Below are positions 1 to 64,000 of a stretch of 64,000 bases of DNA, piece after piece (the stretch's first letter is position 1; every line of letters begins with the position of its first letter). The notes under the pieces are model-generated. The model had not been told where the DNA came from, searched no databases, and saw only the letters and a program-made list of their open reading frames with translations. The position numbers and the translations under genes are program-made. The stretch is from Nocardioides daedukensis (lineage in GTDB: Bacteria > Actinomycetota > Actinomycetes > Propionibacteriales > Nocardioidaceae), in contig NZ_JACCAA010000001.1 of the NCBI RefSeq assembly GCF_013408415.1, positions 2,666,001 through 2,730,000 of the forward strand, read 5' to 3'.

Positions 1-25
1 ACGCCACCGCCTTCGGACGCACGTC

Positions 26-2599
26 ATGACCGTCACCTGGACCCCTACCGAGCTCACCGAACGCCCCTTCGGCGACCTGGCCCGGTTCGGCGACCGGCCG
101 GCCCTGGTCACCGACGACGGGTCGCTGACCTACGCCGAGCTGGCCGAACGGGTGGCCGAGCGGGCCGCTGCCTGGCAGGAGAGCCGCCGGCTGATCGTGC
201 TCACCGGCGCCAACACCGTCGACTTCGTGGTCACCTACCTGGCAGCCCTCACCGCCGGCTGCCCGGTGGTCCTGGTCCCGGGCTCGGCCGAGGAGAACCT
301 GGCCGGCGTCATCGCCACGCACGACCCCGACCTGGTCGTCCGGGCCAGCGCCGAGGGCATCGTGGACGACGTACGCCGCGACGGCGGCCGGTACCCGATG
401 CACCCCGACCTGGCTGTGCTGCTGTCCACCTCGGGGTCGACCGGCTCACCCAAGCTGGTCCGGCTCTCGCACGACAACCTGGCCAGCAACGCCGCCAGCA
501 TCGCCTCCTACCTCGCCCTCACCGAGGACGACTGCGGGATCACCAGCCTTCCCCTGCACTACTGCTATGGCCTCTCCATCCTCAACAGCCACCTGTCGGT
601 CGGCGCCAGGATCGCGCTCACCGAGGCCTCCGTGGTCGATGACGAGTTCTGGTCGCTGGTCCAGACCGCCGGGGTGACCGGACTGGCCGGAGTGCCTCAC
701 ACCTTCGACCTGCTCGAGCGCACCGGCTTCGCCGAGCGGTCCCTGCCGACACTGCGCTACGTCACCCAGGCCGGTGGCCGGCTCGCGCCCGAGCGCGTGC
801 GCGAGCTGCACCGGTTCGGCCGCCGTCACGGCTGGGACTTCTTCGTCATGTACGGCCAGACCGAGGCCACCGCCCGGATGGCCTACCTGCCACCCGAGCT
901 GGCCGAGAAGTGGCCGCACGCGATCGGTCGCGCGGTGCCGGGTGGCGAGTTCACTCTCGAGATGACCGACGGCCTCCCCGAGGGCGTGGGGGAGCTGGTC
1001 TACCAGGGCTCCAACGTGATGATGGGCTACGCCGAGCACCCCCGAGACCTGGCCCTTGCGGCGATGCCGCCCCGGCTGCGCACCGGTGACCTTGCCCGCG
1101 CACTGCCGCACGGCCTGTTCGAGGTGGTCGGGCGCCGCAGCCGGTTCACCAAGGTGTTCGGACTGCGGGTCAACCTAGACGAGGTCGAGGCCCACCTGGC
1201 CGCGAACGGCGTGAGCGGCCGCTGCGTCGGGGTCGAGGGCAGCATCGACGTCTTCGTCACCCGCCGCCGCGACCTGGCCACCGCAGGCGACCTGGTCGCG
1301 GCGCTGTGCGGCGTACCCACCTGGGTGGTCCGCACCCACCGCCTGCGTGAGCTGCCGATGACGCCCAACGGCAAGACCGACTACCGGCGGCTGGCCGAGC
1401 TGGCCGATGAGCGGCCGGACTCCGCCCCCGTCGGGCCGATGGACGCCGAGGACCTGCGCCAGCTCTATGCCCGGGTGCTGGACCGCGACGACGTCACGGT
1501 GGACCAGAGCTTCGCCGACCTCGGTGCCGACTCGCTCTCCTTCGTCGAGCTGGCAGTGCGGCTGGGGGAGCGGGTCGATCCGCTGCCGCGCGAGTGGCAC
1601 CGGATGCCGATCGCCGAGATCGCCGGCGGGGCGACCGAGCGCAGGCGCTGGGGCGTCTCTGTGGACACCACCGTGATCCTGCGCGCGGTCGCGACGCTCC
1701 TGATCGTCGGCTCGCACGTCGAGCTCTTCGACCTAACCGGTGGCGCACACCTGTTGCTGATCCTGGCCGGCTACAACCTGGCCCGCTTCCACCTCGCCGG
1801 CGGTGGAGGACCGTCCGTCGGCGCGCCGACCTCGTCGCGGATCGGCTGGGCGCTGGCCGCGATCGCGCTGCCGAGCATCCTGTGGATCGGGGCGATGGCG
1901 GCACTGACCGGGGACTATGACCTGGGCACCACGGCGTTCCTCAACTGGGCGTTCGGCTCCGAGACCTGGGACGAGCGCTGGCGATTCTGGTTCCTCGAGG
2001 CGCTGGTGTGGATCCTGCTCGGCACCGCGGTCCTGTTCCGGTTCAGCTGGGTACGCCGTGCCGAGGCGGCGCGTCCGTTCGCCTTCGCGCTCGGCGTCTT
2101 CGCCGCCGCGATGGCCGTCCGGTGGGTAGCCACCGGCTGGACCGCCGACGACATCGACCGCTACACGCCGCCGGTGGTCATCTGGTGCGTGGCGCTCGGT
2201 TGGCTGGCGGCACGCGCGACGACCCTGCCGCGGCGGATCCTGGTCAGCGTGATCGGGCTCGTCGCGATCCTCGACTTCTTCGGGGAGCCGTCCCGCGAAC
2301 GCGTGGTCGCGCTCGGGCTGGTCCTGACGCTGTGGGGGCCGCTGGTCCGACTTCCCCGGATGCTGGCCCTGGGCGTCGGCGTGCTCGCCACCAGCTCGCT
2401 GGCGGTCTATCTGACGCACTGGCAGATCTATCCGCACCTCGAGGTCAACCACCCCGAGCTCGCCCTGCTCGCCTCGCTCGTGGTCGGCGTGGCCTACCAC
2501 CACGCGACCAAGCCGCTGGTCGACCTCGCCCGACGTACCCGCCCCGGAGTCAACCGGTCGCGACCACGCACGCAAGGGGCCCTCGACACCCACGGATAG
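26..2599 (+). CDS. AMP-dependent acyl ligase fused to carrier domain and membrane acyltransferase
   Basis: This 857-residue protein appears to activate an acyl group, load it on its own carrier domain and pass it to a membrane acceptor. Residues 1-450 form an ANL adenylating domain with the P-loop STSGSTGSPK near residue 140 and YGQTE near 280. A carrier domain follows at about 465-535 with the phosphopantetheine site GADSLSF. The C-terminal 300 residues are strongly hydrophobic and open with RAVATLLIVGSH, which fits the acyltransferase-3 (OafA-like) signature. The substrate is unknown. The ATG lies 25 bases into the window, so an upstream operon partner cannot be excluded. The order of domains is seen directly; the acyl-transfer role is inferred from the families. 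Confidence 0.8.
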   Translation: MTVTWTPTELTERPFGDLARFGDRPALVTDDGSLTYAELAERVAERAAAWQESRRLIVLTGANTVDFVVTYLAALTAGCPVVLVPGSAEENLAGVIATHDPDLVVRASAEGIVDDVRRDGGRYPMHPDLAVLLSTSGSTGSPKLVRLSHDNLASNAASIASYLALTEDDCGITSLPLHYCYGLSILNSHLSVGARIALTEASVVDDEFWSLVQTAGVTGLAGVPHTFDLLERTGFAERSLPTLRYVTQAGGRLAPERVRELHRFGRRHGWDFFVMYGQTEATARMAYLPPELAEKWPHAIGRAVPGGEFTLEMTDGLPEGVGELVYQGSNVMMGYAEHPRDLALAAMPPRLRTGDLARALPHGLFEVVGRRSRFTKVFGLRVNLDEVEAHLAANGVSGRCVGVEGSIDVFVTRRRDLATAGDLVAALCGVPTWVVRTHRLRELPMTPNGKTDYRRLAELADERPDSAPVGPMDAEDLRQLYARVLDRDDVTVDQSFADLGADSLSFVELAVRLGERVDPLPREWHRMPIAEIAGGATERRRWGVSVDTTVILRAVATLLIVGSHVELFDLTGGAHLLLILAGYNLARFHLAGGGGPSVGAPTSSRIGWALAAIALPSILWIGAMAALTGDYDLGTTAFLNWAFGSETWDERWRFWFLEALVWILLGTAVLFRFSWVRRAEAARPFAFALGVFAAAMAVRWVATGWTADDIDRYTPPVVIWCVALGWLAARATTLPRRILVSVIGLVAILDFFGEPSRERVVALGLVLTLWGPLVRLPRMLALGVGVLATSSLAVYLTHWQIYPHLEVNHPELALLASLVVGVAYHHATKPLVDLARRTRPGVNRSRPRTQGALDTHG

Positions 2600-2609
2600 T
2601 GTTGCCGGC

Positions 2610-3962
2610 ATGACTTCGATCGATGACATCAAGACCCGTCTCACCGAGCTCATGCCCGCGATCCGGGCTGACCTCGAGGACCTCGTCCGCATCGAGTCCG
2701 TGAGCGCCGACCCGGCGCGCGCGGGCGAGGTGCAGCGCAGTGCCGAGAAGACCCGCGACCTGTTCGCCGCCGAAGGCTTCGAGGCGCAGATCCTCAGCGC
2801 CGACGGAGGCGCTCCGGCCGTCGTGGCGACCAAGGCCGCCCAGTCCGGTGACCCGGCCGCCGCCAAGACCGTGCTGCTCTATGCGCACCACGACGTACAG
2901 CCCGAGAACGACCACGCCGAGTGGAACACCGCGCCCTTCGAGCCGACCGAGGTGGGCGACCGCCTCTACGGCCGCGGCGCGGCCGACGACAAGGCCGGCA
3001 TCGCCGCCCACCTGGCCGCACTGCGGATCCTCGGCGACGACCTCCCGGTCAACGTGGTCGTCTTCGTCGAGGGCGAGGAAGAGGTCGGCTCCGACTCGCT
3101 GCCGGCCTTCCTCAACGAGTACAAGGACCAGCTCGAGGCCGACGTCATCGTGATCGCCGACTCCGGCAACTGGGACATCGGCGTCCCGGCGCTGACCACC
3201 AGCCTGCGCGGCCTGGTCCGTGCCGACGTCGAGGTCCGCACCCTGACCCACGCCGTCCACTCCGGCATGTGGGGAGGCCTGGTGCCCGACTCGATCATCG
3301 CGCTCAGCCGCGTGATCGCCTCGCTGCACGACGACCAGGGCAACGTCGCGATCGAGGGCCTGCACTCCGGCCCCGCCGCCGACGTCGACTATCCCGAGGA
3401 CCGCCTGCGCGCCGAGTCCGGCGCCGTGCCCGGCATCGACTGGATCGGCTCCGGCAGTGCCGTGGAGCGGCTGTGGACCAAGCCCTCGCTGAGCATCACC
3501 GGCCTCGACGCCCCCAAGGTCGACGGCGCCAGCAACACCCTGGTCGCCGCGGCCCGGGCCAAGATCTCGCTGCGCATCGCGCCCGGCGACACCAGCGCGA
3601 ATGCCGTGGAGTGCCTGCGCAAGCACGTCGAGGCGAACATCCCGTGGGGTGCCGAGCACACGTTCACCGTGGTCGACACCGGCGAGGCCACCCAGATCGA
3701 CGCCACCGGACCGGCGTACGACGTGGCCCGCGACGCGTTCACCCAGGCCTGGGACGGCACCGCGCCCGTCGACATGGGTGTCGGCGGCTCGATCCCGTTC
3801 ATCGCGGAGTTCCTCGAGGCGTTCCCCGCGGCCAGCGTGCTGGTCACCGGCGTCGAGGACCCCGACACCCGTGCCCACGGCGCCAACGAGGGCCTGCACC
3901 TGGCCGAGTTCGAGCGGGTCTGCGTCGCCGAGGCGCTCTTGCTGGTCAACCTGGCGAACTGA
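2610..3962 (+). CDS. M20-family metallodipeptidase
   Basis: This is a 450-residue cytosolic peptidase of the M20 (ArgE/DapE/carnosinase-like) group that hydrolyses dipeptides or related amides with two metal ions. The metal-site motifs are visible: YAHHDVQP near residue 93, GRGAADDKAG near 123 and the catalytic EGEEEVGS near 155. The later VHSGMWGG belongs to the dimerisation/lid domain. It starts 11 bases after the preceding stop, so it may be cotranscribed with the acyl-ligase fusion, although the functions show no evident link. Length is typical of the family. The exact substrate cannot be read from the sequence. Confidence 0.88.
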   Translation: MTSIDDIKTRLTELMPAIRADLEDLVRIESVSADPARAGEVQRSAEKTRDLFAAEGFEAQILSADGGAPAVVATKAAQSGDPAAAKTVLLYAHHDVQPENDHAEWNTAPFEPTEVGDRLYGRGAADDKAGIAAHLAALRILGDDLPVNVVVFVEGEEEVGSDSLPAFLNEYKDQLEADVIVIADSGNWDIGVPALTTSLRGLVRADVEVRTLTHAVHSGMWGGLVPDSIIALSRVIASLHDDQGNVAIEGLHSGPAADVDYPEDRLRAESGAVPGIDWIGSGSAVERLWTKPSLSITGLDAPKVDGASNTLVAAARAKISLRIAPGDTSANAVECLRKHVEANIPWGAEHTFTVVDTGEATQIDATGPAYDVARDAFTQAWDGTAPVDMGVGGSIPFIAEFLEAFPAASVLVTGVEDPDTRAHGANEGLHLAEFERVCVAEALLLVNLAN

Positions 3963-3969
3963 TCCGACG

Positions 3970-5178
3970 ATGGGTGGCGACAGTCGGCTCGCCGGGTTCC
4001 TGGCGGTGCATCGAAGCTCGAGCGTCGCGCACCTGACCGAGCTGCTGGTCGCCACCATCATCGCGGGCAATCCGGGGTACGACGCCGCCGGCGTCGTACC
4101 GCTGGCCGATCTCGAGCGGTCGTGCGAGGACAACGTCCTGCGCGTCCTCGAGCTGCTCGCGCTCCGGGTCGCCGGCGAGGACCCGGACACCGCCGGCCCC
4201 TACTTCGACGCCGCCCGGGCCACCGGGACCCGGCGCGCGGAGCAGGGCCTGCCCCTGGACGACGTACTCCGCTCGTTCCGGATGGGCGGCAGGTTGATCT
4301 GGGAGGACCTCGTCGACAAGGCCGACCCGGCCGGCTTGCTGCAGGGCGATGACCTCAGGCTGATCGGCACCGAGCTGTGGCAGGTCGTCGACGACACCTC
4401 CGCCGAGGTCGCCGTCGCCTACCACGCAGCCGCGCGGTTGCGGGTCCGCGCCGACGAGGAGCGACGGGCCAATCTGTGGGAGGGCCTGCTCTCCGGGCGA
4501 GGCTCCGAGCCGGGCTTCGCCCAGGAGGCCGCGCGGGTGCTCGGTCTGTCGCCCGACGGTCCGATCGCCGTCGTCGCGATGGACCACCCGGTCCCCGGGC
4601 GAGAGCGGGCCGAGGGCGTCGCCACCGAGCTCCTCGCCCGCGGCGTGCGCTCCACCTGGCAGGAACGATCCGGACGCTGCGTGGGCGTCCTGGAGCTCCC
4701 GGGCCACGACGTCGAGCCCGCGCTGGCAGCCCTGCGTGAGGTGGCCGGGGTGCGGATCGGGCTCTCGTCGGTGATCGAAGGCCTGGCCGGCACCGGTCAG
4801 GCGCTGCGTGAGGCGATGCTGGCGCTGCAGACCGTGCGACCCGACCGACCCGAGGCGGTCTGCTATCTCGACCGGCTGCCGGAGGCGTTGCTGCTCAGCG
4901 CCCCCGATGTCTCCGGTCGCCTGGTCGACTCCTGGCTCGGCCCGGTGCTGGGGCTCCCGGGACCCGAGCACTCCGTCCTACTGACCACCCTCGAGTCGTG
5001 GGTGGAGGGCGGTGGCTCGGCCAGCCGGGCGGCTGCACTGGTCCCGTGCCACCGCAACACCGTGGTCAACCGGCTGCGTCGGGTGAGCGAGCTGACCGGC
5101 CGGCCACTGGTGGAGGGCCCGCCCCCGGTCGAGCTCTCCCTGGCCCTGCGGATGTGGCGGCTCTCCGAGACGGAGTGA
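3970..5178 (+). CDS. PucR/CdaR-type transcriptional regulator
   Basis: The 402-residue protein has the layout of PucR-like activators: an N-terminal helical sensor region, a middle GGDEF-like region and a C-terminal helix-turn-helix around residues 345-380, in the segment SRAAALVPCHRNTVVNRLRR. I chose the ATG at 3970, eight bases after the M20 stop; the open frame runs further upstream but only as overlap. PucR proteins often control purine or other catabolic oxidoreductases. The molybdenum hydroxylase genes follow directly downstream on the same strand, so they are the natural candidate target. That link is inference. Confidence 0.82.
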   Translation: MGGDSRLAGFLAVHRSSSVAHLTELLVATIIAGNPGYDAAGVVPLADLERSCEDNVLRVLELLALRVAGEDPDTAGPYFDAARATGTRRAEQGLPLDDVLRSFRMGGRLIWEDLVDKADPAGLLQGDDLRLIGTELWQVVDDTSAEVAVAYHAAARLRVRADEERRANLWEGLLSGRGSEPGFAQEAARVLGLSPDGPIAVVAMDHPVPGRERAEGVATELLARGVRSTWQERSGRCVGVLELPGHDVEPALAALREVAGVRIGLSSVIEGLAGTGQALREAMLALQTVRPDRPEAVCYLDRLPEALLLSAPDVSGRLVDSWLGPVLGLPGPEHSVLLTTLESWVEGGGSASRAAALVPCHRNTVVNRLRRVSELTGRPLVEGPPPVELSLALRMWRLSETE

Positions 5179-5193
5179 GCCCCGATGTGCAAC

Positions 5194-5212
5194 CTGCCCA
5201 ACGAGAGGGCAG
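5194..5212 (+). terminator. Weak hairpin after the PucR-type gene
   Basis: A six-base-pair stem CTGCCC/GGGCAG with a seven-base loop is followed by ATTTCT, 15 bases after the regulator stop. It could be a weak intrinsic terminator separating the regulator from the hydroxylase operon. The rest of the 151-base gap up to 5329 carries only the AGGAGG-like ribosome site before the next gene. Confidence 0.35.
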
Positions 5213-5329
5213 ATTTCTGGCAGCGCGCGGCATGGTGCGGGTTCGTGACCGGGCCCACACTGGAGTCGGGAGGGAGTACGCCCGCGGCGATCGGTTGAGG
5301 GACCGGGTGCCGCATCGAGGAGGACTCCC

Positions 5330-7684
5330 ATGACGAAGCAGGAAGCAACGAACTCGGACGTCGCGCCGTCGACGGCCGGTCTTGACGCGAGCGGCCCGCT
5401 GCACTTCGGCCGACGTCGATTCCTCGGTTATGTCCTCGGCGGGGCCACGCTGATGGCCGCCGCCGATCTCGGGTTGATGCCCGAGCGCGCCGCGGCGGCG
5501 GTCCCGACGCTGCCGTCGATCCCCGAGCTCTATGACCTCAACGACCTGCTCACCCATGCCGCGGCTCCCACGGCGAACCTGATCACGATCAACATCAACG
5601 AGGACGGCACCGCCTCCTTCGCGCTGCCTCGCGCCGAGGTTGGCCAGGGCATCACCACCTCGACGGCGATGATCATCGCCGAGGAGCTCGACCTGCCTTT
5701 GGAGAAGGTCATCGTCACCTTGGCGCCGGCCCGTCCCGAGCTGCTGTTCAACCAGCTCACCGGTGGCTCGAACACGACGATCTCCACCTACACCCCGATC
5801 CGGGTCGCTGCCGCGATCGCCCGCAAGCAGCTGCTCGAGGCAGCCGCGATCCTGCTCGGCGACACGGTCGGCAACCTGGTCGCCAAGGCTGGGGTGATCG
5901 AGGCGCCTGACGGCTCCAGCGTCAGCTATGGCGAGCTGGCGACCAAGGCGGCCAGCCCGACCACCGAGCAGGTCGAGGTGGAGCTCAAGGAGGACAAGGG
6001 CTTCAGCATCGTCGGCACTCCCCGCAACCGGGTCGACGCCCTCGCCGCGGTCACCGGCAAGAAGGAGTTCACCACCGACCTGGCCATCCCCGACGCGCTG
6101 CCCACGATGGTCTGCCGCGCCCCCACCTTGAACGGCATCCCGCTGGCCATCGAGAACAAGGCCGAGGTGCTCGCCCTGGACGGCGTACGCAACGTGGCCC
6201 TGATCGACACCGGCGTCGCGGTCCGGGCCGACACCTTCGGGCAGGCCATCGACGGGGTGCGCGCCCTCAAGGTGCGCTGGCGTGACGGACCGGTCGCCGG
6301 CGACTCGGACGAGGACGTGCTGAAGGGGCTCCGCAAGGCAGAGCTCCCGTTGCCGACCCTGCCCGGCAAGGGCCTGGCCCGCACCGTGGGTGGTGACTTC
6401 ACCTTCTGGTTCCGCAGCAACTCCGCGATGGACACCAACTCCGCGATCGCCGACGTACGCGACGGCAAGGCAAGGATCTGGTCCGGGCTCAAGTCACCGA
6501 TCGTGGCGCAGCAGGCGATCGCCCGCGAGCTCGGTCTCAAGGACTCCGACGTCGAGGTGAACGTCGTACAGTCCGGTGGCTCGTTCGGTCGTCGGCTGTT
6601 CTACGACGCAGCCCTCGAGGCCGCCAAGATCTCCAAGGCGATGGGCGCACCGGTCAAGCTGATGTGGCACCGGGCCGACGACGCGCGCGCCGGGCGGGCC
6701 CACCCGATGGCCACCTCGCGGGTGCGCGCGGCCCTGATCGGCAAGGAGGTGGTGGCGCTCCAGCAGTCGCACACCAGCGTGGAGACCGACTTCCGGCACG
6801 GACTCGGCGACATCATCAGCGCCACCGCCGCCGACCTCCCGGCCGGCGTGGGCAACCTCGGCTTCGCCGAGACCATCTTCACCCTCACCCAGGAGGTTCC
6901 CTACAACTTCGGCCTGGTCACCCAGACCCTGTTGGAGACCGACCAGAGGTTCAACACCGGCAGCATGCGCAACATCTACTCCCCGGACGTGCGCTGCGCC
7001 AACGAGCTGGTCGTGGACATGCTGGCCAAGGACGCCGGGCTGGACCCCTACGAGTACAGGCGCAAGATGCTGCGGCTCGGCGTGGTCCGCCGCGTGCTGG
7101 ACAAGGTCGCCGAGGAGGGCGAGTGGGGACGCTCGCTGCCCTCGGGAGTGGCCCAGGGGATCGCGATCCACAAGGAGTACAAGGGCGCCAGCGCCTGCCT
7201 GGTCGAGATCGACACCCGTCCGCAGACGGTCAACCGCAAGGTCCGCAACGCGGTCACCGGGCCACGGGTCACCCGGGTCACCTTCGCGATCGACGTCGGC
7301 CTGCCGATCAACCCGCGCGGCCTGGAGGCGCAGATGCAGGGCGGGATCAACGACGGCATCGCCCTCGCGCTGACCTCGAGCCTGCACCTGCGTGACGGGC
7401 ACTTCATGGAGGGCAGCTGGGACAACTACTTCTACACCCGCCAGTGGAACACCCCGCCCGAGGTGAACGTGATCGTGATGCCCCCGTCCTCCGACCAGCC
7501 CGGCGGGGCCGGCGAGGCCGGAGTCGCGGCCAGCTTCGCGGCCGTGGCGTGCGCCTATGCGCGGGCCACCGGCACGGTGCCGAAGGAGTTCCCGATCAAC
7601 CACGGCCAGATCGCGTTCGAGGAGAAGCCGCGGGTGCCACCCGTGCCGCAGTCCCCGACCGACGGCCTCTCGCACACCTACTGA
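5330..7684 (+). CDS. Molybdopterin-binding large subunit of a Tat-exported aldehyde/N-heterocycle oxidoreductase
   Basis: This 784-residue protein belongs to the xanthine dehydrogenase family, closest in style to the isoquinoline 1-oxidoreductase beta subunit. A twin-arginine signal, RRRFLGYVLGGATLMAAADL, starts near residue 28, so the enzyme should be exported folded. The molybdopterin-binding repeats include VGQGITTSTAMI near 105 and GGSFGRRLFYDAALE near 417. The catalytic glutamate motif GGAGEAGVAASFA is near 724. A strong ribosome site (GAGGAGGAC) precedes the ATG. The [2Fe-2S] subunit follows 24 bases downstream. No cofactor-insertion chaperone or cytochrome gene is adjacent. The substrate is unknown; aldehydes and N-heterocycles are typical for the group. 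Confidence 0.87.
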   Translation: MTKQEATNSDVAPSTAGLDASGPLHFGRRRFLGYVLGGATLMAAADLGLMPERAAAAVPTLPSIPELYDLNDLLTHAAAPTANLITININEDGTASFALPRAEVGQGITTSTAMIIAEELDLPLEKVIVTLAPARPELLFNQLTGGSNTTISTYTPIRVAAAIARKQLLEAAAILLGDTVGNLVAKAGVIEAPDGSSVSYGELATKAASPTTEQVEVELKEDKGFSIVGTPRNRVDALAAVTGKKEFTTDLAIPDALPTMVCRAPTLNGIPLAIENKAEVLALDGVRNVALIDTGVAVRADTFGQAIDGVRALKVRWRDGPVAGDSDEDVLKGLRKAELPLPTLPGKGLARTVGGDFTFWFRSNSAMDTNSAIADVRDGKARIWSGLKSPIVAQQAIARELGLKDSDVEVNVVQSGGSFGRRLFYDAALEAAKISKAMGAPVKLMWHRADDARAGRAHPMATSRVRAALIGKEVVALQQSHTSVETDFRHGLGDIISATAADLPAGVGNLGFAETIFTLTQEVPYNFGLVTQTLLETDQRFNTGSMRNIYSPDVRCANELVVDMLAKDAGLDPYEYRRKMLRLGVVRRVLDKVAEEGEWGRSLPSGVAQGIAIHKEYKGASACLVEIDTRPQTVNRKVRNAVTGPRVTRVTFAIDVGLPINPRGLEAQMQGGINDGIALALTSSLHLRDGHFMEGSWDNYFYTRQWNTPPEVNVIVMPPSSDQPGGAGEAGVAASFAAVACAYARATGTVPKEFPINHGQIAFEEKPRVPPVPQSPTDGLSHTY

Positions 7685-7708
7685 GCCCCCAGCGATCAAG
7701 GAGTCGAC

Positions 7709-8209
7709 ATGCCTCGACAGAGCTTCATCCTCAACGGCGAGACGGTCACCGTCGACGTGGCCGACGACGTACGTCTGCTGTGGGTCCTGCGCGACCTGCT
7801 GGGAGTGACCGGCCCGAAATATGGCTGCGGGATCAACGTCTGCAAGGCCTGCACGTCGCACATCAACGGCAAGGCGTTCAACCCGTGCGCGGTCCCGGTG
7901 GGTGCGTTGAAGAAGGGCGACGAGGTCACCACCATCGAGGGCCTGCCCGACACCGCCCCCCAGGCGCAGCGTGGTCCGAACGGCCTGCACCCGATGCAGG
8001 AGGCGTGGCTGGAGCGGGACGTGGCCCAGTGCGGCTACTGCCAGCCGGGACAGATCATGGCCGCGGTCGCCGTCGTACGTCGTGCCCAGGCGGAGAACCG
8101 GACCGTCACCGACGAGGACCTCGACGGGATCCGCAACATCTGCCGCTGCGGCACCTACACCCGGATCCGCGAGGCCCTCCGCGAGGGCGAGCAGGCGATG
8201 CGCGGCTGA
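7709..8209 (+). CDS. [2Fe-2S] small subunit of the molybdenum hydroxylase
   Basis: This 166-residue partner of the upstream large subunit carries both iron-sulfur clusters. The plant-ferredoxin-type cluster motif CGINVCKAC lies near residue 43. The second, helical domain shows CGYCQPGQIM near 109 and CRCGTYTRI near 144. That is the standard IorA/CoxS arrangement, at normal length. It has no signal peptide of its own, so it would be exported by piggy-backing on the Tat signal of its partner, as known for related enzymes. The ribosome site AAGGAG sits just upstream of the ATG. Confidence 0.9.
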   Translation: MPRQSFILNGETVTVDVADDVRLLWVLRDLLGVTGPKYGCGINVCKACTSHINGKAFNPCAVPVGALKKGDEVTTIEGLPDTAPQAQRGPNGLHPMQEAWLERDVAQCGYCQPGQIMAAVAVVRRAQAENRTVTDEDLDGIRNICRCGTYTRIREALREGEQAMRG

Positions 8210-8239
8210 TCGCCGTCGGGCGGGTTCCGTCTGGGTCGC

Positions 8240-10072
8240 TCAGCTGGTCCCGGAAGCCGAGTCCCTCGTCGCCCGAGCGGTCGCGGCCGGGAGAGTGACG
8301 GTGAACGTGGTGCCCTTGCCGAGCTCGGAGGCGACCGCAATCGTGCCGCCGTGGCGGCGCACGGTGCGTTGCACGATCGCCAGTCCCAGGCCGGTGCCGG
8401 GCATCCGGAGAGCCTCGGGGTTGCTCGACCGGAAGAACTCGGTGAACACCTGCTCCTGGTCCTTCTCGGAGATGCCCAGCCCCTCATCGCGAACCCGCAG
8501 GATGACGTTCGAGTCCTCGACCCGCGCGCTGATCGCGACCGCGCCCCCGTCGCGAGAATATTTCACGGCGTTGCTGACCAGGTTGCCGCAGATGCGCTCG
8601 AGGTCTGCGGCCTCGGCGCTGACCAGCGCCTTGGGCGGGGCGTCGACCTCGAGTCGCAGGCCGCGACGCGCAGCCTCGAGCGAGTTGAGGTCGATCACCT
8701 CGTCGATCACCGCGACGAGGTCGATGGGGAGTGCGACCACGCGACGGTGCGGGTCACCGGCTCGGGCCAGGGCGAGCATGTCCTGCGCCAGGGACTCGAG
8801 CTTCCCGGCAGAACGGCTGATCACGTCGAGCGAGCGGCGTACCTCAGCATCGACGTCGGCGTCCTCGAGCAGCTCGAGGTGCCCCAAGATGCCGGTCAGC
8901 GGGTTCTTGAACTCGTGGGAGACCGTCGAGATGAGCTGGCTCTTGTAGCTGTCCAGGGCACGCAACTCGGCCAGCAGTTGCTGGTCTCGTTCCGCGGTGC
9001 GCACGTTGAAGACGGCACGGCCGAGATCGCGGCCCAGGTCCGCGGCCCACTGGGCCTCGGCATTGTTCCACTCGGGGGACCCTGGGTTCCGGCACAGCAC
9101 GAGCATCCCCATGCACTCGTCGCCGGCGCTGAGCGGGACCAGCATCGCGGTCTCGACGTTGATCGTGGAGAGGAAGACGACGGCCTGGTCATGGGAAGGT
9201 TGATGCCTCACCTGGTCGGGGCGGTTCTCCGAGATGAACACGATCTCGTTCCGCTCGCAGGCGATCTCGGCGGTGTCGTGCGCGACCTCCCTGAGCCAGT
9301 CAGGAAGGTCGATCTCCCGGTCGTCGGTGGAATAGATCGCGTCGCGGCCGCGGCCGAAGTTGTCGAAGGCCTGCAACCACATGCCCTGGGCACGGAACCC
9401 TTCGGCGATGCTGGGCTGGATGGTCTCGATCAGCTGGTCCAGGGAGAAGACGCCACTGGCTCGTTGCACGATCGTGCGCGAGGCTCGGGCCAGCCGCACG
9501 TGGTCAGCGGCCCGGTCGCGCTCCAGCAATGCGGCAACGGCCTGCGCGGCTTGGTTGACATATCGAGACAGCAGTCGCAGCCGTTCCGCATTCGGGAGCA
9601 TCCCGTCGACGGGCAGGTCCACCGACATGGAGCCGACCAAGTTGCCTTCCACGTCGTGCAGGAGTGCGAAGAGCAGGTTCAGCGGGAGCCACGCATCGGG
9701 GTGGTCCAGTGGCTCGAAGTCGGCGACCCAGCCCAGGTCGTCCTCGCGGCCGACGACTGCCTCGTGCGGGACGAAGCGCAGGCTGTTGCCCCAAGGGATC
9801 GAGTCGGCGACGTCCTTCTCCAGCTCCGAGACCGGACGGAAGGTGCCGAGCAGCAGCTTCTCCGCGGCCGGGTCACCGGCAACCGCAACCATCTCGAGCT
9901 GTCCGGAGTCGCGCAGTACGCTCAGGCCGGAGACGCCGAATCCGGCAACGTCGCAGACCCCTTGGGCGATGACCTTGAGTGATGCTTCGAGGTCGGTGGC
10001 AGCCCAGGCGCCGATCAGAATGCGATAGAAGTCCGGTTCGGACCGTCCCTCACTGTTGTCACGTGGTGTCAT
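8240..10072 (-). CDS. GAF-domain sensor histidine kinase
   Basis: The 610-residue kinase has two GAF-like regions (about residues 20-180 and 205-340) and no clear membrane segment, so it is probably a cytosolic sensor. A HisKA domain follows, with the phospho-acceptor in STVSHEFKNPLTG near residue 385. The HATPase domain has an N box around 490, DEGLGISEKD near 525 and GTGLGLAIV near 565. A TTG lies one codon upstream of the ATG at 10072; I prefer the ATG because AGGGAG is well placed before it. No response regulator is adjacent, so the partner is unknown. It is divergent from purF. Confidence 0.85.
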   Translation of the reverse strand: MTPRDNSEGRSEPDFYRILIGAWAATDLEASLKVIAQGVCDVAGFGVSGLSVLRDSGQLEMVAVAGDPAAEKLLLGTFRPVSELEKDVADSIPWGNSLRFVPHEAVVGREDDLGWVADFEPLDHPDAWLPLNLLFALLHDVEGNLVGSMSVDLPVDGMLPNAERLRLLSRYVNQAAQAVAALLERDRAADHVRLARASRTIVQRASGVFSLDQLIETIQPSIAEGFRAQGMWLQAFDNFGRGRDAIYSTDDREIDLPDWLREVAHDTAEIACERNEIVFISENRPDQVRHQPSHDQAVVFLSTINVETAMLVPLSAGDECMGMLVLCRNPGSPEWNNAEAQWAADLGRDLGRAVFNVRTAERDQQLLAELRALDSYKSQLISTVSHEFKNPLTGILGHLELLEDADVDAEVRRSLDVISRSAGKLESLAQDMLALARAGDPHRRVVALPIDLVAVIDEVIDLNSLEAARRGLRLEVDAPPKALVSAEAADLERICGNLVSNAVKYSRDGGAVAISARVEDSNVILRVRDEGLGISEKDQEQVFTEFFRSSNPEALRMPGTGLGLAIVQRTVRRHGGTIAVASELGKGTTFTVTLPAATARATRDSASGTS

Positions 10073-10187
10073 CAATCTCCCTTTGTCCTCACTTTACCGA
10101 GTAACCCATGGAGAAGTTGTGAACTCGTGCCGGTCCGTGGGAGACGACGAGTCGGCGGTTGACCACCACCGCGTCTAGAATCGGTGT

Positions 10188-11798
10188 GTGCCCCAGCCCA
10201 GCAGCATGCGCAAGGGTGGCGACGGCCGCCTCACCAACGCCCTCGACCCCCAGGACCAGGGACCCCAGGATGCCTGTGGCGTCTTCGGTGTCTGGGCTCC
10301 CGGGGAAGACGTCGCGAAGCTCACCTACTACGGCATCTTCGCCCTGCAGCACCGCGGGCAGGAGTCCGCCGGCATCGCGGTCAGCAACGGCCGGCAGATC
10401 CTCGTCTACAAGGACATGGGGCTCGTTTCCCAGGTTTTCGACGAACCGACGCTGGAGGCGTTGAAGGGCCACCTCGCGATCGGTCACTGCCGCTATTCGA
10501 CCACCGGTGCGAGCACCTGGCACAACGCGCAGCCGACTTTCCACCCCACGGCCAAGGGCTCGATCGCGCTGGCCCACAACGGCAACCTGACCAACACCGC
10601 CGACCTCGCCCAGATGGTCGACGACCTGGCCAGCCTCGATCAGGAGCTGGACCTGAAGGTCCGCAAGTCCGAGGCCGCCACCAACGACACCAGTGTCGTC
10701 ACGGCGCTGCTCGCCAACCACCCCGACAGCACCGTCGAGGAGCGGGCGATGCAGTTGCTGCCGCAGGTCAAGGGCGCCTTCTGCTTCGTCTGGATGGACG
10801 AGGACACGCTCTACGCCGCCCGAGACCCGCAGGGCATCCGACCGCTGGTGATCGGTCGTCTCGAGCGGGGTTGGGTGGTCGCCTCGGAGACCGCCGCCCT
10901 CGACATCGTCGGCGCCTCCTACATCCGCGAGGTCGAGCCCGGCGAGATGGTCATCGTCGACGAGGACGGCCTGCGCACCCGCACCTTCGCCGAGCCGGAG
11001 CCGAAGCACTGCCTGTTCGAGTTCGTCTATCTCGCGCGTCCCGACACGATCATGACCGGCAAGCGCGTGCACAGCGTCCGGGTCGAGATCGGCCGTCGAC
11101 TGGCGCGCTCGTTCCCCGCCGACGCGGACCTGGTCATCCCGGTGCCGGAGTCCGGCACTCCCTCCGCGATCGGTTATGCGGAGGAGTCCGGCATCCCCTA
11201 TGGCGTGGGACTGGTGAAGAACTCCTACGTCGGGCGCACGTTCATCCAGCCCAGCCAGACCATCCGCCAGCTCGGCATCCGGCTCAAGCTGAACCCGCTG
11301 CGCGACATCATCGAGGGCAAGCGCCTCGTGGTCGTCGACGACTCGATCGTGCGCGGCAACACCCAGCGCGCGCTGATCCGGATGTTGCGCGAGGCAGGTG
11401 CCCGCGAGGTGCACGTGCGGATTTCCTCCCCGCCGGTGAAGTGGCCGTGCTTCTACGGCATCGACTTCGCCACCCGGGCCGAGCTGATCGCCAACGGGCT
11501 CACCAACGACGAGATCTGCCGCTCGATCGACGCCGACTCGCTGGGCTACATCGACCTCGAGGACCTGGTCGACGCGACCGAGGTGGCCAAGGACGACCTG
11601 TGCCGAGCCTGCTTCGACGGGGTCTATCCGGTGCCGCTGCCTGAGCCGCAGCACCTCGGCAAGAACCTGCTCGAGGTGTCCGAGTCGGTGGACACCAGCG
11701 CCCTCGCACTCAGCATCGACTCAGTCCAGGTGGAGGCCGAGGGGTTGGCCACGTCGCTGACCGGTGGCGGCGCCAACGACGCCCTCGACCGGCCCTGA
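10188..11798 (+). CDS. purF: Amidophosphoribosyltransferase (PurF)
   Basis: PurF catalyses the first committed step of purine synthesis, making phosphoribosylamine from PRPP and glutamine. The N-terminal Ntn glutaminase domain has its nucleophilic cysteine in DACGVFGVW at residue 30, preceded by a propeptide that should be removed. The PRPP-binding motif VVVDDSIVRGNT lies near residue 383. Cysteines in CFYGIDF and CRACFDG near the C-terminus fit the iron-sulfur type of PurF. I use the GTG at 10188; an ATG six codons later is also possible. purM follows, as in other actinobacteria. Confidence 0.95.
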   Translation: MPQPSSMRKGGDGRLTNALDPQDQGPQDACGVFGVWAPGEDVAKLTYYGIFALQHRGQESAGIAVSNGRQILVYKDMGLVSQVFDEPTLEALKGHLAIGHCRYSTTGASTWHNAQPTFHPTAKGSIALAHNGNLTNTADLAQMVDDLASLDQELDLKVRKSEAATNDTSVVTALLANHPDSTVEERAMQLLPQVKGAFCFVWMDEDTLYAARDPQGIRPLVIGRLERGWVVASETAALDIVGASYIREVEPGEMVIVDEDGLRTRTFAEPEPKHCLFEFVYLARPDTIMTGKRVHSVRVEIGRRLARSFPADADLVIPVPESGTPSAIGYAEESGIPYGVGLVKNSYVGRTFIQPSQTIRQLGIRLKLNPLRDIIEGKRLVVVDDSIVRGNTQRALIRMLREAGAREVHVRISSPPVKWPCFYGIDFATRAELIANGLTNDEICRSIDADSLGYIDLEDLVDATEVAKDDLCRACFDGVYPVPLPEPQHLGKNLLEVSESVDTSALALSIDSVQVEAEGLATSLTGGGANDALDRP

Positions 11799-11852
11799 CG
11801 CTCCTGTCGTTCCCAGATGCCATCCGATGAAGTCCAACCAGAGAGAACAGCC

Positions 11853-12914
11853 GTGACCCAGTCGCACGAGAACGCGTACGCCGCAGCCGGCGTCTCCATC
11901 GAGGCCGGCGACCGTGCCGTCGAACTGATGAAGGGCTGGGTCGAGAAAGCCCGTCGCCCCGAGATGATCGGTGGCATCGGCGGCTTCGCCGGGCTCTTCG
12001 ACGCCAGCGCGCTCAAGTCCTACGAGCGCCCGCTGCTGGCCTCCTCGGCCGATGGCGTCGGCACAAAGGTCGCCATCGCCCAGGCGCTCGACAAGCACGA
12101 CACGATCGGCTTCGACCTGGTCGGCATGCTCGTCGACGACCTCGTCGTCTGCGGCGCCGAGCCGCTCTTCCTGACCGACTACATCGCCACCGGCCGGGTC
12201 GTGCCCGAACGCATCGCCGCGATCGTCAAGGGCATCGCCGAGGCCTGCGTCCAGGCCGGCTGCGCCCTGATCGGTGGGGAGACCGCGGAGCACCCCGGAC
12301 TGCTCGGTCCCGACGAGTACGACGTCGCCGGCTCGACCACCGGTGTCGTGGAGGCCTCGCGCCTGCTCGGTCCGGCGCTGGTCCGTCCCGGCGACGCAGT
12401 CATCGCGATGGAGGCCTCGGGCCTGCACTCCAACGGCTATTCGCTGGTGCGCCACGTCCTGCTCAACACCGCCAAGTGGGAGTTGGACCGTCAGGTCGAC
12501 GAGCTCGGCCGCACCCTGGGCGAGGAGCTGCTCGAGCCGACCCGGATCTATGCCAAGGCCTGCCTGGCACTGGCCGACGAGACCGAGACGCACGCGATGT
12601 CGCACATCACCGGAGGTGGCCTCGCCGCCAACCTCGCGCGAGTGATGCCCGAGGAGCTCTCCGCGACGCTGGACCGCTCGACCTGGACCCCGCAGCCGAT
12701 CTTCGACCTGGTCCGCAAGGTGGGCGACGTCGCGCAGCCGGATCTCGAGCAGACCCTCAACTGCGGCGTGGGCATGGTCTCCCTGACCGCTCCCGACGAC
12801 GCCGACCAGGCAGTCGCCGTACTCGCCCGTTTCGGGATCAACGCCTGGGTGGCCGGCACGGTTGCCGCCGGTGACGGCTCGGTCGAGCTGGTCAACCAGC
12901 ACCCTGGCTGGTGA
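11853..12914 (+). CDS. purM: Phosphoribosylformylglycinamidine cyclo-ligase (PurM)
   Basis: This 353-residue enzyme closes the imidazole ring to form aminoimidazole ribotide in purine synthesis. Family motifs are clear: GVGTKVAIAQ near residue 68, LVGMLVDDLVVCGAEPLF near 90 and GGETAEHPGL near 141. I place the start at GTG 11853, which has AGAGAGAA upstream and begins TQSHENAYAAAG; an in-frame ATG 12 codons earlier would add a non-conserved leader. It follows purF by 54 bases and is probably cotranscribed with it. Confidence 0.94.
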   Translation: MTQSHENAYAAAGVSIEAGDRAVELMKGWVEKARRPEMIGGIGGFAGLFDASALKSYERPLLASSADGVGTKVAIAQALDKHDTIGFDLVGMLVDDLVVCGAEPLFLTDYIATGRVVPERIAAIVKGIAEACVQAGCALIGGETAEHPGLLGPDEYDVAGSTTGVVEASRLLGPALVRPGDAVIAMEASGLHSNGYSLVRHVLLNTAKWELDRQVDELGRTLGEELLEPTRIYAKACLALADETETHAMSHITGGGLAANLARVMPEELSATLDRSTWTPQPIFDLVRKVGDVAQPDLEQTLNCGVGMVSLTAPDDADQAVAVLARFGINAWVAGTVAAGDGSVELVNQHPGW

Positions 12915-12936
12915 ACTCCCCGGGCAAGACTGGTGG

Positions 12937-12962
12937 TTCCCGGGCAAGATCTTGCCCGGGAA
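12937..12962. repeat. Perfect 26-bp palindrome centred on AGATCT
   Basis: The 13-base arm TTCCCGGGCAAGA is followed directly by its exact complement with no loop. A partial copy of the arm (CCCGGGCAAGA) lies 20 bases upstream at 12919. It sits 22 bases after the purM stop. A loopless palindrome with no T-run is a poor intrinsic terminator, so a protein-binding site or a REP-like element is as likely. Confidence 0.75.
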
Positions 12963-12969
12963 GCGCCGG

Positions 12970-12991
12970 AGTCACCGGGTACCCGGTGACT
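12970..12991. repeat. Perfect 22-bp palindrome centred on GTAC
   Basis: The arm AGTCACCGGGT is followed by its exact complement. It lies seven bases from the preceding 26-bp palindrome. The remaining bases to 13165 contain the leader of the DUF3073 gene and no further gene. Confidence 0.75.
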
Positions 12992-13165
12992 TTGGCAGCG
13001 GCATCTGTTCGCCCGTAGGGAAATTCCGGCCAACTGGCGGACCTCGGTGTGCATCAATGCCCACCGAGCAGGTAGCGTTGCCCTCACGAATAGTTAACCA
13101 GGAAGTCCGGGGTGCTTCGGCTTGCCGCCGAAACCCCCGGCCAAGCGCGCGAAGGGGTCGATCCT

Positions 13166-13360
13166 ATGGGACGCGGCCGAGCCAAGGCCAAGCAGACCAA
13201 GGTCGCACGCGACCTGAAGTACCGCACTCACGAGACGGACTTCGGGGCGCTCGCCCAGGAACTGCACGGTGCCACCGGTAGCAACAAGGACACGTCGGAA
13301 TCGACCCGTGAGGACGATGCCGACGACTGGTCCGACTACGCGGAACCTCCGCGCGACTGA
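13166..13360 (+). CDS. DUF3073 small acidic/basic protein
   Basis: This 64-residue protein matches the actinobacterial DUF3073 family, which begins MGRGRAKAKQTKVARDLKYR. The N-terminal half is strongly basic and the C-terminal half is rich in Asp, Glu and Ser, ending DDWSDYAEPPRD. The ATG at 13166 has GAAGGGG eight bases upstream; the open frame continues 18 codons further but without conserved sequence. Its function is unknown. The conserved position between purM and the amino-acid dehydrogenase is the main contextual clue. Confidence 0.88.
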   Translation: MGRGRAKAKQTKVARDLKYRTHETDFGALAQELHGATGSNKDTSESTREDDADDWSDYAEPPRD

Positions 13361-13467
13361 CCCTGCTTCACCGCTGTCCCTGCCGAGCCATGCTCGCCGG
13401 GACAGTTCTCGCCGGTCCTGGCGCGATTCGTCGCGCCCGGGGTTCCGGATGAGCTGAGCTGACGTCT

Positions 13468-13503
13468 GGGACGCCCCTGGCCTGTGAGGGTCAGGGGCGT
13501 CCC
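13468..13503. terminator. Bidirectional terminator between convergent genes
   Basis: A perfect 12-base-pair stem GGGACGCCCCTG/CAGGGGCGTCCC encloses a 12-base loop. It sits just before the 3' end of the dehydrogenase gene, which converges on the DUF3073 gene. The gap 13361-13467 holds nothing else that I recognise. Confidence 0.7.
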
Positions 13504-13510
13504 GACGGGT

Positions 13511-14608
13511 TCAGCCCTTCAGCCACATGCCGCGCAGTCGGCTGACCTCGCGCATGCGACGCTCGGCCAGACGGTCGGCAGCGATGGCGGGAGGTACGCC
13601 GTCCTGGCGCGCCGTCTCGAAAACGGTGCGGGTGGTCTCGAAGATCCCGGTGGCGCGCTGCTTGGCGCGCTCGAAGGAGAAGCCCTCGAGCTCGTCGTAC
13701 ACCTGGATCAGGCCGCCGGCGTTCACGCAGTAGTCGGGCGCGTAGAGGATGCCCTTCGCCTCGAGCGCCTTCTCGACGCCGGGGTGCGCGAGCTGGTTGT
13801 TGGCGGCCCCGCAGATGATCTTTGCCGAGGTGGCCTCGACCACCTCGTCGCTGATCGCGCCGCCCAGGGCGCAAGGTGCATAGACGTCGAGCTGGGAGGC
13901 GACCAGTTCGTCGGTGGACTCCACCACCTTCACCTGGGGGAACTCGTCGCGGACCCGGTCCACGGCCGGCTGCCACACGTCGGTGATCACCACGCTGGCG
14001 CCGTCCTCGACGAGGTGGCGGACCAGGTGGTGACCGACCTTGCCCACGCCGGCAACACCGACGGTGCGGCCGGCCAGGGTGGGCTCGCCCCACACGGACT
14101 CGGCTGCGGCGCGCATGCCTTGGAAGACCCCGAAGGCAGTCAGCACCGAGGAGTCGCCGGCGCCACCGTGGGCGACGGTGCGCCCGGTGACGTAGTCGCA
14201 CTCCCGGGCGATCTCGTCCATGTCGACACTGAACGTCCCGACGTCGCACGCCGTGTAGTAGCGGCCGTTGAGCGACTGTACGAAGCGACCGTAGGAGCGC
14301 AGCAGCGTCTCGTCCTTGATCGTCTTCGGGTCGCCGATGATGACGGCCTTGCCGCCGCCCAGGTCCAGGCCGGCCAGCGCGGCCTTGTAGGACATCCCGC
14401 GGGAGAGGTTGAGGACGTCCCTCAGGGCCTCGTCGGTACTCGCGTAGGGATGGAATCGCGTGCCGCCGAGGGCCGGACCGAGGGCGGTCGAGTGGATCGC
14501 GATGATGGCCTTGAGGCCACTGGCCTCGTCATGGCAGTGGATGACCTGCTCGTGCTCGGACTCGAAGACGTCGAGCGGAGGGGTCGAGGGGGCGGTGGAA
14601 CGGGTCAC
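13511..14608 (-). CDS. Valine/leucine (Glu/Leu/Phe/Val family) dehydrogenase
   Basis: This 365-residue enzyme should oxidatively deaminate branched-chain amino acids with NAD. The substrate-binding lysines are in [18 protein letters not shown] near residue 80, and the Rossmann motif [13 protein letters not shown] is near 175. The start is GTG 14608 ([10 protein letters not shown]), preceded by AGAGAGG; the open frame continues 55 codons upstream but without family similarity. In Streptomyces the corresponding gene is vdh and neighbours bldC, as here, which supports a valine dehydrogenase role. Catabolism of branched-chain amino acids feeds acyl-CoA precursors. Confidence 0.87.
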
Positions 14609-14662
14609 GAGTGGCGACCTCTCTGTGCGGGAGCCGAGGGGTGTGCGGCTCGGTGCGGAAGT

Positions 14663-14685
14663 GACCCACATGGGTGACGTGGGTC
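14663..14685. promoter_or_regulatory. Inverted repeat in the vdh/bldC divergent region
   Basis: GACCCAC and GTGGGTC are separated by nine bases, about 55 bases upstream of the dehydrogenase start and 130 bases upstream of bldC. The symmetry and position suggest an operator, but I cannot name the regulator. The rest of 14609-14814 is presumed promoter sequence. Confidence 0.35.
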
Positions 14686-14814
14686 TCATCCCAGAGTAGT
14701 TCGCGCGCGCGTCCCGGTGCCAACCGGCGCAACACGTGCACGCCTGTTGTGATGCATCGTTTGGACATGGCAAACTGTTCCACAGATTCGGACATATCTC
14801 ATGAAAGAGGATGC

Positions 14815-15009
14815 ATGCCCACCCCTCGCACGGACGCGGACAACCTGCTCACCCCCTCGGAGGTCGCCGCGCTGTTCCGCGTGGACCCGAAGACCGTGAC
14901 CCGCTGGGCCAAGGCCGGCAAGATCGGCTCCATCCGCACCCTCGGTGGCCACCGCCGTTTCCGCGAGTCCGAAGTCATGGAGCTCCTGGGCGCCGAAGTC
15001 TCCGAGTGA
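14815..15009 (+). CDS. bldC: BldC, MerR-like DNA-binding developmental regulator
   Basis: The 64-residue protein is a stand-alone winged-helix of the MerR DNA-binding type, without an effector domain. It contains [20 protein letters not shown] and the wing segment [15 protein letters not shown]. This is essentially the BldC protein of Streptomyces, which binds cooperatively to AT-rich direct repeats and controls development. The ATG at 14815 has GAAAGAGG upstream; longer in-frame starts are not conserved. Its presence does not imply that this organism sporulates, because BldC occurs widely in actinobacteria. Confidence 0.93.
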
Positions 15010-15012
15010 GAC

Positions 15013-15039
15013 GGACCGGACCCCATCGGGACCCGGTCC
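15013..15039. terminator. Hairpin between bldC and the convergent membrane gene
   Basis: GGACCGGACCCC pairs with GGGACCCGGTCC across a three-base loop with two internal mismatches. It begins three bases after the bldC stop. No T-run follows. Confidence 0.45.
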
Positions 15040-15060
15040 CGCACCGGCACCCGCCGGAGC

Positions 15061-17595
15061 TCAGCGCATTCGACGCAGTCTGGCCGTAGCGTCCTTGAAC
15101 CGGGCCAGGCTGCGTTCCCATGTCACGCCGAGTGCGGTCAGCACGATGCCGATCAGGCCGATCACCATCCACTGGGGCAGCACGTCCGCGTGCCCGACCT
15201 CGCGCAGTACCAGCGCGACTCCCACGGCCCCACCGATCAGCATCGGAGCCGACCAACGCTGCAGCGCGCCCACGAGTACGACGAGCGCACAGGCGAGCCC
15301 GAGCGCCAGTGCGCGCAGGGAGACCGGGTCGGCCATCGCGATCACCAGTGACGGTGCCAGCGCCAGGACCAGACCGGAGCCCAGCGCCCTGAAGCTGCCG
15401 ACCGGACCGCGAGCCATCATCACCGCTCCCACAGTGAGCAGGACCAGCGCCAGGGGCAGGGTGTAGGCCTCGACGGTCTCCACGCCGACCTGCTGCAGGC
15501 GGACCCACTGAGCCAGCGTCAGCAGCCCCAGACTGGCCCAACCGAACCGGCGACGGCTCGGGTTGACCAGGGCGGTGATCGCCGCCAGCACGCCTGCCAC
15601 GGTCAGGTCGATGGCCAGCCACGACTGCACGGACGAACCGTCGTCGGCCTGGCCGATCATCGCCAGGCTGGCGCAGGTCGCCACCAGACCGGTCACCACC
15701 GCGGGCACTTCGCGCGTGGGTCGAGCGGCCAGCATCGACCAGGCGCCGAGGATGACCAGGATCGGCGCGGCACGCCATTCGACGTCGATCCCGGCCAGGT
15801 GCATCAGCGTCCAAGTGAAGCCGGCGACCAGTGGCGCGAAGCCGACCTCGCCCATGGCGCGGGCGGCGCCGCTTCGACTGGTCAGGCCCAGGGCCGCGAC
15901 GGTCAGCAGTCCGGTGGCCACCGCCGTGAGCACGTCGTTGGCCAGCGACACAGCAATCGCGCTGAGGCTGGCGAAGGTCACCACCACGGCCGCCGTGTTC
16001 ACCGTGATCTCCGAGCGCGAGCTGGTTGCGACGAGGCCGGCGACCGCGGTGAGGATCAGCAGGGAGGCGAGAGTGAGCGCCGCGGGTACGTCGTACGTCG
16101 CGGGCAGCAGGGCGATCGTGGAGACGGCGACCAGCCCGCCTGCGCCGATCCAGTGGGCCGGGGCGAAGTGCGCGTGCACCAGTGGCGCGAGCAGGCTCAC
16201 ACCCGCGCCGATCGCGACCAAGCCGACGGCGACGGCGAGTGGCAGCAGCGGTGGCTCCCACCAGTCCAGCGAGTTGGCTTCGAGATGTACGCCGATGCCA
16301 CCGCTCCACGTCGGACTACTGGTCAGTGCCGTGCCGGCGACGTTGCCGAGCAGGACTGCGATCACGACCTGGACGAGTCCAGCCACGGCGACCGGGACCG
16401 CAACGATCCAACGCCAGAGGTCGCCCAGCGCGAGCATGGCGCCAGCACCACCGAGCGCGACAACCGCAGAGACCAGGGCGACGCGGGTCAGCGACTCGTC
16501 GATGACGGGGGCAGTGAGCAGGACGACGATCAGCGCCACGCCGGCAGCCAGTCCCGCCACCCGTGCGCCACGCGGCAGGGCCCGGACCAGCGCCAGACCG
16601 GCGGCGAAGCCAGCTGACACCAGCACCAGCCAGGTCTGCGGACCACCCCACACCTCGCCGATGCTCGGGGAGGTGTCGATCGCGGCGAGCCCGCGGGTCA
16701 GGGTGACCAGCCACCAGCACAGCGTGCCCACGCCCAGGATCGACGTGGTCACGGTGAGCGCGAGGCGGTGCGCGGCCCACGTGCAGGCTGCGGTGAGCAG
16801 GAGTGCGATCACGAACGCGGCGTCGCCGTCGACGAAGATGTGCACGCCGATCACCGCGACGAGTGCCCCGATCCCGGCACCAGCCTGCGCACTCCACAGC
16901 GCCGCCAGAGGAGTGCGTCGGGCGCCCAGGGCGGCGGCCATTGAGGTGGCCGCCACCACGGTGCCGAGCAGCACGATGAACCCTGCGTCGGAGACGGCGT
17001 CGAGCCAGCCGGCTGATTGTGCGCCGAGCACGTCGAGGGTGAGCAGCCCGAGCGCCACCGTGGTGAACGCCTCCGCGCCGCCCCGCAGGTCGCGGCGGGC
17101 CAGGAAGGTGGCCGCGGCACCTGCGGCAACGGTCGCTGCGACGAGTACGCCGGTCCGCCCGCCGACACCGAGCGCCGACCAGGCCACCGCGAGGAAGACG
17201 ACCGCCGCGACCAGCAGGCACAGGGCGCCCAGCCCGAGCAGGATCTTGGGGCCGGAGGCGGCGGTGAGTCGCGGCGTACGCCGTCCGGCTCGGCTCTCGT
17301 GCGCCGGGACCGGGAAGGACGGCATCGGGCCGATCATCGATCCAGTCACTGCGCCAGCCGTTGAGCCAGTCATTGAGCCGGCCAGCGCCGGCTGGGGAGC
17401 GGTCCGGTTGAGGGTGGAGGTGGCAGAGAGGCGGAGCAGCTCGGCCACCAGGCCGTCGGCATGGGTCAGCGTCCGGAACAGGTTCACCGCGACCGGGCCG
17501 CTGAGTTGGATGCCGCAGGTGTCACAACGAGAGGTGCCGGCGGCGATGGGCGCGCGGCAGGCCGGGCAGGCCTCGGGATCGGCATATCGGAACAT
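15061..17595 (-). CDS. Large polytopic membrane protein with N-terminal zinc ribbon (SCO7613-like)
   Basis: The 844-residue protein starts with a zinc-ribbon pair, CPACRAP near residue 8 and CDTCGIQ near 28, followed by a short linker. From about residue 110 to the C-terminus it is an almost unbroken series of hydrophobic segments, over twenty predicted helices rich in Ala, Val and Leu. This fits the actinobacterial proteins annotated as having an SCO7613 C-terminal domain. The function is unknown. The zinc ribbon suggests a cytosolic N-terminus with a structural or partner-binding role. It is convergent with bldC. Confidence 0.75.
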   Translation of the reverse strand: MFRYADPEACPACRAPIAAGTSRCDTCGIQLSGPVAVNLFRTLTHADGLVAELLRLSATSTLNRTAPQPALAGSMTGSTAGAVTGSMIGPMPSFPVPAHESRAGRRTPRLTAASGPKILLGLGALCLLVAAVVFLAVAWSALGVGGRTGVLVAATVAAGAAATFLARRDLRGGAEAFTTVALGLLTLDVLGAQSAGWLDAVSDAGFIVLLGTVVAATSMAAALGARRTPLAALWSAQAGAGIGALVAVIGVHIFVDGDAAFVIALLLTAACTWAAHRLALTVTTSILGVGTLCWWLVTLTRGLAAIDTSPSIGEVWGGPQTWLVLVSAGFAAGLALVRALPRGARVAGLAAGVALIVVLLTAPVIDESLTRVALVSAVVALGGAGAMLALGDLWRWIVAVPVAVAGLVQVVIAVLLGNVAGTALTSSPTWSGGIGVHLEANSLDWWEPPLLPLAVAVGLVAIGAGVSLLAPLVHAHFAPAHWIGAGGLVAVSTIALLPATYDVPAALTLASLLILTAVAGLVATSSRSEITVNTAAVVVTFASLSAIAVSLANDVLTAVATGLLTVAALGLTSRSGAARAMGEVGFAPLVAGFTWTLMHLAGIDVEWRAAPILVILGAWSMLAARPTREVPAVVTGLVATCASLAMIGQADDGSSVQSWLAIDLTVAGVLAAITALVNPSRRRFGWASLGLLTLAQWVRLQQVGVETVEAYTLPLALVLLTVGAVMMARGPVGSFRALGSGLVLALAPSLVIAMADPVSLRALALGLACALVVLVGALQRWSAPMLIGGAVGVALVLREVGHADVLPQWMVIGLIGIVLTALGVTWERSLARFKDATARLRRMR

Positions 17596-17646
17596 GCCCT
17601 GAGCCTGTCAGCGATGGGCGCCCACCGGATCGGTTTCTGCACCCAT

Positions 17647-18285
17647 TCAGGGCTGAGTATCAGCACTCAGATCTGGGGGAGGGGACTGACGGTCCGCATC
17701 CGAGTTCGGCAGGAACTGGGAGGCGATCTCGGGCCAGGCGTTGTCGATCAACGGGATCAGCTCGATCCGCATCGCCTTGCGTACATGGGGCTTCTCCAGC
17801 TCGCGACCCACGAAGCGGACGATGAAGCGGCGAAGCTCGGCATCGATCCCGGCCACCTTCTGCAACAGCGCCGAACGACGGCTGTCGGCCTGCAGGGTGA
17901 GCGTGACCTCCTCCTCGACGGGCGGGCGGATCGCCCAGATGATCGTGAGCGGGTCCTCCAGGGCCATGGTCAGCTCGAGCGGGAGCGACACGTCGGCCAG
18001 GAAGCGGGCGTGGTCGACCTGCAGGTCGAGGTCGAAGGTGACCGAGACCGGCAGGATGAGCCGGTAGCCGGGCCGCCCGTCGGGGAGCGCGTCGCCATAC
18101 GTCTTGTCGAAGGTCCCCTGCGCGGTGATCCGGGCGAGCTTGCGACCGGGGCCGGCGCCGATCGGCCCCAGCGAGAAGGTGTCGCCGAGCACCCGGTCGA
18201 TCGAGCTGAACACCCGCTCCTTGTGCAGGATCAGCCGCATGAAGTCGGCGCCGAAGTGCTCGAAGCCCGCGAAGGTGTCGTCCAC
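17647..18285 (-). CDS. Conserved protein of unknown function
   Basis: I do not recognise this 212-residue protein. It is soluble, with no signal peptide, and the middle (residues 60-150) alternates hydrophobic and polar residues in a beta-rich pattern, with blocks such as LILPVSVTFDLDLQVDHAR. A helical, charged segment follows with LLQKVAGIDAELRRFIV. The last 20 residues are polar and probably disordered. The start is GTG 18285. It stands alone between the zinc-ribbon membrane protein and the tRNA genes. A lipid-binding or START-like fold is conceivable but not supported by a motif. Confidence 0.6.
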   Translation of the reverse strand: MDDTFAGFEHFGADFMRLILHKERVFSSIDRVLGDTFSLGPIGAGPGRKLARITAQGTFDKTYGDALPDGRPGYRLILPVSVTFDLDLQVDHARFLADVSLPLELTMALEDPLTIIWAIRPPVEEEVTLTLQADSRRSALLQKVAGIDAELRRFIVRFVGRELEKPHVRKAMRIELIPLIDNAWPEIASQFLPNSDADRQSPPPDLSADTQP

Positions 18286-18343
18286 GCCCGCAACCTATCG
18301 CGAACCCGGGTGGACGGGCCGCGACAATACGGCCGGAAAATGA

Positions 18344-18375
18344 CCGAAGCCGCGATCCGGGGATCGCGGCTTCGG
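18344..18375 (-). terminator. Intrinsic terminator of tRNA-Phe
   Basis: A perfect 15-base-pair stem with a two-base centre is followed, on the minus strand, by TCATTTTCC. It lies six bases beyond the 3' end of the tRNA-Phe gene. Confidence 0.85.
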
Positions 18376-18380
18376 GGGTG

Positions 18381-18454
18381 TGGCCAGGGGCGGGGTCGAA
18401 CCGCCGACCTACCGATTTTCAGTCGGTCGCTCGTACCAACTGAGCTACCTGGCC
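18381..18454 (-). tRNA. tRNA-Phe (GAA)
   Basis: Read on the minus strand, the gene begins GGCCAGGTAGC and ends CCTGGCCA, giving a perfect seven-pair acceptor stem with discriminator A. The anticodon loop is CTGAAAA, anticodon GAA. The T arm contains GTTCGACCC. CCA is not encoded. Confidence 0.96.
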
Positions 18455-18587
18455 GGGCCGCGCAGAAGATTACCGCACCTGCGGCCGATGGGTGAAAACG
18501 CGGTTCGCTTTGGTGCTCGCCCGCCGCACCCCCTATGCTGTGTCGGCCTGCTGGAGAGTCTCGCCACTTTCCGGCAGGTGCACCAAG

Positions 18588-18660
18588 GCCCCCATCGTCT
18601 AGCGGCCTAGGACGTCGCCCTTTCACGGCGGTAGCACGGGTTCGAATCCCGTTGGGGGTA
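18588..18660 (+). tRNA. tRNA-Glu (TTC)
   Basis: The gene begins GCCCCCATCGTCTAG and ends TGGGGGTA, with a G-U first pair as is usual for actinobacterial tRNA-Glu. The anticodon loop CTTTCAC gives TTC. The T arm is GGTTCGAATCC. Confidence 0.96.
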
Positions 18661-18746
18661 CTCCACCGAGGTCGATGCTCGCCCGATTGGGAGAGTCCGG
18701 CCGAGATGGGTTATCGTTCATCCGCTTCCTAGTGAAGCAAACACCT

Positions 18747-18820
18747 GGCCCCGTAGCGCAGTTGGTTAGCGCGCCGCCCTGTCACGGCGGAGGTCGCGGG
18801 TTCGAGTCCCGTCGGGGTCG
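18747..18820 (+). tRNA. tRNA-Asp (GTC)
   Basis: The gene begins GGCCCCGTAGCGCAG and ends CGGGGTCG with discriminator G, as expected for Asp. The anticodon loop CTGTCAC gives GTC. It lies 86 bases after tRNA-Glu and is probably cotranscribed with it. Confidence 0.96.
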
Positions 18821-18832
18821 CAGAGACATGAG

Positions 18833-18867
18833 AGCCCCGCCCAGATCGCCAAGATCCGGGCGGGGCT
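18833..18867 (+). terminator. Intrinsic terminator after tRNA-Asp
   Basis: The stem AGCCCCGCCC/GGGCGGGGCT starts 13 bases after the tRNA and ends in TTCATG. It separates the tRNA pair from the zincin-like gene. Confidence 0.75.
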
Positions 18868-18895
18868 TCATGCATTTCCCGCTAGGTTGGTGGCG

Positions 18896-19246
18896 ATGAT
18901 CGAGATGGACCGCCCCGAGTTCGAAGCGCTCGTCGACCGCTCCCTCGACGAGATCCCGGACCAGATCGTCGCGTTGGTGGACAACGTCGTCGTGCTGATC
19001 GAGGACGACCCGCCGCCGGACGAGCCGGGACTGCTCGGCCTCTATGACGGCGTCGCCCTGACCGAGCGACAGGCCAACCACGCGATGGAGCTGCCCGACC
19101 GGATCTTCATCTACCGCAACCCGCTGCTCGAGATGTGCGCGAGCGTCGAGGAGCTCGAGGACGAGGTCCGGATCACCGTCGTCCACGAGATCGCGCACCA
19201 CTTCGGCATCGACGACGCAGCGCTGCACGACCTCGGCTACGCCTGA
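18896..19246 (+). CDS. Zincin-like metallopeptidase family protein
   Basis: This 116-residue acidic protein carries the zinc-protease motif HEIAHHFGID near residue 99, matching the small Zincin_1 (DUF1025) family. It has no signal peptide. The ATG at 18896 is the likely start; TTG three codons earlier is an alternative. The family is widespread in actinobacteria and its substrate is unknown. It converges on the fluoride channel genes. Confidence 0.82.
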   Translation: MIEMDRPEFEALVDRSLDEIPDQIVALVDNVVVLIEDDPPPDEPGLLGLYDGVALTERQANHAMELPDRIFIYRNPLLEMCASVEELEDEVRITVVHEIAHHFGIDDAALHDLGYA

Positions 19247-19285
19247 GTGATCGGCGTGCGCCGCGGCGATCTCAGTGGGGCGATC

Positions 19286-19630
19286 TCAGTGGGGCGGGGT
19301 GACGAACCCGAGGGCACACGCTGCGAGGCAGGCAACCACGGTGAGCACGGAGTACGCCGTACCGCGTCGGCGTCCCAGTCCGAACGCCTGCACGGCGAAG
19401 CTGGAGTAGGTCGTGAAGGCGCCGCAGAAGCCCACGCCGAGCAGGGCGGCCTGATCGCCGGACAGGGACATCGAGGTGATCCAGCCGAGCAGGAACGAGC
19501 CGAGCACGTTGACCGTCAGGGTGCCGGTCGGCCAGGACCGCTCGGCTTCGAGCCGGTCGAGGTGGTGCGCCACGTAGTAGCGCGCCGGCGCCCCGAAGAA
19601 CGCGCCGAGGGCGACGAGCAGTGGCGTCAT
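19286..19630 (-). CDS. crcB: Fluoride channel subunit CrcB/Fluc (first of two)
   Basis: The 114-residue protein has four hydrophobic segments and the family motifs GAPARYYV near residue 12, TLTVNVLGSFLLG near 37 and GFCGAFTTYSSFA near 66. It should form a dual-topology dimeric fluoride channel in the membrane. Its ATG overlaps the stop of the upstream crcB-like gene by four bases. Adjacent paired genes usually encode heterodimers with opposite topology, which I infer here. No fluoride riboswitch is visible upstream. Confidence 0.92.
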   Translation of the reverse strand: MTPLLVALGAFFGAPARYYVAHHLDRLEAERSWPTGTLTVNVLGSFLLGWITSMSLSGDQAALLGVGFCGAFTTYSSFAVQAFGLGRRRGTAYSVLTVVACLAACALGFVTPPH

Positions 19631-20001
19631 CGCTCGAGTCTCCGGCGGGGAGTGGCCAGGGCGACGGCGAGGACGGCCGCGAGCAGGGTTGCCGTCAGGT
19701 AGGCCAGCGCGATCACGAGGTCGCCGTCGGCCAGCAGGGCGCGCCCCTCCTCGGAGGCAGCGGACATCGTGGTGAAGCTACCCAGCAGGCCGGGACCGAG
19801 GAACAGGGCAGCGCGGCCGGTGGTGACCACGCGGGGGAGCAGCGCCAGGAGCAGGCAGCCCACGACGTTGATCGCGAACGTCGTCCAGGGGAAGCCGTCC
19901 GCGTTCGGCGTCGCCTGGCCCGCGCCCCAGCGCATCAGGGCGCCGAGTGCCCCACCGAGACCGATTGCGAGGAGGTCGACGGCTTGCGGTCGCCGATTCA
20001 C
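19627..20001 (-). CDS. crcB: Fluoride channel subunit CrcB/Fluc (second of two)
   Basis: This 124-residue paralogue has GGALGALMRWGAG near residue 15, FAINVVGCLLLAL near 41 and GLLGSFTTMSA near 71. I start it at GTG 20001, which overlaps the stop of the upstream ATPase-like gene as GTGA; the open frame extends 29 codons into that gene without similarity. The tight overlaps on both sides show translational coupling in a three-gene operon. Confidence 0.88.
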   Translation of the reverse strand: MNRRPQAVDLLAIGLGGALGALMRWGAGQATPNADGFPWTTFAINVVGCLLLALLPRVVTTGRAALFLGPGLLGSFTTMSAASEEGRALLADGDLVIALAYLTATLLAAVLAVALATPRRRLER

Positions 20002-20969
20002 CTGGCCCGCTGTTCGAGGCCCTGCTTGCCCAGCCAGGGCAGGGGCGAGGCCCCGTTGGACTGGCGGAGCACCTCCCCGACGAACCACGTCTGGAACTCC
20101 CGTTGCTGCGGCGTGGCAGCGAGCGCGAGCAGGCGCTCGCCGCGACAGAAGGCATCGGCGAGGTCGAGCACGTCCGCGACCTGGCCGAGCAGTGCCGGGG
20201 TGTCCGGCCCGATCGACATCGTGATGTCGGCGGACGCCTGGTCGGCGGCGATGGCCTCGGCGAGGCTGTCGTCGACGTGGGCCGTGCTGATCTCGTCGTC
20301 GAAGCGCTCGAAGAGCTCGGTGATGGTGTGGGCCACCGGATAGTCGCTGTGGTGGGCCAGGGCCAGCAGGCGCAGCTCACGGCGCAGCTCGCGGAAGTGG
20401 CGTCGCCAATCGAGGAAGACGCTCACCGGGAACCCGGCGAACACGATCGTGTAACCCTCGCCGGCGCGACGCGGACCGGCGATCCGGACCTTCGCGGGCT
20501 TCTTGAAGACCTGGCCGACGAGGTCGGGTTCGTCGACCGGCTCCGCGGCCGGTTCGAACCAGACCACCTTGCCCGGCTCGTCCGGGTCGGCGCCCCAGCG
20601 GTGGGAGCACATCGCCACCATGCCCAGGCCGCGGCCGAACGTGGAGAAGAGCTCCTCCTCCTTGGCCATCGCCGCATTGATGCGCGGGGGCTCGGGTGAG
20701 CCGTCGAGGACTTCGATGCGGGGATAGCGGTGGGTGCCGCGCACGCGCACCGCAATCGGGGGAGCGGCGTGCAGGAGGGCGTTGGTGACCAGCTCGGAGA
20801 TGCCCAGCTCGGCAGTCTCGACCAAGTCGTCCCGACCGAGTTCATGGCAGGCGTCGGCGGCCCAGCGTCGCGCTTCGCCCACGGAGCGCGGACTGGCCTC
20901 GAGAGTCAATTTCCCCCTGCTCAGAGGCAATGCATGCACCCTTGACTGTATGGAGTGGTGTCGGACCAT
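19998..20969 (-). CDS. Anti-sigma-like ATP-binding (HATPase_c_2) protein
   Basis: Residues 15-135 form a serine-kinase-type ATPase domain with the N box ELGISELVTNALLHA near 50 and the G box FGRGLGMVAM near 110. The remainder, to residue 323, is a helical region without a recognised motif. Such single-domain kinases usually act as anti-sigma factors. The start is uncertain: I give ATG 20969, but GTG 20939 and a TTG at 20915 with AGGGGG upstream are alternatives. It is the first gene of an operon with two fluoride channel genes, an unusual partner. It is divergent from the NADH dehydrogenase gene. Confidence 0.7.
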   Translation of the reverse strand: MVRHHSIQSRVHALPLSRGKLTLEASPRSVGEARRWAADACHELGRDDLVETAELGISELVTNALLHAAPPIAVRVRGTHRYPRIEVLDGSPEPPRINAAMAKEEELFSTFGRGLGMVAMCSHRWGADPDEPGKVVWFEPAAEPVDEPDLVGQVFKKPAKVRIAGPRRAGEGYTIVFAGFPVSVFLDWRRHFRELRRELRLLALAHHSDYPVAHTITELFERFDDEISTAHVDDSLAEAIAADQASADITMSIGPDTPALLGQVADVLDLADAFCRGERLLALAATPQQREFQTWFVGEVLRQSNGASPLPWLGKQGLEQRAR

Positions 20970-21017
20970 TTTGAAGCCCGCAAGGCCCTTACCCACTTTG
21001 ATCGTGTCTAACACCAC
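20955..21017. promoter_or_regulatory. Imperfect inverted repeat in the ATPase/ndh divergent region
   Basis: GTGGTGTCGGAC (20955-20966) and GTCTAACACCAC (21006-21017) are complementary at 10 of 12 positions. They flank the presumed promoters of the two divergent genes. The region could be an operator; a Rex site is expected near ndh genes in relatives, but the match to that consensus is poor. Confidence 0.3.
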
Positions 21018-21121
21018 ACAATTTAGTGCCAGTTCGCGGAATGAGACGCCGTGATGGGAACATTGGCTCTGGTAGACGCACGCGACTCGGCACAAGTCAT
21101 CAGAAAGGCCACCGAGGGGAC

Positions 21122-22579
21122 ATGGCAAGCAAGGACAATGGCAAGCACCAGGTAGTCGTCATCGGCTCCGGATTCGGCGGCCTGTTCGGCACCAAGGCCC
21201 TGAAGCGGTCCGACGTCGACGTCACCATGGTTGCGAAGACCACGCACCACCTCTTCCAGCCACTGCTCTACCAGGTTGCCACCGGCATTCTGTCGCAGGG
21301 CGAGATCGCTCCTCCCACGCGTGAGGTCCTCGCCGGCCAGAAGAACGCCCAGGTCCTGCTCGGCACCGTGACCGACGTCAACCTCGAGACGCGCACCGTC
21401 ACCCACCACGTGCTGGGTCGCGAGACGACGACGTCCTACGACACGCTGATCGTCGCCGCCGGCGCCAGCCAGTCCTACTTCGGCAACGACCACTTCGCCG
21501 AGTTCGCCCCGGGCATGAAGAGCATCGACGACGCCCTCGAGCTGCGTGGGCGCATCTTCGGAGCCTTCGAGATGGCCGAGAACGCCGCCAAGCGCGGCGA
21601 GCCCACCGACCACCTGCTCACCTTCGTGGTCGTCGGGGCCGGGCCGACCGGTGTCGAGATGGCCGGCCAGATCGCCGAGCTGGCGCGCAAGACGCTGCGC
21701 AAGGACTTCCGCTCCATCGACACCCGCAACGCGCGGATCATCCTCGTCGACGCCGCTCCGCAGGTGCTCCCGCCGTTCGGCGCCAAGCTCGGAGCCAAGG
21801 CGAAGGCCGAGCTGGAGAAGATCGGCGTCGAGGTCCAGCTCGGTGCGATGGTGACCTCGATGGACGAGCGTGGCCTCGAGCTGAAGGACAAGGACGGCTC
21901 GGTGCGCCGCATCGACTCGGTCGCCAAGGTGTGGGCTGCCGGTGTGCAGGCCAACCCGCTCTCCAAGACCCTGTCCGAGCAGAGTGGTGCTCCGCTCGAC
22001 CGCGCCGGCCGGATCTCGGTCAACCCCGACCTGACCCTTCCGGGTCACCCCGAGGTCTTCGTCCTCGGCGACATGATCTCCCTCGACAACCTCCCGGGCG
22101 TTGCCCAGGTGGCCATCCAGGGCGCGAAGTACGCCGCCAAGGAGATCGACAACCGCCTCAAGAACAAGGCGCCGCAGCAGCCCTTCAAGTACTTCGACAA
22201 GGGCTCGATGGCGATCATCGCCAAGTTCCGTGCGGTCGCCAGCGTCGGCAAGCTGAAGCTCAACGGCACCATCGCGTGGCTGATGTGGCTCGCCGTGCAC
22301 CTGGTCTACCTGACCGGTTTCAAGAACCGCGTCGGTGCACTCCTGTCCTGGGCGATCACGTTCATCGGCAACGACCGCTCCGAGCGGACCGTGACCGAGC
22401 AGCAGATCTTCGCCCGTCTGGCGCTGGAGAAGCTCGAGGGCGGGTCCCAGGACCTCGTCACCGCTCCCGGTGAGTTCGACGCCGCCCAGGAGGCGCAGCG
22501 TGCGGAGCTCGAGGAGAAGGCCGCGGAAGAGGCTCGCCTCACCGATCAGGGCCAGCGCGGCGTACACGTCGACGCCTGA
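21122..22579 (+). CDS. ndh: Type II NADH dehydrogenase
   Basis: The 485-residue flavoprotein transfers electrons from NADH to quinone without proton pumping. The FAD motif VVVIGSGFGGLFG is near residue 10 and the NADH motif VVVGAGPTGVEMAG near 170. A quinone-site region AIQGAKYAAKEI lies near 335. The C-terminal hydrophobic stretch LAVHLVYLTGFKNRVGALLS anchors it to the membrane. I start at ATG 21122 with GAGGGG upstream, not at the earlier in-frame ATG 21026. The 22-bp repeat array begins directly after its stop. Confidence 0.93.
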   Translation: MASKDNGKHQVVVIGSGFGGLFGTKALKRSDVDVTMVAKTTHHLFQPLLYQVATGILSQGEIAPPTREVLAGQKNAQVLLGTVTDVNLETRTVTHHVLGRETTTSYDTLIVAAGASQSYFGNDHFAEFAPGMKSIDDALELRGRIFGAFEMAENAAKRGEPTDHLLTFVVVGAGPTGVEMAGQIAELARKTLRKDFRSIDTRNARIILVDAAPQVLPPFGAKLGAKAKAELEKIGVEVQLGAMVTSMDERGLELKDKDGSVRRIDSVAKVWAAGVQANPLSKTLSEQSGAPLDRAGRISVNPDLTLPGHPEVFVLGDMISLDNLPGVAQVAIQGAKYAAKEIDNRLKNKAPQQPFKYFDKGSMAIIAKFRAVASVGKLKLNGTIAWLMWLAVHLVYLTGFKNRVGALLSWAITFIGNDRSERTVTEQQIFARLALEKLEGGSQDLVTAPGEFDAAQEAQRAELEEKAAEEARLTDQGQRGVHVDA

Positions 22580-22580
22580 G

Positions 22581-22762
22581 CGTCGAACCGGCAGTTCTTG
22601 TGCGTCGAACCGGCAGTTGTTGCGCGCCCAACGAGCAAGTCTTGGACGTCGAGCCGGCACTTGTTGACGCGCTGACCGCAACGACTGCAGGCTCGAGCCT
22701 CAACAACTGCAGGTTCGTGCCACCACAACTGCAGGTTCGCGGCGCAACAACTGCAGGTTCGT
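22581..22762. repeat. 22-bp tandem repeat array, four units reversed then four forward
   Basis: The core CAACAACTGCAGGTTCG recurs with exact 22-base spacing. In reverse orientation the matching positions are 22591, 22613, 22635 and 22657; in forward orientation 22685, 22707, 22729 and 22751. Units are diverged but keep the core. The array fills the convergent gap between ndh and the thioesterase gene, ending at the stop codon of the latter. The opposed halves could fold into one long hairpin. Confidence 0.85.
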
Positions 22763-23418
22763 CACTCGAAGATGGACGGCTTGCCCTCGCCGTTCTCACG
22801 CGCCCAGCGCGGCATGATGAAGATCCCCTCGCACCGTACGGTCGGCCCCTCGCTGTCGCTGATGTGGCCCACGACGATGGTCTTGATCCCCTCGACCCGG
22901 TCGACCTTCGCCTCCGCGTGCAGCTCACCCAACGGGGTGGGGCGCTCGTAGCGCAGGCTCAACGTCCCGGTCATGCCTGCCTTGTGCCCGGCGGCGGCGG
23001 CCTCGCCGGCGACCTGGTCCAACAGGAGGGCGCTCACACCTCCGTGCACGAGTCCGGGCGGTCCCTCGTAGGCCGCTCCGAGGTGGAAGTCGGTGGTGAC
23101 GAGTCCGTCCTCGTGCCAGGTGATGTCGAGCGGCGGCGCGATCGGGTTACGCATCCCCACGACGGCGTTGCCGTAGTTGCGTGAGGTCCCGCCCTCGGGA
23201 TTGATCGTGACCCCGTGGCTGGACGGGATCTGGCTGGCCCGCAGCCGCTCGGTGATCGCAGCGAGCTCCTTGCGGATCTCGATCATCTCGTCGTCGGGGA
23301 CCGTGCTGCGCAGGACCGCATCGATCAATTCACGGGTGGTCGCTGCCAGGCCGCCCTGCACCTCGCGCTCGCGCGCCAGCTGCTCCTCGGTGACCTCTTC
23401 GATGCGGTAGTCGGACAT
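22762..23418 (-). CDS. Hotdog-fold thioesterase (PaaI-like)
   Basis: This 218-residue protein has an N-terminal helical region of about 80 residues and a C-terminal hotdog domain. The family signature GLVHGGVSALLLDQVAGEAA begins near residue 125. It probably hydrolyses an acyl- or aryl-CoA thioester. I start at ATG 23418 with AGGGTGG eight bases upstream. The gene is monocistronic, divergent from an acetyltransferase gene and convergent with ndh across the 22-bp repeat array. Confidence 0.8.
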   Translation of the reverse strand: MSDYRIEEVTEEQLAREREVQGGLAATTRELIDAVLRSTVPDDEMIEIRKELAAITERLRASQIPSSHGVTINPEGGTSRNYGNAVVGMRNPIAPPLDITWHEDGLVTTDFHLGAAYEGPPGLVHGGVSALLLDQVAGEAAAAGHKAGMTGTLSLRYERPTPLGELHAEAKVDRVEGIKTIVVGHISDSEGPTVRCEGIFIMPRWARENGEGKPSIFE

Positions 23419-23501
23419 GCGAGCCACCCTAGACGTGTGCAGGAGCCAACTGCGCGCAAACCCAGTGGAAACCAGCCTCGTGGCGTGATGGGATGCGCCA
23501 C

Positions 23502-24011
23502 ATGACCGAGCTGATCACCCCCGACCTGCAGTGGTACGACGAGTGGCGCGCGGCGTACGACGAGTTCGGCGGCGTGCACATGGACGGCTCGGGCTATTTC
23601 GGGACGCCGCCGCCGGAACCCTCACGCGACGACTATGCGGCGATGGTCGAGAACCGGCTCGCCCAGGGCGATCCGTCCACGCAGATGGACCCCGGGATGG
23701 TGCACTGCTCCTTCTTCTGGATCACCGAGCAGGACTCGTTCATCGGCTGGCTCGCGATCCGGCACGCGCTCAACGACTTCCTGCTCGAGCAGGGGGGCCA
23801 CATCGGCTATTCGGTGCGCCCGTCGCGTCGCCGCGAGGGTCACGCGTCGCGCGCCCTCGGTCTGGCCGTTCCGTTGTCTCGGGAGCTCGGCATCGACCGG
23901 ATCCTGCTCACCTGCGACGCCGACAATGACGCGTCGCGACGCACGATCGAGGCCAACGGCGGCGTGTTCGAGGACGAGCGCGTGGGCAAGCTGCGCTACT
24001 GGATCGGCTGA
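23502..24011 (+). CDS. GNAT-family N-acetyltransferase
   Basis: The 169-residue protein has the GNAT acetyl-CoA-binding pattern: IGYSVRPSRRREGHASRAL near residue 103, then the downstream LTCDADNDASRRTIEANGG near 137. These match the family that acetylates amino groups of small molecules or protein N-termini. The ATG at 23502 is preceded by GATGGGA; ATG 23493 is an alternative. The substrate is unknown. It ends 11 bases from the convergent large membrane protein gene. Confidence 0.82.
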   Translation: MTELITPDLQWYDEWRAAYDEFGGVHMDGSGYFGTPPPEPSRDDYAAMVENRLAQGDPSTQMDPGMVHCSFFWITEQDSFIGWLAIRHALNDFLLEQGGHIGYSVRPSRRREGHASRALGLAVPLSRELGIDRILLTCDADNDASRRTIEANGGVFEDERVGKLRYWIG

Positions 24012-24022
24012 GCTGCGGCACC

Positions 24023-27000
24023 TCAGTGGGTGGCGCGGTTCCTGGCCGATTCGTAGTGGTCGAGGATCCGGGTGAACTCGTGCGGGTCGACCAGCGAGTC
24101 GTTGATGACGTAGGGCGGCATGCTCTTGCGCAGGATCAGCACCTTCCAGCCGCGCCTGCCGGGCCGTCCGACCACCTCGATCCGGGTGTACGGGCTGGCC
24201 AGGTCGAACCGGTGGTGGCTGTCGTTCGAGCGGATGTCGAGCAACCCGCGCTCGCAGACCACCTTGGCCGGTTCGGCAGTCGAGTGCGCGCCCCACAGGA
24301 TGAGCGTCAGCAGGGCGGCGGTGGCGGCATAGGCGATGTACGTCGTCTCCCGCGTGTCCCAGGCGAGCCAGCCGAGCAGCAGCGTGGCCATGAGCGCGAA
24401 CAGCAGCAGGGTGCCCAGGAACCGCTGGGTGCCCTTCTGGGGGGTGAGGTGGATCGTGGTCGGGAAGGGCTCGGTCGCGGAGGTCCGGGCGGGCTTCTCG
24501 GCCTTGGCAGGCTGGGGGCTCTTGGTGGCCTTGGGCTTCCGGGCGGCCGGCTGCGGGCGCTCCTTCTTCGGTGCGGCGGCCGGAATCTTGTCGACCGGTG
24601 CCTTGGTTGCCTTGGGCTTGGCGGCCGGTTTGGTGTCGGGGGCGGTAGCGCTTGCCGCAGCGAAGACCGAGGTCGCCGCGGTGGTCCGCGGGTCGAGCGT
24701 CGCCTCGGTGCTGGTCTCCTCCGGTACGTCGGCCTCGGGCGCGGCGCTCGCGTAGGTCGAGGCAGTCGCGGCGGCCGTGGGGGTCGCGGTTGGCGTCCAG
24801 TCGGGGCTGGGTGCGGAGTCGTCTTCGGCGGAGCCGACGAGTTCGGGAGTCTGGGGTGTCTCTGCGTCCGTGGGCGGCGGGGGGTTGCCGGTGGTCTCGG
24901 GGGCGTCCCCAGTGGCGGCACCGGCGTCGGGAGCGTCGACCGGCGCTGACGGGGGTTCGATGACGGGCTTGGAGATGGTGCGCTCGGCACCCTTGGCCGC
25001 CGTGGCCGCGGCGAGGAGCTGCTCGAGGGTCTCGAACTTGGGCTGGGAGTCCTCGCTCGGCGAGTCCGCATCGGAGCCGGCTGCGGTGCCGGTCTCTGCG
25101 GTCGGCGCGTCTGCGGCGGGTTCGTCCGTGGCGGGTGCGCGGGCGGACGGAGCGTCCTCAGCCGGGGCATCTTCGACCGGGGTGTCCTCGGTCGGGATGT
25201 CGACGACCGGTGTCTCGGCGGTCGGCGCCCCCTCGGGCTGGGGGGTGCTCTCGGTCGCGGCGACCTCGACCTCGGGCTCGGGAACAGAAGCTTCCGCGGC
25301 AGCCACATCGGCCAGGGTTGGGGTCTGCGGCGGGGCGAAGGGGGTCGTCGACTCGGGCGCTACTGCTGCAGTCCCCGCCGTGGTGACCGTCTCGGCGGTC
25401 TGTGGCTCGTCGACGATCTCGGGTTCCTCGACCGCGGCGACGGTCTCGACGGCAACGGGCTCCTCGACGGGTTCGGGTTCCTCGACGATCTCAACCGTCT
25501 CGACGACCTCAGGCTCCTTGACAGGTGCGGGCGGCTCGAAGCCTGTCGGCTCCGCAGCGACCTCGCCCGCGGTCGTCGTACCGCTGTTGTCCTCGTCGGG
25601 TGACGCGACATCGGACTGGCCCAGCTCGCCGCGGGCCGGGTCTTCCGCGGGGACCGGCACGGCCGCCGCGGCCGTACGGGCCGGCTCCTCCGGAGCGTCG
25701 TCGCTCGGCGGGACCTCGTCCGCGCGCTCCGCGGCCTTGCGGGCCTCGGCCTGTTCCCTGGAGGTGCGAGCCGCATCCTCCTTCAACCAGTTCGGTACCT
25801 GGTCCTCGGGCTCGGCCCCGGCCGGCTGCGCAGCCCTGCGGATCGCGTCCGCACTGTCCTTCTTGCGGCCACGCCGACCCAGCAGGCCACCCTTGCGGGG
25901 CTTGGCCGGAGTGTCGATCGAGTGCATCACGGCTTCGAGGGCGGGGCCGACGATCGCGGCGTCCGAGAGCCGGGGCGTGTTCTCCTCCCCGGAGTGAGTG
26001 GGGACGTGCTCCCGCTCCGACGGCTCAGTGCCCGCCGGTTCGTCCTGAGGGCGCTTCAGCCCGGCCACATCCGCACGGGTGTCGACCTCGGCGGCCGGCG
26101 CGTCCGTGTCGCGTAGCGCCGCGAACACGTCGGTGGGTGCCGCCGGCGTGAAGGCCTTCTCGCCGGTCTCGACCGCGGTGAAGGAGTTCGGGGACGCGAG
26201 CCGAGGCCCGATCTCGGATGTCGTAGCCGTTGCGGTCTCGTCGGCCGGCTCGTCATCCTCCACGACCTCGTCGGTTCCCGGAGCCTTGAGCTCAGCGGGC
26301 GGCACCGTCGCGGCTGCCTCCGCCGAATCCTCCGTCGAGTCCTCATCCAGTTCCTCAACCGGTGCGGCGTCGGCAGGCGCCGCGGAAGCCACGTCCGGGG
26401 TCCCGAACAGGTTCCGCTGCCACTCGATGCTGCCGATGGCCGGCCCTGCGGTGCTGGGCCCCGTGTCGGTGGGCTCCGCCTCGATGGACACCTTGTCGCT
26501 GGGTTCCGGGTCGGACGTCGCGACGGGCTCACTCGCGGGCTCGACGTACCCGTTCTCCCCGGGCTCACTCGGTGCAGCCAGATCCGAGGGGTTGAACAGC
26601 GCGCGCTGCCAGTCGGTGTTCGCAGCCCGCGGCTCGAGCTTCGGCAACCGTCCGCCGATCACGTGCGACGAGGCAGCCTCGGGTACGTCGTCCGTCGGCG
26701 AGGTGGGCGCGTCGGTGCCGCGCGGTTGCTCCTTGGAAGCCAGGCGGTTCTTGACCATCCGGCTCAGCCGCTCGCGGCGTTCGTCATCACTGAGGTGACC
26801 ACTGGCGGCCGGCCGCGATGCAGTGGCTGGAGCAGGCGAATCGGCTTGCTGCGAGGAAGCGGACTGGGCGGGAGACGAGTCGCCGAAGATGTCGTGACCG
26901 ATCGTGTCGTGCTCGACGATTCCGTGCTCGACCAGGTCGGGCAGCGGCGCCGTCAGTGGGTCGAGATCGTCGGTGTTGAACGTGGAGATCCCGGCTGCCG

Positions 27001-27157
27001 GTGCCGCCTCGTCCTCACCGGGCTGATCACCCGGGGCCGGATCCTTCGGGGCCTCGTCTGAGTCCCCGGCGGTCGCCCCAGCAGTCTCGCGGGTCGCGAG
27101 CCACTCGTCGATCAGGTCGATGCCTGGATCGTCGGGGTTCTCCGGCGTTGTGCCCAT
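24023..27157 (-). CDS. Large disordered protein with C-terminal membrane anchor and PH-like domain
   Basis: This 1044-residue protein is mostly low-complexity sequence rich in Ala, Pro, Glu, Thr and Asp (residues 1-930), with blocks such as VEIVEEPEPVEEPVAVETV. Lysine-rich motifs follow (KPAAKPKATKAPVDK). Two hydrophobic segments near 940-985 (LLLFALMATLLLGWLAW and the following one) are joined by a short turn. The last 70 residues look like a bacterial PH-type domain (VGRPGRRGWKVLILRKSMPP). An acidic disordered cytosolic arm on a membrane anchor suggests a scaffold or envelope role. The ATG at 27157 lacks a strong ribosome site. I do not recognise an orthologue. Confidence 0.7.
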   Translation of the reverse strand: MGTTPENPDDPGIDLIDEWLATRETAGATAGDSDEAPKDPAPGDQPGEDEAAPAAGISTFNTDDLDPLTAPLPDLVEHGIVEHDTIGHDIFGDSSPAQSASSQQADSPAPATASRPAASGHLSDDERRERLSRMVKNRLASKEQPRGTDAPTSPTDDVPEAASSHVIGGRLPKLEPRAANTDWQRALFNPSDLAAPSEPGENGYVEPASEPVATSDPEPSDKVSIEAEPTDTGPSTAGPAIGSIEWQRNLFGTPDVASAAPADAAPVEELDEDSTEDSAEAAATVPPAELKAPGTDEVVEDDEPADETATATTSEIGPRLASPNSFTAVETGEKAFTPAAPTDVFAALRDTDAPAAEVDTRADVAGLKRPQDEPAGTEPSEREHVPTHSGEENTPRLSDAAIVGPALEAVMHSIDTPAKPRKGGLLGRRGRKKDSADAIRRAAQPAGAEPEDQVPNWLKEDAARTSREQAEARKAAERADEVPPSDDAPEEPARTAAAAVPVPAEDPARGELGQSDVASPDEDNSGTTTAGEVAAEPTGFEPPAPVKEPEVVETVEIVEEPEPVEEPVAVETVAAVEEPEIVDEPQTAETVTTAGTAAVAPESTTPFAPPQTPTLADVAAAEASVPEPEVEVAATESTPQPEGAPTAETPVVDIPTEDTPVEDAPAEDAPSARAPATDEPAADAPTAETGTAAGSDADSPSEDSQPKFETLEQLLAAATAAKGAERTISKPVIEPPSAPVDAPDAGAATGDAPETTGNPPPPTDAETPQTPELVGSAEDDSAPSPDWTPTATPTAAATASTYASAAPEADVPEETSTEATLDPRTTAATSVFAAASATAPDTKPAAKPKATKAPVDKIPAAAPKKERPQPAARKPKATKSPQPAKAEKPARTSATEPFPTTIHLTPQKGTQRFLGTLLLFALMATLLLGWLAWDTRETTYIAYAATAALLTLILWGAHSTAEPAKVVCERGLLDIRSNDSHHRFDLASPYTRIEVVGRPGRRGWKVLILRKSMPPYVINDSLVDPHEFTRILDHYESARNRATH

Positions 27158-27243
27158 GCCGACAAAACTAGTCACTTCGTCAGGCGTTATGGGGAGGATG
27201 CGCAGATTTGGACGAGCGTGCGCAGCGTCACCTGCAGGTGCGC

Positions 27244-27278
27244 GGGGGTTTTCGGTCTTGATCGAACCGAAAACCCCC
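27244..27278. terminator. Terminator of tRNA-Lys
   Basis: A perfect 13-base-pair stem GGGGGTTTTCGGT/ACCGAAAACCCCC encloses nine bases. It lies 15 bases past the tRNA-Lys 3' end on the minus strand and could act in both directions. Confidence 0.8.
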
Positions 27279-27292
27279 ACGCAACGTTGTCG

Positions 27293-27365
27293 TAGGCCCT
27301 GTGGGACTCGAACCCACAACCAACGGATTAAAAGTCCGGAGCTCTGCCAATTGAGCTAAGGGCCC
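27293..27365 (-). tRNA. tRNA-Lys (TTT)
   Basis: On the minus strand the gene begins GGGCCCTTAGCTCAA and ends AGGGCCTA, with a G-U first pair and discriminator A. The anticodon loop CTTTTAA gives TTT. The T arm is GGTTCGAGTCC. Confidence 0.96.
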
Positions 27366-27574
27366 GCGCGCGAACGCGACCTGCGCGCATCGCCCAGACA
27401 CCCTATCCATCGGGACTTTTGCGGGCCAAAGCCGGCGACCAGCCACGGCGTACGTCGTGCCTCGTCGCCCCCGCGCGGCGACCAGACCGGCACCGCGTAA
27501 CACCCCCGTTGCGAGAAGTTCACCCGTTTCGCGAAATTGGGACTTCTGTGGGAGTTCCATTTCGGGATTACGTT

Positions 27575-27750
27575 GGTAGGCTCAGGCTCGCACCAGGTGC
27601 AAGTTCCAGCATGGCTGACGCCCGCGGAGTTTGTGATCCAACGGCGTTTCTTCTTTGTGGACCTCCACAAGTCGGAGCGCAGTGTCACCGCACTTGGTGT
27701 GGGGTTGTCGAAGTGATGACCTCTCGCCCCGACAAAGGAGTATCAGAGCA
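27575..27750 (+). promoter_or_regulatory. Long leader region of the cold-shock gene
   Basis: There is no gene between tRNA-Lys and the cold-shock ATG (27366-27750). The part nearest the gene includes a small hairpin TTGTGGA/TCCACAA at 27655-27670 and ends with the ribosome site AAAGGAG. Long structured leaders that act as temperature sensors are known for cspA-type genes; here that is inference. Bases 27366-27574 should hold the tRNA-Lys promoter on the minus strand. Confidence 0.4.
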
Positions 27751-27954
27751 ATGGCTCAGGGCACTGTTAAGTGGTTCAACGCTGAAAAGGGCTTCGGCTT
27801 CATCGCGCAGGAAGACGGCGGCGACGACGTCTTCGTGCACTACTCGGCGATCCAGACCAACGGCTACAAGTCGCTGGACGAGAACCAGAAGGTTGAGTTC
27901 GACGTCACCCAGGGCCCGAAGGGCCCGCAGGCGGAGAACGTTCGCCCCCTCTGA
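27751..27954 (+). CDS. CspA-family cold-shock protein
   Basis: This 67-residue single cold-shock domain begins [18 protein letters not shown] and contains the RNP1-like motif KGFGFIAQ and the RNP2-like motif VFVHYSAI. It binds single-stranded RNA or DNA and melts RNA structure. The ribosome site AAAGGAG is strong. A clear terminator follows. The family assignment is certain; which paralogue it is cannot be told. Confidence 0.96.
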
Positions 27955-28005
27955 TCCAGTCTGAGGACTGAATCACCACGAAGAAGGTCATCTGACCAGA
28001 CTTCA

Positions 28006-28040
28006 CCGAAGGCCCCACCCGATCGGGTTGGGGCCTTCGG
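28006..28040 (+). terminator. Terminator of the cold-shock gene
   Basis: CCGAAGGCCCCACCC pairs with GTTGGGGCCTTCGG with one mismatch and is followed by GTCATTTTG. It starts about 50 bases after the cold-shock stop codon. Confidence 0.85.
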
Positions 28041-28159
28041 GTCATTTTGTGACTACTTGTCCCCGAATGTGTTTGAAACTTGGACACCTCGGGCACAGTG
28101 GTCTTGGAGCCACGCCCAAAGGGGCTGGGGAGGGTTCGAGGATTCAGGAGACAGGGAGC

Positions 28160-28312
28160 GTGAGCGATCAGTTCGACGTCTCGCTGGAGGACGCCGACCT
28201 CCTCGACGAGGTTGAGCTGACCACCAGTTTGATCATCGCTGCGAGCGAGTCCGACGGCGACCTCAGCCAGGCTGAGATCGACCGGATCCTGGGCGTCACG
28301 CCCAAGTCCTGA
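28160..28312 (+). CDS. Small acidic conserved-looking protein
   Basis: A GTG at 28160 with CAGGGAG upstream opens a 50-residue acidic protein (SDQFDVSLEDADLLDEVELT, then a helical segment DLSQAEIDRILGV). I do not recognise the family. Codon use, ribosome site and a following hairpin support a real gene. It lies 165 bases upstream of the PhoU-like gene. Confidence 0.6.
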   Translation: MSDQFDVSLEDADLLDEVELTTSLIIAASESDGDLSQAEIDRILGVTPKS

Positions 28313-28315
28313 CAT

Positions 28316-28338
28316 CCGGCCGCGTTTCGCTGCGGCCG
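28316..28338 (+). terminator. Hairpin after the small acidic gene
   Basis: CGGCCGC pairs with GCGGCCG around an eight-base loop, starting four bases after the stop at 28312. There is no T-run. The remaining gap to 28477 should hold the promoter of the phosphate transport pair. Confidence 0.45.
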
Positions 28339-28477
28339 CTCCACGGCGTACTGTCGCTGTGTTTGTGCTCACCCATCGAGCCGCCTGAGCGCGTCATGTG
28401 ACGTCGCGACTTGCACGACACGCCGAAACAGCCCCTAGCATGTCCAGCGTTCAGGTCCTCCTCATCAGGAGTTATCC

Positions 28478-29095
28478 GTGGCTTTACGTTTCCGTCCGGT
28501 CGACGCGTCGTTCTACGACCTCTTTTCCGAGCAGTCCCAGCACCTCGTTCGTGGTGCCGCGCTGCTCGCCCAGATGCTGGGGGAGGGGGCCGATCGCGAG
28601 GCCGTCGCCAAAGAGATGCGCGCAGCAGAGCACGCGTGCGACGAGACCACCCACGCCATCGTGCGTCGGGTCAACAGCACCTTCGTCACGCCCTTCGATC
28701 GCGAGGACATCTATTCGCTGGCCTCCGCCATCGATGACGTGATGGACGAGATGGACGAGGCCGTCGACCTCGTCCTGCTCTACGGCGTCACCGTGCTGCC
28801 CCCCGAGGCAGCCAGTCAGGTCGAGGTGCTGCAGCGCTGCGCCGACCTGACCACCAACGCGATGCCGCGACTGCGGGCGATGCAGGACCTCAACGAGTAC
28901 TGGATCGAGATCAACCGTCTCGAGAACCAGGGCGACAAGAGCCACCGGCGGATCCTGGCCAGCCTCTTCAACGGCCAGTACGAGCCGCTCGAGGTGATCA
29001 AGCTCAAGGACATCGTCGAGTCGCTCGAGGGTGCCATCGATGCGTTCGAGACGGTGGCCAACATCGTCGAGCAGATCGCCGTCAAGGAGTCCTGA
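28478..29095 (+). CDS. PhoU-like DUF47 protein, accessory to the Pit transporter
   Basis: This 205-residue all-helical protein belongs to the DUF47/PhoU-like family. It has the acidic helix DREDIYSLASAIDDVMDEMDE near residue 74 and NRLENQGDKSHRRI near 147. In many bacteria the gene precedes pit and regulates low-affinity phosphate uptake. Here the Pit gene starts three bases after its stop, so the two are coupled. The start is GTG 28478 with CAGGAG upstream. Confidence 0.9.
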   Translation: MALRFRPVDASFYDLFSEQSQHLVRGAALLAQMLGEGADREAVAKEMRAAEHACDETTHAIVRRVNSTFVTPFDREDIYSLASAIDDVMDEMDEAVDLVLLYGVTVLPPEAASQVEVLQRCADLTTNAMPRLRAMQDLNEYWIEINRLENQGDKSHRRILASLFNGQYEPLEVIKLKDIVESLEGAIDAFETVANIVEQIAVKES

Positions 29096-29098
29096 CGC

Positions 29099-30100
29099 GT
29101 GGAACTCGCGATCATCATCGCGGTGGTCATGGTGGCCCTGGTGTTCGACTACACCAACGGCTTCCACGACGCGGCGAACGCCATCGCAACCTCCGTCTCC
29201 ACGCGAGCCCTGACCCCGCGGGTCGCGCTCGGCATGGCGGCGGTGATGAACTTCGTCGGCGCCTTCCTGGGCCAGAAGGTTGCCCAGACCGTCAGTGAGG
29301 TGATCACTCCTCCGAGCGGTACGCACGGCCTGATCATCGTCATGGCCGGCCTCCTCGGGGCGATCGCGTGGAACCTGATCACGTGGTACTTCGGACTGCC
29401 CTCGTCGTCCTCGCACGCCCTCATCGGTGGCCTGGCCGGTTCCGCGCTTGCCGCCGGGGTCACCGTGCACTGGGAGACGATCATCGACAAGGTGGCCATC
29501 CCGATGGTCCTCTCACCGATCTTCGCCTTCGCCGCCGGCTTCGCGGTGATGATCGCGATCCTGTGGATCTTCCGCCGGGCCAACCCGTCCAAGGCACAGC
29601 GCGGCTTCCGGTTCGCGCAGACCGTGTCGGCCGCGGGGATGGCGCTCGGCCACGGCCTGCAGGACGCCCAGAAGACGATGGGTGTCATCTTCCTGGCCCT
29701 GCTCGCCGGCGGTTATGTCGGCGGCGGTGACGACCTCCCGCTGTGGGTGATCTTCTCCGCAGCTGCTGCGATCTCGCTCGGCACCTGGTCGGGTGGCTGG
29801 CGGATCATGCGCACCCTGGGTCGCCGGATCATCCACCTCGACCCCCCGCGCGGCTTCGCAGCCGAGTCGGTGGCCGCCTCGGTGCTCTACACGACGGCGT
29901 ACGTCTATGAGGCGCCGATCTCCACCACGCACACGATCACCTCAGCGGTGATGGGTGTCGGTGCGACCAAGCGCCTGTCCGCAGTCCGTTGGGGCGTCGC
30001 GAAGTCGATCCTCACCGCGTGGGTGCTGACCTTCCCGGCCGCCGGCGCGATGGCTGCGGCCTCCTACTTCGTCTGCCACCTCGTGCTCGAGGTCCTCTGA
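29099..30100 (+). CDS. pit: Low-affinity inorganic phosphate transporter (Pit)
   Basis: The 333-residue integral membrane protein carries the two inverted PiT signatures: DYTNGFHDAANAIAT near residue 19 and the C-terminal VYEAPISTTHTITSAVMGV near 270. About ten transmembrane segments are evident. It would import metal-phosphate with protons. It starts at GTG 29099 three bases after the PhoU-like gene. The five-unit 22-bp repeat array follows its stop. Confidence 0.93.
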   Translation: MELAIIIAVVMVALVFDYTNGFHDAANAIATSVSTRALTPRVALGMAAVMNFVGAFLGQKVAQTVSEVITPPSGTHGLIIVMAGLLGAIAWNLITWYFGLPSSSSHALIGGLAGSALAAGVTVHWETIIDKVAIPMVLSPIFAFAAGFAVMIAILWIFRRANPSKAQRGFRFAQTVSAAGMALGHGLQDAQKTMGVIFLALLAGGYVGGGDDLPLWVIFSAAAAISLGTWSGGWRIMRTLGRRIIHLDPPRGFAAESVAASVLYTTAYVYEAPISTTHTITSAVMGVGATKRLSAVRWGVAKSILTAWVLTFPAAGAMAAASYFVCHLVLEVL

Positions 30101-30138
30101 GGCTTGTCGCTGGCGTCGGTGCGTACGACGTCGTGTGA

Positions 30139-30248
30139 CCGCAACAACTGCCGGCTCGGCGCGCAAGAACTGCAGGTTGAACGCGCAACAACTGCAGGTT
30201 CGCGCAGCAACAAGTGCAGGTTCGGCGCGCAACAAGTGCAGGTTCGCG
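30139..30248 (+). repeat. 22-bp tandem repeat array, five forward units
   Basis: Five copies of a unit with core GCAACAACTGCAGGTTCG recur with exact 22-base spacing; the CTG or GTG of the core starts at 30148, 30170, 30192, 30214 and 30236. The same unit forms the array near 22.6 kb. It occupies the convergent gap between pit and pstB and ends just before the pstB stop. Confidence 0.87.
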
Positions 30249-30250
30249 GG

Positions 30251-31030
30251 TCAGCCGAAACGACCCGAGATGTAGGCCTCGGTGGCCTCGTTGTCCGGGT
30301 TGGAGAAGACCTGCTTGGTCGGGTTGAACTCGACCAGGTGGCCGGGCTCGCCGACGGCCTTGAGGTTGAAGAAGCCGGTGTCGTCGGAGACGCGGGCGGC
30401 CTGCTGCATGTTGTGGGTGACGATCACGATCGTGTAGTCCGACTTCAGGTCGTGGATCAGGTCCTCGATCGCGGCTGTCGAGATCGGGTCCAGCGCGGAG
30501 CACGGTTCGTCCATCAGCAGCACCTGCGGCTGTACGGCGATCGCGCGGGCGATGCACAGGCGCTGCTGCTGCCCGCCGGAGAGCCCCATCCCGGGCTTGC
30601 CGAGCCGGTCCTTGACCTCGGTCCACAGGTTGGCGCCCTTGAGTGAGCGCTCGACGATGTCGTCGGCCTCGGACTTCTTCATCCGCTTGTTGTTCAGCTT
30701 GTTGCCGGCCAGGACGTTGTCATAGATCGACATCGTGGGGAACGGGTTCGGGCGCTGGAAGACCATGCCGATCTCACGGCGTACGGCGACGGGGTCGACA
30801 CCGGGGTCGTAGAGCGACTGGCCGTCCACGACCACGTCACCCTCGACGCGGGCGCCGGGGATCACCTCGTGCATCCGGTTGAGCGAGCGCAGGAACGTCG
30901 ACTTGCCACACCCGGAGGGACCGATGAAGGCGGTCACTGCCTTGGACTTGATGCTCATCGTGACGCCCTGGACGGCGAGGAAGTCGCCGTAGTAGATGTC
31001 CAGGTCCTTGACGGAGATGCTCTTGGCCAT
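30251..31030 (-). CDS. pstB: Phosphate ABC transporter ATP-binding protein
   Basis: This 259-residue ATPase of the high-affinity phosphate importer shows Walker [10 protein letters not shown] near residue 36, signature LSGGQQQR near 148 and Walker [13 protein letters not shown] near 166. I start at ATG 31030 with AGGAAT upstream; an open frame of 24 more codons is not conserved. It is the last gene of pstSCAB. No phoU follows; the only PhoU-like gene here is the one paired with pit. Confidence 0.96.
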
Positions 31031-31049
31031 TGTCTTGATTCCTAGCCTT

Positions 31050-32120
31050 TCAGTGCCCGGTCTTGGGGGCGAAGATCTTCCCGACGATGCGGGCGATGAC
31101 ATTGAGGATCAGCACGATCACGACCAGCACCAGCGCAGCGCCCCAGGCGATCGCGAAGTCGCCCTCGGTGCCCTTGCGGAACTGGCTGTAGATCAGCACC
31201 GGCAGGGTGCTCATGAAGCCGTCGAAGACGTTGAAGTTGGTGCGCGCGGTGAGCCCGGCGACCAGCAGCAGCGGTGCGGTCTCGCCGATCACCCGGGCGA
31301 TGGCCAGCGTGACCCCGGTGACGATGCCGCCCAGCGCGGTGCGCAGGACCACGTTCACGACCGTGCGCCACTTGGGGGTGCCCAGGGCATACGCCGCCTC
31401 GCGCAGGTCGTCCGGCACCAGTCGCAGCATCTCCTCCGACGAGCGCACCACGATCGGGATCATCAGCAGCGACAGGGCCACCGAGCCGCCGATGCCGGCG
31501 TTGAACCCGGCCCCGAACAGCAACGCGAACAGCGAGTAGGCGAACAGGCCGGCCACGATCGAGGGGATCCCGGTCATCACGTCGACCAGGAAGGTGATCG
31601 TGGCGGCGATCTTGCTGCCGGCGCCGTATTCGACGAGGTAGATCGCGGCCATGATCCCGATCGGGACCGAGATGATCGCGGTGAACAGCGTGATCATCAG
31701 CGTGCCGACGATCGCGTGGTAGATCCCGACCGGCTGGTCCATCGAGGTCCGGTAGAACGAGTAGGTGAGGAAGGTGGAGTTGATGGCGCCGGCGCCCTTG
31801 ACGAGCACCGTCCACAACAGCGAGACCAGCGGCACGAGGGCGATCAGGAACGCCGTCCAGACCAGGGAGGTGGCGAGCCGGTCGGCGGCCGCCCGGCGGC
31901 CCTCGACGACCAGCGCCCACACGGGCAGCACGGCGCTGAAGAGCAGCACGGCGACGATCGCCCAGGCGATCAGACCCGCGCCCAGGGTGAGGGTGACGAG
32001 TCCGGCGGCGGAGGCCGCGATGACCCCGGCCACGGCCGGTGCCAGTCGGGGCAGTCGCGCGCGCACCAGCGGCGAGCTGGCCGTGGCGGTCACGGGCGAG
32101 GCGGTGGTGGTGACGCTCAT
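31050..32120 (-). CDS. pstA: Phosphate ABC transporter permease PstA
   Basis: The 356-residue permease has an N-terminal extension with three hydrophobic segments before the canonical six-helix ABC permease core. The EAA-loop region [20 protein letters not shown] lies near residue 247. It overlaps pstC by four bases (ATGA) and pairs with PstC to form the channel. Confidence 0.94.
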
Positions 32121-33070
32121 CGGTTCATCTTCCTTTCGGCGCGACCGGCGATCCAGCGGCCGGCGAAGTTGACCAGGAACGTGACCAGGAAGAGCACCAG
32201 GCCGGTGGCGATCAGGACCGCGACGGTGCCCGGCGTACCTTCCTTGTAGCGGCGCGCGATGTTGCCGGCGATGCTGTTCGGGTTCTCGTTGCCGATCAGG
32301 TTCAGCGTGTAGAGGCCGCCGGGGGCCAGTACCATGGCGACCGCCATCGTCTCGCCGAGCGCGCGGCCCAGGCCGAGCATGACCGAGCTGATCATGCCGG
32401 AGCGGGAGTAGGGGAAGACCGTCATCCGGATCATCTCCCAGCGCGTCGCGCCCAGGGCCAGGGCTGCTTCCTGGTGCAGCTTCGGCGTCTGGGCGAAGAC
32501 CTCGCGGGAGATCGCGGTGATGATCGGGAGGATCATGATGGCCAGCACGACGCCGGCGGTGAGGATCGTCGTACCGGCCGGGTTGACCGGGTCGGCGAAG
32601 AACGGCAGGAAGCCGGCGTTCTCCTCGAGCCAGACGAAGAGCGGGACCAGCTTCGGGGCGAGTACGTCGATCCCCCAGAGGCCGAAGACGACGCTCGGCA
32701 GGGCGGCGAGCAGGTCGATCACATACGCGATCGGCCCGGCCAGCCAGCGCGGGGCGTAGTGGCTGATCACCAGCGCGATCGCGAAGGCCAGCGGCACGGC
32801 CAGGATCAGCGCCAGCACCGCAGCCAGCACCGTGCCATAGACCAGCGGACCGACGTAGCCCAGGAACGTGGTCGCGTCGGGACCGTAGAAGCGCGCGTCC
32901 TGGGTGAACCCGGGGATGCCCTCGATCGCCAAGAAGATGAAGACGCCGGCGAGCGCCACCATGATGGCCAGCCCGGCGACGAGCGCGATCCGGGCGAAGA
33001 CGACGTCGCCGACCTGGCGCTTGGACCGGGTCGGGGTGAGCCCGACCTCTTCTTCGGTCGTGGTGGTCAC
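32117..33070 (-). CDS. pstC: Phosphate ABC transporter permease PstC
   Basis: This 317-residue permease has six transmembrane helices and the coupling loop ALGATRWEMIRMTVFPYS near residue 217. I start at GTG 33070, with AGGGAG upstream; the longer open frame upstream is shadow sequence over the pstS-pstC gap. It is the first permease gene after pstS, from which it is separated by a strong hairpin. Confidence 0.94.
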   Translation of the reverse strand: MTTTTEEEVGLTPTRSKRQVGDVVFARIALVAGLAIMVALAGVFIFLAIEGIPGFTQDARFYGPDATTFLGYVGPLVYGTVLAAVLALILAVPLAFAIALVISHYAPRWLAGPIAYVIDLLAALPSVVFGLWGIDVLAPKLVPLFVWLEENAGFLPFFADPVNPAGTTILTAGVVLAIMILPIITAISREVFAQTPKLHQEAALALGATRWEMIRMTVFPYSRSGMISSVMLGLGRALGETMAVAMVLAPGGLYTLNLIGNENPNSIAGNIARRYKEGTPGTVAVLIATGLVLFLVTFLVNFAGRWIAGRAERKMNR

Positions 33071-33108
33071 GATGCTCCCTCGGGAGTGTTGGTCAGTGGC
33101 ACATGCCT

Positions 33109-33136
33109 GTGGCGGGCCGAGGTCTCGGCCCGCCAC
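33109..33136 (-). terminator. Intercistronic hairpin between pstS and pstC
   Basis: A perfect 12-base-pair stem GTGGCGGGCCGA/TCGGCCCGCCAC with a four-base loop lies 22 bases after the pstS stop and 38 bases before the pstC start. It has no T-run. It would allow partial termination or protect the pstS 3' end, giving more binding protein than permease. Confidence 0.75.
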
Positions 33137-33158
33137 ACGCGTGAATCGGAGGGGCGAA

Positions 33159-34253
33159 TTACTTCGCCGCGATCTTGTCGACGATGGCGAGCGCCGCGTC
33201 GCGGGTCTCGGCGTCGAGCTGGGCCGAGCCGGCCTCCTTGGCGGCCGTGTCCTGGCCCTCCTCGGAGAGGACATAGCTCAGGTAGGCCTTGGTCTTCTCG
33301 GCGTCCTCGGCCGAGTCGTACTGCTGGCAGGCGACCAGGTAGGAGGCGAGGATGATCGGGTAGGTGCCCTCCTCGGTGGTGGTGCGGTCGACGTCGACGG
33401 CCATGTCCACGTCGGGGCGACCCTCGACGCGCGGGGAGACGGCGATGACCTTGGCGGCCGCCTTGGCGCTCGGGTCGACGTAGCTCTCGCCGACCTTGAC
33501 CGCGACCTGCTTCAGGTCGCCGGTCTGGCTGGCGTCGGCATAGCCGATCGCGCCCTTGGCGTTCTTGACCGCGGAGACGACACCCGAGGTGCCCTCGGCG
33601 CCCAGACCGCCCTTGGCCGGCCAGGCGTCCTCGGCCTCGTGGCTCCAGGACTTGGTTGCCTTGCCGAGGTAGTCGGTGAAGTTCTTGGTGGTGCCCGAGT
33701 CGTCCGAGCGGTGCACCGGGGTGATCTTGGTGGAGGGGAGCTCGACACCCTCGTTGTCCGCGGCGATGGCCGGGTCGTTCCAGGTCTTGATCTTGCCGTC
33801 GAAGATCTGGGCGATGGTGTCACCGGAGAGCTTGAGGCCCTCGATGTCGACGTTGTAGATCACGGCGATCGGGGAGATGTAGGCCGGGACCTCGATCGGG
33901 TCGGTGCCACCGCACCGCTCCTTGGCGGCGCTGAGCTCGCCCTCGTCGTCCTTGAGGTAGGAGTCCGTGCCGGCGAAGAGGGTGCCGCCCTCGATGAAGC
34001 GCTTGCGACCATCGCCGGAGCCGATGGACTGGTAGTTCACCACTGCTTCGGCGTTCTTGCCCTGGAACCCGACGGCCCAGGCCTCCTGCGCCTTCTCCTG
34101 CGACGAGGCGCCGCCACCGTTGATGTCACCGGTGATGTTCGCTCCGGCGTCGCCCGAGGCGTTCTCGTTGCTGGCGCCGCACGCGGCGAGGGACAGGACT
34201 GCGGCGGTGGCGATGGCGGGTGCCGCGATGCTGCGGAAAGAAGTGCGCTTCAC
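33159..34253 (-). CDS. pstS: Phosphate-binding lipoprotein PstS
   Basis: The 364-residue extracellular lipoprotein binds phosphate for the PstCAB importer. A signal peptide ends in the lipobox LAACG near residue 25. Phosphate-site segments include SGTTKNF near residue 188 and GSGDGRKRF near 78. I start at GTG 34253, which has AGGAG seven bases upstream; ten further codons of open frame are not needed. A Pho box lies about 90 bases upstream. Confidence 0.95.
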   Translation of the reverse strand: MKRTSFRSIAAPAIATAAVLSLAACGASNENASGDAGANITGDINGGGASSQEKAQEAWAVGFQGKNAEAVVNYQSIGSGDGRKRFIEGGTLFAGTDSYLKDDEGELSAAKERCGGTDPIEVPAYISPIAVIYNVDIEGLKLSGDTIAQIFDGKIKTWNDPAIAADNEGVELPSTKITPVHRSDDSGTTKNFTDYLGKATKSWSHEAEDAWPAKGGLGAEGTSGVVSAVKNAKGAIGYADASQTGDLKQVAVKVGESYVDPSAKAAAKVIAVSPRVEGRPDVDMAVDVDRTTTEEGTYPIILASYLVACQQYDSAEDAEKTKAYLSYVLSEEGQDTAAKEAGSAQLDAETRDAALAIVDKIAAK

Positions 34254-34341
34254 TTCACTGCTCCTGGTGGTGGCGGGGTGCACTCGATGGTGCTGACAAC
34301 CGTGAACGTAGGCAGGGCAGATGACCGGATCACTCGGGCTC

Positions 34342-34359
34342 GGTGAATGAACGGTGAAC
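34342..34359 (-). promoter_or_regulatory. Pho box upstream of pstS
   Basis: On the minus strand GTTCACCGTTCATTCACC contains two direct-repeat units spaced by 11 bases (GTTCACC and ATTCACC). This matches the actinobacterial PhoP-binding unit GTTCACC. It ends 89 bases upstream of the pstS start, so phosphate-starvation activation by PhoP is expected. Confidence 0.78.
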
Positions 34360-34434
34360 GCTGATGATCAGTTTGGTCGCCACGTGGCGGAGAAGAGACG
34401 ACGATCACGTGAACTGGTGCGCGGGACCCTTGAC

Positions 34435-35307
34435 TCAGCCGATTTGGTGAGTCTCGGTCTCCAGCACCTCGCCGCGGCGGTGGTGCACCACCAGCATCTG
34501 TCCGGGCTCCAGTTGGGGGTCGGCCAGGCCGAGGGTGGAGAACACGTCGGGCAGCACCGGACGGTGGGTGCACAGCACGGCCCGCTTCTTCGAGGCGAGC
34601 AGGGTGTCGACACTGATCAGCACCGACTCGGGTGTCGCGTCCTCCTCCGAGAGCCCGTCGAGGGTGCTCACCGGCCGTCCGCACGCCTCGGCGTACGGCG
34701 TCAGCGTCTGCACGCAGCGCGTCGAGGAGGAGGAGACCAGTCGGGTGATGTCGTATGCCGCGAGCACGTGGGCGAGGCGCTCGGCCTGTCCTTCGCCGAG
34801 CTTGAGCAACGGGCGCAGGCGGTCGTCGGGGTGCCAGTGCTCGCGGGAGCGGGCCTTTGCGTGCCGCAGGACGATCAGGGTCCGGGTGCGGTTGGGCAGG
34901 GCGGCGGCCTCGGCGAGGGTGGCCCGGTCACGGGAATGGGTGAGCAGGGTGGCGGCCTCGTCCAGCGGCACCCAACGGACCTCGTCGATCTCGGCGTTCG
35001 GCCGATAGCCGGAGACGTCCCTGTCACCGACCACGCGGCCGGCCCAGTAGTGCACGACCTTGTTGGCCAGCTTGACGCTTCTTTTGTCGACTGGCCGGAC
35101 GCGGTAGTGCTGATCGGCCAACGGCAGCCCCAGACGTACGTCGAGCCCGGTCTCCTCGCGCACCTCCCGCACGGCACACGCGGTGATGTGCTCGCCACGG
35201 TCGAGCTTGCCCTTCGGAAACGACCAGTCGTCGTACTTCGGGCGATGCACCAGCAGCACCTGGTCCTTGGAGCGGACGACCACACCTGCGGCGGTGATGA
35301 CGGGCAT
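34435..35307 (-). CDS. mutT1: MutT1-type Nudix hydrolase fused to a histidine phosphatase
   Basis: Residues 1-135 form a Nudix domain, with the Nudix box starting at GKLDRGEH near residue 33 and ending REVREETGL. Residues 150-290 form a histidine-phosphatase (SixA-like) domain with LRHAKAR near 147. This fusion is the mycobacterial MutT1 architecture, which degrades 8-oxo-(d)GTP and diadenosine polyphosphates. In mycobacteria, as I recall, mutT1 also neighbours ppk, as here. I start at ATG 35307; the divergent gene begins only 20 bases away, so promoters overlap. Confidence 0.87.
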   Translation of the reverse strand: MPVITAAGVVVRSKDQVLLVHRPKYDDWSFPKGKLDRGEHITACAVREVREETGLDVRLGLPLADQHYRVRPVDKRSVKLANKVVHYWAGRVVGDRDVSGYRPNAEIDEVRWVPLDEAATLLTHSRDRATLAEAAALPNRTRTLIVLRHAKARSREHWHPDDRLRPLLKLGEGQAERLAHVLAAYDITRLVSSSSTRCVQTLTPYAEACGRPVSTLDGLSEEDATPESVLISVDTLLASKKRAVLCTHRPVLPDVFSTLGLADPQLEPGQMLVVHHRRGEVLETETHQIG

Positions 35308-35327
35308 GGCGCTAGTCTCACACCAAT

Positions 35328-36359
35328 GTGCCCGACCGATCGAGAGTGCCTGTGCTGACCAGGCGTCGCGTTGCGCTCGGCACTGCCCTCGCCGTGCTGC
35401 TCGGTGCGCTGGCATGGGTGGGGTACGCCGTGTGGTTGCGGCCCACGGAGTTCGAGCGGGCGTCCTCGCTGCTGCCGGCCTCGACGCTGCGGGTGACCTG
35501 GACCGACTGGGCGGGGCTGCGCGACGAGCTCGGCTCGCTGTCCACCCAGGAGCTGATCGATCGTGACCTGACCACCTCCTCGCTGCTCTCCTCGGCCGCC
35601 GAGATCAAGGAGGGCCTGGGGTTCTCGCCGCTCGACGCGGAGTGGGAGCTGATGGGCCAGGGCCGCGACGGTCTTGCGCTGGTGCTGAAGTTCGACGACG
35701 TCGACAAGGTGGCTGACGGTCTCGAGGAGGCCGGCTATTCGCGGCCCGGCTCCGACGACCTGGCCGGTGCGACCTGGCAAGGGTCCACCGACCTGCTGAA
35801 CCGGATGGGACTGACCAGCTTCGAGCTGACCAACGTGGCCTTCCTCGCCGACGAGGGGCTGATGATCGCCTCCGACCAGTCCGCCTACCTGGCGGACGCG
35901 GTGAAGAGCGCGAAGGGTGACGAGGACGGGCTCGACCTGGACGGCTTGGCGCCGGACGGGGATCCGCTGGCGCTGACCGCCTTCGTCGAGGACTACGCCT
36001 GCGAGGCGCTGTCGATGACCCAGGCCGACGATGACGCGCAGACGGTCGCGGACTCGCGGATCTCCGAGGCCGGGGGTGTCTCTCCCCTGAAGGGCTATCT
36101 GGTCTCGATGGAGGCCGACGGCGTGATGAGCATCGTGCTGGCCTTCGAGGACGACGACCAGGCCGAGCGCAACCTCGAGGCGAGGCGGGCGCTGGCCGGT
36201 GCCGAGGACCCGGGGCAGGGGATCGCCTATCCGGACTCGTTCCTGGTCACCGACGCGGTGGCGAGTGGGCACCATGTGGTGATCACGGCGAAGGCGACCA
36301 AGGATGGTTATCCGCTGACGAACCTGACCACCGGGCCGGTGCTGCTCGCGTCCTGCTGA
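35328..36359 (+). CDS. Membrane-anchored extracytoplasmic protein of unknown function
   Basis: The 343-residue protein has an N-terminal transmembrane segment (residues 14-35, ALGTALAVLLGALAWVGYAV) and an acidic exported domain. The exported part has repeating folds of about 60 residues, with motifs such as LDAEWELMGQGRDGLALVLK. I do not recognise a family with certainty; DUF3352-like exported proteins look similar. The GTG at 35328 is the likely start. It is divergent from mutT1 and convergent with ppk, between two polyphosphate- or nucleotide-related genes. Confidence 0.65.
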   Translation: MPDRSRVPVLTRRRVALGTALAVLLGALAWVGYAVWLRPTEFERASSLLPASTLRVTWTDWAGLRDELGSLSTQELIDRDLTTSSLLSSAAEIKEGLGFSPLDAEWELMGQGRDGLALVLKFDDVDKVADGLEEAGYSRPGSDDLAGATWQGSTDLLNRMGLTSFELTNVAFLADEGLMIASDQSAYLADAVKSAKGDEDGLDLDGLAPDGDPLALTAFVEDYACEALSMTQADDDAQTVADSRISEAGGVSPLKGYLVSMEADGVMSIVLAFEDDDQAERNLEARRALAGAEDPGQGIAYPDSFLVTDAVASGHHVVITAKATKDGYPLTNLTTGPVLLASC

Positions 36360-36364
36360 GTGCT

Positions 36365-36504
36365 CTGGGCTCTGACCGCTGGGCTCAGGACTCAGCGCGG
36401 TGTGGGACCGTGCTGGACGCCAGCGCTCGGTATGACCGTGCTGGGCGTCAGTGCTGCGTACGCCGGCGCCGGACCTCAGCGCTTGGTACGACGGTGCCGC
36501 GCGA
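36365..36504. repeat. 28-bp tandem repeat array
   Basis: Units starting CAGCGC at 36393, CAGCGC at 36421, CAGTGC at 36449 and CAGCGC at 36477 are spaced exactly 28 bases apart; a weaker fifth unit precedes them. The array fills the convergent gap between the exported protein gene and ppk. The last unit lies inside the ppk coding sequence and covers its last codons. Confidence 0.78.
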
Positions 36505-38671
36505 TCAACATGTCGTGCAGGTGCCGGGTGCCAGCCGTGCGCGTCCACTCTGCGTCCGGGCCGAGCTCCCAGGCCATCGTGTCGGCGTCGAAGGCCATGT
36601 CGAGGATGTGACCGACCTCGGCGACCAGTTCTTCGGTGGGCAGCTTGACCAGCACCTCGACACGGCGGTCCAGGTTGCGGTGCATCAGGTCGGCACTGCC
36701 GATCCAGGTCATCGTCTCGCCGCCGTTCGCGAACTCGAAGACCCGGCTGTGCTCCAGGAAGCGGCCCAGGATCGAGCGCACGGTGAAGGTGTCGGAGAGG
36801 CCCGGGACGCCCGGTCGCGCGGCGCAGATCCCGCGGACCAGCAGGTCGACCGGCACGCCGGCCTGGCTGGCGAGGTAGAGCGAGTCAATGATCGCCTCGT
36901 CGACCACGGAATTGGCCTTGAGCCGGATCCGCGCGGGACGGCCGGCCCGGTGGTGCGCTATCTCGGCGTGGATCTGGTCGATCAGCCCGTCGCGGATGTT
37001 GTCGGGAGCCACCAGGAGCTGGTCATAGGAGGCGTTGCGGGAGAACCCGCTCAGGTTGTTGAACAGGTGGGCGACGTCCTCGCCAATGGTCTGGTCGGCG
37101 GTGATCAGGCCGAAGTCCTCATAGGCCCGAGCGGTCTTCGGGTTGTAGTTGCCGGTGCCGATGTGGGTGTAGCGACGGATCCCGCCGGCGGGTGCGTCGG
37201 CCTCGTCGCGGATGACCATCGAGAGCTTGCAGTGTGTCTTGAGGCCGACCAGGCCATAGACCACGTGGCAGCCGGCGTGCTCCAGCTTGCGGGCCCAGCG
37301 GATGTTGTTGGACTCGTCGAAGCGGGCCTTGATCTCGACGATCACCAGCACCTGCTTGCCGGCCTCAGCGGCGTCGACCAGGGCGTCGATGATCGGGGAG
37401 TCCCCCGAGGTGCGATAGAGGGTCTGCTTGATCGCCAGCACGTGCTTGTCCGCGGCGGCCTGTTCGATGAAGCGCTGCACGCTGGTCGCGAACGAGTCGT
37501 AGGGGTGGTGCAGCAGGATGTCCTGGCGGTTGGCCGCCTTGAACACGTCGACCGGGCTGGCCGAGTCGACCTCGGCGAGCTTGACGTTGGTGGTGGGCAC
37601 GAAGCCGGCGAACTTCAGGTCCTCGCGCGGCAGGTCCGCGATGTCGTGCAGCCCGCGCAGGTCCAGCGGGCCGGGGAGGCGGACCACCTCGGCCTCGGAG
37701 ACTCCGAGTTCGGAGACCAGCAGGTCGAGCACGCGCCCATTGATCGACTCCTCGACCTCGAGCCGCACCGGCGGACCGAACTTGCGACGCAGCAGCTCCT
37801 TCTCGAGCGCGGCGAGCAGGTTCTCCGCGTCATCCTCCTCGACCTCGAGGTCCTCGTTGCGGGTGACCCGGAAGGTGTGCGACTCGACGACCTCCATGCC
37901 GGGGAAGAGGCGCTTGAGGTGCTCGCCGATGACGTCCTCGAGCGGCACGAAGCGCTGGTTGCCGACGGCGACGAAGCGGTTGAACAGCGGCGGCACCTTC
38001 ACCCGGGCGAAGTGCTCCTTGCCGGTCTTCGGGTTGCGCACCAGGACGGCGATGTTGAGCGAGAGCCCGGAGATGTAGGGGAACGGGTGCGCTGGGTCGA
38101 CGGCCAGTGGGGTGAGCACCGGGAAGACGCGCTCCTTGAAGAGCCGCTTGCACTGCTTCTGCTCGTCCTTGTCCAGGTCCTCCCAGCGGACCAGCTCGAT
38201 GCCCTCGTCGCGCAGCGCCGGGATGATGTCGCGCTGGAAGGCTGCCGCGTGGCGAGCCATCAGCTCGTCGGTGTTCGCCCAGATCGTCTCGAGGACCTCG
38301 CGCGGCAGGTGTCCGCTGGCGCTGCGCACCGCGACGCCGGCGGCGATGCGGCGCTTGAGACCGGCCACACGAACCATGAAGAACTCGTCCAGGTTGCTGG
38401 CGAAGATGGCCAGGAACCTGGCGCGCTCGAGCAGCGGGATGCTCGCATCCTCCGCCATCTCCAGCACGCGCTGGTTGAAGTGCAGCCAGGAGAGCTCGCG
38501 GTCCAGGAACCGATCCGGGAACGCCTCCAGCCCGGCGGTCGCCTCGACGTCAGGGAGGTAGGGCGGCTCGACGTCGAACGTCTCGGTGAACGCCACCGCA
38601 TGGAGCCCGGGCTCGGCGGGCCCCTCATCGATCGATCCCGTCGCGTGCGAGGGCAGGCTGTCTTGCGTCAT
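36476..38671 (-). CDS. ppk: Polyphosphate kinase 1
   Basis: This 731-residue enzyme reversibly polymerises ATP terminal phosphate into polyphosphate. The autophosphorylated histidine is in [20 protein letters not shown] near residue 503, and the second conserved region [20 protein letters not shown] is near 655. The N-terminal helical and head domains are complete ([19 protein letters not shown] near 56). The ATG at 38671 fits the family length. Its position near pst, pit and mutT1 suggests coordinated phosphate storage. Confidence 0.96.
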
Positions 38672-38753
38672 TCTTCGAGTGTGGCAGTGCAGGGTGAACG
38701 GAAGGTGTCACCAACCTCAGCCTGATGCCCTCCCTGTCCGCCAGCGCCCTTCC

Positions 38754-38811
38754 TTCCGGGATACGGATTGGCTTTTCTTGAGCCCAAAAACAGCCAATCC
38801 GTATCCCGGAA
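38754..38811. repeat. REP-like hairpin, left copy, beside the Vsr-like gene
   Basis: A perfect 20-base arm TTCCGGGATACGGATTGGCT pairs with 38792-38811 around an 18-base loop. Its reverse complement aligns better than its forward strand with the copy at 39968-40023, including the GGCTGTTTT flank. The two copies are therefore in inverted orientation around the gene 38891-39964. The rest of 38672-38890 is divergent promoter space. Confidence 0.88.
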
Positions 38812-38890
38812 CGAGAGCCGGAGGGCGGCTGACCGGGGGCCTGTGGAGAGAGCGGGTGGGCCAGGGGCCCTTCCAGTCATCCTCTAGTCC

Positions 38891-39964
38891 ATGGAGCTCC
38901 CCGTTGATCCGCTGGCCGATCAGTGGTTGGACCTGGCCAACGCCGAGGTGCCGCCTGCGCCACGGATCGTCGTACCGCGCATCGTCGTGCCGGTCCCGGT
39001 GGATCCCGCAGGCATCGCCGGTCCCACCCGGGGCAGGTCGCGCGGGCCGCACTGGCGGCAGAGCTCACCGAACCGCTTCGTGCCGGCTCACGTCGACGGC
39101 ACGGTCCCGGCGCAGCGGATCGCCGAGGTCCTCCAGCAGGCACCGTCGGGGGTGGTGACCGGCTGGGCCAGCCTGCACCTGGCCGGTGCCCGCTGGTTCG
39201 AGGGGAGGCTCGCCGACGGTCGGCAGCGAGGGGTACCGGTGGCGCTGGGACGCGGGGTGGCGCGACGTTCCATCCCCGGTGGCGTGGTGACCCGGGCGAT
39301 CCTGGCCGACGACGAGGTCGTGCTTCGCCACGGGATCAGGTGCACGGGCGTACACCGGGCGATCTTTGACGAGGTTGTGCTCCTCGATGACGTACGCCGT
39401 GGGGTCGAGGCGATCGAGATGGCCTTCCACGCAGAGCTCACCTCGCGCGCCCGGCTCGGGGCCTGGCTGTCGACCTCTCCCCGTCGGGTCGGGAACCGGC
39501 TGGTCCGCCAGGCGCTCGAGCTGGCGCTGGAGGGTGCCGAGTCTCCGCAGGAGACCAAGATGCATCTCGTCTGGCGCCTCGACGCCGGGCTCCCCACGCC
39601 GATGCTGAACCAGAACATCTTCGACCTCCAGGGCAGGTTCCTCGCCCGGGTCGACCTGCTCGACCCGGTGGCCGGGGTGGTCGGCGAATATGACGGCGAG
39701 TCCCATCGGGCAACCCGGTCGCGGCGCAACGACGTACGCCGTGAGGGCGACCTGCGCCGAGCGGGACTGGAGTTCTTCTCGGTCGTGGCAGGTGAGCTCG
39801 CCCGTCCCGAGCACGTGGTGCAACGGATGCGGTGGGCCCGGGAGAAGGCACTCTCTAGCGCGCTGGCTTCCAAACGACACCGAGCGTGGGCGCTGACGCC
39901 GCGCAACGGCGTACGCCCGATGACCCTGGATGAGCGGATCGAGCGTCGTCGGCACCCCCGGTGA
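38891..39964 (+). CDS. AbiEi-like protein with C-terminal Vsr-like (DUF559) nuclease domain
   Basis: The 357-residue protein has an AbiEi-antitoxin-like middle region (residues 70-215, with GWASLHLAGARWFEG and RCTGVHRAIFDEVV). Its C-terminal domain (residues 220-330) resembles the Vsr/PD-(D/E)XK nuclease fold. Putative catalytic acids are the Glu of SPQETKMHL, the Asp of ARVDLLD and the Glu of GEYDGESH. The paralogue at 57263-58243 keeps the same acids (RGDLLL, HEYDGGHH). It is flanked by inverted hairpins ending 79 bases upstream and starting 4 bases downstream. Such genes are common as solitary copies in Nocardioides-type genomes and their role is unknown. The nuclease activity is inferred from motifs. 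Confidence 0.75.
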   Translation: MELPVDPLADQWLDLANAEVPPAPRIVVPRIVVPVPVDPAGIAGPTRGRSRGPHWRQSSPNRFVPAHVDGTVPAQRIAEVLQQAPSGVVTGWASLHLAGARWFEGRLADGRQRGVPVALGRGVARRSIPGGVVTRAILADDEVVLRHGIRCTGVHRAIFDEVVLLDDVRRGVEAIEMAFHAELTSRARLGAWLSTSPRRVGNRLVRQALELALEGAESPQETKMHLVWRLDAGLPTPMLNQNIFDLQGRFLARVDLLDPVAGVVGEYDGESHRATRSRRNDVRREGDLRRAGLEFFSVVAGELARPEHVVQRMRWAREKALSSALASKRHRAWALTPRNGVRPMTLDERIERRRHPR

Positions 39965-39967
39965 GAC

Positions 39968-40023
39968 TCCGGGATACGGATTGGCTGTTTTCGGACGACA
40001 GAACAGCCAACCTGTATCCCGGA
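39968..40023. repeat. REP-like hairpin, right copy, beside the Vsr-like gene
   Basis: The 22-base arm starting TCCGGGATACGGATTGGC pairs with 40002-40023 with two mismatches around a 12-base loop. It starts four bases after the stop of the Vsr-like gene and is inverted relative to the left copy at 38754-38811. Confidence 0.88.
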
Positions 40024-40039
40024 AGGTAGGTTCTCGCCC

Positions 40040-41086
40040 ATGAGCACCCTGAACGAGATCCAGCTCGGACTGAAGCGCGCCCTGTTGGCCGGCACCCTCG
40101 CCCTGCCGCAGCCGGTCAAGGAGAAGCTCGCCGGGACGCCGGTCGTGCGTGACGGCCAGCAGCTCTCGACCGACGTACAGCTGATGCTGCGCCTGCAGAA
40201 GGTCGCCCGCGAGGACCCGGCCGAGGACTTCCCGATCCCCCAGGGGCGCAAGCGGCTCACCGTGCAGGCGGGCCTGGTGGGCGGCAACCAGCCGGTCGCA
40301 TCGGTCGCCGATTCCACGCTGGCAGGCGTGCCGGTGCGCACCTATGTGCCTGCGTCCGTGCTCGGCCAGTCCGCCCGGGCGACGCTGGTCTTCTTCCACG
40401 GCGGTGGCTTCATCTATGGCGGCGAGCACAGCACCCACGACGCCGCGTGCCGATTCCTGGCCGAGCAGGCCGGCGTGCAGGTGATCTCGGTCGACTACCG
40501 GATGGCGCCCGAGCACCCGTTCCCCGCGGCCTACGACGACTGCGTGGCGGCCTACCGAGCCGTCGTCGCCCATGCCGAGTCGCTCAAGGTGGACCTGACC
40601 CGGATCGCCGTCGGTGGCGACTCCGCGGGCGGCAACCTGGCCGCCGCGACCGCGCTGGCCGCGGCCAGCGAAGGGCTCCCGCTGACCTTCCAGCTGCTGG
40701 TCTACCCGCTCACCGACGTGGTCGGCACGAGTGAGTCGCGACGCATGTTCGACAGCGGCTTCTTCCTGACCCGCAAGTTCATCGCGCTCGCCGAGGAGTC
40801 CTACACCCCCGTCGAGGCCGACCGGCCCGACCCGCGGGTCACTCTGCTCAACGCCGAGATCCCCCAGGGAACTGCTCCGGCGTACGTCGTCACGGCCGGG
40901 TTCGATCCGCTGCGCGACGAGGGCGAGGCCTACGCCGAGAAACTGCGGGCCGCAGGCGTCGACGTGCGCGTCCACCGCGAGACCGGGATGATCCACGGCT
41001 TCCTGAACATGGTCGGAATCGGCACGGACGGCCCGCGGGCGGTCGGTGACATCGCCGACCAGCTGGCGGCCGGGCTGTCGTCGTGA
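40040..41086 (+). CDS. Alpha/beta hydrolase (hormone-sensitive lipase family esterase)
   Basis: The 348-residue enzyme should hydrolyse short acyl esters. The oxyanion motif FFHGGGFIYGGE lies near residue 116 and the nucleophile elbow GGDSAGGNLAAA near 193. The acid and histidine are expected around VTAGFDPLRDEGE near 285 and MIHGFLN near 316. It lacks a signal peptide. The next gene, mshD, overlaps it by four bases, so the two are translated together. Confidence 0.88.
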   Translation: MSTLNEIQLGLKRALLAGTLALPQPVKEKLAGTPVVRDGQQLSTDVQLMLRLQKVAREDPAEDFPIPQGRKRLTVQAGLVGGNQPVASVADSTLAGVPVRTYVPASVLGQSARATLVFFHGGGFIYGGEHSTHDAACRFLAEQAGVQVISVDYRMAPEHPFPAAYDDCVAAYRAVVAHAESLKVDLTRIAVGGDSAGGNLAAATALAAASEGLPLTFQLLVYPLTDVVGTSESRRMFDSGFFLTRKFIALAEESYTPVEADRPDPRVTLLNAEIPQGTAPAYVVTAGFDPLRDEGEAYAEKLRAAGVDVRVHRETGMIHGFLNMVGIGTDGPRAVGDIADQLAAGLSS

Positions 41087-41937
41087 GCCTGCTGGTCACC
41101 GAGTGGACGCCGTCGGTGGCGGCCGCGGTGGAGCAGATCGCGTCCGACTGCCAGACCGTCGACGGGGTCAACCCGCTGGACGAGGCCGCCCAGCTGCGGT
41201 TGCGCCACCACGGGCTGTCGGGGTCGCGGCTGTGGCTGCACGAGAACGGCTTCGCCCTGCTGCACGAGGGCGACGTGGTGCTCGCAGTCTCCTACTGGAA
41301 GCGTGGCGAGGGGATCGGTTCGCTGCTGGCCGCCGAGGCAGTCGAAGGCGGAGCCACGTCGGCGTGGTCGCACGCCGACCACATCGCCGCCCGGAAGATC
41401 GCGGAGCGACTCGGCTTCGAGCGCACCCGCGAGCTGTGGGTGATGCGATGGCCGCTGACACCGTTCGCCGAGCCGGCGCCCGCGGCACCCGAGGGTGTGA
41501 CGGTGCGGTCGTTCCGCCTCGGTGACGAGGCCGAGCTGCTGCGGGTGAACGCGGCCGCCTTCGCTGCCCACCCGGAGCAGGGGGCGATGGATGCCGCGAA
41601 CCTGGCCGAGCGGATGGCTGAACCGTGGTTCTCGCCCGAGGGGCTGTTCCTGGCCGTCGAAGATGGGGACGGAGCAGAGCAGGTGCTCGGCTTCCACTGG
41701 ACCAAGGTGCACTCGGCGACCACCGGCGAGGTCTATGTCGTGGGGATCGATCCGAGCGCCCAGGGCCGGGGGATCGGCAAGCTGCTCACCCGGGTCGGCC
41801 TGGACCACCTGGCGTCGGTGGTCTCGGACGAGGTGATCCTCTATGTCGAGTCCGACAACCTGGCCGCGCGTGCGGTCTATGAGGGGCTCGGCTTCACGCA
41901 CGAGTCCTATGACACGCACGTGCACTACACGAAGTAG
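41083..41937 (+). CDS. mshD: Mycothiol synthase
   Basis: This 284-residue protein consists of two GNAT domains and catalyses the last step of mycothiol synthesis, acetylating Cys-GlcN-inositol. The N-terminal domain is degenerate. The C-terminal domain has the acetyl-CoA loop VVGIDPSAQGRGIGKLL near residue 219 and ESDNLAARAVYEGLGF near 257. The MshD-typical NAAAFAAHPEQG is near 158. Its start GTG overlaps the esterase stop. In mycobacteria mshD also sits beside glnR. Confidence 0.93.
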   Translation: MSLLVTEWTPSVAAAVEQIASDCQTVDGVNPLDEAAQLRLRHHGLSGSRLWLHENGFALLHEGDVVLAVSYWKRGEGIGSLLAAEAVEGGATSAWSHADHIAARKIAERLGFERTRELWVMRWPLTPFAEPAPAAPEGVTVRSFRLGDEAELLRVNAAAFAAHPEQGAMDAANLAERMAEPWFSPEGLFLAVEDGDGAEQVLGFHWTKVHSATTGEVYVVGIDPSAQGRGIGKLLTRVGLDHLASVVSDEVILYVESDNLAARAVYEGLGFTHESYDTHVHYTK

Positions 41938-41969
41938 CGCTCGCAACCTGCGCGACGCTGGACGTGCAG

Positions 41970-41990
41970 GATCGGGTTCAGAGCCCGATC
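41970..41990. terminator. Hairpin between mshD and glnR
   Basis: GATCGGG pairs with CCCGATC around a seven-base loop in the 51-base convergent gap, reaching into the last codon region of glnR. It could terminate both genes. Confidence 0.55.
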
Positions 41991-42738
41991 AGGAATCGGC
42001 ACCCTGGGACTGCTCGGACTCCTTGGCCGACGCCTCCGACTCGGCCTGCTCGCTCAGCTTGGCCGGCGGCATGAACCGGTAGCCCACGTTGCGCACGGTC
42101 CCGATCAGGGTCTCGTGCTCGGGACCGAGCTTGGCGCGGAGTCGGCGTACGTGCACGTCGACGGTGCGGGTGCCACCGAAGTAGTCGTAGCCCCACACCT
42201 CCTGGAGCAGCTGCTGGCGCGAGAAGACCCGCCCCGGGTGCTGGACCAGGAACTTCAGCAGCTCGAACTCCTTGAAGGTCAGGTCGAGCGGACGGCCGGA
42301 GAGCTTCGCGGTGTACGTCGCGTCGTCGACGACCACCTCTCCGCTGCGGATCACGTGGGACTCGGGATCGTCGGCGTCGCGCTGGGCGTTGAGCCTGCCG
42401 ATGGCCAGCTTGATCCGTGCCTCGAGCTCGGCGGGGCCGCAGGTGTGCAGTACGACGTCGTCCATGCCCCAGTCGGCGGCCACGACTGCCAGCCCGCCCT
42501 CGGTCACGATCAACAGCACCGGCGCGTCCGAGCCGGTGGTCCGGATCAGGCGGCACAGGTCGCGTGCCTGGGCGAGCTCCTGGCGGCCGTCGACGAGCAG
42601 GAGATCGGCGTCGGGAGCCTCCAGGAGGGCGCTACCCTCGGCAGGAAGGATCTTCACGCCGTGGCTGAGCAACGCGAGGCCGGGCAGCACTTCGGCCGAC
42701 GGCTGCAGGGCGCTGGTGAGGAGGAGGAGGGTGCTCAT
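41989..42738 (-). CDS. glnR: GlnR, orphan OmpR-family nitrogen regulator
   Basis: The 249-residue protein has an atypical receiver domain and a C-terminal winged helix ([20 protein letters not shown] near residue 165, then [14 protein letters not shown]). The N-terminal LLLLTSALQ lacks the acidic pair needed for phosphorylation in normal receivers, a GlnR trait. Overall it aligns with mycobacterial GlnR, including [20 protein letters not shown]. GlnR activates nitrogen assimilation genes. AAAGGAG lies just before the ATG at 42738, and no kinase gene is adjacent. Confidence 0.88.
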
Positions 42739-42793
42739 CTCGACTCCTTTCAGGCCGGCCCTCGATCGGAGCCGCTAGGGAAGGATATCGGGT

Positions 42794-43081
42794 GTGAGCC
42801 CCCAGAACGTCGAACAACCGGATCAAGAGACACAGGTCGTCGTCCGATATTGGGCCGCGGCACGTGCCGTGACCGGCGTGAACGAGGACCATTTCGACGG
42901 TCCGCTCACCCTCACCGAGCTCCGTGGCCGGATCCTCGAGCGGCATCCCGGCGCGGAACGGGTGATCGGCATCTGCTCGATGCTGGTCGACGATGAGCCC
43001 GCCGGATCGCTCGATCCCGACACGGTGCGGGTGCGTCCCGGGCAGTCGGTGGAGTTCCTGCCGCCGTTCGCCGGCGGCTGA
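42794..43081 (+). CDS. MoaD/ThiS-family sulfur carrier
   Basis: This 95-residue beta-grasp protein ends in the diagnostic GG (FLPPFAGG), the site of adenylation and thiocarboxylation in MoaD/ThiS. The segment DPDTVRVRPGQSVEFLPPF is typical of the family. It may donate sulfur for molybdopterin, consistent with the molybdenum hydroxylase elsewhere in the window, but no other moa gene is adjacent. The start is GTG 42794. The 13-bp repeat array follows its stop. Confidence 0.82.
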   Translation: MSPQNVEQPDQETQVVVRYWAAARAVTGVNEDHFDGPLTLTELRGRILERHPGAERVIGICSMLVDDEPAGSLDPDTVRVRPGQSVEFLPPFAGG

Positions 43082-43168
43082 CCGGAGCAGTCAGTTCGAG
43101 CGGTCGGTTCGGGCGGTCTGTTGGTGCCGCCAGTTCGGTTGGCCAGTTCGGTTGGTCAGTCGAGCCGA
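43078..43168. repeat. 13-bp tandem repeat array
   Basis: Units resembling YCAGTTCGGGYGG start at 43091, 43104, 43117, 43130, 43143 and 43156, exactly 13 bases apart; two adjacent units at 43130 and 43143 are identical. The array fills the convergent gap between the MoaD-like gene and the thioredoxin gene. Confidence 0.7.
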
Positions 43169-43169
43169 T

Positions 43170-43652
43170 TCAGGCGCGGGCGAGCGCGGTCAGCACCTGG
43201 TCCTTCGTGGGTGCCCCGGCTGCGCGGGTGACTTCCTGGCCGTCCGCGTCGAGGACGATCGTGGTCGGCGTACGCATGATGCCCAGCTCGCGCACCAGTG
43301 CCAGGTGCAGCTCGGCGTCCACCTCGATGTGGCTCACGCCCGGCACGATCTCGGCGACTTCGCCCAGGATGCGTCGGGTGGCCCGGCACGGCGCGCAGAA
43401 GGCGCTGGAGAACTGGAGCAGGGTCGCCTTCTCGCCGAGGTCGTCGCGCCACTGGGTGTCTGCCAGCAGTGAGATGGGCTGGGGCGCGCGCTCGGGATCG
43501 GCCTGCCCAAGAAGAGCCTGTTCAGCCGGAGTCGAGCCCTCGGCCCGGGGGCTGGAGGCAGCCTTGAACCGACCGTCGGTGCGCAGCCGCCACCCTCCGA
43601 GGGCGAGCACGAGCACCACGACGACGAGCAGGACGATCAGGCCGGGGTTCAC
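43170..43652 (-). CDS. Membrane-anchored thioredoxin-like protein
   Basis: This 160-residue protein has an N-terminal membrane anchor (LIVLLVVVVLVLALGGW) and a thioredoxin domain with the active site CAPC in FSSAFCAPCRATRR near residue 83. The cis-proline segment MRTPTTIVLD lies near 127. If the anchor places the domain outside, it would handle exported disulfides; orientation is not certain. I start at GTG 43652, close to the divergent cluster. Open frame continues upstream only as shadow. Confidence 0.82.
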   Translation of the reverse strand: MNPGLIVLLVVVVLVLALGGWRLRTDGRFKAASSPRAEGSTPAEQALLGQADPERAPQPISLLADTQWRDDLGEKATLLQFSSAFCAPCRATRRILGEVAEIVPGVSHIEVDAELHLALVRELGIMRTPTTIVLDADGQEVTRAAGAPTKDQVLTALARA

Positions 43653-43844
43653 GTGGGTGCAACGATCCGACCTGCCGCAAGATTCCCGCGCCCCAGATCC
43701 GTTCGGCCAGATCCTTGCCCCAGATTCCCCGCCGCGGCTCCCGTAGCCTTGCGACCCCCGGAGAGTTGTCCCTGCGACGAGGCCTCCGGGGGCCGCACGT
43801 CGGCACGGTGCGACCGGGGTGATCACGAGACAGGGCAGGAAGAC

Positions 43845-44657
43845 GTGGGTGTGAAGGACCAGCTCCAGCAGGTACGCCGCCTTGTCCCGGCGAGCAGGTT
43901 CCCTGCGATGGTTGCCGCCAAGGTGGACACGCTCTGGGCCGACGAGGCCTTCCGCGCCGCGCAGGAGCACCAGATGCGCCACCTGCTCGAGCACACCGAG
44001 CGTGCCGACGAGATCCCCGAGCTGGCCCGGAAATATGCCGAGGCCCAGATGATGCGGCGCTGGCTGCGCTGGAAGCCGCACCTGATCACCCATCAGGAGG
44101 TCCGCGGCGTCGAGAACGTCGACCGCACCCGCTCGGTGGTCCTCAACTTCATGCACCACAACCAGTACTCCGGCCTCTTCTCGTCGCTCGACCGGGTGGG
44201 GATCCACTGCCACCTGCTGGCCCTGGCCGAGGCGATGGAGCGGACCGCCACCGTGGACATCAGGCAGCACATGCGGATCGTCACCAGTCGGGCCACCGTG
44301 ATCCCCACGACCCAGGGGAGCAAGGCCGTCCTCGCGGCGATGACTCCCGGTGTGGTGATGGCGATCGCCTCCGACGTCCCCGGACAGACCGAGGTCGAGT
44401 TCCTCGGCCAACGGGTGACCGGCTCCTTCGGTGCCGCGCGCATCGCGACCCTGAGCGACAGCCCGGTCGTGGTCGCCACCGCGGTGCGTGAGGGCGACTC
44501 GCAGCACATCCAGCTGCACCCGCCACTCGAGCCCTCCGACTTCGCCGATCCCAAGGACCTGCTCGCCGAGATGCTGCGGATCCACGGCGAGGCCGTGCTG
44601 GCCTGGCCCGAGGTATTCGAGAACCCGACCACCAGGTTCGGCGCTCTTGATGGATGA
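43845..44657 (+). CDS. LpxL-like lysophospholipid/glycolipid acyltransferase
   Basis: The 270-residue protein resembles the LpxL/HtrB acyltransferase family. Its conserved acidic-histidine region is VVLNFMHHNQYSGLF near residue 98, although the usual H-x4-D spacing is altered. The later GVVMAIASDVPGQTEVEFLG near 164 matches the family loop. It may acylate a lipid-linked sugar. GTG 43845 and GTG 43851 are both possible starts. It begins the glycan cluster, 12 bases before the flippase gene. Confidence 0.6.
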   Translation: MGVKDQLQQVRRLVPASRFPAMVAAKVDTLWADEAFRAAQEHQMRHLLEHTERADEIPELARKYAEAQMMRRWLRWKPHLITHQEVRGVENVDRTRSVVLNFMHHNQYSGLFSSLDRVGIHCHLLALAEAMERTATVDIRQHMRIVTSRATVIPTTQGSKAVLAAMTPGVVMAIASDVPGQTEVEFLGQRVTGSFGAARIATLSDSPVVVATAVREGDSQHIQLHPPLEPSDFADPKDLLAEMLRIHGEAVLAWPEVFENPTTRFGALDG

Positions 44658-44669
44658 GCCGGTGTTGCG

Positions 44670-45956
44670 GTGAGGAACATGCTCTACAGCGGGCTGGCCC
44701 GGTCGATCGGGTTCATCCCGCAGGGGATCGCCATGCTGGCGATCAGCTATCTGGTGATCCACCACTACGGGGTCGAGACGTTCACCGGCTATGCAGTGAT
44801 CGCCTCGGTGATGCTGCTCATCCCGCTGAACAGCCTCGGCGTCGGCGCCTCGCTGACCCAGTCGATCGCGGCCAACGGAGTCGGTGACGAGCACGCGGTC
44901 CGCACCGGCCTGACCGCCTCGCGGGTGCTGACGGTCTCGATGCTGTTCCTGGCGATCGTCTCGACCGCGCTCGGTCTCGCCGGGGTCTGGCCCGAGCTGC
45001 TCGGCGACGCGGCCGGCGCCAACACGTTCACTGCGATCGCTCTGGTCATCTATGCGATGAGCTTCGTTCCCGGTCTCGGGCCGAGCGTGCTGCTGGGCGC
45101 GGACCGCAACCACGTCGCGATCCTGGGACAGTCGTTGCAGGCGCCGATCGCCCTAGCGCTGGTCGGCGTACTGATCCTGGGTGACTTCAGCCCCGACTGG
45201 GTGATCGTGGTGCCAGCGTTGGCGGCGTTCCTGGTCAACCTGGTCACGATGGGGCTCAGCGCCCGGCTCACCGGCTTCCCGTGGGCCCGGGTGATCGCGC
45301 GGATCCCGTCGCGCGCCAAGTTCCCGGGGGCGAGGATCCGCTCGCTGTCCGGGCCGATGCTGGTCACGTCGCTGTGCCTGCCGATCGCCTTCCTGTGCGA
45401 CCGGATCATCCTGAGCCACGTCTCGACCACCGCCGCGGTCGCCGACTACACCGTCGTCACGCAGATCTTCGCGCCGGTCACCGGGCTGATCGTGGCGGGT
45501 GCCCAACCGCTGTGGCCGATGTACACCCGGGCCCGCGCGCGTGGCGAGGCCGGCCCCAACCTCAAGGCAGTGCTGGCGATCTTCATGCTCGGCACTGTCC
45601 TGGTCTGCGCCGTGCTGGTCGCGGTCGCGGACCGGATCGGGACGATCATCGGCGGTGACGAGATCAACCTGGGCTACTTCCTGCCGTTCGTCACGGCGGT
45701 GGTGATGTGCATCCAGGCGGTCACCTATCCGCTGGCGATGAGCCTGATGGACCCTGCCGGCGCCCGCTTCGTCGCGATCTGCGCCGTGATCACCGTGCCG
45801 TGCAACATCACCTTGTCGATCCTGCTCTCCGAGCGGATGGGCGCACCCGGTCCGCTGGTCTCGCTGATCATCGTCAGCACCGTCGTCCAGGTCATCCCCG
45901 TGTCGATCTTCGCCCGCCGGCGCAGCCGTTCCGGCGAAGAGATCGCCCTGTCCTGA
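44670..45956 (+). CDS. Polysaccharide flippase (MATE/Wzx-like)
   Basis: This 428-residue protein has about twelve transmembrane segments and the MOP-superfamily pattern, including the N-terminal GIAMLAISYLVIHHYGVETF. It probably flips lipid-linked glycan repeat units across the membrane. It starts at GTG 44670 and is immediately followed by a glycosyltransferase. The Wzx versus MATE assignment rests on context. Confidence 0.8.
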   Translation: MRNMLYSGLARSIGFIPQGIAMLAISYLVIHHYGVETFTGYAVIASVMLLIPLNSLGVGASLTQSIAANGVGDEHAVRTGLTASRVLTVSMLFLAIVSTALGLAGVWPELLGDAAGANTFTAIALVIYAMSFVPGLGPSVLLGADRNHVAILGQSLQAPIALALVGVLILGDFSPDWVIVVPALAAFLVNLVTMGLSARLTGFPWARVIARIPSRAKFPGARIRSLSGPMLVTSLCLPIAFLCDRIILSHVSTTAAVADYTVVTQIFAPVTGLIVAGAQPLWPMYTRARARGEAGPNLKAVLAIFMLGTVLVCAVLVAVADRIGTIIGGDEINLGYFLPFVTAVVMCIQAVTYPLAMSLMDPAGARFVAICAVITVPCNITLSILLSERMGAPGPLVSLIIVSTVVQVIPVSIFARRRSRSGEEIALS

Positions 45957-47069
45957 ATGGTGTGGTTGTCTACCCCCGTGAGCGCAACGCTGATCGTCGA
46001 GCCCGAGCCGAGCGGGCACCGTTTCCAGGCCGTGGCCAACGTCGCGAGGGTCGCCCTCCGCGAGGGTGAGGCGATCCTGCTCACCTCCGAGCAGGGCGCC
46101 GCGGACGACGCCTTCCACGTCTTCCTCGACGGCGTCGACATCGACGTGGTGGTCGCCTTCGACGGCGTACACCCCGACACCCGGGACCTGGCCGAGCGGG
46201 TCGCGGCGGTGTGCCGAGAGCGCGACGTGGCGACCGTGATCGTGATGGATGCGGACCAGTCGTTGAAGAAGTGGTGGTACGTCGCCCGCCCGGCGTTCAA
46301 GGGCCTGGCCAGGAAGCCGCGAGTCATCTTCATGCTGACCCGCTATCCGGCGAAGCTGGGTCTCAAGGACTCGTTCGGCTGGAAGCTGCGGATCTCCAAG
46401 GGAGCGCTGGCAGTCCTGTCTCGGGCCAACGGGACGGTGCACCGGTTCGCCGGATTCGCGGGCCGCGACGACATGTCGGTGGGCTGGATCGTCAAGCGGG
46501 CAAGGGATCCAGCGATCTGTCTGGCCCACTCACGTGACCGCGCACAGCTGCGAGCGAAGCACGGCCTGGACGCCGACCTGGCGTTGGTCGGCATCTTCGG
46601 GGTGGTGGGGGAGCGGAAGAACGCCCCGATAATCCTGGCCGCGATGCAGCACGCCGGGATCGACGCCAAGCTGGTCCTCGCCGGCAAGGTCGCGCCCGAG
46701 GTGCAGGAGTGGCTCGACGGCCTCGCTGCGGCCGATCGCGAGCGGATCATCGTGCGGCACGGATTCCTGCCCGACGACGTCCTGGACGAGATGGTGGCGG
46801 CGGTGGACGTCGTACCGCTGGCCCTGACCAACAACGGACCCAGCGGCATCATGGGCAAGGCCCTGGCCGCGGAGGTGCCGGTGGTGACCGCCGGCTCCGA
46901 GGTGCGCGCCCGCGAGATCCGCGCCACCGGTGGCGGCCTGGCCTGCGAGCTCACCGTGGAGGCCCTCGGTCGAGCGATGCGTGAGGTCCTCGAGGACACC
47001 TCGCCGCGGGTCAGCTCGGTGCCGCCGGCGACCGCCGAGGCGTTCGCGGAGACCCTGCTGGGGCTCTGA
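45957..47069 (+). CDS. Glycosyltransferase (GT-B fold, family 4-like)
   Basis: The 370-residue protein has a divergent N-terminal half and a C-terminal GT-B nucleotide-sugar domain. Recognisable parts are LALVGIFGVVGERKNAPIIL near residue 210, KLVLAGKV near 240 and the donor site SGIMGKALAAEVPVVTAGSE near 288. The acceptor and sugar are unknown. ATG 45957 directly follows the flippase stop; GTG 45978 (SATLIVEPEPSGH) is an alternative start. Confidence 0.78.
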   Translation: MVWLSTPVSATLIVEPEPSGHRFQAVANVARVALREGEAILLTSEQGAADDAFHVFLDGVDIDVVVAFDGVHPDTRDLAERVAAVCRERDVATVIVMDADQSLKKWWYVARPAFKGLARKPRVIFMLTRYPAKLGLKDSFGWKLRISKGALAVLSRANGTVHRFAGFAGRDDMSVGWIVKRARDPAICLAHSRDRAQLRAKHGLDADLALVGIFGVVGERKNAPIILAAMQHAGIDAKLVLAGKVAPEVQEWLDGLAAADRERIIVRHGFLPDDVLDEMVAAVDVVPLALTNNGPSGIMGKALAAEVPVVTAGSEVRAREIRATGGGLACELTVEALGRAMREVLEDTSPRVSSVPPATAEAFAETLLGL

Positions 47070-47081
47070 GACGAACCCCGC

Positions 47082-47735
47082 TCAGCGGGTCGCCTCGACC
47101 GCCATCTGCGCGTCGCCGGACACCCCGCGCTGATCCATCCCGGCCAGGGCAGCGTGCGAGCTCTCGCCGAGAGGGCAGCGCACCACGTCGCGGAATCCGG
47201 CTGCCTCGAGCTCGGCCTTCAGCGTCTCGAAGTCATAGACATAGCCGGTGTGGTGGCCGAACTCGCCGATCGGGATCCGGACCAGGTCCAAGGGGTGCTC
47301 GACGGTCAGGCCCATCGAGGAGTAGTGCTTCCCGGCCGGGGTCTCAGCAGGCGCCACGCCCGCGAGGTAGAGCTCGATGTGGTGGCGGATGTCGGGGGTG
47401 ACCAGCCGGATCACGCCGCCGGGACGCAGGCAGCGCGCGGCCTCACGGAGCATCGCGCGGCCGGGCTCGAGCGGGATGTGCTCGATGACGTTGTCGGAGT
47501 AGACGAACTCCACCGAGTCGTCCTCGAGTGGCCAGGTCGCGGTCGCGTCGAGGTAGTTGCGAGTCACCGCGCTGACGTTGGTGACCACCCAACCGGGGCG
47601 CTTCGCGGTCCCGCCGATCTCCAGCTTCAGCGGGCGCGAGGCGTCGGCGAGCGTGCTGGTGATCCTCCGCTTGGCAACGGGGTGGTTGACCGTGGCGACG
47701 GCCGTGCGGACGATTGCGCGGAGGCGAGGGTTCAC
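47082..47735 (-). CDS. SAM-dependent methyltransferase
   Basis: The 217-residue protein has a degenerate glycine motif LKLEIGGTAKRPGWV near residue 36 and the class I hallmark WPLEDDSVEFVYSDNVIEHI near 65, then AARCLRPGGVIRLVTPD. This is the Methyltransf_11 pattern and fits a sugar or lipid methylase. I start at GTG 47735; the longer open frame overlaps the divergent FkbM gene. It faces the glycosyltransferase with 12 bases between stops. Confidence 0.78.
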   Translation of the reverse strand: MNPRLRAIVRTAVATVNHPVAKRRITSTLADASRPLKLEIGGTAKRPGWVVTNVSAVTRNYLDATATWPLEDDSVEFVYSDNVIEHIPLEPGRAMLREAARCLRPGGVIRLVTPDIRHHIELYLAGVAPAETPAGKHYSSMGLTVEHPLDLVRIPIGEFGHHTGYVYDFETLKAELEAAGFRDVVRCPLGESSHAALAGMDQRGVSGDAQMAVEATR

Positions 47736-47802
47736 GAGCGGCAGGCTAGTGCAGTGGGACCGCGCCGACCAGATGTTGGGCAAACCGGGCACTCCTCGCC
47801 CT

Positions 47803-48522
47803 ATGCTCATGCCCGTGCCAGTCATCCAGCGATCCATCGTGAAGGTCGCCGAACAGCTCGCCAAGCGTGGTTTCGAGGTACGCCGTCACCCGGCCGCCCG
47901 GCGCCAGAAGCTGTTCGCGCGCCACGGCGTCGACCTCGTGATCGACGTCGGCGCTGCCGATGGCGGCTATGGCCGGGACCTGCGGACCTTCGGCTATGCC
48001 GGCCGGATCGAGTCCTTCGAGCCCCTCGCCGCGGCGTACTCGCGGCTGGAGAAGAACCTCGATGCCAACTGGCACGCCCACCATCACGCGCTGGGCGCCG
48101 AGGAGGGCGAAGCGGTCATCAACGTGGCCTCCAACTCCAACTCCAGCTCGCTGCTGCCGATGCTCGACGCGCACCGCGAGGCCGCGCCGCAGGTGGACTA
48201 CGTCGGGCAGGAGACGATCATCCTCAAGCGTCTCGACGACCTCGACGTCCTCGGTGCCGCGCGCGCACCGTTCCTCAAGATCGACACCCAGGGTTTCGAG
48301 AAGTCGGTGATCGAGGGCGGTGCCGAGACCATCGCGCGCTGCGTCGGGGTGCAGCTCGAGATCTCGTTCGTGCCGCTCTACGACGGTGGGATGCTGGCCG
48401 ACGAGGCGATCTCGTGGGGCTATGCGAACGGCTTCCGGATCGCGGTGATCGAGCAGGGCTATGCCGCGCCGACTGGCGAGGTGCTCCAGATGGATGCGGT
48501 CTTCATGCGGGAGGGATCCTGA
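47803..48522 (+). CDS. FkbM-family methyltransferase
   Basis: This 239-residue enzyme matches the FkbM family of O-methyltransferases. Motif I is VIDVGAADGGYGRDLRTFGY near residue 47, and the family segment FLKIDTQGFEKSVIEGG near 157 is very characteristic. FkbM enzymes in glycan clusters methylate sugar hydroxyls. Three closely spaced starts are possible (ATG 47803, ATG 47809, GTG 47815). The next gene begins one base after its stop. Confidence 0.88.
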   Translation: MLMPVPVIQRSIVKVAEQLAKRGFEVRRHPAARRQKLFARHGVDLVIDVGAADGGYGRDLRTFGYAGRIESFEPLAAAYSRLEKNLDANWHAHHHALGAEEGEAVINVASNSNSSSLLPMLDAHREAAPQVDYVGQETIILKRLDDLDVLGAARAPFLKIDTQGFEKSVIEGGAETIARCVGVQLEISFVPLYDGGMLADEAISWGYANGFRIAVIEQGYAAPTGEVLQMDAVFMREGS

Positions 48523-48523
48523 G

Positions 48524-49117
48524 ATGTCCACGCTGACCTCCTCCGACGGCCTCGGCTTCAGCCAGCTGGTCTTCTCCGACCTCGAGCGCTATCGCCCGGG
48601 GCTGCCCACCAGCTGGCCGCGCGTGCTGATCCAGTGCATCGGCCACCCCGGGATGGTCGCCTCGATCATCCTGCGGGCACAGCAGATGGCCCGCCGGGCC
48701 GGCCGCAACCGGCTCGAGTTCGTGCTCCGCTCGGTGGGGATGTATCTGCTCAGCGCCGACTTCGTGCCCGGCATGGACGTCGGGCCGGGCCTGTTGATGC
48801 CGCACCCGAACGGGATCGTGATCGGCAACGGCCTGCGGGTGGGCGCCAACGTGACCTTCGGTGGCGGGATCACCGCCGGGGTGAAGCAGCCCGATGCTCC
48901 GCCCGATGGTGGTTTCCCGGAGATCTGTGACGGCGCGATCATCCTCGCGAACGCGGTGCTCGCCGGGCCGGTCAGGATCGGCAACTACGCCCAGGTCGGG
49001 GCGAACACGGTGGTGCTGTCCGATGTCGCCGACAACGCGGTGGTCTTCGGGGTGCCGGCCAAGAAGGTGGCGACCCGCAAGTCGATCCTGCCGGGTTCCT
49101 ACGAAGAGCTCAGCTGA
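48524..49117 (+). CDS. Hexapeptide-repeat acyltransferase (serine-acetyltransferase-like)
   Basis: The 197-residue protein has the left-handed beta-helix repeats of trimeric acyltransferases: GPGLLMPHPNGIVIGNGLRV near residue 86, then ANAVLAGPVRIGNYAQVGAN and VFGVPAKKV near 175. It should transfer acetyl from acetyl-CoA. The context points to decoration of a sugar rather than cysteine synthesis. GGGAGG lies upstream of ATG 48524, which follows the FkbM gene directly. Confidence 0.85.
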   Translation: MSTLTSSDGLGFSQLVFSDLERYRPGLPTSWPRVLIQCIGHPGMVASIILRAQQMARRAGRNRLEFVLRSVGMYLLSADFVPGMDVGPGLLMPHPNGIVIGNGLRVGANVTFGGGITAGVKQPDAPPDGGFPEICDGAIILANAVLAGPVRIGNYAQVGANTVVLSDVADNAVVFGVPAKKVATRKSILPGSYEELS

Positions 49118-49123
49118 TCGGGT

Positions 49124-49801
49124 TCAGCAGAACTCGCAGGGCTCGCGTGACTCCAGCGCGGGGTCGTGGCGCGCGACGAACTCGGCGACCTGGTCGGAGT
49201 GGATCATCGTCTTGTGCTGGGCGACCTTGTCGGTCGACCAGTCCCACCACTTGATCCGCAGCAGGGCCTCGCGGGTGGGCTCGTCGAAGCGATACTTGAT
49301 GTGCTTGGCGGGGTTCCCGCCGACGATCGAATAGGGCTCGACGTCCTTGACGACCACGGCGCGGGTGGCGATGATCGCGCCGTCACCGACGGTGATCCCC
49401 GAGGTGATCACGGCCTCGTAGGCCACGAACACGTCGTTGCCGAAGACCACCGGACCGTTGCTGTGGATGGCGCCCGGGGTGTCCACCCACTCGCCGTTCT
49501 CGACATGGCCGTGCACGGTGGAGACCCAGTCCGCGTGGTGCACGCCGCCCGGGATCACCACGGCGGAGTAGTGGATCCCGGTGTACTTGCCGACCTTGAT
49601 CCGCTCACCGTCGTTCTTGACCGACTGCAGCACGCGCATCGAGGGGTAGGACGGATATTCCCAGTCCATCCGGATGCCCTCGGGTGAGTCGAAGTAGGTC
49701 ACCTGGTGCCCGTGCGCCCAGAGCCGCACCTTCGCCCGGAGCTTCTCGCGCAAGCGCTCCTTGAGGGTTCGGGGCTGGGGAAAGATCATGTCGGCCTTCA
49801 C
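49124..49801 (-). CDS. Hexapeptide-repeat acetyltransferase (CatB/xenobiotic-type)
   Basis: This 225-residue protein resembles the xenobiotic acetyltransferase branch. Hexapeptide repeats run through IKVGKYTGIHYSAVVIPGG near residue 67, NDVFVAYEAVITSGITVGD near 120 and IVGGNPAKHIKYRFDEPTRE near 160. It may acetylate a second position on the glycan. I take GTG 49801, with AGGG eight bases upstream; ATG 49789 and longer forms remain possible. It is divergent from the carrier-protein operon across a 164-base promoter region. Confidence 0.82.
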   Translation of the reverse strand: MKADMIFPQPRTLKERLREKLRAKVRLWAHGHQVTYFDSPEGIRMDWEYPSYPSMRVLQSVKNDGERIKVGKYTGIHYSAVVIPGGVHHADWVSTVHGHVENGEWVDTPGAIHSNGPVVFGNDVFVAYEAVITSGITVGDGAIIATRAVVVKDVEPYSIVGGNPAKHIKYRFDEPTREALLRIKWWDWSTDKVAQHKTMIHSDQVAEFVARHDPALESREPCEFC

Positions 49802-49965
49802 GCCGATGACCCTAGTGGGCCGCGCGCCGAACGGTCGAGGCTTCGCCAAGACGTCGTACGACGTAACTCTGCGCCTCATATTTCGTTGCCCCAGCGAGCC
49901 GGTCGCCGTGTGTGGTGCCATGGTCTCGCCCCGATCCCACGTGTGTCCCCCAAGGAGCAATCCCG

Positions 49966-50223
49966 ATGGCAATCGCCGCCGCCGATGTCGAGAAGGTCGT
50001 CCGCGAGTTCGTCGCTCGCGTGAAGGACGACGCGCCCGAGTTCGGGAACGACACCCCGCTCTATGCAGACGGCGTGGGCCTGGACTCGCTGGAGACCGCC
50101 GAGCTCTCCGCCGTCCTGGAGGACGAGTTCGACACCGACCCGTTCGCCGGCGACGAGCTGCCCCAGACCCTGGGCGAGATCCTCGCGTTCTATGCCGGGG
50201 TTCCCTCCGGCGCCCGGGCCTGA
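49966..50223 (+). CDS. Acyl carrier protein
   Basis: The 85-residue acidic protein has the phosphopantetheine site GVGLDSLETAELS near residue 36 and the four-helix ACP pattern. A strong AAGGAG ribosome site precedes ATG 49966. It is followed by an AMP-ligase, an SDR reductase and an SGNH-type protein in the same operon, so it should carry an acyl group destined for the glycan. Confidence 0.93.
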   Translation: MAIAAADVEKVVREFVARVKDDAPEFGNDTPLYADGVGLDSLETAELSAVLEDEFDTDPFAGDELPQTLGEILAFYAGVPSGARA

Positions 50224-50229
50224 TCCGGC

Positions 50230-51597
50230 TTGATCGAACTGGTCCGGCAGGTCGCCGAGACCGACCCCACCCGGGTTGCGGTGCTCACCCACGAGACCTC
50301 GATGACGTACGCCGAGCTGTTGGCGTCGGCGGAGCAGGTTGCGGCCGGCCTTGAGCCCCGATCGCGCCTGGCGGTCGTCGATGCCGAGGCGACCACGCTG
50401 TTGCCGCTGCTGCTCGGGGCGTGCGAGGTGCGGGTGGAGCTGTGCCAGTACCCGCCGGAGGCCTCACCGGGCGAGGTGGCCGAGCTGGCTGAGCGGTTCG
50501 ACCACCCCACCGTCCTCACCCCCACCTCGACCCGGCAGTTGTTGACCGACTCGGCAGGTGCCGGGGCGTCAACAACTGACGGTTCGGCGGGGGTTGGGGC
50601 GTCAACAAGTGCCGGGTCGGCGGGGCGGCCGCACCTGGTTCTCACCACCGGCACCAGCGGAGCACCCAAGGGTGTGCGACACGACTGGGACCGGCTGGTT
50701 CGTAGCGTGCGCCGGGTGAGCGAGGCCGAGGACGCGCCGGGCCAGCGCTGGTTGCTCGCCTACGGGCTTCACCAGTTCGCCGGCCTGCAGATCTTGCTCC
50801 ACGTCTTCGCCGCCGGGGCCACCCTGGTGGCCCCCGCTCCACGCCGACCGCAGGAAGGATTGCGGGCGATGCGCGAGCTGGGCGTCACCCACGTCAGCGC
50901 CACCCCGACCTGGTGGCGCTTCCTGCTCGCCGAGATGCGCGCCGACAAGGGTCCCATCCCCGAGCTCGAGCAGATCACCCTCGGCGGAGAGGCGATCCCC
51001 GCACCGTTGCTCGCCCAGCTCACCAAGGCCTTCCCGAGCGCAACCATCTCCCAGGTCTATGCCGCCTCCGAGTTCGGCTCCACCGGTTCGCAACGCGACG
51101 GCCGCGCGGGTCTGGCCGCCAGCGTGCTCGAGCGCGACGAGACAGCCGACGTACAGATGAAGGTCGTCGACGGAGAGCTCTGGGTGCGCTCGCGGATCGG
51201 AATGCTGGGCTATCACGGCGACGAGCCGATCGACCCCGACGCGTGGCGCGCGACCGGTGACCTGGTGGAGATCGAGGGCGACCGGATCGTGTTCCGGGGC
51301 AGGTCCAGCGAGATCATCAACGTCGGCGGCGTGAAGGTGCACCCGCTGCCGATCGAGGAGCGCGTGGGCGCTGTCGACGGGGTCGACGTGGCCCGGGTCT
51401 TCGGACGAGCCAACGCGATGACCGGCGCGATCGTCGCCGTCGAGGTGGTCGCTGCTCCCGGGGCCGACACCGCCCAACTCAAGGACGCGATCCGCGAATC
51501 CTGCAAGGATCTTCCCGCGGCCGCACGCCCACGCAGCATCAAGTTCGTCGACGCCATCAGCACTGCTGGCAACAAGATCATCAGGAGAGCACCATGA
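50230..51597 (+). CDS. AMP-dependent acyl-ACP/acyl-CoA ligase with repeat-derived linker
   Basis: The 455-residue adenylating enzyme has the P-loop LVLTTGTSGAPKG near residue 136, YAASEFGST near 277 and the hinge TGDLVEIEGD near 340. It begins at TTG 50230, six bases after the ACP gene. Just before the P-loop lies a low-complexity Gly/Ala/Ser segment (about residues 110-133) encoded by copies of the 22-bp intergenic repeat at a frame-preserving 33-base spacing. It probably loads the ACP. Its stop overlaps the next start by four bases. Confidence 0.87.
   Translation: MIELVRQVAETDPTRVAVLTHETSMTYAELLASAEQVAAGLEPRSRLAVVDAEATTLLPLLLGACEVRVELCQYPPEASPGEVAELAERFDHPTVLTPTSTRQLLTDSAGAGASTTDGSAGVGASTSAGSAGRPHLVLTTGTSGAPKGVRHDWDRLVRSVRRVSEAEDAPGQRWLLAYGLHQFAGLQILLHVFAAGATLVAPAPRRPQEGLRAMRELGVTHVSATPTWWRFLLAEMRADKGPIPELEQITLGGEAIPAPLLAQLTKAFPSATISQVYAASEFGSTGSQRDGRAGLAASVLERDETADVQMKVVDGELWVRSRIGMLGYHGDEPIDPDAWRATGDLVEIEGDRIVFRGRSSEIINVGGVKVHPLPIEERVGAVDGVDVARVFGRANAMTGAIVAVEVVAAPGADTAQLKDAIRESCKDLPAAARPRSIKFVDAISTAGNKIIRRAP
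50531..50624. repeat. 22-bp repeat relatives inside a coding sequence
   Basis: A reverse unit (CCCGGCAGTTGTTGAC at 50531) and two forward units (GTCAACAACTGACGGTTCGG at 50569 and GTCAACAAGTGCCGGGTCGG at 50602) match the units of the 22.6-kb array closely. The forward units are 33 bases apart, keeping the reading frame. Confidence 0.75.
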
Positions 51598-52361
51598 GCC
51601 AGCCCGGCACCGAGCGCCCCCAGAGCGAGCAAGCAGAACCGCGCGTCGTCCTGGTCACCGGCGGCAGCCGCGGACTCGGCGCGGGCATCGTCCAGTCCTA
51701 CCTCGACTCCGGCGACCGCGTCGCGACCTGCGCCCGCTCGGAGACCCCCGAGGTCAAGGCCTGGCTGGCCGAGCACCCCGACCGCTTCTTCTTCCAGGCC
51801 GCCAACCTGGCCGTGCGCGAGGAGGCCGACGCCTTCGTCAAGGCGGCCGGCAAGCGCTGGGGACAGATCGACGTACTGATCAACAACGCCGGCGTCGCCC
51901 GTGACGGCATCCTGGGCACCTTCTCCGATGACGACATCGACACCGTCGTCGACCTCAACCTCAAGGGCACGCTCTATGTCACCCGCGCCGCGAGCCGCAA
52001 GATGCTGGCCCGCCGCAGCGGCAAGATCGTGAACATCTCCTCGGTCGTCGGCCAGTCCGGCTACCGCGGGCTGAGCGTCTACAGCGCCTCCAAGGCAGCG
52101 CTCGACGGGATGACCCGCGCCCTCTCGCGCGAGCTGGGCTCGCGAGGGATCACCGTCAACGCGATCGCCTCGGGTTATCTGCGCACCGAGATGAGCCACG
52201 GCCTCGACGAGGAACAGCTCGAGCAGATCGTGCGGCGTACTCCCTCGGGTCGTCTCGGCGATCCCGACGACATCGCTCGCGCCTGCCAGTTCCTCACCGA
52301 CCCGCGCAACACCTACATCACCGGGACGGTGCTGGTCGTCGACGGAGGCCTGACCGGATGA
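51594..52361 (+). CDS. FabG-like SDR ketoreductase
   Basis: This 255-residue short-chain dehydrogenase has the NAD(P) motif VLVTGGSRGLGAGI near residue 19, NNAGVARDG near 97, the catalytic serine in VNISSVVG near 146 and YSASKAALDG near 162. It resembles 3-oxoacyl-ACP reductases. In this operon it may reduce a 3-ketoacyl group on the neighbouring ACP to a hydroxyacyl group. Both ends overlap their neighbours by four bases. Confidence 0.9.
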   Translation: MSQPGTERPQSEQAEPRVVLVTGGSRGLGAGIVQSYLDSGDRVATCARSETPEVKAWLAEHPDRFFFQAANLAVREEADAFVKAAGKRWGQIDVLINNAGVARDGILGTFSDDDIDTVVDLNLKGTLYVTRAASRKMLARRSGKIVNISSVVGQSGYRGLSVYSASKAALDGMTRALSRELGSRGITVNAIASGYLRTEMSHGLDEEQLEQIVRRTPSGRLGDPDDIARACQFLTDPRNTYITGTVLVVDGGLTG

Positions 52362-53164
52362 GCGAGCTCCCCCTGCGCGTGCTGGTCAAGGGAGCCTCGA
52401 CGGTGAACTGGACCTCCTGGATGGGCGGCCCGCGCACCGACTTCACCTTCCCGCGCGCGCTCGAGGAGCGGCTCCTCCAGGATGGTCGGCCCTGCGAGGT
52501 CCGCACGATCACGATGACCTCGGAGAAGACTTCGACGATCCTGGGCACCTGGCAGCGTGAAATCCTCGGCTACTCGCCCGACGTGATCGTGCTGGTCTAT
52601 GGCCACTACGAGACGATCCACCTGGTCCTGCCGCACTGGCTCGAGCGGCACGCGAACTCGCTGAAGGCCCGGCCACGCTGGTGGTCGGGGCTCTATCGCC
52701 GCCGGATCCTGCGCCCGCTGTGGATGCTGTTCGCCCACCTCCAGGCGACCCTGGACAAGGTCGTGCCGCCGACGATCCGGCACCGCGAGCGCGCCGTGGT
52801 CGCTGACCTCGAGCGCTACATCGAGCACGTGCAGAAGGTCGGTTCGCCGATGGTCCTGCTCTTCGAGTTGCTGGGCCCGACCAAGCGCTATCAGTCCTGG
52901 TTCCCCGGGATGAGCGAGCGGATCGCCTTGATGAACGAGGCCATCGAATCGCTGGTACGACGCCTCGACCTGCCGCACGTGCGTCACTTCAAGGTGACGC
53001 CGATCGCCGACCGCGTGTGTGGTGACCCGGAGCAGGCCACGCCCGACGGATTTCACTACAGCCCTGATTTGCATCGGGCGATCGGTGAGAGCCTGGCCGC
53101 CGAGATCGAGGAGTGGGCCGACACCCAGCCGCACCTCGGTTCGGTCCGCCGTGACGCCAGATGA
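52358..53164 (+). CDS. SGNH/GDSL-like hydrolase or acyltransferase
   Basis: The 268-residue protein has features of the SGNH fold: a block I-like KGASTVNW near residue 11 with a candidate serine, VLVYGHYE near 77 and the block V-like DGFHYSPD near 233 holding the Asp-His pair. No signal peptide is evident. SGNH proteins in glycan clusters act as esterases or O-acyltransferases, which fits the ACP operon of which it is the last member. The family call is moderately supported. Confidence 0.6.
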   Translation: MSELPLRVLVKGASTVNWTSWMGGPRTDFTFPRALEERLLQDGRPCEVRTITMTSEKTSTILGTWQREILGYSPDVIVLVYGHYETIHLVLPHWLERHANSLKARPRWWSGLYRRRILRPLWMLFAHLQATLDKVVPPTIRHRERAVVADLERYIEHVQKVGSPMVLLFELLGPTKRYQSWFPGMSERIALMNEAIESLVRRLDLPHVRHFKVTPIADRVCGDPEQATPDGFHYSPDLHRAIGESLAAEIEEWADTQPHLGSVRRDAR

Positions 53165-53213
53165 CAGACATCGTTAGGGCTGCGACGCCCCCGAGCACGA
53201 CGAGGACATCTTG

Positions 53214-54206
53214 ATGAGTGGCTCCACCCGCAGCGCCAAGCAGCGTGCCGCACGCCTGCTCCCGGCCTTCCTCGTCGACGCCCTGGACCGGCTGGTCTTC
53301 CGCCTGCGCCGCCGCCGGATCCGTGCGGTCCGTTGGTTCTTCGCCCTGTTCGGTTACAACATCGTCAAGAAGGACGACTACTACTCCACGCTGCCGGTGC
53401 TCGAGGAGATCGAGAAGACCCGCGAGCGCTGGGACCGGCCCAGCCCGCTGAGCGGCCTGGACATCGACGTACCCGCGATGAAGAAGCGCCTTGGCGCGCT
53501 GGCCGACAAGTGGGAGAGCGAGTTCCGCTCCTCGACCGGCGACTACCTGGCCAACACCGGCAAGGGGTTCGGCCCGGGCTATCCGGAGTTCGACGCCCGC
53601 ACGCTCTACTACTTCCTTCGTGAGCACAAGCCGAAGCGCTATCTCGAGGTCGGCTCGGGGCTCTCCACCTTCTATGCCTCGCTGGCCGGCGCCCAGAACG
53701 CCACCGCCGGCTCACCGCTGGCGATCACCTGCATCGAGCCCTATCCGTTCGACGCGCTGCGCACCCTGGACGACTTCACCCTGGTCGAGGGCTTCGTCCA
53801 GGACATCCCGCTCTCCCGCTTCGAGGAGCTCGAGGCCGGGGACGTGCTGTTCATCGACTCCTCGCACGCGCTGAAGATCGACTCCGACGTCGCCTACCTC
53901 TTCCTCGAGGTGCTGCCGAAGGTGAAGCCCGGCGTCTTCGTCCACATCCACGACGTGCACTTCCCGTGGAACGGCCCGTTCCCCGCCGACACCTGGCTGT
54001 TCGGCGAGCGGTGGCCGGTCTATTGGAACGAGGCGATGGTCGTGCAGACCTTCCTGGCGTTCAACGACTCCTTCGAGATCCTGCTCTCGACCCCCTTGGT
54101 CCGCCACCACGACGAAGCGTTCCTGAGCGGCCGCTTCCCGACGTACACGCCCCTGGCCAAGGACCCCAACCCACCCTCATCACTCTGGTTGCAGCGCATA
54201 CGCTGA
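53214..54206 (+). CDS. Class I SAM-dependent methyltransferase (family 24-like)
   Basis: This 330-residue protein has motif I RYLEVGSGLSTFYASLA near residue 141, the acidic ITCIEPYPFD near 168 and DVLFIDSSHALKIDSDV near 207, followed by FVHIHDVHFPW. That is the Methyltransf_24 pattern seen in cephalosporin and sugar methylases. I use ATG 53214; a TTG lies one codon upstream. GAGGACATC precedes it. Confidence 0.85.
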   Translation: MSGSTRSAKQRAARLLPAFLVDALDRLVFRLRRRRIRAVRWFFALFGYNIVKKDDYYSTLPVLEEIEKTRERWDRPSPLSGLDIDVPAMKKRLGALADKWESEFRSSTGDYLANTGKGFGPGYPEFDARTLYYFLREHKPKRYLEVGSGLSTFYASLAGAQNATAGSPLAITCIEPYPFDALRTLDDFTLVEGFVQDIPLSRFEELEAGDVLFIDSSHALKIDSDVAYLFLEVLPKVKPGVFVHIHDVHFPWNGPFPADTWLFGERWPVYWNEAMVVQTFLAFNDSFEILLSTPLVRHHDEAFLSGRFPTYTPLAKDPNPPSSLWLQRIR

Positions 54207-54282
54207 TTTCGCAGAAAGCCTGAATCGGGCGTCGCCGCGGATCTAGACTCCGGCAACGCTCCCTCCCGGACGGATCATCGTC

Positions 54283-55173
54283 ATGCCCGAAGTTCTCCAC
54301 TGCCCCGCGTGCCGCTCGCGCCGGATCCGACGCCTGCCCATCTCCCGGGTCACCGGCCGGTCCACGGTCAGCTGCCGGGTGTGCGGGATGTGCGCGCACG
54401 GGGAGTATGACGACGCACCGCCCGAGGTGATGACCGAGGACGCGCTCACCCAGGAGCTGTATGCGGCCTATGTCGCGGCCAAGCGCGACGGCGGGCGCCC
54501 GGAGATCTGGCGCCAGACCCTGACCGACTGCGCATCAAAGCTGGGGCAGGGACCGGTCAAGGTCTTCGACGTGGGTGCCGGCGATGGGGGATTCCTGCAG
54601 ATCGCGCGCGACGAGTTCGGCTTCGAGGTGTTCGGCAACGAGACCGCGGCCGCCGCGGTGGCGATGGCCGCCGAGCGGCACGACGTCGAGCTCGAGCTCG
54701 GCGACCTCGGCGAGCTGGGGCACCGCGACGAGTTCGACCTGGTCACGATGTGGTGCGTGCTGGCCCATGTGCCCAACGGCGACAACCTGCTCAAGGACAC
54801 CTTCGCGATGCTCCGCCCGGGTGGCCTGCTGACGCTGCAGACCCCGAACCGGACGGCCGTCGACCGGGCCGCGCTGGAGATGGCGCGGGTCACCCGCGGC
54901 CGGGTGGTCAAGCTGTCCGACCGCCGGCTGCCGGTGCACCACACGATCCTGCACACGCCCGAGAGCATCGAGCTGCAGCTGGTTCGGCTCGGTTTCACCG
55001 ACGTCACGGTGAAGGCCCAGGCGCGCTACAGCCTCTCCTCCGAGCTCTACCTGCACTTCATGGGACTGCGCGGTGGCGCGCTGAAGGTGGGCAGCCGGGT
55101 GATGGACCGGATGGTGGCCAGTGGTCTCGCGCCGCGGATCGTGCTGGATGTGACCGCGCGCAAGCCCGGCTGA
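54283..55173 (+). CDS. Zinc-ribbon SAM-dependent methyltransferase
   Basis: The 296-residue protein combines an N-terminal zinc ribbon (CPACRSRRIRR near residue 7 and CRVCGMC near 31) with a methyltransferase domain (VFDVGAGDGGFLQIARDEFG near 94, MWCVLAHVPNGDNLL near 157, LRPGGLLTLQTPN). The zinc-ribbon plus methyltransferase layout occurs in sugar C-methyltransferases and related enzymes. It converges on gmd. Confidence 0.84.
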   Translation: MPEVLHCPACRSRRIRRLPISRVTGRSTVSCRVCGMCAHGEYDDAPPEVMTEDALTQELYAAYVAAKRDGGRPEIWRQTLTDCASKLGQGPVKVFDVGAGDGGFLQIARDEFGFEVFGNETAAAAVAMAAERHDVELELGDLGELGHRDEFDLVTMWCVLAHVPNGDNLLKDTFAMLRPGGLLTLQTPNRTAVDRAALEMARVTRGRVVKLSDRRLPVHHTILHTPESIELQLVRLGFTDVTVKAQARYSLSSELYLHFMGLRGGALKVGSRVMDRMVASGLAPRIVLDVTARKPG

Positions 55174-55196
55174 GGGGCCCAGCGATGGGGCGGTGC

Positions 55197-56174
55197 TCAG
55201 CCCTTGTTGAGCAGCCGGGCCAGGTCCTCGCGGTCGGCGTCAACCATCACCCGGGCCAGGTCCAGCGCGGTGGTCTGCGCCTTCCAGCCCAGCTTCTCGT
55301 GCGCCTTGGACGAGTCGCCGATCAGCGCGTCGACCTCGGAGGGACGCTCGAAGGACTCGTTGTAGCGCACGTACTTCTCCCAGTCGAGGTCCGCGTGCGC
55401 GAACGCCGCCTCGCAGAAGTCGCGCACGGTGTGCCCGACGCCGGTGGCGAGGACATAGTCGTCGGGCTCGTCGGCCTGCAGCATCCGCCACATGCCCTCG
55501 ACGTACTCCGGAGCGAAGCCCCAGTCACGGATCGCGGTGAGGTTGCCGAGCTCGACGTGGTCCCAGATCCCCTCCTCGATCGCGGCGACGGCCTTGGTGA
55601 TCTTGCGGGTCACGAAGTTCTCGCCGCGCCGCGGGGACTCGTGGTTGAACAGGATCCCGGAGACCGCGAACAGCCCGTAGGCCTCGCGATAGTTCACTGT
55701 CGTCCAGTGCGCCTGGAGCTTGGAGGCGCCGTACGGCGAACGCGGGTGGAACTTGGAGTCCTCGTTCTGCGGCGGCGGTGTGGAGCCGAACATCTCGGAG
55801 GTGGAGGCCTGGTAGAAGCGGCAGTCGATGCCGGCCGCGCGGATCGCGGAGAGCAGGTGCAGCGTGCCGATCGCGTTAGTAGACGTGGTGTAGTCGGGCA
55901 TCTCGAAGGACACCTTCACGTGGCTCATCGCACCCAGGTTGTAGACCTCGTGCGGCTCGATCTCCCGGACCAGGTTGACCAGCGCCACGCCGTCGGTGAG
56001 GTCGCCGTAGTGCAGGGTCAGGTTCGGGTTGTTGTTGAGGTGGTCGATCCGGGTGCGCGTCATCGCGGAGGATCGACGCACCAGCCCGTGGACGTCGTAC
56101 CCCTTCCCGAGCAGCAACTCTGCGAGGTAGGAACCGTCCTGGCCAGTGATGCCGGTGATGAACGCGCGCTTCAT
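55197..56174 (-). CDS. gmd: GDP-mannose 4,6-dehydratase
   Basis: This 325-residue enzyme makes GDP-4-keto-6-deoxymannose, precursor of GDP-fucose, rhamnose and perosamine. The NADP motif is [19 protein letters not shown] near residue 6, and the catalytic YGASK motif is in [12 protein letters not shown] near 150. Family-specific [15 protein letters not shown] is near 180. I start at ATG 56174; the open frame beyond it overlaps the divergent methyltransferase gene. No fucose synthase neighbour is present, so the final sugar is unclear. Confidence 0.94.
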
Positions 56175-56238
56175 TGCGCCAACACTAGTGGCCGGCGGAA
56201 CCGCGCGGTACGGTGCATGCCGATCACACGGAGGCAAG

Positions 56239-57114
56239 ATGAAGTGCGACTGCTGCAGTGACGAGGCATGGCGACCACTCTTCGCCGAGAACGGGATCCG
56301 TCTCGGCACGTGCGCGACGTGCGACCTGCATTCCATCGAGGACATCCCTCAGGGCCAGGCCCGGATGACCGAGATGGAGGAGGGGCACTACGCCGGCTCG
56401 CGCGAGATCCTCGACGCCACCCGACAGATCGAGGCGGAGAAGATCCTCGAGCAGCGCTTCCAGAAGTACGTCGACCTCGCGAGCGGCACCACGCCGACTG
56501 GGAAGTGGCTCGACATCGGCTGCGGTGGCGGGCTGCTGGTCGAGCTCGCCCAGCGCGCGGGCTATCAGGGTGAGGCGATCGAGCTGAACGCCGATCGTCG
56601 CAAGATCGCCGAGAAGGTCACCGGCGCCGTCGTCCACGGCGTACCCGTCGAGGACTGTGCCTTCGCCGACGACTCCTTCGACGTGATCAGCCTGATCAAT
56701 GTGTTCTCGCACCTGACCGCCCCCGGCTCGACGATCGCGGAACTGCTGCGGATCCTGCGCCCCGGCGGCGTGATCGTGATGGCCACCGGCGAGATCACCG
56801 CCGGCGCCCAGCGCAACCACATGTTCAACTGGAACCTCGGCGACCACTTGCACTTCCTCGGCGACCGGACGATGACCGCCTATGCCTCGCGGCTCGGCTT
56901 CGAGGTCGTGCACCACGAGCGGCACTGGCTGCCCGATGAGATGTTCAGCCGCGAGTGGCTCACGGTGAAGGGTCGATCGCCGGTGAAGAACGCGATCAAG
57001 ACCGCCGTGCGGGTCACTCCGGGTGGCCTGGCGCTGATGCGTGCGGTGATGCTGCGCAAGCAGGCGAGTTCGACTGCGCATGCGTCGATCTTTCTGTTGC
57101 AGGCTTCTGACTGA
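56239..57114 (+). CDS. Zinc-ribbon SAM-dependent methyltransferase (second)
   Basis: The 291-residue protein has a short cysteine-rich head (CDCCSDEA and CATCDLH in the first 30 residues), then a class I methyltransferase domain with [20 protein letters not shown] near 96 and [13 protein letters not shown] near 150. CGGAGG lies just before ATG 56239. Its stop codon (57112-57114) lies inside the first unit of the 30/31-bp repeat array. Confidence 0.85.
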
Positions 57115-57284
57115 TGGGTTGGGGGTGCGGCTGACGCCTAACTGATGGCTTGGCGGGTGCGCTGGGCCTAACTGATGGGTTAGGGGTGCGCCCGGCGCCT
57201 AACTGATGGCTTGGGCGAACGACCGTCTGTAACTGATGGGTTGGGCGCCTGAAGGGGCCGATCTAGGCGACGAACCCATCAGTT
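57110..57284. repeat. 30/31-bp repeat array, left of the second Vsr-like gene
   Basis: The core ACTGATGGNTT occurs at 57110, 57141, 57171, 57202 and 57232, with spacings of 31, 30, 31 and 30 bases. A sixth, inverted core lies at 57273-57284 inside the end of the neighbouring gene. The sequence between cores is similar but more variable. The array fills the convergent gap. Confidence 0.87.
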
Positions 57285-58243
57285 TGTACGTCCGAAGAGC
57301 GCCGACCCGGCCCCAGGGCCCGCATTCGGAACTCTTGGGTTCCAGCGGGCGTGAACAACGAATGTCGGATGAGCTCATGCCACACGCGGATCCGTCCTGG
57401 TTCGTGCGTGCGACCGATGGTCAGGTCGGCGTCCCGGATGATCTCGTTCGGGGTCGCCATCACCTCATAGGCGGTGTAACCCCGCCGCTCCCACTCCGCA
57501 GAATTGACCAGCCTCCGAGCTCGCCGAAGGTCCTTGCGTTGTTGAGGCACCTCCAAGTGATGGCCGCCGTCGTACTCATGGATGGTGTTCGTCCCCGTGA
57601 GCAGGAGGTCGCCTCGGGCGATGAAGGTCCCTTCGTCATCCCAGATCTCGTACTGGGGCTCGGTCCTGATCCCGCTGGACTCATGGAGCACCCGGAGCAG
57701 CACCTCCCAGATCGACTCGGCCCTGCCATCAACCCAGCCCAAGGCCCGGCGCAGAGTCGGGGCACCGCGCCGGCGCATCCGCGAGATCTGGTCCAGGTCC
57801 GTGACAGTGATGTCCCCGGCGTGGACTGCGCACTCGATCACGGTCACTGCGTCGAGCAGATTGAGCACTCGACAGCACGCCAGGATCGTCTCGGACACCG
57901 TGGCGACGCGGAGGCCGAGGAGTTCCTCGGCGCCGGCATCCGTGCGCGGGCGGCTCACCTTCAGGCCCGGTCTGACCGCGTTGTTGCCGCATTCCTGCGA
58001 AGTGACGAAGACGGGTACGTCGTCCGGTAGTGGCGGGAGCCACCAGCCTCGGATCTCGGCTGAGGTCAGTCCGGTGAGCATGGCATCGGGACGCAGTACG
58101 CCGAGCCATCCGCGTAGCTCGGTGATCCGCTCGGCCTCGGGGTCGAGGTCTTCGAGGCGATGGACACCCCGGGTCACGGGCAACCATGCCTGCCCGGGAC
58201 TGCGGCCAAAATGAAGTCCAGTCGTTTCCATCGTCCAGAGCAT
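57263..58243 (-). CDS. AbiEi-like protein with C-terminal Vsr-like (DUF559) nuclease domain (second)
   Basis: The 326-residue paralogue of the gene at 38891-39964 has an AbiEi-like region (LTGLTSAEIRGWWLPPLP near residue 56, GLRVATVSETILACC near 110) and a C-terminal Vsr-like domain. Likely catalytic acids are the Glu of ESIWEVLLRVLHESS, the Asp of IARGDLLLTG and the Glu of HEYDGGHH. Its final codons (TDGFVA) are formed by a copy of the flanking repeat. Starts at ATG 58243 or 58231 are both plausible; upstream frame runs through repeat sequence. Repeat arrays lie on both sides. Function is unknown. Confidence 0.75.
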   Translation of the reverse strand: MLWTMETTGLHFGRSPGQAWLPVTRGVHRLEDLDPEAERITELRGWLGVLRPDAMLTGLTSAEIRGWWLPPLPDDVPVFVTSQECGNNAVRPGLKVSRPRTDAGAEELLGLRVATVSETILACCRVLNLLDAVTVIECAVHAGDITVTDLDQISRMRRRGAPTLRRALGWVDGRAESIWEVLLRVLHESSGIRTEPQYEIWDDEGTFIARGDLLLTGTNTIHEYDGGHHLEVPQQRKDLRRARRLVNSAEWERRGYTAYEVMATPNEIIRDADLTIGRTHEPGRIRVWHELIRHSLFTPAGTQEFRMRALGPGRRSSDVQTDGFVA

Positions 58244-58343
58244 GCGGGCACTCGCGCGTGTTCGCGGGCCGCGCGGGCGCAGCTGTGGAGGAGCGAGTGC
58301 GGGTGGCGCCCTGTGGATGACAACTGGCCCGGGCACATCTCCC

Positions 58344-58560
58344 AACTGATGGGTTGGGCGTGCTCGCTTACCGAAACTGATGGGTTCGGGGAGCGGCCTT
58401 GAGCAACTGATGCTTTGGGAGCCGAATCGGCTGGTTTTGGAGGCCCAACCCATCAGTTGGGCGAGCCGCCAGGCCCAACCCATCAGTTAGGCGAGATGCC
58501 GACCCCAACCCATCAGTTAGGCGAGCCGCCGGCCCCAACCCATCAGTTAGGCGAGCCGCC
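58344..58560. repeat. 30/31-bp repeat array, right of the second Vsr-like gene
   Basis: Three forward cores (AACTGATG at 58344, 58375 and 58405) are followed by four inverted cores (AACCCATCAGTT at 58447, 58477, 58507 and 58537) exactly 30 bases apart. The four inverted units are nearly identical over their full 30 bases (CCCAACCCATCAGTTAGGCG plus GAGCCGCC). The last unit contains the stop codon of the adjacent glycosyltransferase gene. Confidence 0.9.
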
Positions 58561-59605
58561 GCTCGAGCTCCTCGTGCAGGTTGACCGCCCAGATCTCAGG
58601 GGTCAACCGCGAGCCGAGCGCTTGCGAGCCGCGCGACATCGACTCGAGCCGGGCGGGGGAGGCCGAGGACATCCGCACCATCGCGGTGACCAGCTCCGAG
58701 CGGGAACCCGCCTCGACGGTCCAGCCGTTGAAGCCGTCCTGGAGGAGGTGGGGGACAGCGCCGACGCCGTCGGAGCAGATCACCGGGAGGCCGGCGACGG
58801 CTGCTTCGTGCACGACCACGCCGTACCACTCGATGTGCGAGGGGAGGATCAGGCAGGAGACCTCCTGCATCCGTTCGGCGAGCGCCTCGGGCTGCATGAA
58901 TCCCTCGAGTCGCACACCCTCGATGCCCGCGAAGTCCGCGGCCAGGGGACCGCCGCCGACGATGTCCAGGTCCCACGGCGAGGAGACCGCCGAGCGATAC
59001 TCCGCATAGGCCTCGGCCAGCAGCGTCGGGGCCTTGTGCCAGATCAGTCGCCCGGTGAACAGGAACCGCGCACGCGAGGCCAGCTCCGAGCCCGAGCGAG
59101 GACCCCGGGAGAAGAGCGAGACATCGGCCGAGTTCGCCCCCCGAATCACCTGGCGACCACGGAACCCGATCCGTCGCGCGAACTCCTCCGATCGCTCACC
59201 GGGCACCCAGACCGCGTCGAAGAGCGGGGTGACATAGGCATGACGCGCGACCAGGCCGGCGTACTGCTTCGCGGTCCCGTGCCAGAAGTTCGAGGAGAAC
59301 ATCACCCGCAGCGCCCGGCCACGGAAGTGCTTCATCACCGCGCGATAGCCGGCGCCGTCCCACGACCACATGATCACCACGTCCGGGTTGAACGCCTCGA
59401 TCTGCGGCACTAGTTCGGCGGCGGACGGCATCTCGGGCGACCAGACGATCCGGGTCACCTCGCGGGAGAACTTCGTCTTGTCGAAGTCCGCGAACGGCAT
59501 GGTCGGGGGGTGCACGAGCAGTACGTCGTCCCCCAGCGCGGCGAGCTCGCGGAAGCAGACATCCTGATAGGCCGTGAGTCCGGTCATGAGTACGGCGATG
59601 CGCAC
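58547..59605 (-). CDS. Glycosyltransferase family 4
   Basis: This 352-residue GT-B enzyme has the C-terminal donor domain segments ARFLFTGRLIWHKAPTLLAE near residue 183 and EWYGVVVHEAAVAGLPVICS near 265, where the EX7E glutamates lie. The N-terminal half is typical of retaining GT4 enzymes. The start is GTG 59605. Its TAA stop lies in the last unit of the 30-bp repeat array. The sugar it transfers is unknown. Confidence 0.87.
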   Translation of the reverse strand: MRIAVLMTGLTAYQDVCFRELAALGDDVLLVHPPTMPFADFDKTKFSREVTRIVWSPEMPSAAELVPQIEAFNPDVVIMWSWDGAGYRAVMKHFRGRALRVMFSSNFWHGTAKQYAGLVARHAYVTPLFDAVWVPGERSEEFARRIGFRGRQVIRGANSADVSLFSRGPRSGSELASRARFLFTGRLIWHKAPTLLAEAYAEYRSAVSSPWDLDIVGGGPLAADFAGIEGVRLEGFMQPEALAERMQEVSCLILPSHIEWYGVVVHEAAVAGLPVICSDGVGAVPHLLQDGFNGWTVEAGSRSELVTAMVRMSSASPARLESMSRGSQALGSRLTPEIWAVNLHEELERRLA

Positions 59606-59785
59606 GGTTGCCCCATAGGTCTAGGCGGGATCGAGACGGCGCGACAGTAGCAGCCACCCGAGACCCGATCGGTGAAATCAGAACTTGTTCCCAAAACGGA
59701 CGTGACCCTTCAGTAGGTCCCTCGTTGTAGGCATCACAGGTCCGCTGCACCCCAAGGCAGCGGAACAGGAGTTTCGGAGGTTTCA

Positions 59786-60763
59786 GTGGCGCCCGTAGAC
59801 GTTCTCGTAGCAGGTGGTGGCGGATTCATCGGCGGGCACCTTGTCGCCGATCTTCTCTCTCAGGGCCTCAGTGTCCGTTCGGTCGACGTGAAGCCCCAGA
59901 GTGAGTGGTACCAGGTCCACCCCGACGCGCAGAACGCGGTCGCGGACCTCTCCCTGCTCGACAACGCGCTCGAGCACACCGAGGGCGCCCGGCAGGTCTA
60001 CATGCTGGCCGCGGACATGGGCGGCATGGGCTTCATCGAGAACAACAAGGCGCTCTGCATGCTGACCGTGCTGACCAGCACGCACATGCTCGAGGCGGCC
60101 CGCAAGCATGAGGTCGAGCGCTACTTCTACTCCTCCAGCGCCTGCGTCTACGCCGCCGACAAGCAGACCGACACCGACATCACCGCCCTCAAGGAGGCCG
60201 ACGCCTACCCGGCGATGCCCGAGGACGGCTATGGCTGGGAGAAGCTCTTCACCGAGCGGATGTGCCGCCACTTCGAGGAGGACTTCGGTCTGACCACGCG
60301 GGTGGCGCGCTACCACAACGTCTATGGCCCCGAGGGCACCTGGACCGGTGGCCGCGAGAAGGCCCCCGCCGCCGTCTGCCGCAAGATCGCCACCGCCGCG
60401 ATCACCGGCAAGCACGAGCTGGAGATCTGGGGAGACGGCGAGCAGACCCGCTCCTTCATGTACATCGACGACTGCGTCAAGGGATCCCAGATGATCCTGC
60501 ACGGCGACTCGAACGTCCCGGTCAACCTGGGCTCCGACGAACTGGTCAGCATCAATCAGCTGGTCGACATCGTCGAGGACATCGCCGGCATCAAGTGCGA
60601 GCGCAACTACAAGCTCGACGCTCCTCAGGGTGTGCGTGGTCGCAACAGCGACAACACGCAGATCAAGGAGACCTACGGCTGGGCGCCGTCGATCACTCTG
60701 GCCGACGGCCTGGCCAAGACCTATGCGTGGGTCTACGACGAGGTCAAGCGGTCCATCGGCTGA
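59786..60763 (+). CDS. NAD-dependent epimerase (GDP-mannose 3,5-epimerase-like)
   Basis: The 325-residue extended SDR has VLVAGGGGFIGGHLVADLL near residue 6, SSSACVYAADKQ near 116 and the catalytic Tyr-Lys in DGYGWEKLF near 149. The overall order resembles GDP-mannose 3,5-epimerase, which would use the same GDP-mannose pool as gmd. The specific substrate is inferred. CGGAGG precedes GTG 59786. The 180-base gap upstream separates it from the divergent glycosyltransferase and should hold both promoters. Confidence 0.82.
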   Translation: MAPVDVLVAGGGGFIGGHLVADLLSQGLSVRSVDVKPQSEWYQVHPDAQNAVADLSLLDNALEHTEGARQVYMLAADMGGMGFIENNKALCMLTVLTSTHMLEAARKHEVERYFYSSSACVYAADKQTDTDITALKEADAYPAMPEDGYGWEKLFTERMCRHFEEDFGLTTRVARYHNVYGPEGTWTGGREKAPAAVCRKIATAAITGKHELEIWGDGEQTRSFMYIDDCVKGSQMILHGDSNVPVNLGSDELVSINQLVDIVEDIAGIKCERNYKLDAPQGVRGRNSDNTQIKETYGWAPSITLADGLAKTYAWVYDEVKRSIG

Positions 60764-60785
60764 TCGGCCGGAGACCCCAGAGCCA

Positions 60786-61976
60786 GTGAAGATCCTCGTC
60801 CACGACTACAGCGGACATCCCTTTCAGGTTGAGCTGAGCAGGGAGCTGTCCCGTCGTGGGCATGCCGTGACGCACTCGTTCTGCCCGGCCTGGCCCTCGG
60901 GCAAGGGCCACCTGGTCGCCGAGCCGGGCGAGAGGCTGGTCTTCGACCCGGTCGGCCCCAGCGAGTCGATCGACAAGTCCAACTTCGCCAAGCGGCTGCT
61001 GGTCGAGCTGCAGGTCGGCTTCGAGCTGCTCAGGCAGGTACGTCGTACCAAGGTCGACGTCGCGATGCTCTCCAACGCCCAGATCCCCACCCTGGTGGTG
61101 TTCGCGATCGGCATGTTGCTGCTGCGCAAGCCGTGGGTGCTGTGGCACCAGGACGTCTATGCGGTGGCGATCAAGTCGTTCGCCGGTGAGAAGCTCGGCC
61201 GCGGCTTCCGCCTGGTCGCGGCGAGCTTCAACGTTGCCGAGCGGTGGACCTCGCAGCGGGCCGCGGCGATCGTCGCCATCGCCGACGCCATGGTCGCGGT
61301 GCACGCCGAGTGGGGCACGGCCGACAAGGTCACCGTGATTCCCAACTGGGCGCCGATCGACGAGATCGTCCCGGTCGAGCGCAAGAACGACTGGGCCGTT
61401 GAGAACGAGCTCGATGACACCCTCACCCTGCTCTATGCGGGCACCCTCGGCCTCAAGCACAACCCGGCGCTGCTGGTGGAGCTGGCTGAAGCGGTCCGTG
61501 ACAACGGTCGCGAGGCCCGCCTGGTCGTGGTCAACACCGGGCCCGCCGAGCAGGTGCTCCGCGAGGAGGCCGCGCGCCGCGACGTACCGCTGACCCTGCT
61601 GACGTTCCAGCCCTATGACCGGCTGCCCGAGGTGCTCGGCGCCGGCGACGTGCTGGTGGTGCTGCTCGAGCAGGACGCGGGAGCCTTCTCGGTGCCGTCC
61701 AAGACGCTCTCCTACTTGTGCGCCGGGCGCCCCGTCGTCGGGTTGATGCCCGCCGAGAACCTGGCCGCCACCCTGATCGAGAAGGTCGGCGGCTGTGTCG
61801 TCTCGCCGTCCTCGGCCTCGATCCCGACCGCGGCCGCCTGGACGGCCGCGGTGCTCGGTGACGACGAGCGCCGTGACGAGCTCGGTCGCGCGTCGCGCCG
61901 GTTGGCGGAGGACGAGTTCGCGTTGGCGGGCATCGCGGATCGCTTCGAGACCATTCTTGAGGGGGTTGTGCGATGA
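60786..61976 (+). CDS. Glycosyltransferase (WcaI/GT4-like)
   Basis: The 396-residue protein starts KILVHDYSGHPFQVELSREL, typical of GT-B acceptor domains, and has TLLYAGTLGLKHNPALLVEL near residue 217 and the donor-site region VPSKTLSYLCAGRPVVGLMP near 303. GTG 60786 lies 22 bases after the epimerase gene. Its stop overlaps the next start by four bases, so the three downstream genes are coupled. Confidence 0.86.
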   Translation: MKILVHDYSGHPFQVELSRELSRRGHAVTHSFCPAWPSGKGHLVAEPGERLVFDPVGPSESIDKSNFAKRLLVELQVGFELLRQVRRTKVDVAMLSNAQIPTLVVFAIGMLLLRKPWVLWHQDVYAVAIKSFAGEKLGRGFRLVAASFNVAERWTSQRAAAIVAIADAMVAVHAEWGTADKVTVIPNWAPIDEIVPVERKNDWAVENELDDTLTLLYAGTLGLKHNPALLVELAEAVRDNGREARLVVVNTGPAEQVLREEAARRDVPLTLLTFQPYDRLPEVLGAGDVLVVLLEQDAGAFSVPSKTLSYLCAGRPVVGLMPAENLAATLIEKVGGCVVSPSSASIPTAAAWTAAVLGDDERRDELGRASRRLAEDEFALAGIADRFETILEGVVR

Positions 61977-62776
61977 CGCACACCTCGATGCCCCAGACCG
62001 ACGCGCAGGCCAACACGGACCTGCTCGCCCAGGCCTCGCGCACCGGCAGGCTGACCGCCGTGATCGGGCCCAAGACCCGGCTCGGCGCCGAAGTCCTGGC
62101 CCAGGCGAAGGCCCGCGGCGACGCCACGGTGGTGATCGCTCGCGGCGAGGTCGACGAGGCAGTCCTCGCCGACATCGGTCACGACGTACGCCGTCCCGCC
62201 GGGGTCGCCGCCGCGCTCGCCGCAGGCACGCGCGACCCGCGGCACACGAACCCCGCGATGCACCTGGTGATCTGCGCGCTCGGCCCGGTGCACACCTGGC
62301 AGACCGCGATCGACCGTGAGGTCGTCGCCCGCGAGCTCGGCGCGATCGACGAGATCCTCGCCGCGACGACGGGGACGACTCGCGTCACCTATGTCTCCTC
62401 GGTGGTCGCCCTTGCTCCAGGTGCCGACCGTCGCTCGTACGCCGGCTGGAAGCTGCTCATCGAGCACCGGCTGCGCGAGATCACCGCCCGCCACGGCGCC
62501 CAGCTGTCCGTGGTCTATCCGGGCAGGCTCGTGGAGCCTGCCGACGTGCAGAAGCCGTGGCACCGGCTGCACACCCTCTACTCCCGTCTGGCGGCTCACC
62601 TCGAGCAGCTCGGGCGGAAGGGGCCGTCGTCGAAGGTCATTGGCCTCGACGCTCGGCTCTGGCTCTTGCTACGCGGGCTCTCGGTGACCGCGGCGTCCGT
62701 CACGGGAAATGGCGGATCTGCTCCAACAACGAAGTCCGAGGGCCCTGCGGCCCCGAATCAGGAGTTCAGATCATGA
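61973..62776 (+). CDS. SDR-like nucleotide-sugar reductase or epimerase, divergent
   Basis: This 267-residue protein has a Rossmann-like core, with a degenerate motif TAVIGPKTRLGAEVLAQA near residue 28, VTYVSSVVAL near 137 and a possible catalytic Tyr-Lys in SYAGWKLLIEH near 155. It is shorter than classical epimerases and lacks a clean glycine triad. It may reduce a keto-sugar. It overlaps both neighbours by four bases. Confidence 0.65.
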   Translation: MTHTSMPQTDAQANTDLLAQASRTGRLTAVIGPKTRLGAEVLAQAKARGDATVVIARGEVDEAVLADIGHDVRRPAGVAAALAAGTRDPRHTNPAMHLVICALGPVHTWQTAIDREVVARELGAIDEILAATTGTTRVTYVSSVVALAPGADRRSYAGWKLLIEHRLREITARHGAQLSVVYPGRLVEPADVQKPWHRLHTLYSRLAAHLEQLGRKGPSSKVIGLDARLWLLLRGLSVTAASVTGNGGSAPTTKSEGPAAPNQEFRS

Positions 62777-63609
62777 GGAACAAGAGAGCATTTGACCTCG
62801 TCCTGACCATGGCGAGCGCGATCATCTGGGTGCCTGTGGTGCTCGGTGCGTCGTTGCTGGTCCTGATCTTGTCGGGTCGGCCGGTCTACTACCGGTCGAT
62901 GCGACGGATCTCCACCGGTGAGCCGGTCAAGGTGGTGAAGTTCCGCACGATGGTGCGCAACGCCGCCCAGATCGCGAACCGCGAAACCGTCTCGGTGGAG
63001 GAGGCCGGCACCCGGTTCCTCAACATCTCTGCCGACTCCCCGCTCTACACCCGGATCGGGCGCCTGCTCGAGAAGGTGGCGCTCACCGAGCTGCCGCAGT
63101 TCACCCACGTGCTCCGCGGCCAGATGAGCGTGATCGGCAACCGCCCGCTCCCGCAGAACGTGATGGACTGCCTGGGCGAGGAGTTCGCCGACGTCGAGGA
63201 CCGCTTCCTCACCCCCGCCGGTCTCACCGGCCCCTCGCAGCTGGTCGGTCGCGACTTCATCACGGATGCCGATCGGCTGATGCTCGAGGGCGAATACTGC
63301 CGCGGCGCCCTGCGCTCCTACTCGGTGCGCCTGGACCTGCTGATCCTGGTCTACACGGTGCTGATCGTGCTGCGTCTCAAGCGCGGCTTCGAGCCGGCCG
63401 AGGTCAAGGACCTGATCCGTCGCTACACCAAGGGTGCCACCGCACCGGTGCTCAAGCCGACCGTCGTGGTCGTCCCGGTCCCGCCGGCGATCCGGGTCAC
63501 CCCGCCGCGCACGATCCAGGTCGCTCGTCCGATCCCGGCCCCGCGGGTCCCCGAGACCGCAACTCAGACCGCACGCGATGCGGCTGGCGCCCGGATGGCC
63601 GCCGGCTGA
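62773..63609 (+). CDS. Bacterial sugar transferase (initiating polyprenyl-phosphate hexose-1-P transferase)
   Basis: The 278-residue protein is a short-form sugar-phosphate transferase. A single membrane re-entrant helix follows KRAFDLVLTMASAI, then the catalytic-domain motifs VKFRTMVRNA near residue 57, LTELPQFTHVLRGQMSVIGN near 102 and PAGLTGPSQLVGR near 150. It starts glycan assembly on undecaprenyl phosphate. The proline-rich C-terminal 50 residues are unusual for the family. CAGGAG precedes ATG 62773. Confidence 0.9.
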   Translation: MRNKRAFDLVLTMASAIIWVPVVLGASLLVLILSGRPVYYRSMRRISTGEPVKVVKFRTMVRNAAQIANRETVSVEEAGTRFLNISADSPLYTRIGRLLEKVALTELPQFTHVLRGQMSVIGNRPLPQNVMDCLGEEFADVEDRFLTPAGLTGPSQLVGRDFITDADRLMLEGEYCRGALRSYSVRLDLLILVYTVLIVLRLKRGFEPAEVKDLIRRYTKGATAPVLKPTVVVVPVPPAIRVTPPRTIQVARPIPAPRVPETATQTARDAAGARMAAG

Positions 63610-63650
63610 CCCCCGCTGCACACGAGCCGGCTGATCCCGGCCGCACGACA

Positions 63651-63723
63651 CGGCGCCCGCCGTGGAGTGCCCAGTGGCTGCCTTCGCGGGTGCTGGCCAC
63701 TGGGCACTTCACGACGGGCGCCG
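63651..63723. repeat. Long imperfect palindrome after the sugar transferase gene
   Basis: A 28-base arm at 63651-63678 pairs with 63696-63723 with two mismatches around a 17-base loop; the inner 13 bases AGTGCCCAGTGGC match perfectly. It lies 41 bases after the cluster's last gene. It could terminate the operon, though no T-run follows, or be another REP-like element. Confidence 0.7.
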
Positions 63724-63739
63724 CGTGTTTCGTACCCCC

Positions 63740-64000
63740 CGTACCGTTCGGGTACGTCGCTCCTGTACCCACCTCGCTTCGTCTCACTAAATGGAACGCC
63801 CATCCATATCGTGAGATCACGAATAGGTCGGCCACCCACCCCGACGTACTCTTTGACCATGTTCACGACATTGCTGACGAAGCGCCGCGCAGTGGATCAC
63901 TGCCGCACGCGCTCCTCGCTGTGTCGAATGTCCTGACCGGACACCCCCTCGTTCGCACCTGAATCGAACGAGTCCGTGCCACCAAGAGTGTGCGCACAAA
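63740..64000. other. Gene-free right edge with small inverted repeats
   Basis: I see no convincing gene from 63610 to the end. The stretch holds CGTACC/GGTACG at 63740-63756 and TCGTGA/TCACGA with a two-base centre at 63809-63822. Lower GC content around 63770-63900 suggests promoter or operator sequence for a gene beyond the window. Confidence 0.35.

Follow-up and report, generated by a model that had tools for sequence, protein, structure and literature searches.

P0002, a predicted DNA-cutting protein of Nocardioides daedukensis, is encoded between arrays of a short repeat of its own; the pairing of gene and repeat recurs among relatives, the repeat sequence varies with the protein, and the repeats are dispersed as inverted pairs of rigid geometry. 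This suggests a previously undescribed enzyme-and-repeat partnership in soil actinobacteria. We think it probable that P0002 and its repeats belong together as cognate partners, in a relationship like that of REPINs with RAYTs but with an unrelated nuclease that binds its own inverted pair and helps it to spread. Because the repeats are dispersed genome-wide, the relationship is better likened to REPIN/RAYT than to a purely local one.

Repeat arrays of P0002 and its paralogues

A pattern scan of the window (the whole 64,000-nucleotide stretch analysed, positions 2,666,001 to 2,730,000 of contig NZ_JACCAA010000001.1) returned 13 copies of the core (A)ACTGATGGGTT on both sides of the Vsr-like gene, nine of them identical to AACTGATGGGTT, three with one mismatch and one with two (Table 1). 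At ≤2 mismatches the scan gave 14 matches, the extra one (57330) being out of register; 1.25 core matches were expected by chance, and the maximum among 100 shuffles was 5. The layout claimed in the earlier note (five forward cores on the left, one inverted core in the tail of the gene, then three forward and four inverted cores on the right) was confirmed. Spacing in the window was 30 to 31 bp between same-strand cores and 42 bp at both forward-to-inverted junctions. Part of the P0002 protein tail is encoded by the inverted core at 57273, while the first core (57109) shares bases with the stop codon of the methyltransferase gene upstream (end 57114), and the last (58537) with that of the glycosyltransferase gene (58547-59605, minus strand). 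The P0002 gene is free-standing between these two genes, with no enclosing intron, intein or interrupted gene, and neither of the two neighbours is a toxin gene (AbiEii, DUF1814).

Table 1. Coordinates of P0002, P0003 and their repeats in the window
Feature	Position	Strand	Remarks
Gene P0002	57263-58243	-	326 aa; AbiEi-like N-terminal region (~1-171) and predicted Vsr/EDxHD-type nuclease domain (~175-279)
Left array, 5 forward cores (57109, 57140, 57170, 57201, 57231)	57109-57242	+	Period 30-31 bp
Inverted core within 3' end of P0002 gene	57273-57284	-	42 bp from forward core 57231
Right array, 3 forward cores (58344, 58375, 58405)	58344-58416	+	
Right array, 4 inverted cores (58447, 58477, 58507, 58537)	58447-58548	-	
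First paralogue P0003	38891-39964	+	357 aa; homologue of P0002, E 1.4e-5 with the 406-aa reading frame as query
Left inverted pair of P0003's own family (GGGATACGGATTGGCT)	38758-38807	.	
Right inverted pair of P0003's own family	39969-40022	.	Second arm imperfect

The P0002 repeats had been described as unrelated to the hairpin around the first paralogue, and sequence comparison bears this out. The P0003 family lies on both sides of its gene and at four more places in the genome. A third paralogue (outside the window, at 2732013) has its own repeat on both flanks, and this repeat was found at ≤1 mismatch nowhere in the genome except there. No 12-mer or longer word was common to both flanks of two more paralogues in this genome (L027 and L035).

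Repeat sequence and protein kinship in relatives

Some P0002 homologue was present at E ≤ 1e-5 in 87 of 98 genomes of the genus, with a gap in match strength between 62 close matches (E < 1e-38) and all others (E > 1e-17); these 62 and one split copy with weaker E-values (L111) make up the 63 close loci. An exact word of at least 12 bases was common to both flanks of one gene at 48 of the 63 loci, against 513 of 3906 mismatched pairings. This own-versus-other comparison of flanks replaced a count of frequent 12-mers, which lacked power at loci with few copies. A second set, drawn from named and MAG records and overlapping the first, came mostly from Nocardioides and also from Geodermatophilaceae, Microlunatus and Aeromicrobium; with L200 to L206 (partial or weak) left out, 46 of its 53 loci were used, and the shared word was found at 28 of 46 against 176 of 2070 mismatched pairings. 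The contig search used an alignment of 8 closer proteins, one of 25 being too heterogeneous. The claim that two paralogues each have a repeat family of their own extends to the P0003 clade (E ≤ 1e-20 matches in 85 of the 98 genomes), where 25 of the 30 loci fetched were arranged alike against 86 of 870 mismatched pairings. At least 14 bases were common to both flanks at 42/63, 25/46 and 24/30 loci of the genus set, second set and P0003 clade, respectively, compared to 1/138 ordinary genes from the window and syntenic regions (8/138 at 12 bases or more); the loci share descent, and these flank counts are therefore not independent. Across the class, DUF559 genes had a common 14-mer at 4 of 21 testable loci (30 were fetched, nine without a usable gene call). 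L112, which lies outside the clade, is absent from the flank counts and present in the tree described below; L050, L052, L054, L055, L063 and L066 are the same genes re-fetched with longer flanks, and the gene ends of L070, L082, L096 and L111 were set by hand.

Co-evolving enzyme-repeat pairs, the central proposal of the earlier note, are supported by the way in which repeat sharing tracks protein identity. Among 94 distinct loci, 67 had a word of at least 12 bases common to their own flanks and 66 were compared, giving 2145 pairs, of which 245 had a repeat 10-mer in common. Mean protein identity was 58.6% in pairs sharing a repeat 10-mer and 39.1% in the others, a difference equalled in 0 of 2000 permutations, and repeat sharing was related to protein identity with an AUC of 0.955. 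On a tree of 62 proteins (L082 and L096, being short, are absent), each of the repeat types B and C (10 and 22 rows, respectively) needs one change, a number as low being reached in 0 of 500 shuffles, and type A (3 rows) needs two changes and is not confined to one side of a branch; the labels were assigned by the author, 27 of the 62 rows are unlabelled, and the branch leading to C has support of 81/38. The match between protein clade and repeat sequence in relatives, named beforehand as decisive, thus came out in favour of the proposal, except that the third label does not fit. In two genomes with two paralogues each (G012 and G022), like paralogues have 5 and 23 ten-mers in common and all four unlike pairs have none, which indicates that repeat sequence goes with the paralogue rather than with the genome. 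The outcomes named beforehand as speaking against the proposal, namely that paralogues in relatives have no adjacent repeats or that a repeat family occurs with unrelated genes and never with the Vsr-like gene, were not found as worded; however, no word of at least 12 bases was common to the flanks at 15 of the 63 genus loci (nor at 18 of the 46 loci of the second set), and some repeats occur in genomes without a close gene.

Dispersal and geometry of the inverted pairs

The exact 12-mer core occurs in 64 copies (36 forward, 28 reverse) in the 3.81-Mb N. daedukensis genome, against 0 for a reversed-pattern control. The family, called private to P0002 in the earlier note, is therefore private in sequence and not in place, as the 64 copies fall into 15 clusters (our own grouping) and the gene lies beside only one of them. 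P0002 is present once in its genome, without another close copy; four further relatives of it there are distant, and none lies at another repeat cluster. Further P0002 matches in this genome are translated repeats. The gene is not copied together with its ends as in an insertion sequence, there being this single gene copy against 14 gene-less clusters; plasmids, searched with the 406-aa reading frame, gave no match.

Of the 14 gene-less clusters, 12 come after the 3' end of the gene to their left (between convergent genes in 8 cases and co-directional ones in 4) and one sits between divergent genes; these orientations come from a crude gene caller, by which genes at several loci were missed. 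The convergent placement (8/14) compares with 13 of 50 neighbouring gene pairs across the window. This placement bears on an alternative that we regard as unlikely, in which P0002 is an AbiEi-like, autoregulated DNA-binding protein, its flanking repeats are operators, the dispersed copies form a regulon or chromosome-organising sites, and the nuclease is a separate matter. The DNA sites bound by AbiEi and Rv2827c are described in PMC7319586 as pairs of 23-bp inverted repeats with gaps of 3 or 13 bp; each protein fails to bind the repeats of the other, and both repress their own promoters. The AbiEi-like N-terminal region of P0002, the fixed spacing of the pairs and the confinement of the third paralogue's repeat to its own flanks would all suit such a regulator, but repeat copies also lie downstream of the gene, the gene-less clusters mostly follow 3' ends, the number of inverted pairs varies widely within the B clade, and the nuclease residues are invariant (see below).

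Eight of the 14 gene-less clusters lie ≤240 kb from the P0002 gene (P = 9e-5, for a radius picked after inspection) and two lie ≤100 kb from it (P = 0.17); the median cluster-to-gene distance was matched by 8 of 100000 random draws. Eleven repeat copies in G056 fall within 207 kb, and 12 of the 26 copies seen in G014 are on the contig of the gene, two of them being its own flanks, whereas the type B repeats of G089 showed no clustering near the gene. Clustering near the gene was thus seen in some genomes and is not put forward as a general property.

Among the 98 genomes, the exact C palindrome was found in 11 (2 to 31 copies each), comprising 10 of the 27 genomes that carry a C-clade gene and 1 of 71 others, the exception (G056) having no close gene. 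The B inverted pair was found in 14 (1 to 61 copies each), comprising 9 of 10 B-clade genomes and 5 of 88 others; Fisher tests of repeat against gene presence ignore the shared ancestry of these genomes. The five others are G040, where at least one of two B copies lies no more than 400 bp from the close gene of that genome, and G005, G045, G074 and G096, none of which has a close gene. B-clade genomes that have any inverted pairs have from 2 to 61. One B pair of this survey is one base shorter. The own-genome (A) pair, with both 11-mers exact, was found in its own genome only. In Microlunatus flavus, the core belonging to that genome occurs 57 times at ≤1 mismatch (31 of these exact; control 0), with 24 doublets by our own count, each spaced at 39 bp.

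It is extremely improbable that these are generic intergenic repeats moved by an unrelated transposase and lying beside these genes by accident. They are indeed mostly intergenic and dispersed like REPs, some in genomes without a close gene, but ordinary genes almost never share 14 bases between their flanks (1/138 against 42/63), the repeat sequence follows the protein, and Y1_Tnp (PF01797), the only transposase family searched, was found in 0 of the 98 genus genomes (a control matched in 5 of 14). REP-like palindromes occur in many bacteria, some families having been described without a dedicated transposase (PMC3733652). The CGTC REPs are described in the same source as dispersed palindromes of this kind; they share dispersal and palindromic form with the P0002 repeats and differ in tag and taxa.

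Repeats at the gene flanks differed from dispersed repeats by 1.70 mismatches when both came from one genome and by 3.92 when they came from different ones (0 of 5000 permutations, 14 genomes), a closeness that an active or recently active repeat population predicts. In this test of concerted change, the own genome ranked closest in just 5 of 14 cases because several genomes have one core variant in common. Of 15 syntenic regions, 13 were aligned at one intergenic site, which is short in eight genomes, somewhat longer without repeats in G050 and G083, and occupied by an inverted pair in G018 and G036 and by a pair of a different core variant in G009. Reading one presence/absence site letter by letter revealed no clean target-site duplication, and no footprint of an insertion turned up; at three further aligned sites, one half had decayed.

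The forward-to-inverted step was 42 bp at all 20 junctions found in the N. daedukensis genome (searched from 26 to 59 bp) and at all 44 B junctions found (searched from 38 to 46 bp only), while same-strand steps in the former were 30 bp (60 cases), 31 bp (14 cases) or other (8 cases). The P0002 clade has 87 distinct strong inverted pairs (search range 40 to 90 bp), of which 58 have an outer NNTGG...CCANN anchor, picked after inspecting the data, and 29 do not; in the P0003 clade the anchor was found in 1 of 44. End to end, 39 of the 58 anchored pairs measure 53 bp, the others measuring 52 bp (5 pairs), 73 to 74 bp (4 pairs), 83 to 84 bp (4 pairs) and 46, 47, 55 or 76 bp (6 pairs). At 10.5 bp per helical turn, 52.5, 73.5 and 84 bp each amount to a whole number of turns, and 53 bp is about five. 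A long hairpin (of single-stranded DNA or RNA) as the basis of this conservation was rejected for type A, the inner arms of 20 own-genome pairs matching at 0.393 against 0.475 when shuffled, and a single-stranded hairpin route as in RAYTs is consequently not supported. For type B a long hairpin is unsupported, with arm matching near chance (0.494 against 0.466 in 40 pairs; 92 of 1000 shuffles as high). The rigid geometry favours a protein that reads duplex DNA at two inverted sites held in a fixed helical phase.

Predicted structure of P0002 and comparison with known systems

An AlphaFold model of P0002 made with 44 sequences had a pLDDT of 91.4. A Foldseek search of the PDB gave no match at E ≤ 0.001 (rank 1 was Rv2827c, a relative of AbiEi, at E 0.011), and the fold was assigned by a second-look structural alignment instead. 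In that alignment residues ~175-279 resembled I-Bth0305I (3r3p; Z 10.9, rmsd 2.5, 92 residues), NGO0050 (3hrl; Z 9.9) and Vsr (1cw0; Z 8.8), residues 1-171 loosely resembled AbiEi (6y8q; Z 8.6, rmsd 5.3 over 160 residues), and the N-terminal region gave Z 5-6 with nucleotidyltransferase toxins. I-Bth0305I is described as dimerising on a target of nearly 60 bp (PMC3943268, from which the motif name EDxHD is taken). Given that target of ~60 bp and the paired repeats bound by AbiEi and Rv2827c, both halves of P0002 appear by analogy to be akin to proteins whose DNA sites are long or paired. In profile searches, 19 of the 44 family members matched DUF559 (PF04480) at E ≤ 0.1 (best 9.5e-6), P0002 itself matched neither DUF559 nor MTES_1575, and Y1_Tnp matched neither P0002 nor P0003.

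PADLOC returned AbiEi matches for P0003 (3.2e-6) and the third paralogue (4e-4). Together with a nuclease fold joined to an AbiEi-like region, these matches would suit a role in defence or self-marking, with the repeats as recognition or decoy sites by which the nuclease tells its own from foreign DNA. We nevertheless regard such a role as very unlikely, since P0002 has no PADLOC match, its neighbours are a methyltransferase and a glycosyltransferase gene, a C-clade gene adjoins a Pup-ligase gene (L101; L107 and L118 have the same downstream start), and repeat load differs strongly between relatives.

For the cognate pair that we favour, we infer binding, dimerisation, cutting and enzyme-driven copying as follows. 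P0002, probably dimeric, would use its AbiEi-like N-terminal region to recognise two inverted copies of its own core separated by some five turns of duplex DNA. The Vsr/I-Bth0305I-type nuclease domain might then nick or cut at the element, and repair or replication of the cut DNA would copy the inverted pair into other intergenic sites, which in some genomes would lie for the most part in the same chromosomal region. The gene itself would stay single-copy between two founder copies, which may also autoregulate it.

REPIN/RAYT systems are described as having one copy of an enzyme gene next to repeats of its own, inverted doublets scattered through the genome, a repeat type that goes with the enzyme type, and repeats also in genomes that lack the enzyme (PMC3116915, PMC8049555, PMC3733652). 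The P0002 system is alike in its single-copy gene between its own repeats, in its dispersed inverted doublets, in a repeat type that tracks enzyme type, and in some genomes with repeats and no gene. In contrast to REPIN/RAYT, its enzyme has a predicted Vsr/EDxHD-type fold with an AbiEi-like region and is not of the Y1/HUH type, doublet spacing is ~42 bp (71 and 110 bp are given for two SBW25 types in the REPIN literature), and the own-genome pairs lack extended hairpin pairing, whereas compensatory changes have been reported for REPINs. A GTAG tag at one repeat end is described as a feature of RAYT/TnpA_REP (PMC3733652). As its enzyme is unrelated and Y1_Tnp was found in none of the 98 genus genomes, P0002 does not qualify as a RAYT, although it may act in a similar way. 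The catalytic domain shares its predicted fold with Vsr and I-Bth0305I, but unlike that homing endonuclease P0002 is encoded by a free-standing gene, and a dispersed short element takes the place of the intron. The N-terminal region loosely resembles the AbiEi/Rv2827c antitoxins but differs from them in being fused to a nuclease domain, with no adjacent toxin gene. Nothing tying these nucleases to palindromic repeats was found in the literature searched, whose coverage leaves out most subscription journals and bioRxiv preprints.

To our knowledge no repeat-mobilising kind has this enzyme fold, and on that ground the P0002 system is counted as a new kind; were kinds defined by logic alone, it would be a variant of REPIN/RAYT. 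A wider reading, on which we are evenly divided, is that Vsr/EDxHD-type nucleases with AbiEi-like regions form a second class of domesticated enzymes that propagate repeats, independently evolved and present in many parallel Nocardioides lineages and other actinobacterial families, each keeping its own inverted pairs by cleavage and repair of duplex DNA and in some genomes spreading them locally around the gene. If true, enzyme-and-repeat partnerships would have arisen more than once, from non-homologous enzymes with the same logic. There would also be a large natural set of protein/DNA-site pairs (one scaffold, a varying site and a fixed geometry) from which to learn rules of DNA recognition, and a testable function for a broad class of "hypothetical DUF559/AbiEi" genes.

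Residues E180, D212, E223, D225, H229, D238 and R241 are invariant in the 44 sequences. The first six, assigned one by one, are the putative acidic and histidine residues of the active site. Purifying selection acts among relatives, dN/dS being 0.08 to 0.25 in ten pairs. In a separate sequence set, E223 is replaced by D in one row (L080).

Further paralogues in the genome

Two additional paralogues differ in their flanks. L026 is bordered left and right by a private repeat (GCAATGGTTCAT...), and no copy away from these flanks was detected in its own genome at ≤1 mismatch; the repeat of this pair may never have spread, or its dispersed copies may since have been lost. The flanks of L035 had no ≥12-mer common to both sides, and this paralogue adjoins a gene which, we presume, resembles an IS30-type transposase.

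Positions of paralogues and repeats
Feature	Position
L026, third Vsr-like paralogue	genome 2731853-2733015, immediately right of the window
L035, further distant paralogue	genome 3721750
Exact C palindromes (repeat type of C-clade genes)	G056 contig 1, 4501521-4708342
Last codons of the Vsr-like gene P0002, made of a half-repeat	window 57263-57284

Inheritance and decay

In three loci (L101, L107 and L118) the start of a Pup-ligase (pafA-type) gene lies directly downstream of the C-clade gene (domain confirmed for L101 only), an arrangement that suggests vertical inheritance at one locus. The same-genus genome G056 has no close P0002 homologue, and 11 exact C palindromes fall inside 207 kb of it; this orphan repeat cluster perhaps marks the former position of a lost gene. 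Among four partial or broken gene copies (L082, L085, L096 and L111), all except L082 retain a ≥12-mer common to both flanks; loss of the enzyme may precede that of the repeats.

Repeat architecture

The GAGTGGCGCA core is used in L188, L194, L197 and L198 (from an Aeromicrobium MAG, two Nocardioidaceae MAGs and actinobacterium LLX17), where inverted pairs span 73-84 bp rather than the 53 bp usual in the P0002 clade, a difference of approximately two or three helical turns. In P0002, as at the gene ends of L118 and L071 (different clades), a half-repeat forms the last codons, and the element therefore provides part of the protein C-terminus.
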